Source of the DNA: a virus | IMG/VR virus record: IMGVR_UViG_3300005581_000120 | Coordinates: 1 to 25,066 of that record | Direction: 5' to 3' (one strand) | DNA length: 25,066 nucleotides | In this document: piece after piece, positions 1 to 25,066 of the stretch | How positions within the stretch are numbered: the stretch's first letter is position 1 | Layout: each line of letters opens with the position of its first letter | Translations under genes and position numbers: made by a program | Notes under the pieces: model-generated | What the model saw: only the letters and a program-made list of their open reading frames with translations | Told to the model about the DNA's origin: nothing | Database searches by the model: none

Positions 1-54
1 CGCAAAGAGTGCGAACAGTACTGCGGGGATGATGATTAGCCATCGGCTACGCAA
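1..54 (-). CDS. start of a small membrane protein (holin-like?), cut by window edge
   Basis: From a possible TTG start at 52-54 the minus strand reads M-R-S-R-W followed by an unbroken hydrophobic run (LIIIPAVLFALFA) up to base 1, where it leaves the window. A short Arg-bearing N-terminus before a hydrophobic helix fits a membrane anchor, holin or signal peptide. The frame is bounded upstream by a TAG inside the preceding coiled-coil gene, so only the TTG is available nearby. There is no well-placed Shine-Dalgarno: GGAGG lies about 18 bases away. An alternative ATG in another frame (41-43) would give a non-hydrophobic peptide starting MANHHPRST. If the molecule is circular, this frame continues into the hydrophobic ORF at 25066-24896. 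Too little is visible to assign a function. Confidence 0.35.
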   Translation of the reverse strand, partial: MRSRWLIIIPAVLFALFA

Positions 55-271
55 GGAGCGCGGCTACTTCACCCTCCGTTAGACCCAACGCTGCAAGTTT
101 TGCTACAGCAGATGCTTTGGCTTCAGCCTTTGCGGTGGCTTCGGCTTCACGTTCTGCTTCAGCCACAGCCCAGGCTGCTGCATCAACTTCGCGTTGTGTG
201 ATTTCTTCTGCTGTGAGTTCAACTTCTGTTGTGATACCTGTCGAGCAGTCGACTACGAGTTTTGTTACCAT
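47..271 (-). CDS. small Ala/Glu-rich coiled-coil phage protein
   Basis: A 74-residue protein. An N-terminal strand-like part (MVTKLVVDCSTG, then VELTAEE) leads into a long Ala/Glu/Lys helix (about residues 20-60) and ends with KLAALGLTEGEVAALLA. The layout (VDCSTG, LTAEE, Ala/Glu helix, LGLTEGEVAAL) matches small proteins I have seen after fibre genes in environmental phages, but I know no proven function. By position it could be a fibre-associated or trimerising protein. It starts 9 bases after the stop of the last fibre-tip gene. An upstream AGGA-type site lies in the short gap. It is the last complete gene of the fibre block. Confidence 0.7.
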   Translation of the reverse strand: MVTKLVVDCSTGITTEVELTAEEITQREVDAAAWAVAEAEREAEATAKAEAKASAVAKLAALGLTEGEVAALLA

Positions 272-280
272 GTTTATATC

Positions 281-790
281 CTAACTGTTCTTGATTCCGT
301 AAAGGGATGCTGATGAAAATTCTAAAATTGTTGCAGAGTTAATAGAGTATAAAGTTAGTTGGTTGATTGCTGTAGTTTGACTCCACAAACCTGCAACAAT
401 ATATATATATGACAGTGCAGCATTGTTTTCGTTTACTGACTCAGCAGAAACAGATTTAAAGTTTGCAGAAGCATAGTTTGGAATATAAAAATGTCCACTA
501 CCAAACACACTTGCCGTAGTGGTAGATGCAGGTACGGCTGTATTTATTGTTGTGTCTGTTGCGGAACCAGTGCTACTGCCATCACCATACAAAATACGCA
601 TAGTTTGATTGGTGGCAACACCATTCATTTTCAAACCTAATGCATCTACAGTTGCACCAGAACGATTAGTTCTAATTGAGAAAACTAATTTTAAATCTGT
701 GTATGTTGCAGGAATAGAACTAAAATCAATACTGGCTGCACCACCAGAACCAACCGTGGTGGTTTGGATGAGTTTGTGTGTGACAGCCAT
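281..790 (-). CDS. fibre-tip / receptor-binding-type protein, third of three paralogues
   Basis: A 169-residue beta-rich protein with an N-terminal signature TVGSGGAASIDFSSIPATY, a Ser/Thr/Asn-rich body and a C-terminal LYGIKNS. The same opening (F-x-SIP-x-TY-x-x-L) and ending (LYGIK) frame the two genes directly upstream, so the three arose by duplication. The central part has diverged most and lacks the NYSY/LSGNG motif of its sisters, keeping only LYGDGS. Its start overlaps the stop of the upstream gene (TAATG). By eye the gene is more AT-rich than the capsid and terminase genes. Receptor binding is inferred from position after the shaft fibre; a virion decoration role is also possible. 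Confidence 0.7.
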   Translation of the reverse strand: MAVTHKLIQTTTVGSGGAASIDFSSIPATYTDLKLVFSIRTNRSGATVDALGLKMNGVATNQTMRILYGDGSSTGSATDTTINTAVPASTTTASVFGSGHFYIPNYASANFKSVSAESVNENNAALSYIYIVAGLWSQTTAINQLTLYSINSATILEFSSASLYGIKNS

Positions 791-1284
791 TATGCAGCCT
801 TAATCCCGTACAACGTGAATGTGCAACCAACAGCAAAGTTCTGACCAGTATCAGGCTTTAGCAACCAGGATGTGATTGCCTCTGGGGTTTTGCGCCATAA
901 ACCAACACCCTGTCTGACCAAAGCACCAGCGATGTTACCTCTAACCAAAACAGTCTTGAAGGTTGTTGTGTTTGTGTAGTTGAAAACATTCCAAATGCTG
1001 TTAGTTATTTCGCTACTCGTTATTAGAGCACCAGCAATAATTGATTGCGATGATGCACGACTAGAAGTTGCTGATGTTCCGTTGCCTGATAAAAGAGTGT
1101 ACGAATAGTTTGTTGTGGTATCCCCGTTGAACTGGATGCTGATGCTGTCGGTTGAAAGACTTGCAGTATTGCCAGCAAAAACCATTACAAGGTCTGTGTA
1201 AGTTTGCGGGATAGAACTAAAAGTTACGGACGCGACAGCAGTACCGATTGTTTTTGTTTCGATTGGTTCATACGTTGCTGGCAT
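790..1284 (-). CDS. fibre-tip / receptor-binding-type protein, second of three paralogues
   Basis: A 164-residue protein. The N-terminus has VASVTFSSIPQTYTDL (about residues 18-33), then FNGDTTTNYSY and LLSGNG, and the C-terminus is FTLYGIKAA. It is clearly related to the genes on both sides. The body between about residues 80 and 150 is different from both, as expected where the binding surface diversifies. It begins 2 bases after the TAG of the upstream gene, and its TAA overlaps the next ATG. This family of short beta proteins is common beside tail-fibre genes in aquatic phages. No enzyme motif is visible. Confidence 0.7.
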   Translation of the reverse strand: MPATYEPIETKTIGTAVASVTFSSIPQTYTDLVMVFAGNTASLSTDSISIQFNGDTTTNYSYTLLSGNGTSATSSRASSQSIIAGALITSSEITNSIWNVFNYTNTTTFKTVLVRGNIAGALVRQGVGLWRKTPEAITSWLLKPDTGQNFAVGCTFTLYGIKAA

Positions 1285-1286
1285 AA

Positions 1287-1808
1287 CTATCCCTTAATCC
1301 CGTACAAAGCGAACGATGAATACTGGGCAAAACTTCCAGAGAGTGTAATCGTTGTGACAGCAGATGTGTTTCTCCAGTTGTTTGACCTAAAAGCAACGCC
1401 ACCCTGAGTGCTGTTGTTATCGTTGCCACCTATTGCACGAACAGTTTTGTATTTGTTTGTATCTGCGTAATCAAGAATGTCACAAACAACCACTAGTGGG
1501 AAGGTTAAACCTCCAGAAGTTCCTGGCAAATACATCAATGTATCAGGCGCACTAGCATTAGATGCAACCGTTGCGCCGTTGCCAGAAAGGTTGTGGTACG
1601 AATAGTTTGAGCCAGTATCACTATTGAATTGCATTGTTATGTTGTGGTTAGCAGATGGCATATCGTGAATACGAATCTGTAAATGCTTGTAGGTGCTAGG
1701 AATAGAAATAAATGTAATAGTTGAACTTCCACCCGAACCAACGGTTTCTGTAGCAATCGACTGAAAATCACCACTCGGACCCGCGCCCACTCCCGCCAAA
1801 ATCAACAT
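1287..1808 (-). CDS. fibre-tip / receptor-binding-type protein, first of three paralogues
   Basis: A 173-residue protein. It has a short N-terminal lead (MLILAGVGAGPSG), then SIATETVGSGGSSTITF, SIPSTYKHLQIR (about residues 35-46), FNSDTGSNYSYHNLSGNG (about 61-78) and a C-terminal FALYGIKG. This is the best preserved of the three paralogues. The combination SIPSTY..LQIR, FN.DTGSNY..H.L.GNG and LYGIKG marks a beta-sandwich-like module that I recognise from fibre regions of environmental phages. The start is 5 bases after the upstream stop and has no obvious Shine-Dalgarno, so translation may depend on coupling. Receptor binding is inference from gene order. Confidence 0.72.
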   Translation of the reverse strand: MLILAGVGAGPSGDFQSIATETVGSGGSSTITFISIPSTYKHLQIRIHDMPSANHNITMQFNSDTGSNYSYHNLSGNGATVASNASAPDTLMYLPGTSGGLTFPLVVVCDILDYADTNKYKTVRAIGGNDNNSTQGGVAFRSNNWRNTSAVTTITLSGSFAQYSSFALYGIKG

Positions 1809-1813
1809 GACCG

Positions 1814-2737
1814 TTACGCCAAGTTACCGACGAGAACCCACGTATCAGTATCAATCTTCAACAAAGTTGCAACCGCATACTGAGCAGAAGTCTTAACCAA
1901 AGTACCCGCAGAACGCAACGTGACACCAGAACCAGCAGCCACAGTCACCTGACCAGCACCCAACTGCATCAAGTTCACCTGTGTACCAGTAGGAAACGCC
2001 ACAGACGAGTTAGGAGGAACAGTCGCAGTAATCGCACTCGCATTAGAAAGAGTCACAAACTTTGCTGAGTCCGTCAACACAAGCGTGTACGTCGTACCAG
2101 TCTGAGCATTGAGAGTCAACTCACCCTCATACTGCCATTTAATACCAGTAGCCTCAGCAGCATCAGCAGTCAATTTCTTACGGTCAGTACCAACACCCAA
2201 ACGGGTCACAGTTGAAGCAGCAGTAGCCGCATAAATATCGCCCTTGGTTGTAAGGGTAGCAATAGGCTGCTTGGTCGTGTCTGTTGGTGTAGCCCAAGTA
2301 ACGCCGTTAGTAGCAGCCGCAGAAGCGACCAAAGCCTGACCGTCAGTGCCAACAGCCAAACGGTTGAGGGCTGACCCATCAGTTGCGAGCAAGTCACCCT
2401 TGGTTGTCAAGGTAGATGCAACCTTGTTTGCTTGGTCAGCGTCAGTAGCGGTGAAAACTGGGTAGCAGGTAGCACCAGCAGAGTGCGAGGCGGCGGTAGT
2501 GCCGTCAACACCACGAGTGATGCTTGATAGCGAAGAACCTGAGCGTGAACCTACAAGCACCTTTTCTTCGGTGCTAAGACCTGGGTCGATAACCATGAAG
2601 AACGAACCACTAGCGGTGTTGTTCCAGTTGGTTAAGTCACCAGTAAGGAGCGCAGAGGTATCGCCAGAGGTGATGGCGTTGGTCAGGGTGCATGCGGGTG
2701 CCGCACCTGCATATGACCGTCTCGCTGCGTATGCCAT
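1814..2737 (-). CDS. tail fibre with shaft repeats
   Basis: A 307-residue fibre protein in three parts. Residues about 15-97 form a beta module containing RGVDGTTAASH (75-85), which also occurs in the probable adaptor. Two shaft repeats start at residues 109 and 161 with TLTTKGD and run through R-L-x-V-G-T-D to a T/K-W at 148 and 201, a repeat common in phage fibres. The C-terminal domain (about 205-307) is Thr/Val-rich with a closing WVLVGNLA, typical of trimeric fibre ends. It starts 9 bases after the nozzle-candidate stop. The N-terminal module probably anchors to the tail and the rest projects outward; that division is inference. Confidence 0.8.
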   Translation of the reverse strand: MAYAARRSYAGAAPACTLTNAITSGDTSALLTGDLTNWNNTASGSFFMVIDPGLSTEEKVLVGSRSGSSLSSITRGVDGTTAASHSAGATCYPVFTATDADQANKVASTLTTKGDLLATDGSALNRLAVGTDGQALVASAAATNGVTWATPTDTTKQPIATLTTKGDIYAATAASTVTRLGVGTDRKKLTADAAEATGIKWQYEGELTLNAQTGTTYTLVLTDSAKFVTLSNASAITATVPPNSSVAFPTGTQVNLMQLGAGQVTVAAGSGVTLRSAGTLVKTSAQYAVATLLKIDTDTWVLVGNLA

Positions 2738-2746
2738 CTATAACTC

Positions 2747-4609
2747 CTAGTCTTGTACTGAACGCATTGTAACTGTACAGGTTCCTTCCAAGTCCCAGTT
2801 GGACTGGTACCCGTCAGCGACCTGAAACTCTAAGTCTTCTAATACTACAGAAAATGTTTCGATATTTTCCTGATAGTTTACCACACGCGGATTTGTCACT
2901 AAATCGCGTAGGGCGCGTAGTTCTGACTCAACATCAAAGTAGTAGTCGGTGTCGCGCACATGTAGACGGTGGTGCATGAGGATTGGGACACGGAATACTT
3001 GGCTGCGGGCTGGGCTGGCATAGGCTCGTGCCATCCAACGGGTAAGGGTTGGTGCGGTGGTTGCTGAACCTCTGTTGAGTGTCAGTTTGAATTTGGCTTC
3101 GATGAACTTGGACTGTGGTCCCGTAGATACCGATTCCGTTGCGAGTGATGTGGTGTGTGGCGACATTTCGGTGTAGTCGCCAGAGTCAAGGGAAATGCTT
3201 GGGGTGATTGTTCCGTAGAGAGGGGTGGTTCTAATGTCGAACTTGGCTACGAACTTGCGGTCAGGAATACCCCAACGGTAGATACCTGTAACGATTTCTC
3301 CGCTGGTTACAAAGTTGGCTGAGTCTTCAACATAGATACCGTCGCCCGATACAGAGAACAAACGCTTGTTGCTAAATGTTGCTACTGCCAGAACGTTTGA
3401 TGTTGAGGTGTGCATCAGGTCGGTGGCATGGGCTGGGGTGTTAGTGGCGATAAACGTGGATAGGTCCAAGCGACCCAAGCCTGTGGAAACCCCGTCATAG
3501 TTGGACCAGTTGTACCAAACAAACTTTTCGTCAGCGGTGAATGACACAACGTTCCCGCTTGTTGGGATGAGTGCTCCTGTCGTAAGGTTGGAGTTTGAAT
3601 CCGCAACCGCGTAACGGACACCCTTGTTTGTGCCGACGAGGATTGCACCGAGATACCCGTAGATGACAGTTGGTATTTCGCCTGATGGAAGTTCTAGTGC
3701 CACTACTGGTTGGTCAAGTACACCTGCTGCGGTGATAGTGATTTTGTAGATTGCTCCGCGTGTTCCTGCGTATCCTGCGGCATAGATTGCTGATTGTCCT
3801 GCAGCGAAACTTACCCAGTTCCATGTTGCTATCGGGTGTGCGTAGTCATCACCACCGATGTTTCCTGATGGGTTGTAGTACAGGTCTGTGGCATAACCAC
3901 CTGATGCGTCACCAGAAACCATAAGGTTTCCCTTAACAAAGTCAACATAATAAAGTTGGTGTCCGTAAGCAACGTTTGATGCTACGTCTGCTGCGGTGTA
4001 TTTCCATAAACCAAAACTGTTGGTTGTGCCAGCGTAGGTGAGATAAACGTTTGTACCATCGGATGCTATGTCGCGTGGTGTTAAACCTGCTGGCAATCCA
4101 GTAGCAGTTGTCCACGTTGGCGAGGTTGCAAACGGGTCTGTTGTGTATTTTAGGTTTTGCCCATCTACAACATAAACCCTGGTGTCAGTTACCACAAGTG
4201 GAAGATTGGTGTTCGCAGAGTTAAGTGATTCTTTGACAGCATTAAGTAGCGTTGCTTGTCCCTTGGTCCAAGGGTTTACACCTTTGCTGGAGTAGAACCT
4301 GTAGTCCTGTCCTTCTGCGGTGTCAGCATATTTTTGTCCAGCACCATAATGCCAAGACACTTCACCACGACGCCACAAACCCTGCGGGTTAATTGCGGCT
4401 TCACCTGGGGCTGTTGACTGGTCAACCGAGTCACGTACACGTGGTTCAAAACCGCGCGTAAATGTCCCTGCTTCTTGGTCAATAAGGAATGGGCGTCCAT
4501 CGATAGCAATAGGAAAAATGTCTGGTACAAGGTTCGTGGTTGTTCCGCCAGCAAAAAACTGTGGCGCTGGAATAAAAGCGTCTGTGAACCTGTAGAGAGT
4601 TGTTGCCAC
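2747..4609 (-). CDS. large beta-rich tail protein, probable nozzle (beta-propeller-like)
   Basis: A 620-residue protein dominated by short beta-strand-like repeats such as VVDGQNLKYTTD, DGTNVYLTYAG, KGNLMVSGDASG, AGQSAIYAAGY and NKRLFSVSGDGIYV. Their spacing over residues about 130-430 suggests a beta-propeller. The last 150 residues include RSQVFRVPILMHHRL and a closing LEGTCTVTMRSVQD. In short-tailed phages the gene after the adaptor usually encodes the nozzle, and T7 gp12 is a propeller-containing example. Here it sits directly between the adaptor candidate (4 bases away) and the fibre. I see no sequence motif that proves nozzle identity, so the call rests on size, beta character and order. 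Confidence 0.6.
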   Translation of the reverse strand: MATTLYRFTDAFIPAPQFFAGGTTTNLVPDIFPIAIDGRPFLIDQEAGTFTRGFEPRVRDSVDQSTAPGEAAINPQGLWRRGEVSWHYGAGQKYADTAEGQDYRFYSSKGVNPWTKGQATLLNAVKESLNSANTNLPLVVTDTRVYVVDGQNLKYTTDPFATSPTWTTATGLPAGLTPRDIASDGTNVYLTYAGTTNSFGLWKYTAADVASNVAYGHQLYYVDFVKGNLMVSGDASGGYATDLYYNPSGNIGGDDYAHPIATWNWVSFAAGQSAIYAAGYAGTRGAIYKITITAAGVLDQPVVALELPSGEIPTVIYGYLGAILVGTNKGVRYAVADSNSNLTTGALIPTSGNVVSFTADEKFVWYNWSNYDGVSTGLGRLDLSTFIATNTPAHATDLMHTSTSNVLAVATFSNKRLFSVSGDGIYVEDSANFVTSGEIVTGIYRWGIPDRKFVAKFDIRTTPLYGTITPSISLDSGDYTEMSPHTTSLATESVSTGPQSKFIEAKFKLTLNRGSATTAPTLTRWMARAYASPARSQVFRVPILMHHRLHVRDTDYYFDVESELRALRDLVTNPRVVNYQENIETFSVVLEDLEFQVADGYQSNWDLEGTCTVTMRSVQD

Positions 4610-4612
4610 CGC

Positions 4613-5500
4613 TTAGTCCTTAGACAGAAAAGTTGGGTATGACCTCATTAGTCGGGCGGCTTCTGCTTGGATACGGTCACGGCGAAGGCGTTGCAGGTTG
4701 GTGATTGAACTTGCTACTGCACCTGCTGGTACTTCTGCTGCGCGGCGTGTATCGCCTTGTGATTCTGTGAAGTTGCGTTTCATTTCACGTGGCGACATCA
4801 AACGAATTTGTGCGCCGAGCGCAATAATATCTGTGACCGTATCTTGAATCCCGCCAGTTGTGTTTACGTCAGAGGATTCGGTTGAAGCGGTCACATATGG
4901 TGCTTTGTAGACAACGCGAAGGCGACCTGGGAATACCCCTTGGTCGAACCGTAGGGCGTAGCCTGATGCGAAGTCGTCTGTTGGGACATCACGTACGAGA
5001 CGTACTTTGCGTGCGACAGGGTAGTCGTCAACCATGTAGCGAACAGAGACGCTGAGTAGGTCGATGATGTCGGTTACACCTGTGAGGTTTATCATCAGGT
5101 CTGAACCGTTGTAATCAATGTTCAATGTTTTGACTTGGAACAATCCGTTTAGCGGAGATGACAGGTCACGGATTTCGTCGTTGATTGATTCAAGTACTTG
5201 CGAACGTGGGAAGCGTGGGCTGACGGTGATGATTGCATCCGTTGTGTGCGATGCTGCGGTTGTTCCATTGAAGCCGCGTTCAACTGTAAGCGTTTTGGTT
5301 GCTGAGTCAGTTGACCAGATGTACATTAGTTCTGAATCAATTTCGCAAACCTGTCCAGCACGCAACCCTTCAAGTGGGTACGTGGTTACAACACTCGTCG
5401 CGGACGAGTTGATGCTGGATGAAAGTTTGTTGCGCGGTTCAACTGTCCCCGACAGCAGTTGTCGCAACGTCCTATCAATAACGGTTGCGGCTGTGGTCAT
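4613..5500 (-). CDS. probable head-to-tail adaptor / connector protein
   Basis: A 295-residue protein. Residues about 20-97 are a beta module ending TLTVERGFNGTTAASH. Residues about 100-200 contain helix and strand segments (SQVLESINDEIRDLSSP and RVVYKAPYV), and the C-terminal 95 residues are helical and Arg-rich (IIALGAQIRLMSPREMKRN, TNLQRLRRDRIQAEAARL). A helical bundle rich in LGAQIRL and RRDR segments next to a nozzle-like gene fits the adaptor (T7 gp11-like) that docks below the portal. The ATG directly abuts the TAA of the 38-residue gene upstream, so translation is likely coupled. An alternative reading is a tail-terminator or other connector. Confidence 0.5.
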   Translation of the reverse strand: MTTAATVIDRTLRQLLSGTVEPRNKLSSSINSSATSVVTTYPLEGLRAGQVCEIDSELMYIWSTDSATKTLTVERGFNGTTAASHTTDAIITVSPRFPRSQVLESINDEIRDLSSPLNGLFQVKTLNIDYNGSDLMINLTGVTDIIDLLSVSVRYMVDDYPVARKVRLVRDVPTDDFASGYALRFDQGVFPGRLRVVYKAPYVTASTESSDVNTTGGIQDTVTDIIALGAQIRLMSPREMKRNFTESQGDTRRAAEVPAGAVASSITNLQRLRRDRIQAEAARLMRSYPTFLSKD

Positions 5501-5617
5501 TTACTTCTTTTTCTTAGCCTTCTTCTTCATAGGCTTGCCAGTCTTCTTGGCTTCCTTTGCTGCGGCTGCCATTCCTTTAGCACCGTAACTAAATTCTTTT
5601 TTTCCTACCATTGGCAT
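5501..5617 (-). CDS. 38-residue Lys-rich phage peptide
   Basis: The minus strand reads MPMVGKKEFSYGAKGMAAAA and then KEAKKTGKPMKKKAKKKK before TAA. It has a strong Shine-Dalgarno, AGGAG, 6 bases before the ATG. The pattern of a short 'VGKKEFSYGAKGM' head with a polylysine tail occurs in small proteins of several aquatic phages as far as I recall; the function is unknown. The high positive charge suggests nucleic-acid binding. The stop abuts the start of the adaptor candidate. A second internal ATG (third codon) could also be used. Confidence 0.75.
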   Translation of the reverse strand: MPMVGKKEFSYGAKGMAAAAKEAKKTGKPMKKKAKKKK

Positions 5618-5642
5618 AGTGTCTCCTGTCGACTCTTAGATG

Positions 5643-5891
5643 TTACCATTTAACTTTATCTGCCCAATATGCGGCAGACATCTTGCCCTTAGCAATGTTC
5701 TTGGCGTGGCGTGCTTTGAAGGCTTTGTTCCTAGCAGAACTATCGGGTGAGCCTTGTACGCCTTGCTGACCGAACCTAATGAGTTTGACTTTGTCACCAG
5801 TTTTGGCTAAGACTGCATGGGATTTGTTGGCTTGAGGTGTGCGCTTTGGCTTGTTGTAGCCAGCGAACTTCTCGCCCCTGTACTCAATCAT
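5643..5891 (-). CDS. 82-residue conserved basic phage protein of unknown function
   Basis: The protein opens MIEYRGEKFAGYNKPKRTP, continues with KVKLIRFGQQGVQGSPDS (about residues 34-51) and ends FKARHAKNIAKGKMSAAYWADKVKW in spirit (residues about 58-82). The 'KLIRFGQQGV' and 'ARHAKNIAKGK' plus 'YWADKVKW' segments are a combination I recognise from small proteins of marine and freshwater phages, without known function. It is basic, with conserved Trp/Tyr at the C-terminus. Its ATG overlaps the stop of the 51-residue gene (ATGA), and 25 bases separate it from the next gene. Nucleic-acid binding is plausible from charge only. Confidence 0.8.
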   Translation of the reverse strand: MIEYRGEKFAGYNKPKRTPQANKSHAVLAKTGDKVKLIRFGQQGVQGSPDSSARNKAFKARHAKNIAKGKMSAAYWADKVKW

Positions 5892-6043
5892 TTCTTCTTC
5901 TTTACCGCAGCGTTATCAACCAGGTTCGGGTACGGGCGTCCTGCTTTTTTGGCACGAGCCTTGGCAGCAGCCTTCTGGGATGGCGTCAATGGGGTGGATT
6001 TCTTGTTGGGGTTTTTTGTTTCCCAAAATGCTTTCTTCTTCAT
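5888..6043 (-). CDS. 51-residue basic phage protein
   Basis: Read from the minus strand: MKKKAFWETKNPNKKSTPLT, then PSQKAAAKARAKKAGRPYPN, then LVDNAAVKKKK and TGA. The ATG overlaps the TGA of the glycosyltransferase (ATGA), and its own TGA overlaps the ATG of the 82-residue gene (ATGA), so it fills the gap exactly. That perfect tiling in the same direction is the main proof that it is real. The helical KA-rich centre followed by GRPYPNLVDN resembles small proteins next to the 82-residue family in other phages. Function unknown; probably nucleic-acid binding from its charge. Confidence 0.8.
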   Translation of the reverse strand: MKKKAFWETKNPNKKSTPLTPSQKAAAKARAKKAGRPYPNLVDNAAVKKKK

Positions 6044-7173
6044 TGTTTCTCCACTAGATAGCCTGCGCTTCGCAGTATGTTGCGTACATTTAACACTACA
6101 TCATAGGGTTTCCCAGGCTTTAGGTCGATGTAGTGGTCGCCGATTGTGGCTTTGATTGCGCGATTCACCTGAACCGTGGTGATTGGTTCCAACGGTTTCC
6201 AGTCTGGCGTGACACGGTTGCTGGATGGTTTAACAATTTGTAGTAGTTGGTTGGCGGCTGTGTCCCAGTTGAACGCTGCGACTTCTCCAGAGTTTTTGAA
6301 TGCTTGTTTGCGGTACTTGTCGCGGTTCTTGTGGATGGAGATGATTGCTTCGGCTAATGCTTCTGGGTCTGGTTCGTCCCAGTCACCCATGTTTTGCCAG
6401 ACACCCTTGGCGGTGGGGACGCTGGTGGTGGGGATGCGGTGGGTGGCTAGGTCGGAGAACTCTCGGTGACCGTGAGCGTCAGACAGGATGGTGGGTATGC
6501 CTGCTGAGATTGCTTGGAGTGGCATGAGTCCAAACCCTTCGCCGCGGGATACGGAGATGAAGCAGTCCATTGAACGGACCAGGTCGGCTTCTTCTTCTTC
6601 GGTCATCCAATGGTCATGGACCACCACGTTCGGATAGTTAAGGTCTTTGGGTGCGAACAGGTGTGGGGGGACAATCTTGATATGTAACTCTGTGTTAGGT
6701 AGACCTAACTTGTTAAACGTATCCAGTACAACATCTAGCCCTTTGCGATACCACTCTGACCCGCCACACAATATCTTGTATGTTTCAGTTCGCTCAACAT
6801 CCTTTGGACACCATATGTTGCGGTTCACCCCAAGCGGAATGACATGCACGTTGTCGTGGTGTTGGGAGAATAAGTCAAAGTTGTGCAGGCTTGGCACGAT
6901 AACCTTTTCAAAATTGTGCAGGTAGTCAGAGAACTCTGGGGGTAGCCAGTTCGTTTCCCACATGGTGAGCAGGTGCGGGGTTTGGGTTTTATGCCAGCCT
7001 TTGATTAGGTTGGGGCGAAGGGCAAAGACTACGTGTTCTGCGTCCTCGGTGAGCGTAACCTTTTGGGCTAATGCTGTCTTAAGTCCGACAACCATTTTGC
7101 CGTAGCCAACATGTTCAAGGTTGACACCGACAAGGTTTAGATAGTTGGCAGAATCCCTGTCTCCACTTGCCAT
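6040..7173 (-). CDS. GT-B glycosyltransferase (family 4-like)
   Basis: A 377-residue enzyme expected to transfer a sugar from a nucleotide-sugar donor, perhaps onto virion proteins or host surface sugars. The N-terminal Rossmann half starts at LNLVGVNLEHVGYGKMVVGL (12-31) with TMWETNWLP (70-78) and VIPLGVN (111-117). The donor half has ILCGGSEWYRKGLD (134-147) and SRGEGFGLMPLQAISAGIPT (209-228). In the usual EX7E motif the second Glu is replaced by Gln here (E212, Q220). Residues about 331-377 (GDHYIDLKPGKPYDV, ILRSAGYL) look like an extra small C-terminal domain. The gene overlaps the upstream one by 37 bases. An AGGA lies close before the ATG. Placement inside the virion cassette favours a structural substrate. 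Confidence 0.85.
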   Translation of the reverse strand: MASGDRDSANYLNLVGVNLEHVGYGKMVVGLKTALAQKVTLTEDAEHVVFALRPNLIKGWHKTQTPHLLTMWETNWLPPEFSDYLHNFEKVIVPSLHNFDLFSQHHDNVHVIPLGVNRNIWCPKDVERTETYKILCGGSEWYRKGLDVVLDTFNKLGLPNTELHIKIVPPHLFAPKDLNYPNVVVHDHWMTEEEEADLVRSMDCFISVSRGEGFGLMPLQAISAGIPTILSDAHGHREFSDLATHRIPTTSVPTAKGVWQNMGDWDEPDPEALAEAIISIHKNRDKYRKQAFKNSGEVAAFNWDTAANQLLQIVKPSSNRVTPDWKPLEPITTVQVNRAIKATIGDHYIDLKPGKPYDVVLNVRNILRSAGYLVEKQ

Positions 7174-7412
7174 GATTCCTGTGCTTTCTTTTCTACCTCG
7201 GCAGCACCATCAATCTTCTTAGGTTGCAAACCATCAGCGCGAAGACGTTTGTATGCTGGCATATCTTTGTTCCAATTACGTTCAGTTGTATTGACTTCCG
7301 CCACCCTAGCCCCTCGGCTAGTAGTCGTGTTGGTCCCCATGCGAACCCCTGCGACCCTGCAACCAAAGCATCCTTCAACATCTAGAGTCGGATGTGTTTC
7401 CCTGTGTTTCAT
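7137..7412 (-). CDS. GCFGC-motif small phage protein
   Basis: A 91-residue protein. Near the N-terminus is HRETHPTLDVEGCFGCRVAG, where the two Cys (C-F-G-C) and nearby His residues could bind a metal. The second half contains WNKDMPAYKRLRADGLQPKK and IDGAAEVEKKAQES. I recognise this combination (GCFGCK/R, 'DM.AYKRLR..G.QP..IDG', a C-terminal Ala/Glu helix) from a family widespread in actinobacteriophage structural cassettes; its function is not known to me. It overlaps the upstream gene by ATGA and the glycosyltransferase start by 37 bases, so the three are translated together. It could be a zinc-stabilised assembly factor. Confidence 0.8.
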   Translation of the reverse strand: MKHRETHPTLDVEGCFGCRVAGVRMGTNTTTSRGARVAEVNTTERNWNKDMPAYKRLRADGLQPKKIDGAAEVEKKAQESWQVETGILPTI

Positions 7413-7705
7413 GTGATGTATGCCCCGTATCCTGCCGCAGTTAATGCGGTTGCTTCTGCTGCTGTTATCTCGTTATCGTGTCCGCCATAATACACTTTTG
7501 AAACCATGCTCAGACTTGACGGCTGGTTGTCTGTGAAGTTTCCATCGGTGAGCAGGAAGATGTTGCGTCCGCGTGGTGATGCTTCGATTCGTCCACCAAG
7601 ACGGTTCGCTAGACGTTGGTCTTTTGACAAATGTAAACCGCCCATGTAGTCGCTGATGATTACTGGTACAACAAAGTTGTCGGTTGGTGGGTTGAATGTT
7701 GCCAT
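7409..7705 (-). CDS. 98-residue virion protein sharing a C-terminal module with its neighbour
   Basis: The N-terminus reads MATFNPPTDNFVVPVI, then RLANRLGGRIEASPRGRNIF and LLTDGNFTDNQP. The C-terminus is VYYGGHDNEITAAEATALTA followed by AGYGAYIT. The last about 50 residues (LTDG..T..P, Y.GGHDN..TAAE..LTAAGYG..IT) are also the end of the 322-residue protein directly upstream. Related short proteins occur among actinobacteriophage minor structural genes as I recall. Its ATG overlaps the upstream TGA (TGATG), and its TGA overlaps the next ATG. It is probably a minor virion protein; which part of the particle it joins cannot be told. Confidence 0.72.
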   Translation of the reverse strand: MATFNPPTDNFVVPVIISDYMGGLHLSKDQRLANRLGGRIEASPRGRNIFLLTDGNFTDNQPSSLSMVSKVYYGGHDNEITAAEATALTAAGYGAYIT

Positions 7706-8673
7706 CAGGTGATACTACTTCCATAGCCTGCTGCTGTGAGTTCGGTTATTTCTGCTGCGGTCAAGAAGTTGTCATGTCCACCAAGATAAGTTCTGGTGAT
7801 GAGTTCTATTCTGCGTGGGTCTGTGGTCGTGTAACTACCGTCAGTGAGCCTGTACAGGTTTTTGGCGCGGGAACCTTGTGGGGTGTGGGAGAACAGTCGG
7901 TCTGGTGATTCTTCTGAGAGTCTTACCGCGAACGGGTAGCCTTCGGTTATTGGGACTCTGAAGATGTGTGACTTGTCCCAGTTGGCTGTGGCTGTTCCGT
8001 CGCCCGAACCTGTGCATGTTCTGAATAGTGCCCGTGCGCCAACCGTCTCCGACGTTCCCTCTCCCGAACCCGACGATGTACGGATAGCCGTGAGAACCCT
8101 CGTCGCCTCAGACGTTCCATCGCCTGAACCTGTGCTAATTCTAACAAGAACATGAACTGAGATTGTAGTCGCAGAACCAACGCCTGATGCTGTGCCACTT
8201 CGCACAGGAAGAATTTTGCCTACTGTTGTATCTGAACCTGCTCCGCTTCCTGATGCTGTGCGCGGTGAAACGTGCAGTCCTGTGGAATCCATCGTGCCAA
8301 CACCCGAACCAGTTGCGCTGCGAAGAAGAACAACAATCCGTGTCGCAGACTCAGAACCCGTACCACTACCCGTACCCTGCCGTTGACGTAATACTTGTGC
8401 CGATGAAGAAGCGGTACCTAAACCCGATGCGGTAGCAGTAACCGTAACGATTGCGCGTACACCAAGATAGAAGCGTCCACCGTTTTTGTAAAAACCTGTG
8501 TGGTAATCGACAAGACGGTCAAGTCTCGTAACAGTTCTACCAGATGCGCTTTCTGATGTTCCGTTGCCAGGTCCAGTAGCGGTGCGTCCTACCGTACGGA
8601 AATAGGTTGCCCGATAAAACGGGTGGGTATCAAAAAACGGTTCGCTAAAACCTGTGACTGCTGTTTGCGCCAT
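7705..8673 (-). CDS. repeat-containing minor virion protein
   Basis: A 322-residue protein with three regions. An N-terminal part (1-80) includes FFDTHPFYRATYF and RLVDYHTGFYKNGGRFYL. Eight consecutive units of exactly 20 residues follow (81-240), each opening with a (T/S)(G/A)SGxG(T/S) core. A C-terminal module (about 268-322) ends YLGGHDNFLTAAEITELTAA then GYGSSIT and is shared with the next gene. The repeats suggest a solenoid or extended beta rod, so this may be a fibre or spike attached to head or tail. The ATG lies 1 base after a 5-bp hairpin and has no standard Shine-Dalgarno. Function is inferred from architecture only. Confidence 0.75.
   Translation of the reverse strand: MAQTAVTGFSEPFFDTHPFYRATYFRTVGRTATGPGNGTSESASGRTVTRLDRLVDYHTGFYKNGGRFYLGVRAIVTVTATASGLGTASSSAQVLRQRQGTGSGTGSESATRIVVLLRSATGSGVGTMDSTGLHVSPRTASGSGAGSDTTVGKILPVRSGTASGVGSATTISVHVLVRISTGSGDGTSEATRVLTAIRTSSGSGEGTSETVGARALFRTCTGSGDGTATANWDKSHIFRVPITEGYPFAVRLSEESPDRLFSHTPQGSRAKNLYRLTDGSYTTTDPRRIELITRTYLGGHDNFLTAAEITELTAAGYGSSIT
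7954..8433 (-). repeat. eight tandem 60-bp / 20-residue coding repeats
   Basis: Codons 81-240 of the 322-residue protein form eight units, starting at residues 81, 101, 121, 141, 161, 181, 201 and 221. Unit openings are TASGLGT, TGSGTGS, TGSGVGT, SGSGAGS, TASGVGS, TGSGDGT, SGSGEGT and TGSGDGT; most units end in an R followed by two small residues. The period is exact but the DNA has diverged, so the array is old and held by selection. A degenerate extra copy (TGPGNGT) sits at residue 33. Confidence 0.9.
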
Positions 8674-8674
8674 A

Positions 8675-8688
8675 AGGGGTTATCCCCT
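8675..8688 (-). promoter_or_regulatory. hairpin abutting the start codon of the 322-residue gene
   Basis: The 20-base gap between the upstream stop and the ATG contains a perfect 5-bp inverted repeat (AGGGG / CCCCT, 4-base loop) ending 1 base before the ATG. On the transcript the purine-rich AGGGG, the only Shine-Dalgarno-like stretch, is one arm of the stem. It may limit initiation or act as a processing site. Confidence 0.4.
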
Positions 8689-8693
8689 AACGG

Positions 8694-9062
8694 CTAGTCG
8701 AGCGACAGCGTGAGAGTAGTGATTTGGAAAGTGTCACCAGCGGTCACGGCTGCTGATGAAGATAGTGCACCAGTCCACAAACAGTTACCAGCGGTTGAAG
8801 CATCCCACATAGACCAATGCGAATAAGTTTCAGTAGCAGCAACGTTCGTCCACTCCAAAGTTGCAGAGGTTGCAATAGCACCAGAAGCAGCAGTAGCCCA
8901 AGCAGCAACCTTGCGAGTTGCTTCGGTTGCGGCGGCAGTAGTGCCAGCCTCACCAGCATCAGCGGTATGCAACTTGATATATACGTTTGTTGGCATGGTC
9001 CACGCGGTCTTACCTGTCGTGTGTTCCAAAATCTTTAATTCTGCATAGTTAGAAATCGACAT
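8694..9062 (-). CDS. small virion protein following the capsid gene
   Basis: A 122-residue protein: MSISNYAELKILEHTTGKTA, then MPTNVYIKLHTADAGEAGTT (about 23-42), a Thr/Ala-rich middle, and the C-terminal HWSMWDASTAGNCLWTGAL before GDTFQITTLTLSLD. The pattern 'NYAE.K.LEH..GKTA.TMP..VY..LHTA.PGE.G' together with 'H....DA...GN.L..G.L' and 'GD...I..L.L.L' is a known small phage structural family often labelled tail fibre or minor structural protein. An AAAGG lies 6 bases before the ATG. It follows the capsid gene after a terminator-like hairpin, so it may be made at a lower level. A head-decoration role is an alternative. Confidence 0.75.
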   Translation of the reverse strand: MSISNYAELKILEHTTGKTAWTMPTNVYIKLHTADAGEAGTTAAATEATRKVAAWATAASGAIATSATLEWTNVAATETYSHWSMWDASTAGNCLWTGALSSSAAVTAGDTFQITTLTLSLD

Positions 9063-9098
9063 TGTAAACCTTTCGTATCATATGACTATAGCAAAACG

Positions 9099-9139
9099 AA
9101 AGCCCCCCACCTCCCGTACTAGGGGAAATGAGGGGCTTT
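9099..9139 (-). terminator. hairpin after the major capsid gene
   Basis: An 8-bp perfect inverted repeat (AAAGCCCC at 9099-9106, GGGGCTTT at 9132-9139) flanks a 25-base loop that itself holds CCC/GGG pairing. On the minus-strand transcript the stem is followed by U-rich TTTCGTTTT. It lies 22 bases past the capsid stop. The U-tract is interrupted, so partial read-through to the downstream genes is likely. Confidence 0.7.
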
Positions 9140-9160
9140 TGCTTTAACTGTTATCAGTTA

Positions 9161-10126
9161 TTAGTTGGAGCCAATGCTTGAGGATGACTCAATGCGGCGT
9201 AGCGATGCTTCGCGGAAGCGACCATAGCCACCCAACCAGTACCAACCCAATGGCTGCAAGCGCATAAGGATGTCGGTTACGTTGCCACGGACAATCTTCG
9301 GTACTGCACCGTTTCCGTCTTGTACGCTGTATGCCTTTGCAAGAGCCTGACGACCCATGATGTGTGTGCAATAAGCGTCGATTGAACCAGTTGTGCTGGT
9401 TCCGTTCGATGCGTTGGTGAACACCTTGGCACGTGGGGTTTCGATGAAACGGACGGATTCGAACTTGCCGATTTCGCCGTTGTAAATTCCCTCTGGGTTG
9501 ACGTAGTTAGCAGGGGTGCGCCATGCTGCTGCGTCAGTTGCCGAACGGAAGTCGTACGAAACGTCTGGGTGAATGTAACCGAGGTATGAACCGTCGAAGG
9601 TTGCAACGTTTGCTGCACGAAGTTGTGCAGTTACCTTGCGAACATCGTCAGCAGACAAGATGTCATCTGTTGAAATCGATTCACGGCTGGTTGGTGTGGT
9701 GGTTCCACCCGTTGCGTAAACAACGTTGGTTCCTGCTGCAAGAACTTCACGGATAACTTGGTCGATTGAATCGCCTGCGTTGTATCCGATGATGTTTGCT
9801 GCTGCTGTGTCAACATCCAAGAACGCTGTTCCACGCAACTTGGCGGTGGTTACTACTGCGTTACCGTATTCGTTAAGAGTTACGGTTACTTGGCTGTCGG
9901 ACAATGCTGTTGGGGTTACGTCGGTAACTTCGTTCAACGTTGACGTTGCTGCTGCAATGTCTGCGAAGATGGTGAATGTTACGCCTGTACCTGGCATTGC
10001 CTGCTGTACTGGTTGTACGTCTGCTGCCTGGTCGAACAAGAGTTCTGAACGCAACGCGAAATACGCGAGACGGTCAAATGCTACCTGGTCTACGGACAGT
10101 GACGAGAGTTGGGTTTCGCCTGCCAT
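9161..10126 (-). CDS. major capsid protein, HK97 fold, N4-gp56 type
   Basis: A 321-residue shell protein. Residues about 40-100 are beta-rich (MPGTGVTFTIFAD, QVTVTLNEYGNAVVTTAKLR). Then come the helix IDQVIREVLAAG (121-132), the conserved YIHPDVSYDFR (184-194), NGEIGKFESVRFIETPRAKV (216-235), GRQALAKAYSV (258-268) and the C-terminal GWYWLGGYGRFREASLRRIE (294-313) with SSSS. The combination is typical of the N4-gp56 family of major capsid proteins found mostly in short-tailed phages, usually about 300-400 residues. A good Shine-Dalgarno (AAAGGA, 9 bases) precedes the ATG. It follows the scaffold by 26 bases and is followed by a terminator, fitting high expression. Confidence 0.92.
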   Translation of the reverse strand: MAGETQLSSLSVDQVAFDRLAYFALRSELLFDQAADVQPVQQAMPGTGVTFTIFADIAAATSTLNEVTDVTPTALSDSQVTVTLNEYGNAVVTTAKLRGTAFLDVDTAAANIIGYNAGDSIDQVIREVLAAGTNVVYATGGTTTPTSRESISTDDILSADDVRKVTAQLRAANVATFDGSYLGYIHPDVSYDFRSATDAAAWRTPANYVNPEGIYNGEIGKFESVRFIETPRAKVFTNASNGTSTTGSIDAYCTHIMGRQALAKAYSVQDGNGAVPKIVRGNVTDILMRLQPLGWYWLGGYGRFREASLRRIESSSSIGSN

Positions 10127-10152
10127 GATTTTTATTCCTTTGGTTTAGAGGT

Positions 10153-10605
10153 TTATGAGTTTTCTGTTGCTGCTCGTGCCTCTGCCAAAATTTTTTCAAC
10201 TTCTCGTGGCGACTCTGCTTCTTCCAAACGTCGCGCCCAATCGACTGGAGGCTGTGCGGTTTGTGAACCTGCCGCTATTTTTGCGGTTCGGTTCCAAGCC
10301 TTTGCCTCATCGGTTTGGGATGGTGCTACGGGTGGACTAATCAATTGCGCCTCGACTGCAGCCTCACGGATTGCTTCCTGGTTTAGTTCGCCGTCGTATC
10401 CTTTGACAAAGTACTTTGCCATTGGTGAGGTTGGGTCAATACCCGCCTTCACAAAGGCTAGTTCTCGTCTTTCGGATTCGGCTTCCGCAAGAAGTTTTTT
10501 GGCTTCTGCGTTTTCCTTTTCCAGTTGCTTCATCCTTGCCCGCAACGGATTGCGAGTTTCGGTTTCTTCCAGTTGGTCTTCGTCGTAGTTGTCAAACTGT
10601 GACAT
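10153..10605 (-). CDS. capsid scaffolding protein
   Basis: A 150-residue, highly charged protein directly upstream of the capsid gene. Residues 1-20 are acidic (FDNYDEDQLEETE). Residues about 20-50 form a heptad-like coiled coil (RARMKQLEKENAEAKKLLAE). Residues about 50-90 hold AFVKAGIDPTSPMAKYFVKG and YDGELNQEAIREAA, a segment I recognise from scaffold proteins of actinobacteriophages. The C-terminus is another charged helix (WARRLEEAESPREVEKILAE). Such proteins fill the procapsid and leave before packaging. A strong AAAAGGAG precedes the ATG, and a candidate promoter lies about 140 bases upstream. Confidence 0.85.
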   Translation of the reverse strand: MSQFDNYDEDQLEETETRNPLRARMKQLEKENAEAKKLLAEAESERRELAFVKAGIDPTSPMAKYFVKGYDGELNQEAIREAAVEAQLISPPVAPSQTDEAKAWNRTAKIAAGSQTAQPPVDWARRLEEAESPREVEKILAEARAATENS

Positions 10606-10774
10606 TATGGCACGCTCCTTTTGCCCACATCACATCGGAGGGAAGTGATGGCTGCTTAGTTGATTGGTACACCCCGTATGCGCCGTGCGAGTCGGGGGGC
10701 GCCCGCACAGGTTCCTACTGTTCAAAGTATCATTTGTTACATTATCCTGTCGTAAGACAGAATGCAATCAGGCG
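10606..10774 (-). promoter_or_regulatory. spacer with candidate promoter for scaffold-capsid unit
   Basis: This 169-base gap is one of only two sizeable gene-free stretches. On the minus strand a TTGCAT (10762-10767) is followed 15 bases later by GATAAT (10741-10746), or 17 bases later by TAATGT, which is a plausible -35/-10 pair. The spacer between them is itself a perfect hairpin, CTGTC-TTAC-GACAG. Further downstream GTGCG (10685-10689) pairs with CGCAC around a very GC-rich loop. A regulated promoter or an RNA-processing site would both fit; spacing is not ideal. Confidence 0.4.
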
Positions 10775-11881
10775 TTATTCTCCGACTGTGCCGAGTCCTG
10801 TTTGTCCGCCGCCTTCGAATGTTGCTTGTCGGCGTCGTGCTGTTTTGGCTACACGTTGCTGGGCGGCAGCGTTCACTCCTGTTGCACCTTGGATGAGTTC
10901 TTGCTGGGTGAGTGCTTGTTCGCCTGCGATTGGGCGAGTAAGTTCCTGCAGAGAACGTACATCAGAGAACGCTTGTTGTGCTTGTTGTTCTGTTACGCCA
11001 CCTAATACGAGTTCTTCTGCTTGGGTCGCGGTGAGTCCGATGCCTGCTTGTTTGCGGGCTTGTGCGGCTACTTCTGCGGCACGTGCGGAGCGTACTACTG
11101 CGTCTCTGTTGCGGTTTGGGTCAATGAAGTAGGCGGCAAGTGTGCCTTCGTCTAGCCCGTATAGGGTTTTGAGTTCGTTTACTACTGCTGGGTCAGCGTT
11201 CTTGACTGCGGCATAGCCTTGTTGCACACGGTATTGGATTTCGTCGGGGGCAATATCGTTGCTAATGAATGTCGCAAAGTCTTCTTTGTCGTTGTAAAAA
11301 TCTGGGGGCATTCCAGCAGCGTTCAATACTTGACGGTATGAGGACTCTAATTGCAGGTATTGGGATACTGAGTAGGCTGGTTTGTTTGCTGCGCGACGTG
11401 CTTCGTTACCTGAAAAGCGTCGTTTGAATGCTTCTGATTCGCGGAGTTGGATTCCGATGTCATCGATGGTGGATGCGCCTGTGATGCGTCGGTCAGCGAG
11501 TGCGGTCTTAACATCGGCTAGTAGGGCTGGGTCGTCCATATCGTAATACTTTAGGGTGGCTGCAAGAATGCTTGATGCGGTTTCTACGCCTTGCTGGAAC
11601 TCCAAAGCATCCTGTTCTTTTTTGTATTTAATTAGAGCATCATCATCGTCGTCTTCTTCTGGTGCTGAAACACGTTTAACAGAACCGTCGCTAAACACGG
11701 TAACACGCATACGGCTCTTGCCGCTTTCCTCAAAATAGGTATCTACAACCGTTGGTTCGCCGCCGCCAGTACCTCCACCAGTATCTCCACCTGTAGGTCC
11801 GCCAGCAGGTCTACCACCACCTGGGATAATGCCATAAGCATCGCCCATGCGCTCCTGAATTCCACCAAATATGTTGCTCAT
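10775..11881 (-). CDS. internal virion / ejection-type protein (368 residues)
   Basis: Domains seen: a short N-terminus (MSNIFGGIQERMGDAYGII), a Gly-rich linker (about 21-41), a strand pair VTVFSDGSVKRV (60-71), an acidic patch EEDDDDD (75-81), then a helical body. The body contains MPPDFYNDKEDFATFISNDI (191-210), YGLDEGTLAAYFIDPNRNRD (241-260) and helices to KTARRRQATFEGGG (346-359). I recognise the helical pattern from proteins beside portal and capsid genes in actinobacterial phages, with no proven role. The start overlaps the upstream stop (TAATG). A mostly helical protein encoded between portal and scaffold suggests a core or ejection protein; a head-tail joining role is possible. Confidence 0.55.
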   Translation of the reverse strand: MSNIFGGIQERMGDAYGIIPGGGRPAGGPTGGDTGGGTGGGEPTVVDTYFEESGKSRMRVTVFSDGSVKRVSAPEEDDDDDALIKYKKEQDALEFQQGVETASSILAATLKYYDMDDPALLADVKTALADRRITGASTIDDIGIQLRESEAFKRRFSGNEARRAANKPAYSVSQYLQLESSYRQVLNAAGMPPDFYNDKEDFATFISNDIAPDEIQYRVQQGYAAVKNADPAVVNELKTLYGLDEGTLAAYFIDPNRNRDAVVRSARAAEVAAQARKQAGIGLTATQAEELVLGGVTEQQAQQAFSDVRSLQELTRPIAGEQALTQQELIQGATGVNAAAQQRVAKTARRRQATFEGGGQTGLGTVGE

Positions 11882-13425
11882 TAGATAATCCTTCCAAATG
11901 CTTGTGCAAGATTGCTTGCGAGACTACGTGCCTCGCCTTTAGCGTTCTCTGTCTTCTCCCAACCATAGCGGGCATCAGTACGCAACAGTTTCTCCCACTC
12001 ACCTGTGGTCATGGCACGCTTCTTACCTTCTTCACCAAAAGCCAACGCAATTTCATAGTCGCCTTGTGACATGTCAATAGTGTTCGGGTCAACCTCTAAC
12101 AGTTTGGCTGCTGTCTGCCTGTAGTTACCCGCCAAGTCCTCAAGGGTTACACCCTGGTCAATGAGGTCAGCGAGATGCTTGTAACGTGTTTTTGCTAATT
12201 CACGTTGCTGGCGTTGGAAATCTGATGTCGTAATTGTTCCTGTCAGCACACTTTCAATGCTGGATTGTGGTGCGCTATTAAAGAAGTTTTTGGCAATCAA
12301 CTGCACATTCAGATAGTCATTGCCTGCCGTGGCACGCTTTATCGATGTTGGGTTGGCATAGGTGCCGTCAGGGTTTTTACGGAATACTTCCTTATAGGTT
12401 TCAGCCTTAAGGGTTTCACCTGTCCAACCAAAGTTGATGGAGTCGGTTACGAATTTAGAGAAGTCTGTGCTGTCGAAACCAAGGTCTCCAACAATCTTTT
12501 TAATTTCTTTTACTTTGCCTGATGCGGCTAGTTCGTTATAGAAGTCAACACCCTGAAGTTCGGCGGCAAATCGTGCCTGACCCTCAGTGGATTCATAGTA
12601 TTTCTCGTCGTGAGCCTTTTGTAGCAGGGCAAATAGTTGTGGATATTTAGTGCGGTCTTGGTCAAGCAACCATGCTTTTGCTGGGAACGTTGAACGAAAT
12701 GTTGCTTCCCAATCAGTTGATGGGGTAACTGCCGTTGTTACACCCTTAACAACTTTTGGCACCTTAGTCACTCCAGCGGTTGAAACAACCTTTGCTTTTT
12801 CTGTGACACTACCGTCGGTGTAAGTTGTCTGAACTACGGTAACACCATTCTTAACAACTTCTCTTGTGCTTTTTACGGTAAGGGTTTCATCAGCAGCAAG
12901 ACGTTTAGCGGTTTCTATTTGTGATGCGCGTTCTGCGGTATCAGCAGTAGACGGGCTGATGCCTGCACCAGATGTCGCTGCATCTGTGCCGCCTTCACGT
13001 TCTTGACCACCACGGGAGATGTTAGGAATAGCAATTCCTTCAAGCATTTTGTCTTGAGGGTTAACACCTTGCAACGCCCTATAAGTCTCGCCAACGACTT
13101 TCTGCGCGGCAGCCACATCACCATTTCTATCAATAGCGATATTAAGGTTCTCTAATGCTGCTTTTAATTTTCCACGCGCCGCATAAATTGTACGTTTAAT
13201 TTTTTCTCGTGCTTCGCGTTCTTCTGGGGTAACAATAAATGCTTCTGATTCTTTTGCAGATTTAGCACTTTGCATTTTTTCAAGTTGTTTAACAACCTTG
13301 TCACGTTCAACAACAAGTTGAGCAAGCGTATAAGACTTGTTTTTGTATCTTGCAGAACCACCTGCACGAACATTAGGGTCCTTGATTAGTTCCTCAAGGG
13401 TTTTGAGGTCGTCACTTATAGACAT
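11881..13425 (-). CDS. internal virion / ejection-type protein (514 residues)
   Basis: The N-terminal 130 residues are a charged coiled coil (LVVERDKVVKQLEKMQSAKS, EREAREKIKRT). Residues about 135-175 are a Ser/Thr/Ala linker. VVQTTYTDGSVTEKAKVV (about 197-214) mirrors the DGSV strand pair of the 368-residue protein. The rest is helical, with YKEVFRKNPDGTYANP, LLEVDPNTIDMSQGDYEIAL and a conserved-looking end (LLRTDARYGWEKTENAKGEA then LASNLAQAFGRII). No catalytic motif for a peptidoglycan hydrolase is evident. It is chained by TAATG overlaps to the genes on both sides. An internal or ejection protein is the best inference; a tape-measure-like function is less likely in a short-tailed phage. 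Confidence 0.55.
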   Translation of the reverse strand: MSISDDLKTLEELIKDPNVRAGGSARYKNKSYTLAQLVVERDKVVKQLEKMQSAKSAKESEAFIVTPEEREAREKIKRTIYAARGKLKAALENLNIAIDRNGDVAAAQKVVGETYRALQGVNPQDKMLEGIAIPNISRGGQEREGGTDAATSGAGISPSTADTAERASQIETAKRLAADETLTVKSTREVVKNGVTVVQTTYTDGSVTEKAKVVSTAGVTKVPKVVKGVTTAVTPSTDWEATFRSTFPAKAWLLDQDRTKYPQLFALLQKAHDEKYYESTEGQARFAAELQGVDFYNELAASGKVKEIKKIVGDLGFDSTDFSKFVTDSINFGWTGETLKAETYKEVFRKNPDGTYANPTSIKRATAGNDYLNVQLIAKNFFNSAPQSSIESVLTGTITTSDFQRQQRELAKTRYKHLADLIDQGVTLEDLAGNYRQTAAKLLEVDPNTIDMSQGDYEIALAFGEEGKKRAMTTGEWEKLLRTDARYGWEKTENAKGEARSLASNLAQAFGRII

Positions 13426-14225
13426 TATGCAAGTCCTTTAATCGATTTGTCAAGAATATCGAACAACGACAACATGCCAACAGATGCAGCCTCAGCACCA
13501 TACTGCTGTTCTACCTGCACTTCGGCGGCGGTTTGCAGGCTTGGAGCCTTAACACCGCCAGTGCCTTCGGTGATTTCTTTGCCTTCGTAGGCTTTAACAA
13601 ACTTTTCAATCTCATCATTAGATACATCTCGCCCTAACATTTTGCGGGTTGCATCTTTGAACACAGCACGGATGTCTTCCTTGGCTGTGGTGCGAACACG
13701 TTTGCCACCAGACCCTTTGAAGGTGGTAAGAAACTGGCTGTATGCAACATCAGAAGTAACACCTTGTGCGTTTGCAAAACGAAGGAATTCTCCCATTGCG
13801 GAAAAGTCTTTAGTGTCAAAGCCTGTGGCGGATGGTCTTCCTGTGCCGTATAGTCCGCGTGCTGCAAGCGAGTTAAGGAATGCTTGGCGTTCTGCCAAAT
13901 CCATTTTTGCTAGTTCGGCGTATGCCTCTTTTGTTGGGTCATACTGTCCGCGGGTGATGATGCCTCTGGAGTCAACAAGGTTTTGACCGACATAACCGAA
14001 TGAGGTTGGTCCAGCGATTTCACGTGTGCGAGCAGAGGTGGTTTCGGTAGGGGAAACTGGGGTGGTGCTTACGACGTCGCCTTCACCTGGTGCAAACCCT
14101 GCAAGGGTTGCACCTTTAACTTGTCGTACTTGTAGTTTTTGGTTTGGGTCTAACCCTGATGTGCCTGCGGACAATGCAGGGGCGTCGGCAGCGGGCTGCG
14201 TTTGGTTTTGTGTGTCTTCTGACAT
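13425..14225 (-). CDS. internal virion / ejection-type protein (266 residues)
   Basis: The first about 70 residues are Pro/Thr/Gln-rich and disordered (MSEDTQNQTQPAADAPALSA). Then come GPTSFGYVGQNLVDSRGIIT, ELAKMDLAERQAFLNSLAAR (helix) and GLYGTGRPSATGFDTKDFSA. A helical region follows with KEDIRAVFKDATRKMLGRDV (about 180-200) and SNDEIEKFVKAYEGKE, and a final amphipathic helix. The 'D..A.FK.A....LGR.VS..EI..FV..Y' segment resembles a small fold shared by tail/internal proteins in related phages. It shares TAATG overlaps with the 1619-residue gene upstream and the 514-residue gene downstream. No enzyme motif is seen; role inferred from context. Confidence 0.5.
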   Translation of the reverse strand: MSEDTQNQTQPAADAPALSAGTSGLDPNQKLQVRQVKGATLAGFAPGEGDVVSTTPVSPTETTSARTREIAGPTSFGYVGQNLVDSRGIITRGQYDPTKEAYAELAKMDLAERQAFLNSLAARGLYGTGRPSATGFDTKDFSAMGEFLRFANAQGVTSDVAYSQFLTTFKGSGGKRVRTTAKEDIRAVFKDATRKMLGRDVSNDEIEKFVKAYEGKEITEGTGGVKAPSLQTAAEVQVEQQYGAEAASVGMLSLFDILDKSIKGLA

Positions 14226-17200
14226 TAGTCTACCTCTGCTGCAAGTTTATCTTCAAAAATACGGGCGAATTCTGGTGTTCTTTGGATAAGCACCTGTGCA
14301 ATACTACTCAACCAATCACGCAACGGTTCGGCTCGCGCGGAATCAAGGCTCTTAAGGTTGACTGCACCTGCTTGTGCAAGGGCTTTATCGCGTGCAGCAA
14401 TATACTCTTTGACCGCTTGAGCAACATCGTTATCAGCGAGACGCTCATCCTGTACAGCAAACTTGAGTTCGCTAACAAAGGATTCGAACTGTCCTGGGTT
14501 GAAATCTGCTTTAACAGGGAAACCTGGGTATTGGCTGTTGAGGTATCCGCGCCATTGGGTCAGCCAGTCACGTTGTTCTGTGCTGATTCTGTCACCCAAC
14601 TGGTTGCGCTTGGAACGATAGACGGCTGCACCTAAACGGTATTGGGCAGCGGCAACCATCTCTGGGGCTGACAGCCGTCGGCGTTGACCTTTTTGCAGTT
14701 GACGGTTCCAAGTTTCGAACGAGAAGTCGTCGCCGCCTGGGGCGAAGTATCCTGCGGTTTGGCTGTATTGGCTGAATAGGTCGCCGTTGTTACGTTGCCA
14801 GTTACCGAATGCTTCGGATGCTTCCAAGCCACCTGCAAGTGGTTCTGTCTTATGACCGAGATAGATGAATGCGTTTTCACCGAAGGTTTCGATGAAGCGT
14901 TGTACAGCGTTGTCTGGGTTTTCGCTTTGGAACTTATAAAACTCTTGAGCGATTGCTGATGCGGTGATGTCTCCGCCTTGGGTTTCTAGACCGAAATCGA
15001 TTTGTGGTGATGATGGTCCTGTGAACTGAAACAATGCTCGCAACCCTGCAAGAATTCGGGCTTTGCCTTTGGCATCTGCATAAAGTTTGGCTGTGTCGTT
15101 AGGGTCGGTCAGGTCGTATTCACCTGATGATGCTAGGTATTTAACTGTTTCACCGTAGGTGTTTCCAAAAATGGTTTCCATGTTGGTGGTATCAGCGCGT
15201 ATTGCTTCAATTCCACGAACCGCCCATTGTGGGGCAAGCGATGAGACACCCTTTTTGCCGTATGGAAGAACAATGCTTCGTACGAAATCAAGTCGTGGTG
15301 TGTCTGGGATTAGTTCGCTTGCTGCAATTTGTGCAACTGGACCTACACCTGGGACGCTCAATACCTGGAATGCGCCACGTACAGGGAACTGCAGGAGTGA
15401 GCCTGCCCATCCGCCAACTGGGAAGTTGAATACATGTTTGCCGCTTGTTGGGTCTTTGCCGAACCATCCTGCGCCGATGTTGTCTGGGTCTTCGCTGTTG
15501 TAGTTGACACCATTGTATGCGAGTTGGGTTTTACGGATTCGCGATGGGTCTTCGATTAGATAGCCAACATATTTGCCAAGGGTTTCACGGAATGCTGTGG
15601 CGAATGGCATCACTACACGAAGCATGTCTTCAACGTTGGATTTCTGTTGAGCGTTGTAGAGAATATCTTGTAGTTCTTGCACAGCCATTGATGACGCATA
15701 TTCTTCTAGTTCTGCAATGGTTGCGTCGCCTGTTGAAACCTTATTGAAGATTGCGTCGTAGTTGCGTTTGTTACCAACGTATTGTTCCACTGTAAGACGA
15801 GCGCGTTTTCCTTCTCGCGCTAGGTCCGCGTTTAGTTCATCAACGTAACGGGTGATGTTTGCGCGTAGAGTTGTTTGTTCTGTTGGGGATAGCAAGAATG
15901 CTTGGTCTGCTACTTCTTTATAAAAGGCTTGACGGTACAAGGGTGAACGTTCGAGACTTTGTGTCGAGCGTCCCACGAGACTGTTAAAGAACCACTTAAC
16001 TCCAGTGTCTAATGCTTGTGAGATTTTGTCCAAGCCAACTGTTTTGCCTTTTTCTACACGAACAGCAACTTTGACTTCTTCAGCAAGTTGTTGTTTTGCG
16101 CCTTTGTAATTGAGGTGTTCGCGGAGTGCTTCACTTCCCAATAGTGATGGGTCTTTTTCTTTTGTGGTAAAAGCCCTACCTGGTGCGACTGGTTGGATGT
16201 CTGCTATTTCACGGTTAATCATTGCCCCAGGATTAAATGGGTCTTCAATCATGCTGGTTTTAATTGAAACAATTACGCCCTGGCGGTCATCTGGGAGGTT
16301 AACCAAACCACCTATACCGCGTGGGTTGTTTGCTTCGTCTGTGGCATAGGTTACGGAGTCAAGTGTTTGTTCTACACGACGTGCAATTTCTGCTTCGTCT
16401 GTGAACTCACCAGCAACCTTAACGTTTTCCATAAGTGGAACACGGTCAAATGCAACGATGAATCTTAGGTCTTCGTCAACTACGCCTGTCGGTGAGGAAC
16501 CGCGAAGAATAGTTGATAACTTTGCTGTTGACAAACGGTCTATCCAGCCAATAAGAATTGCGTCATCGCCCGTGGACTTAAAAGCCTGAAAATATGGATT
16601 ACCGCTGTCGTCTGTAACTTTGACTCCGTTGCGGAAATTATCAATGACTATCCTCTTAGCCTCTTTACCATCTGCGGTGCTATTGAACCATTGGAGAGTT
16701 CTTTCTAAGCGTTCTTGTTGCGGAAGATTCCAGAACGAAGCAATACGTGAAAGGATTGGGTCTGTGGCAATTTGACCCAAGTTGTCTACGTATCCCGTGA
16801 TATGACCTTCTGGGTTTACTTGTCTTGAAACCTGCGCGAATTGTTCACTTCTATACATTGATTCATTAAAAGCCGCAGGGTCTTGAAGATGCTCATACAC
16901 AGAACGCTGTACCGATTTTTTATACCCATCAAAAATTGAGTTAATTTCTCCAGCACCATCTTCTAATGCTTCTTCGAAAGTAGTTGCAACGTTGACTCCA
17001 GTTGGGTCCATTTTCCCTGTGAGTGGTCCAACATACCTGCGCCCCATAACAGTTTGAATGGTGCGAAATGGGTGTGTAAAGAATGATTCGTAACCTCGTG
17101 CGCCAATACGAATGTGTGAGTCAATCATGTTTCTTACGATGTATCCGCCTGTAGCAAGCACCATTGGCTTCCATACTTCTTGCTGGAGTTGTTCCGCGGC

Positions 17201-19084
17201 TGCTATGAGTGCGCGTTCGCGACCATCTTTAGTGCGAAGGACATGACGGAATACTTTGTTTCCGCCAATCTTGGCTCCAGTTAAAGCGCGAAACTTTCGA
17301 TAGTCAGGGAGAACCTGCACATTTTCAATCATTTCATTAAGCGCGCTTGCGCCTTGCAGTTTTAGTTGGTCAAGTTGGTCTGGACTGTATCGTGCGAATT
17401 CTTGTGGGTCTGTGTAATCACGAAGGAATTGAATCATTCCGCCGTCGTCAAGTTTGCCGTTTTGGTCAACACTGTATGCGCGTAATTTTGCTTTGTCTGC
17501 ACGGATACTGTCTACCGCTTTTTTTGCTACTGCTTTATCTGCATCAGCATGTTCAGTAATTATTTCAAGAAAATCATCATATAATTTGTCTGCTGATTCA
17601 CGGCGCGCAGCAGTGTTTTCTAAACTAAACGTGTTCATTGCTTTACCCAAAAACTTTTCGTATGTTTCTGGTAACTGCTGGTCAATCTTTAGACCTCTCA
17701 TCCACTGACGGTACGTGGCAATTGACCTAGAGCGTTCCATGCCTGTTCCGTTAATGATGGCTTGCTGTGTTGGGATTTCTGACCACCATCGGCTGTTGCG
17801 GATTGAACGGTACAAAGGCACACGTTCACGAGCGTATTGGCGTGCAGCAAATGTTGCACCTGTTCCTGTTACCCCAGAAATAGACCGCGGAAGAATGCTT
17901 GCGTCTTTTTGTCCGCCAAGCACTGCTGCTGCCTCACCAATGATTGCTTTCACTTTGTCTGGTGAATCTGCGCGAGCGAGACGCATTGCTACTTCTGGGT
18001 CGATTTTGTCACCGAAGTCTTCAAGGATTTTTGCTGCGGCGCGACCTATTTGGTTGTCTGCGTCAACACCTGTTAGTTTGCGGCTGGTGATGTTGTCCGT
18101 TGCTGCTTTGGCGTGTTCAGCAAGGCGGTCTGCCATTCGTCCTGCGCGCGTGTTCTTGTCAAACCATGTATAGAACTTTGATTCAACAAATGCAATGCTT
18201 TCTTTCGCATCAAGTCCTGCTTCTCCGCGTGCGATTCGTGCAGCAGCGGCACCTGCTTCTTTGCTGATTTTTGGTATTTGGTCTGTTTGTACTATCCCGC
18301 GTTCAACAAGTTGTTTACCTAATGCTTGAGATATTTTACGAGTGCCAATCAAACCCTTAATAGTGTCATCTGCGTACGCACCTGTTTTTGCGGCTTTGAA
18401 TGCTTGTCCAAGGTAGAGCGTTGGGTCAGCAAAAATTTGTACGCCAGCATCAAGAAAACCTGACAGTAGTGAGTATTCTTTTGAACCTGGGGTAAACACT
18501 ATGTCTGCTGCACCACGTCCAATAGTCCATGCGTTGCCATTGATTGTTCCACGGAACTCTCGTGCTTTTTGTGCTTGTGTTTTTTGTGCTTCGCCACCGA
18601 AAAAGAAACCTGAGCCTGCGTCATTGCTCCCAGCCATCTGACCTAACTGTGTGGATGCGAACCATCCGTCTACACCTGCTGGGTCATTTCCTGAGAATGC
18701 TTGTGATGCAGCGTTTTGTACAAGGTCTGGCGTGAACTGCAATGCAGCAAACGTCCAACGTGATAATGCTTTTGCTTTACCGTAAACGTTTCGCTGGAAC
18801 CAACTACCTTGTTCTTGTTTTGGTTGAGGGGTGTTGGTCATCACATATTGTTTGCCAGCAACGTTTGACACAGCATCGATTGCTTGTTGTGATGCGTTTT
18901 GTTTCGCTAAGTCAAGAATGATGCGTGGAGAAATCCACGGTGACTGACGATAAATTTGTGAAGCGGCTTGTGCTTGCTGTGGTGTTACTGTTTTGGCAAA
19001 TTTTGCTTGCGCCGCAATGTTGGCTTGTGCGTCTTTATCGTTGTTCTCTTCGTCGACTGGGTCGAATGCACCGAATAATGCCAT
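14225..19084 (-). CDS. very large internal virion / ejection-type protein (1619 residues)
   Basis: The largest gene, about a fifth of the window. Residues 1-100 are Gln/Ala-rich helices (TVTPQQAQAASQIYRQSPWI), followed by a region with PGSKEYSLLSGFLDAGVQIF (about 200-220). The middle is mixed helical. Near 1036-1050 is VGRSTQSLERSPLYRQAFYK, a pattern I associate with very large virion proteins of environmental phages. Residues about 1150-1172 hold VVMPFATAFRETLGKYVGYL, and about 1220-1258 a Gly/Val-rich hydrophobic stretch (GGWAGSLLQFPVRGAFQVL) that could insert in a membrane. Size, position and membrane-active segments fit a DNA-ejection protein like T7 gp16 or, in size class, the N4 virion polymerase. 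I saw no polymerase or lysozyme motif. TAATG overlaps link it both ways. Confidence 0.6.
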   Translation of the reverse strand: MALFGAFDPVDEENNDKDAQANIAAQAKFAKTVTPQQAQAASQIYRQSPWISPRIILDLAKQNASQQAIDAVSNVAGKQYVMTNTPQPKQEQGSWFQRNVYGKAKALSRWTFAALQFTPDLVQNAASQAFSGNDPAGVDGWFASTQLGQMAGSNDAGSGFFFGGEAQKTQAQKAREFRGTINGNAWTIGRGAADIVFTPGSKEYSLLSGFLDAGVQIFADPTLYLGQAFKAAKTGAYADDTIKGLIGTRKISQALGKQLVERGIVQTDQIPKISKEAGAAAARIARGEAGLDAKESIAFVESKFYTWFDKNTRAGRMADRLAEHAKAATDNITSRKLTGVDADNQIGRAAAKILEDFGDKIDPEVAMRLARADSPDKVKAIIGEAAAVLGGQKDASILPRSISGVTGTGATFAARQYARERVPLYRSIRNSRWWSEIPTQQAIINGTGMERSRSIATYRQWMRGLKIDQQLPETYEKFLGKAMNTFSLENTAARRESADKLYDDFLEIITEHADADKAVAKKAVDSIRADKAKLRAYSVDQNGKLDDGGMIQFLRDYTDPQEFARYSPDQLDQLKLQGASALNEMIENVQVLPDYRKFRALTGAKIGGNKVFRHVLRTKDGRERALIAAAEQLQQEVWKPMVLATGGYIVRNMIDSHIRIGARGYESFFTHPFRTIQTVMGRRYVGPLTGKMDPTGVNVATTFEEALEDGAGEINSIFDGYKKSVQRSVYEHLQDPAAFNESMYRSEQFAQVSRQVNPEGHITGYVDNLGQIATDPILSRIASFWNLPQQERLERTLQWFNSTADGKEAKRIVIDNFRNGVKVTDDSGNPYFQAFKSTGDDAILIGWIDRLSTAKLSTILRGSSPTGVVDEDLRFIVAFDRVPLMENVKVAGEFTDEAEIARRVEQTLDSVTYATDEANNPRGIGGLVNLPDDRQGVIVSIKTSMIEDPFNPGAMINREIADIQPVAPGRAFTTKEKDPSLLGSEALREHLNYKGAKQQLAEEVKVAVRVEKGKTVGLDKISQALDTGVKWFFNSLVGRSTQSLERSPLYRQAFYKEVADQAFLLSPTEQTTLRANITRYVDELNADLAREGKRARLTVEQYVGNKRNYDAIFNKVSTGDATIAELEEYASSMAVQELQDILYNAQQKSNVEDMLRVVMPFATAFRETLGKYVGYLIEDPSRIRKTQLAYNGVNYNSEDPDNIGAGWFGKDPTSGKHVFNFPVGGWAGSLLQFPVRGAFQVLSVPGVGPVAQIAASELIPDTPRLDFVRSIVLPYGKKGVSSLAPQWAVRGIEAIRADTTNMETIFGNTYGETVKYLASSGEYDLTDPNDTAKLYADAKGKARILAGLRALFQFTGPSSPQIDFGLETQGGDITASAIAQEFYKFQSENPDNAVQRFIETFGENAFIYLGHKTEPLAGGLEASEAFGNWQRNNGDLFSQYSQTAGYFAPGGDDFSFETWNRQLQKGQRRRLSAPEMVAAAQYRLGAAVYRSKRNQLGDRISTEQRDWLTQWRGYLNSQYPGFPVKADFNPGQFESFVSELKFAVQDERLADNDVAQAVKEYIAARDKALAQAGAVNLKSLDSARAEPLRDWLSSIAQVLIQRTPEFARIFEDKLAAEVD

Positions 19085-19488
19085 TAGTATCCTTCACGTA
19101 TGTATGAGTCCAGCATGTCTGCGAGTTCTTCGCTTGGGTATGTTGCGTAAAGTGCACGTAGTTCGTCAAGGATTGGGTCGCTGTTACGCGGTCCGATGTA
19201 TCCACCTAGTTGCTGTGTGCGTCCTGGTCCAAATGGTGCGCCTGCGGTAAGAGGCTCGTTGGGGCGTTCTGTTGGACGTGATAGTGGTCCCATTGAACCT
19301 GGTGCTACACGTGGTTGTTGTGGTGTAGCGGTTGGTGCTACATCTGTTGGTGGGGCTGCCATTGGTACTGCACGTTGTGCTGCTACTTGTTTTCCTGCTT
19401 CACCATAAGTTTGTCCTGGTGCTGCTTTTGCTGCCATTTTTTTTGCGGGATTACGGAGGTCTGAACGATTTGGATATTGCTTTGCCAT
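19084..19488 (-). CDS. small Pro-rich virion-associated protein between portal and large protein
   Basis: A 134-residue protein: a basic start (MAKQYPNRSDLRNPAKKMAA), then Pro/Ala/Thr-rich disorder (about 45-95: VAPTATPQQPRVAPGSMGPL, RPTERPNEPLTAGAPFGPGR), then a C-terminal helix (ILDELRALYATYPSEELADM). The layout 'R.SDL...', 'PLS.PT.RP.EP.TAG...GPG' and 'LR.LY..YP.E.L..ML' is one I recognise from small proteins following portals in actinobacterial short-tailed phages; function is not known to me. Both ends overlap neighbours by TAATG. It may chaperone or plug the portal; that is a guess. Confidence 0.65.
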   Translation of the reverse strand: MAKQYPNRSDLRNPAKKMAAKAAPGQTYGEAGKQVAAQRAVPMAAPPTDVAPTATPQQPRVAPGSMGPLSRPTERPNEPLTAGAPFGPGRTQQLGGYIGPRNSDPILDELRALYATYPSEELADMLDSYIREGY

Positions 19489-21311
19489 TAGCCCAACCTA
19501 CCTGCAAGTGAGAGTACTCCGCCAGGTGTTCCTGGTTGTGCTGCTGCTCCTGCTGGTGGTCCGCCGAGTTGTGAGAGGAGTCCTTCGATTCCTGCTGGTC
19601 CACCTGCTGTTGGTTGCTCTGCACCCATTCCTGGCATTGCTAGTCCTGGCATTGCTTCTGGTGCACCAGGTTCTACTGGTGTTGCTTGACGTTGTTGTGC
19701 GCGTTGGTTGGTTCGAGTTACAGCCTCGTGTAGTGGCACGTTTTCTTCCAATGTAAGTTTGGTTAAGTATGCAAGGTCTTCTGGTTGGTATGGTCCGTTA
19801 GGGTCGGCTGCTTGCGCTTGGATAGAAGATAGCAATGCTGCTTCTACTGACTCTGCGGTGATGCGGTCCTTTTCCAACTCTGGGTCAGAGATGAGTGGGT
19901 CGGCTTCACGTGCGGATTCTTTAGACATAAGTCCCGTTCCGAGACGCTGTCCAAGTCCTACGATGAGTCCGTTGACGTCTGCACCCGATGATGGATAGTT
20001 GACGTAGTGGAAGTCTGTTTCCCAAATTTTGTTTGGGATGTAATCTATGCGTCCGCTTGATTGGCGTCCTGGCATAAAGAACGATTTGGACATGTTTCCA
20101 AAATACGATTTCTCTAGAGCAATAGCAATCTTGTCTTCTTCAAGGAGTGATTGGGAGAAGATTGATTGTGCTTCTTGCACGCGGAAGTCTACGGTTGCTG
20201 AGAGTACTGATTCTCCACGGCGTCCTGTGCGGATGTTGGTTCCTGATTCGCCACCGAACTCGGCAGGGATTGCACCTTCAAGACGCTCTTGACGTTCCAA
20301 GCGGTCTAGGGCTACGTCTGTCTTGTATCCAGGGTTTGATTGCAACTGTTGGATGTCGCCACCCTTGACAACACCAAGTTGTCCTGTCTTGCCATCGGCA
20401 ATCTGCAGGATTTCTGGGTTTTCGCCTGGGCGTGCAATGAGGTATTCGTCTGGGAAGATACCGCGTTCGATAGCAATTTCTGTGAGTGCTTGCAAACGGG
20501 CACGTGTGTAGTACATGCCCATAACACCGTCGAACTGTCCGCGAGGAAGGTCAAGGGTGATGCGTTGTGGGACGACTGCTAGTGGGATTCCCGCACGGTT
20601 AGGGATGCGTTCTAGTTCTACAACTTCCATGCCAGAGCGTTCTTCTGGTGAAAGTGTTTGAGTGTTCTCTGGTCCCATTACACAGCAAATAATTTCGTTC
20701 TCATCAACATATTCGAGAATTACGTACAGGGTGTCGAAGCGTACTTTGCCCATGCGGAGTTTGCCAATGACTTGTTCGCCATAGTTGGAGATAAGCCATG
20801 ATGCTGGCTTCATGTAGGTGAAGATGCAGTCGTCTGGGACTAGGTTATCTGGGTCATCTGATGGTGCAGCGTATGTGTCTAGTGGGTTTCGTACTGACCA
20901 TTTTGGCATTAGGTTTTTGAAATCGGGGCGCAGCATGACTGGGCTTGACGAGTATGCAAGAAGGTGACGTGCGCGGCGTCGCATTTTCAAATCCATTTTG
21001 TTTGTATCCCACATAGATAGGATTGCTTTGCGGCGGGTGCGTGATAGTTCTTTGCTTCGCTCGTTGCCTTCTTTTACTGGCGGAAAGTATGGCATCGGCA
21101 TCGTGGATGCGACACGCATAGAAGTCTGGTCCAAGCCCTGTACTAAAAGGTTGGCTGTTGAGGTGCGTGCGTTGCGGTCTAACTCGTTTAACGGTACGAT
21201 GACGTCGCCGTTGGCTAGGTCGCGGACGCGGCGCATTTGTGCGAGCACTGGTCCTTGTGTTTCTCGACGTGATTTGTAGAGACTTACAATTTCTTCGACG
21301 GTAATTGCCAC
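19488..21311 (-). CDS. portal protein
   Basis: A 607-residue portal, which would form the ring at one capsid corner through which DNA is packaged and released. It follows the terminase. Features: helical opening (VEEIVSLYKSRRETQGPVLA), TANLLVQGLDQTSMRVASTM (about 52-71), NPLDTYAAPSDDPDN (about 141-155), a clip/wing region around 250-360 with FGGESGTNIRTGRRGESVL, and the late MSKESAREADPLISDPELEK typical of portal C-termini. Residues from about 543 on are a Pro/Gly/Ala-rich tail (AMPGLAMPGMGAEQPTAGGP). The start is GTG at 21309-21311, with AAAGG 7 bases ahead. Its stop overlaps the next ATG (TAATG). Confidence 0.88.
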   Translation of the reverse strand: MAITVEEIVSLYKSRRETQGPVLAQMRRVRDLANGDVIVPLNELDRNARTSTANLLVQGLDQTSMRVASTMPMPYFPPVKEGNERSKELSRTRRKAILSMWDTNKMDLKMRRRARHLLAYSSSPVMLRPDFKNLMPKWSVRNPLDTYAAPSDDPDNLVPDDCIFTYMKPASWLISNYGEQVIGKLRMGKVRFDTLYVILEYVDENEIICCVMGPENTQTLSPEERSGMEVVELERIPNRAGIPLAVVPQRITLDLPRGQFDGVMGMYYTRARLQALTEIAIERGIFPDEYLIARPGENPEILQIADGKTGQLGVVKGGDIQQLQSNPGYKTDVALDRLERQERLEGAIPAEFGGESGTNIRTGRRGESVLSATVDFRVQEAQSIFSQSLLEEDKIAIALEKSYFGNMSKSFFMPGRQSSGRIDYIPNKIWETDFHYVNYPSSGADVNGLIVGLGQRLGTGLMSKESAREADPLISDPELEKDRITAESVEAALLSSIQAQAADPNGPYQPEDLAYLTKLTLEENVPLHEAVTRTNQRAQQRQATPVEPGAPEAMPGLAMPGMGAEQPTAGGPAGIEGLLSQLGGPPAGAAAQPGTPGGVLSLAGRLG

Positions 21312-21360
21312 TAATCAACCTTTGCGATGTTAAACCTGGTGGTTATAGCATACACAAGTG

Positions 21361-23334
21361 TTATATCCATGAGGGTCGCCACTGTCTTGGCGGTCTTTTT
21401 ATCGTTGTGAGGTTCGGTGCATGCAGACATGCGAACCATAACGCCATTGCTAGGTCGGTTCCGTTCTTTTTGTCGCGGGTCCATTTGCAAAGTTCATCTA
21501 CTAGGGCAAGTGTCTTCCAGTTTCCGCGCATTGTGGGTAGCCGCAGTGAACCTGAGCGTACAAGTGTTGGGATGATTGCTTCAATTCCTAGGTTTTGGTC
21601 TAATTTGTTGCGGGCTGTGGTGTGGGGCAGGATGTTTACACCCCATAGGGCTGTCCATTTGCGAACAAAGTCGTGTTGGAGTAGGAATCTTTGGGCTGCG
21701 TTGATTTCTACGATAATGTGGGACACGGGATAGCCAAGATAGTTAGCGCGTTCGCACCATTCTTCAAGTATTCCTGTGTATGAGCCATCGGTTGTGTTGT
21801 ATCCGAGGAGGTTTTCTGCTGTGAGTTTGGTTCTTTGGATGTCTACGATGTGATACAGGTTGTGTTCTGGTTGGTAGAGCATCCAGATGAGTCCCCAGAA
21901 TTGGGTTGGGGATGGGTCAATGCTGATGATGGAGATAACTGGGGCGCGTAATCCTGGTGGGATGTGTTCTGGTAGACGTTCGTTGTCTATGCAGCCTTGG
22001 TAGAGTACGCCGTCTTGTCCTAGTCCGCCTGTAATCCATGTTCTATCAACAAGATATGTTTCGTCTGCGAGGTCTTCTTGTTGGTAAATGACACGGAACC
22101 GTTCATTGTTTGAAGAACGGAGATACGAGAGGTCTTTCCACGAGAGCCTTTTGGGGTCAAGTAGTGGTCCATCAGGGTAAGCAGGCGAGTCAAGACGCCT
22201 GGACTTAGGACCAGTATCCAAGTCTTCGTAGTACGCCTTGTAAATAATATGCTTATATTTTTGCTTCTTGGTGGGTTCAGGCTTCTCAAGCACATTGGAA
22301 GTTGTGACATCTTCGCCATCATAATCGTCTTCGTCTAGGTCATACGTTACTTTGTTCAGACAGTGGGCATACAGGTCGCCTGAGCCAAGCCTTTGTCCAA
22401 CTACAACCAAGGTGCCGCCTGGGTCTACACGTGCTTCTGCCATTGAGTCCCAGCGTTCTAGGAGTTTGTCACGGGCTGTGGATTCGCGTGCGTTTTCGGT
22501 AGAGGCTACGTCGTCAAAGAGGCAGAGGTCTGCACGGTGTCCAATGAACTCTGCGTCGATACCATATGCACGTACGGTTGGTTCTTTGTTGTCTAGCCCG
22601 TTGCCGTCTAGTTGTTCAACAATGAATTCTTCAGCACGCCATAGCGCACCTTTGTCTGCTGGTTTGAATCTCCCGTAGTCGATTGACAGGCAGCCCAGTG
22701 CATCTACTGCCAAACCCTTCTTAACTAGTTCTGTGTCAGCAAGCATAGGGTTGGGGCGTTCTAGGGTTTCGCGGATTCGGCGGGAGTACATTTTGGCTAG
22801 GTTTTGGTTGGCGGAGCCGATGAGTACACGGATGGCACGGTTCTTTACGATTGCCCATACCGCAACATCATGGAACAGGGTTGACTTACCAGCGCCAGGT
22901 GGGACGTTGAGACAGATAAATTCTTTTTCTTCGCTGTCTAGTGACATAACGATTTCTAGTGCGGCTTCAACTTGCCACGGTGCGGAGACTCGTCCTAGGT
23001 AATGTTCACGGAAGAATTGAAAGTCGTCTAATCCTCGTTGTGCTTCTGGGGTGAGACGGTCTAATGGTATCGCTGGTGGTAGGTCTGCTGCTTCAGCAAG
23101 GTCCATTGCGTCTTCCCATTGGACGCCACCCTGTCTGCGGGTGTGTTTGGTGAGTTCGATTGCTGCAACATCTGCGTTTGCTTTGGCTACTTTAGATTTT
23201 TTTATCCAGTTGTAACCTGTGTTGGGGTGTACACCTGCGATGCGGCATGCGTCTAACGTTGTGTGTCCTGAGTGGATTGCTTGCCAGAAACGTGCTTTGT
23301 CGTTTGCTGGAACCTTACGAATTCCCTGTGCCAT
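21361..23334 (-). CDS. terL: terminase large subunit with N-terminal HTH
   Basis: The 657-residue packaging motor. Residues about 18-50 (LDACRIAGVHPNTGYNWIKK) look like a helix-turn-helix of the kind normally found in small terminases. The ATPase follows: Walker A PPGAGKST (145-152), Walker B LCLFDD (270-275) and a coupling-type VVGQRLGSGD (311-320). The RNase H-like nuclease has D473 (ISIDPS), E543 (IVEIN) and D627 (GTDLAMALWF), the expected acidic triad. Length is at the upper end for the family. The ATG has no clear Shine-Dalgarno; a hairpin terminator lies 28 bases upstream, so a promoter or read-through must drive it. The portal follows 49 bases after the stop. Confidence 0.93.
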   Translation of the reverse strand: MAQGIRKVPANDKARFWQAIHSGHTTLDACRIAGVHPNTGYNWIKKSKVAKANADVAAIELTKHTRRQGGVQWEDAMDLAEAADLPPAIPLDRLTPEAQRGLDDFQFFREHYLGRVSAPWQVEAALEIVMSLDSEEKEFICLNVPPGAGKSTLFHDVAVWAIVKNRAIRVLIGSANQNLAKMYSRRIRETLERPNPMLADTELVKKGLAVDALGCLSIDYGRFKPADKGALWRAEEFIVEQLDGNGLDNKEPTVRAYGIDAEFIGHRADLCLFDDVASTENARESTARDKLLERWDSMAEARVDPGGTLVVVGQRLGSGDLYAHCLNKVTYDLDEDDYDGEDVTTSNVLEKPEPTKKQKYKHIIYKAYYEDLDTGPKSRRLDSPAYPDGPLLDPKRLSWKDLSYLRSSNNERFRVIYQQEDLADETYLVDRTWITGGLGQDGVLYQGCIDNERLPEHIPPGLRAPVISIISIDPSPTQFWGLIWMLYQPEHNLYHIVDIQRTKLTAENLLGYNTTDGSYTGILEEWCERANYLGYPVSHIIVEINAAQRFLLQHDFVRKWTALWGVNILPHTTARNKLDQNLGIEAIIPTLVRSGSLRLPTMRGNWKTLALVDELCKWTRDKKNGTDLAMALWFACLHAPNLTTIKRPPRQWRPSWI

Positions 23335-23361
23335 GTGGTTTGTAATCTAGCAGGTATAAAC

Positions 23362-23393
23362 AAAAGACCCCCACTTTTCAGCAGGGGTCTTTT
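23362..23393 (-). terminator. strong hairpin between basic-protein block and terminase
   Basis: A perfect 10-bp inverted repeat (AAAAGACCCC 23362-23371, GGGGTCTTTT 23384-23393) with a 12-base loop. The minus-strand transcript of the basic-protein block would run into the stem and then TTTTGTTT. It is symmetrical enough to work in both directions. It lies 21 bases after the last basic-protein stop and before the terminase start. Confidence 0.8.
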
Positions 23394-23408
23394 TATCACC
23401 TAGGTGAT

Positions 23409-23425
23409 GGGGAATTACTTTTTGC
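23409..23425 (-). repeat. 17-base gene-end repeat, copy 1
   Basis: The 17 bases ggggaattactttttgc (plus strand) cover the stop codon and last codons of the 119-residue gene plus a few bases beyond. The identical sequence recurs at 23800-23816 over the end of the 120-residue gene. Confidence 0.85.
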
Positions 23426-23774
23426 CTCTAGCAACCTTTACTCGGCTAGCACCAGGAGCAAGATTTGTTCTACTGCTTTTTGCAAGTGATTCAGCGCGTT
23501 TTTTATTTTCTTTTTTTACTTGGTTAAGTTGACGCTGAGCCAATCTTCCAGACACGAACAACCCCATACCCGATAGGTCTCCTGCGCGGGAATTGTATTC
23601 CCTTTGTGACATAAGTTCATCACCTGTTGAAGAATACCTTTGTGGACTGGTTTTTCTTTGTGAAGCAGTTTTGGCTTGACTTTTCTTTTGTGCTGCATCT
23701 GCTTTCATTTTTGCGCCGCGGTCAGAACCGCTTGCAGATGATGTTTTCTTAGAGACTGTTTTCTTTGTTGCCAT
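23415..23774 (-). CDS. 119-residue Lys/Ser-rich basic protein
   Basis: A basic protein, MATKKTVSKKTSSASGSDRG at the start, KMKADAAQKKSQAKTASQRK through the first half, RREYNSRAG-like and GLFVSGRLAQRQLNQ in the centre, and RVKVARGKK at the end. I chose the ATG at 23772-23774 because AAAGGAAAC lies 9 bases ahead; a longer frame up to 23849 would add 25 residues that overlap the upstream gene and carry no Shine-Dalgarno. The N-terminal half looks disordered. High charge suggests DNA or RNA binding, perhaps in the virion or on the host nucleoid. No family is recognised. A strong terminator follows. Confidence 0.75.
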   Translation of the reverse strand: MATKKTVSKKTSSASGSDRGAKMKADAAQKKSQAKTASQRKTSPQRYSSTGDELMSQREYNSRAGDLSGMGLFVSGRLAQRQLNQVKKENKKRAESLAKSSRTNLAPGASRVKVARGKK

Positions 23775-23790
23775 AATGTTTGTTTCCTTT
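23771..23790 (-). repeat. 20-base leader repeat, copy 1 (ribosome-binding site of 119-residue gene)
   Basis: The minus-strand 20-mer AAAGGAAACAAACATTATGG contains the Shine-Dalgarno, spacer and ATG of this gene. It is identical to 24521-24540 before the 118-residue gene. The bases on either side differ. Confidence 0.9.
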
Positions 23791-23799
23791 AAGGTTGTA

Positions 23800-23816
23800 G
23801 GGGAATTACTTTTTGC
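23800..23816 (-). repeat. 17-base gene-end repeat, copy 2
   Basis: Exact second copy of the sequence at 23409-23425, here over the stop and last codons of the 120-residue gene, just upstream of the leader repeat of the next gene. Confidence 0.85.
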
Positions 23817-24168
23817 GTGAGGCAGGTCCACCGCCTGATTTCTTGTCACGCATGTATGTCGATACTTTTAATGGTTTCTTCAATGGGTTAAAACTGCTAT
23901 ATGCACGTGTGCTTGCATAAACCGATTTAGTATTAACATCGCTTTTTGCTGTTTTACCGATTGCAGTTAGTTTTGGTGTTCCGTTAACCGTGCTTCGCTG
24001 TGTGCTTTTAGTTAGTTGAAAGCCACCTTTACCAAAAACTCTTTCTGCTTCTTTAATAATTGCTTTGCGTTCTGCTGCTGTTGCGAAGCCACCTGTTCCT
24101 TGTGCGGCTTTGCGACCTTGGCGTACTGGCTGGTCCATGTTTCTTGGTAATGGTTTTTTAGCAGCCAT
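23806..24168 (-). CDS. 120-residue basic protein
   Basis: The protein opens MAAKKPLPRNMDQPVRQGRK, continues FATAAERKAIIKEAERVFGK (helix) and GKTAKSDVNTKSVYAST, and ends MRDKKSGGGPASRKK. The central segment with AERKAIIKEAERVFGKGGF is the only clearly helical, less charged part. The ATG overlaps the TAA of the 118-residue gene (TAATG), so the two are translationally coupled. No family is recognised. Like its neighbours it is Lys/Ala/Ser-rich, about 120 residues long and ends in Lys-Lys, suggesting a set of DNA-binding or virion-internal proteins; this is inferred from composition. Confidence 0.72.
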   Translation of the reverse strand: MAAKKPLPRNMDQPVRQGRKAAQGTGGFATAAERKAIIKEAERVFGKGGFQLTKSTQRSTVNGTPKLTAIGKTAKSDVNTKSVYASTRAYSSFNPLKKPLKVSTYMRDKKSGGGPASRKK

Positions 24169-24524
24169 TACTTCTTGCCTTTAGCAACTTTCTTGGCGTT
24201 TGCTGCTTTGCGGGTTGCTAATGCTCTTTCCTTGATTAGTCTTTCAGCATTTCGCTTAGCATTACCAGCGTTCAGTTGCACCTGTGAACGACGAACATCA
24301 GAAACATTAAGTCGATTCCCAGCATAACCACCACTTGCAGTAACGCCTTGACGCATCTGTTGTCCAGCGGTCTTAATGTTTTTTGCTCGTTCAGCAGCAT
24401 AACTAGCCGAGTCTATTTTTTGTGATTTAGATGCAGTTTGCTTCCCCATTCGTTCAGACTGTGCTCTTTTTGCTTCCATATCTACACCACTTCGTTTTGG
24501 TGCTGTTTTTTTCTTCATAGCCAT
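24168..24524 (-). CDS. 118-residue Lys/Ala-rich basic protein
   Basis: MAMKKKTAPKRSGVDMEAKR, then AQSERMGKQTASKSQKIDSA, AERAKNIKTAGQQMRQGVTA and a helical end (NAKRNAERLIKERALATRKA) closing KKVAKGKK. The last 30 residues resemble the end of the 119-residue protein (KKRAESLAK..., KVARGKK), so the two may be paralogues. A strong AAAGGA precedes the ATG, but the same bases can pair with an upstream GTTTCCTTT. It is first in the basic-protein block and follows the non-coding region. A nucleic-acid-binding role is likely from charge; no known family. Confidence 0.75.
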   Translation of the reverse strand: MAMKKKTAPKRSGVDMEAKRAQSERMGKQTASKSQKIDSASYAAERAKNIKTAGQQMRQGVTASGGYAGNRLNVSDVRRSQVQLNAGNAKRNAERLIKERALATRKAANAKKVAKGKK

Positions 24525-24540
24525 AATGTTTGTTTCCTTT
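24521..24540 (-). repeat. 20-base leader repeat, copy 2 (ribosome-binding site of 118-residue gene)
   Basis: Exact copy of 23771-23790, again spanning Shine-Dalgarno, spacer and ATG. Here the Shine-Dalgarno half also forms one arm of an inverted repeat with 24566-24574. Confidence 0.9.
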
Positions 24541-24574
24541 GTCTCTAGAGATGTATTTGGTACCTAAAGGAAAC
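24532..24574 (-). promoter_or_regulatory. hairpin able to hide a ribosome-binding site
   Basis: On the minus strand GTTTCCTTT (24574-24566) is complementary over 9 bases to AAAGGAAAC (24540-24532), the Shine-Dalgarno region of the 118-residue gene. The 25-base loop contains the palindrome TCTCTAGAGA (24542-24551), which could form an inner stem or a protein site. When paired, the ribosome-binding site is closed. The other gene with the same leader lacks the complementary arm. Confidence 0.55.
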
Positions 24575-24586
24575 TGTAACACATAG

Positions 24587-24895
24587 TTGCAACAAGGTGG
24601 CGGGTGTGTATACTTGGCGACACAACTGGCAAGACTCATGGCTGTACACCTGTTGCAAGGTGCGGGGCGTAAACAGGGGAACCTGGGTTGATACCTATTC
24701 TTTGAAGTAGGTAAGCAGCGTGATGAACGTCATCTCATCAAATAAAGGTGTCGGCTGAAATTAGCCACGGCGACCTTCCGTGGGGACGGGAACTGTGGGG
24801 GAGAGCAACGTACTGCTATTTGTAGAGTGCCGAACACAGCGAAACCATCTAGCGCGCCCGTTGGGCTTGCTCGCAAAGAAGGCGAAGCAATGTTG
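24587..24895. ncRNA. gene-free region with multiple helices: candidate structured RNA
   Basis: Part of the only gene-free stretch longer than 300 bases (24525-24895). Pairings seen: TTGCAACA (24587-24594) plus GGT with ACC-TGTTGCAA (24648-24658). TTGAT (24688-24692) pairs with ATCAA (24737-24741) and encloses two hairpins, ACCTA/TAGGT (24693-24712) and GATGA/TCATC (24722-24734), making a three-way junction. Further hairpins are GGCT/AGCC (24753-24766), CCACGG/CCGTGG (24765-24783), CTGTG/CACAG (24793-24839), GCCC/GGGC (24856-24866) and TTGCTCGC with GCG-AGCAA (24867-24890). The strand is not certain: A-rich GAAA-type loops favour plus, co-transcription favours minus. No known RNA class was recognised. 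Confidence 0.4.
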
Positions 24896-25066
24896 CTAAC
24901 AGGTGACACCCTCGTTCAGTGCTTCTTTTTTTTCCGTTTTTTTCTTCCTGCAAATATACGCCGTTGTATAACACTTGCCAACAGAAACAACAACCAAACC
25001 CACACCACCACCCACACTAATTAGCACTAAATTTAGAGCGACCACCGCAGCCACAAATGTGCATAC
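24896..25066 (-). CDS. C-terminal part of a small membrane protein, cut by window edge
   Basis: The minus strand is open from the window edge for 56 codons to TAG at 24896-24898. The visible protein is hydrophobic (VCTFVAAVVALNLVLISVGG, then VGLVVVSVGKCYTTAY) and then strongly charged (ICRKKKTEKKEALNEGVTC), as in a holin or small membrane anchor with a cytoplasmic basic tail. The other two minus frames hit stops within 16 codons. The runs of A on this strand are Lys codons. No start codon is forced in the window: GTG at 25052-25054 is possible, or the gene begins outside. It would be a lysis or host-membrane protein by character only. Confidence 0.5.
   Translation of the reverse strand, partial: VCTFVAAVVALNLVLISVGGGVGLVVVSVGKCYTTAYICRKKKTEKKEALNEGVTC

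Follow-up and report, generated by a model that had tools for sequence, protein, structure and literature searches.

A pseudoknotted and apparently undescribed RNA family encoded opposite the terminase operon in environmental viruses of putative actinobacterial hosts

The pRNA of phage phi29 is a non-coding RNA which works together with the packaging ATPase of that phage; to our knowledge it occurs only in phages of the phi29 type, which have a different ATPase. Highly expressed ncRNAs, orphan in function, have been described near the genome ends of the actinophages D29, Kampy and WC1, and the right-hand terminal ncRNA was reported to be toxic to M. smegmatis and E. coli (PMC10986025). GOLLD and ROOL are long, pseudoknotted orphan RNAs borne by phages and occurring in environmental DNA (PMC12286853). 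Here we describe an RNA of approx. 310 nt predicted on the plus strand of a viral sequence of 25,066 nucleotides (the whole analysed stretch, called the window below), opposite the terminase-portal operon (Table 1).

The RNA resembles GOLLD and ROOL in all the properties listed above. However, these RNAs are located near tRNA islands, whereas the RNA of the window lies beside terminase genes, has no Rfam match and reaches half or less of the typical GOLLD size. The opinion of an earlier note, made from the window alone, that the RNA is not a GOLLD is supported by the lack of any match to the GOLLD and ROOL covariance models and of any tRNA in the window (ARAGORN); no tRNA or tmRNA identity was found. 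The suggestion that the RNA may be new also gained support, since neither an Rfam covariance model nor a GenBank phage matched it. Rfam 15 (4,227 models) gave nothing at E ≤ 5 on the window and nothing at E ≤ 1 on 12 loci (11 with homologues), while the search with the RNA alone returned only mir-77 (E 0.37) and flavi_FSE (E 3.7), far below their gathering scores. A TCV_H5 match (E 3.5) to the P6 hairpin of one homologous locus, L188, looks alike and is at chance level. No match was obtained when 50,697 GenBank phage records were searched by blastn, and a short core query gave only sub-threshold hits (E 3 or higher), several of them inside annotated coding genes.

The terminal ncRNAs of D29, Kampy, L5 and WC1 are likewise actinobacterial-phage ncRNAs outside protein-coding operons (PMC10986025). 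Since the covariance model of our RNA (R1, see below) had no match at E ≤ 10 on the whole D29 and WC1 genomes, this precedent is an analogy only; those ncRNAs have been described by position and expression only (PMC10986025), and may be remotely homologous. R1 did not match ct2KA10 either. The likeness to the phi29 pRNA is that of a phage ncRNA with a possible link to DNA packaging; in contrast to pRNA, our RNA accompanies two unrelated TerL families, and no copy was detected in a part of one of them. The Rfam search at E ≤ 5, which may or may not have included a pRNA model, left the RNA without a match. No precedent for the RNA family was found in the literature searched (openly accessible papers and a minority of the preprints). 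Thus the family is apparently undescribed, while orphan structured phage RNAs as a kind are already represented by GOLLD, ROOL and the terminal ncRNAs of actinophages.

Table 1. Features of the RNA locus and of the divergent terminase gene in the window (positions in the window; the ends of the RNA are predicted)
Feature	Position	Strand	Basis
TerL of family 1, TerS-like HTH at its N terminus; at the start of the divergent late operon	21361..23334	-	phrog_38, phrog_4102
Predicted SigA/sigma-70-type promoter, TTGCAA-16-TATACT; predicted start about 24621	24587..24614	+	9/12 consensus matches
Whole non-coding RNA, ~310 nt, both ends predicted	24621..24933	+	promoter, covarying core, T-run
Conserved core, basis of R1	24639..24811	+	R1 match
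Hairpin P1	24641..24668	+	outer 24641-24643/24666-24668, inner 24647-24650/24659-24662
Hairpin P2, GNRA tetraloop 24678-24681	24674..24685	+	covariation
Hairpin P3 (24692-24697 with 24708-24713)	24692..24713	+	covariation
J3/4 AGCAG, proposed partner of the P1 apical loop	24714..24718	+	co-change
H-type pseudoknot: S1 24719-24721/24727-24729, S2 24722-24725/24736-24739	24719..24739	+	covariation
P6, imperfect hairpin AGGUGUCGGCU...GGCGACCU, bulged nucleotide X = 24772	24746..24776	+	RNAalifold, pair counts
Candidate lone tertiary pair 24772-24793	24772..24793	+	covariation
P7, variable hairpin	24778..24789	+	structure-blind alignment
Single-stranded GUGGGGG(A/G) motif, conserved	24795..24803	+	invariant in A1
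Putative intrinsic terminator: GAAGCA 24884-24889, TGCTTC 24920-24925, T8 24926-24933	24884..24933	+	read from sequence

A TerL search of IMG/VR yielded 319 relatives, of which 80 were retained. Immediately 5' of TerL and on the other strand, DNA similarity to the stretch was found again in relatives with TerL identities as low as 65%. A degenerate pattern taken from the P6 core brought 68 stretches and then at least 120 more. The 228 sequences were reduced to 101 representatives at 88% similarity. Two alignments were used, A1 (68 sequences, aligned without structure) and A2 (48 sequences, MAFFT). R1 was built on the core from 48 training sequences, the window included; it matched the window itself at 24639-24810 with 181 bits, and all 99 searched records at E<1e-3, 48 of the 99 being the training set. 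The contigs searched are mostly fragments, and since R1 is centred on the subfamily of the window, absence of a match in a record is weak evidence. A part of the alignment was picked by the pattern inside P6, so the invariance of P6 is inflated: its core sequence is fixed in these sequences and not in the TerL-selected loci. The selection leaves the covariation of P1, P2, P3, P7 and S2 unaffected, and the tertiary pair is unaffected only in so far as the pattern did not specify X. In a third subfamily (L329-L342) the exact GGTGTCGGCT motif is lost and P2, GGGUAGAC, GAGCAGCG and GUGGGGG are retained, thus the RNA family is independent of the search pattern.

Comparison of the homologues indicates that the plus strand at about 24621-24933 almost certainly encodes a genuine conserved structured RNA, whose fold has been maintained through compensating mutations in hundreds of viruses, all uncultured and presumably actinobacterial. 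The RNAalifold consensus of A2 contains 30 pairs, and 18 of these show compensatory double changes with the pair kept among the 48 homologues. In the full model (P1, P2, P3, S1/S2, P6, P7 and the single tertiary pair) standard pairs make up 91.3% on A2, with 295 double-changed paired cells as compared with 94 in shuffles, and the pairing drops to 28-46% once the partners are slid by 1-3 columns. Since related sequences can inflate the counts of double changes, a tree-aware test was written, in which the inferred substitutions were redistributed on a FastTree phylogeny (own implementation, not R-scape; 60 simulations). On A2 it gave eight pairs at E<0.05, all of them inside the model. On A1 the ten top-scoring pairs were all inside the model as well, including the pseudoknot pair 24725/24736; the tertiary pair 24772/24793 followed at E about 0.07, and the other pairs, listed up to E 0.3, were mostly neighbours of P2 columns, which is due to alignment phase. 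The covariation test proposed in the earlier note has therefore come out in favour of the RNA: the environmental homologues retain base pairs and carry compensatory changes, so the refutation by lost pairing failed.

The hairpin P1 is paired in 100% of the cells, with double changes; it has a conserved GUA/CGG internal loop and a UUGCA apical loop, and its pairs 24649/24660 and 24648/24661 are significant under the tree-aware null. P2 is also 100% paired (pair types GC, AU, CG and UA; E ≤ 0.017), with GGAA, GAAA or GGGA loops among the homologues. In P3, which is expanded by approx. 50 nt in many relatives, 97.6% of the cells are paired, double changes are present in 6 of 6 pairs and five pairs are significant in the tree-aware test. 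The sequence UUGC of the P1 loop goes together with AGCAG in J3/4, and UCGC with AGCGG in both records having UCGC. This co-change in the sequences is suggestive of pairing between J3/4 and the apical loop of P1. One phage has, besides its normal copy, a second, variant copy of the RNA (L267:4567-4708; G015:9566-9707), located among structural genes, with P1-P3, pseudoknot-like parts and a different P6; there a UCGC loop is likewise accompanied by GCGG.

A complement of the S2 strand of 3-6 bp was present downstream in all 82 parsable representatives (mean 4.6 bp vs 3.3 bp for shuffles). A helix of 3 bp is frequent in shuffles too, so S2 is better supported by its covariation: its pair 24725/24736 had E below 1/60 in two alignments, one of them structure-blind. 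In the structure-blind alignment four pairs of P7 were obtained at E ≤ 0.067. Positions 24772 and 24793 form G-C in 29, U-A in 16 and C-G in one of the 48 sequences and are unpaired in two, and the E value of about 0.07-0.08 in two alignments gives marginal support to a single tertiary pair. No consistent downstream pairing partner of the GUGGGGG motif was found (16.7 vs 16.7 for shuffles), and its pairing with a 3' C-rich strand was rejected, the shuffles being equal.

Taken as a single sequence, the stretch folds in an ordinary manner. The fold energy of the plus strand of 24525-24895 had a z of -1.8, with 3 of 100 shuffles equally good, that of the minus strand -0.2 and that of the predicted transcript (24620-24935) -0.8. 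These values are within chance and fold energy was dropped as a proof of the RNA; the ability to fold is thus insufficient alone, and the proof is comparative. Many helices do exist in the stretch, as the earlier note claimed, and at least one of the GAAA-like loops could be confirmed as a GNRA tetraloop (GGAA in P2). The TTGAT/ATCAA three-way junction was poorly kept, paired in 68% of the cells vs 62% for shuffles, and its 3' strand is taken by the better supported pseudoknot, with which it competes. The 8+3-bp closing stem does exist (about 24532-24541 with 24565-24574) but, lying upstream of the promoter, it does not belong to the conserved RNA; read on the minus strand, it forms the leader of the ORF 24168-24524. 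Whichever strand is read, each frame across the core (173 nt) is open in at most 8 of the 48 homologues, and since the core lengths among homologues are 168 and 171-179 nt, any reading frame is broken. Consequently, the lack of a convincing ORF was borne out, and the conserved ORF that might have spoken against the RNA was not found across the homologues.

The stretch 24525-24895 is non-coding as described, but the RNA itself is shifted downstream relative to these borders and has its predicted promoter within them. The promoter scores of the homologues had a mean of 7.9, compared with 6.6 for shuffles. In several lineages 42-58 nt separate the promoter from P1, and an additional GNRA hairpin is located there; the window is devoid of that hairpin. 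A long-loop GAAGCA/TGCTTC stem followed by a T-run is a layout common to the close homologues. Since the automated short-loop terminator scan does not list this terminator, the 3' end of the RNA is a predicted one. The RNA is likely to be transcribed separately and to act in trans, and not to be a cis element.

The minus-strand operon of the window, divergent from the RNA, starts with small Lys/Ser-rich ORFs and TerL (phrog_38, E=1.6e-59), followed by the portal gene; a phrog_4102 match at residues 13-53 of TerL corresponds to the TerS-like HTH. R1 matched 69 of the 80 TerL-selected loci, and in 69 of 69 testable ones the RNA was on the opposite strand, 5' of the terminase-portal operon. The 11 loci without a match are too short upstream of TerL, with at most 697 nt there and in ten of them less than 270 nt; the one with 697 nt (L071) belongs to a group in which the RNA is at about 640-870 nt. 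Among the pattern-found loci holding a TerL of this family (TerL-1), TerL was on the opposite strand and on the 5' side of the RNA in 156 of 156, mostly within about 1.7 kb. A second family, TerL-2, is Terminase_3/6C-like and accompanied by a P22-like portal, with SSB and WhiB genes between the RNA and the terminase; no BLAST similarity was found between the two families. When TerL-2 loci were chosen by protein alone, 35 of the 53 searched carried the RNA, upstream and on the opposite strand, mostly 2-4 kb away; the flanking genes in this lineage run on the strand opposite to the RNA. Since it is shared by two unrelated TerL families, the RNA does not depend on one particular terminase. In six TerL-2 records of 20-41 kb (L346, L348, L349, L351, L352 and L308) no copy was detectable with R1, and the RNA may be replaceable, diverged beyond R1, or lost there. 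The uncultured actinophages thereby gain an apparently undescribed, widespread family of structured RNA, for which the architecture is defined, a covariance model is at hand and the place in the genome is clear.

Two unusual records should be mentioned. A 32,987-base record without WhiB (L204) has the RNA core in an unrelated phage type, approx. 2 kb from a TerS-like gene of the same strand. Another one (G026, 79,213 bases; L269 and L270) contains two TerL families, each accompanied by a separate RNA, and is probably two phages of about 40 kb joined in the assembly.

WhiB genes were present in 39 of 41 long records (27/28 and 12/13), which points to actinobacteria as hosts; in the WhiB control a match was obtained only in Corynebacterium among 14 control genomes. 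A single pattern scan of bacterial genomes revealed none carrying the RNA. Three pattern matches in GTDB genomes seemed on inspection to be due to chance, with less than 16 bits or nothing with R1.

In most TerL-1 loci (including L012, L025 and L063) a conserved AT/C-rich DNA element, AAAAGAGTGAAAAC...GATAATACATATATA...C/G-run...GCCTCGGCAGACCCCCAGTT, follows the P6 motif on its 3' side at a distance of 180-490 nt; the window stops just short of this element. Its CTCGGCA part was present in 134 of 167 TerL-1 loci and in 0 of 5 TerL-2 loci. The element is a possible cos/pac site or origin; inspection of contig ends did not decide for a cos/pac end at this place. Palindromes of the form TTAGG-N4-CCTAA are enriched about 28-fold in the 1 kb 3' of the RNA (14 sites in 71 loci, vs 4 in all other sequence), and resemble the DtxR/IdeR iron box.

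As a whole explanation, we lean with moderate confidence towards a free-standing, untranslated folded RNA, made by the host and acting in trans for host takeover or late timing. The host SigA RNA polymerase would transcribe it separately, the transcript would end at the T-run, and the RNA would work through its shape, with a protein or some large machine of the host (RNA polymerase, ribosome or nuclease) as its binding partner, and thereby may aid the takeover of the actinobacterial host or the timing of late gene expression. Host takeover or late timing is favoured because the RNA survives terminase exchange, because a part of one TerL family is without it, and because actinophages have other orphan, highly expressed end ncRNAs, one of them reported toxic. 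The preference for a host-directed or expression-control role over packaging is nevertheless tentative. Since the address beside the terminase is so strict, the main rival is a packaging cofactor, acting with the terminase, portal or packaging site as pRNA does with its ATPase; such a role would fit the position of the RNA, which almost all the genomes tested have where the terminase operon begins, which even in the odd record L204 is near a TerS-like gene, and which in TerL-1 phages is just 5' of the putative cos/pac element. We regard it as unlikely, since the RNA is common to TerL families without BLAST similarity and has no detectable copy in some TerL-2 phages, while the DNA element follows TerL-1 and the RNA is found with both families; the limitation of pRNA to phi29-like phages also speaks against it. 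An undescribed class of pseudoknotted RNA, widely kept in small-genome environmental actinophages as a cofactor of virion assembly, packaging or host takeover and passing between phages with unrelated terminases, is a conceivable reading that we hold with considerable doubt.

The DNA element bears also on the origin suggested in the earlier note, where the transcript or an R-loop would prime or license replication at the AT-rich element 3' of the RNA. The element does exist in most TerL-1 loci and the palindromes are enriched beside it, but the putative terminator precedes the element, it was not found in TerL-2 loci that retain the RNA, and the conservation at the RNA level is stronger than a primer requires, which makes this role improbable. 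By analogy with GOLLD and ROOL, the RNA might form an RNA-only or RNA-rich assembly, a homo-oligomer held by loops and tetraloops. The pseudoknot, the GNRA loop, the conserved internal loops and the phage-borne orphan nature would suit it (PMC12286853), whereas the size, half or less of a typical GOLLD, and the lack of a tRNA island in the window (ARAGORN) render it equally improbable. The complex fold and the invariant core are typical of riboswitches, yet a role in cis on a downstream gene, be it as a leader (considered also in the earlier note), a riboswitch or an attenuator, is very unlikely: the RNA has its own putative terminator, the median distance from the P6 motif to the next same-strand ORF of at least 80 codons is 539 nt, and the flanking genes of the TerL-2 lineage are on the opposite strand. 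An ORF of this size lies within 100 nt of the motif in a quarter of the loci; these are overlapping, putative frames. A spacer that folds by chance, or a DNA site that is conserved as such, would agree with the ordinary single-sequence fold energies, but this reading is refuted by the covariation, the tree-aware test included, and by the double-changed cells and slid-partner controls given above, and its probability is close to negligible. The host-made, trans-acting RNA thus keeps our preference. Since the RNA stays at the head of the operon while the terminase is exchanged, the need for a folded RNA of approx. 310 nt is a testable question.

Two further observations concern the window. The minus-strand frame 14225-19084 encodes a protein of 1,619 aa without PHROG or Pfam match. 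A repeat, 91% identical in its two copies (23759-23790 and 24509-24540), forms a leader 5' of two small minus-strand ORFs; the second copy covers a part of the 8+3-bp stem and is next to a site resembling a ribosome-binding site.
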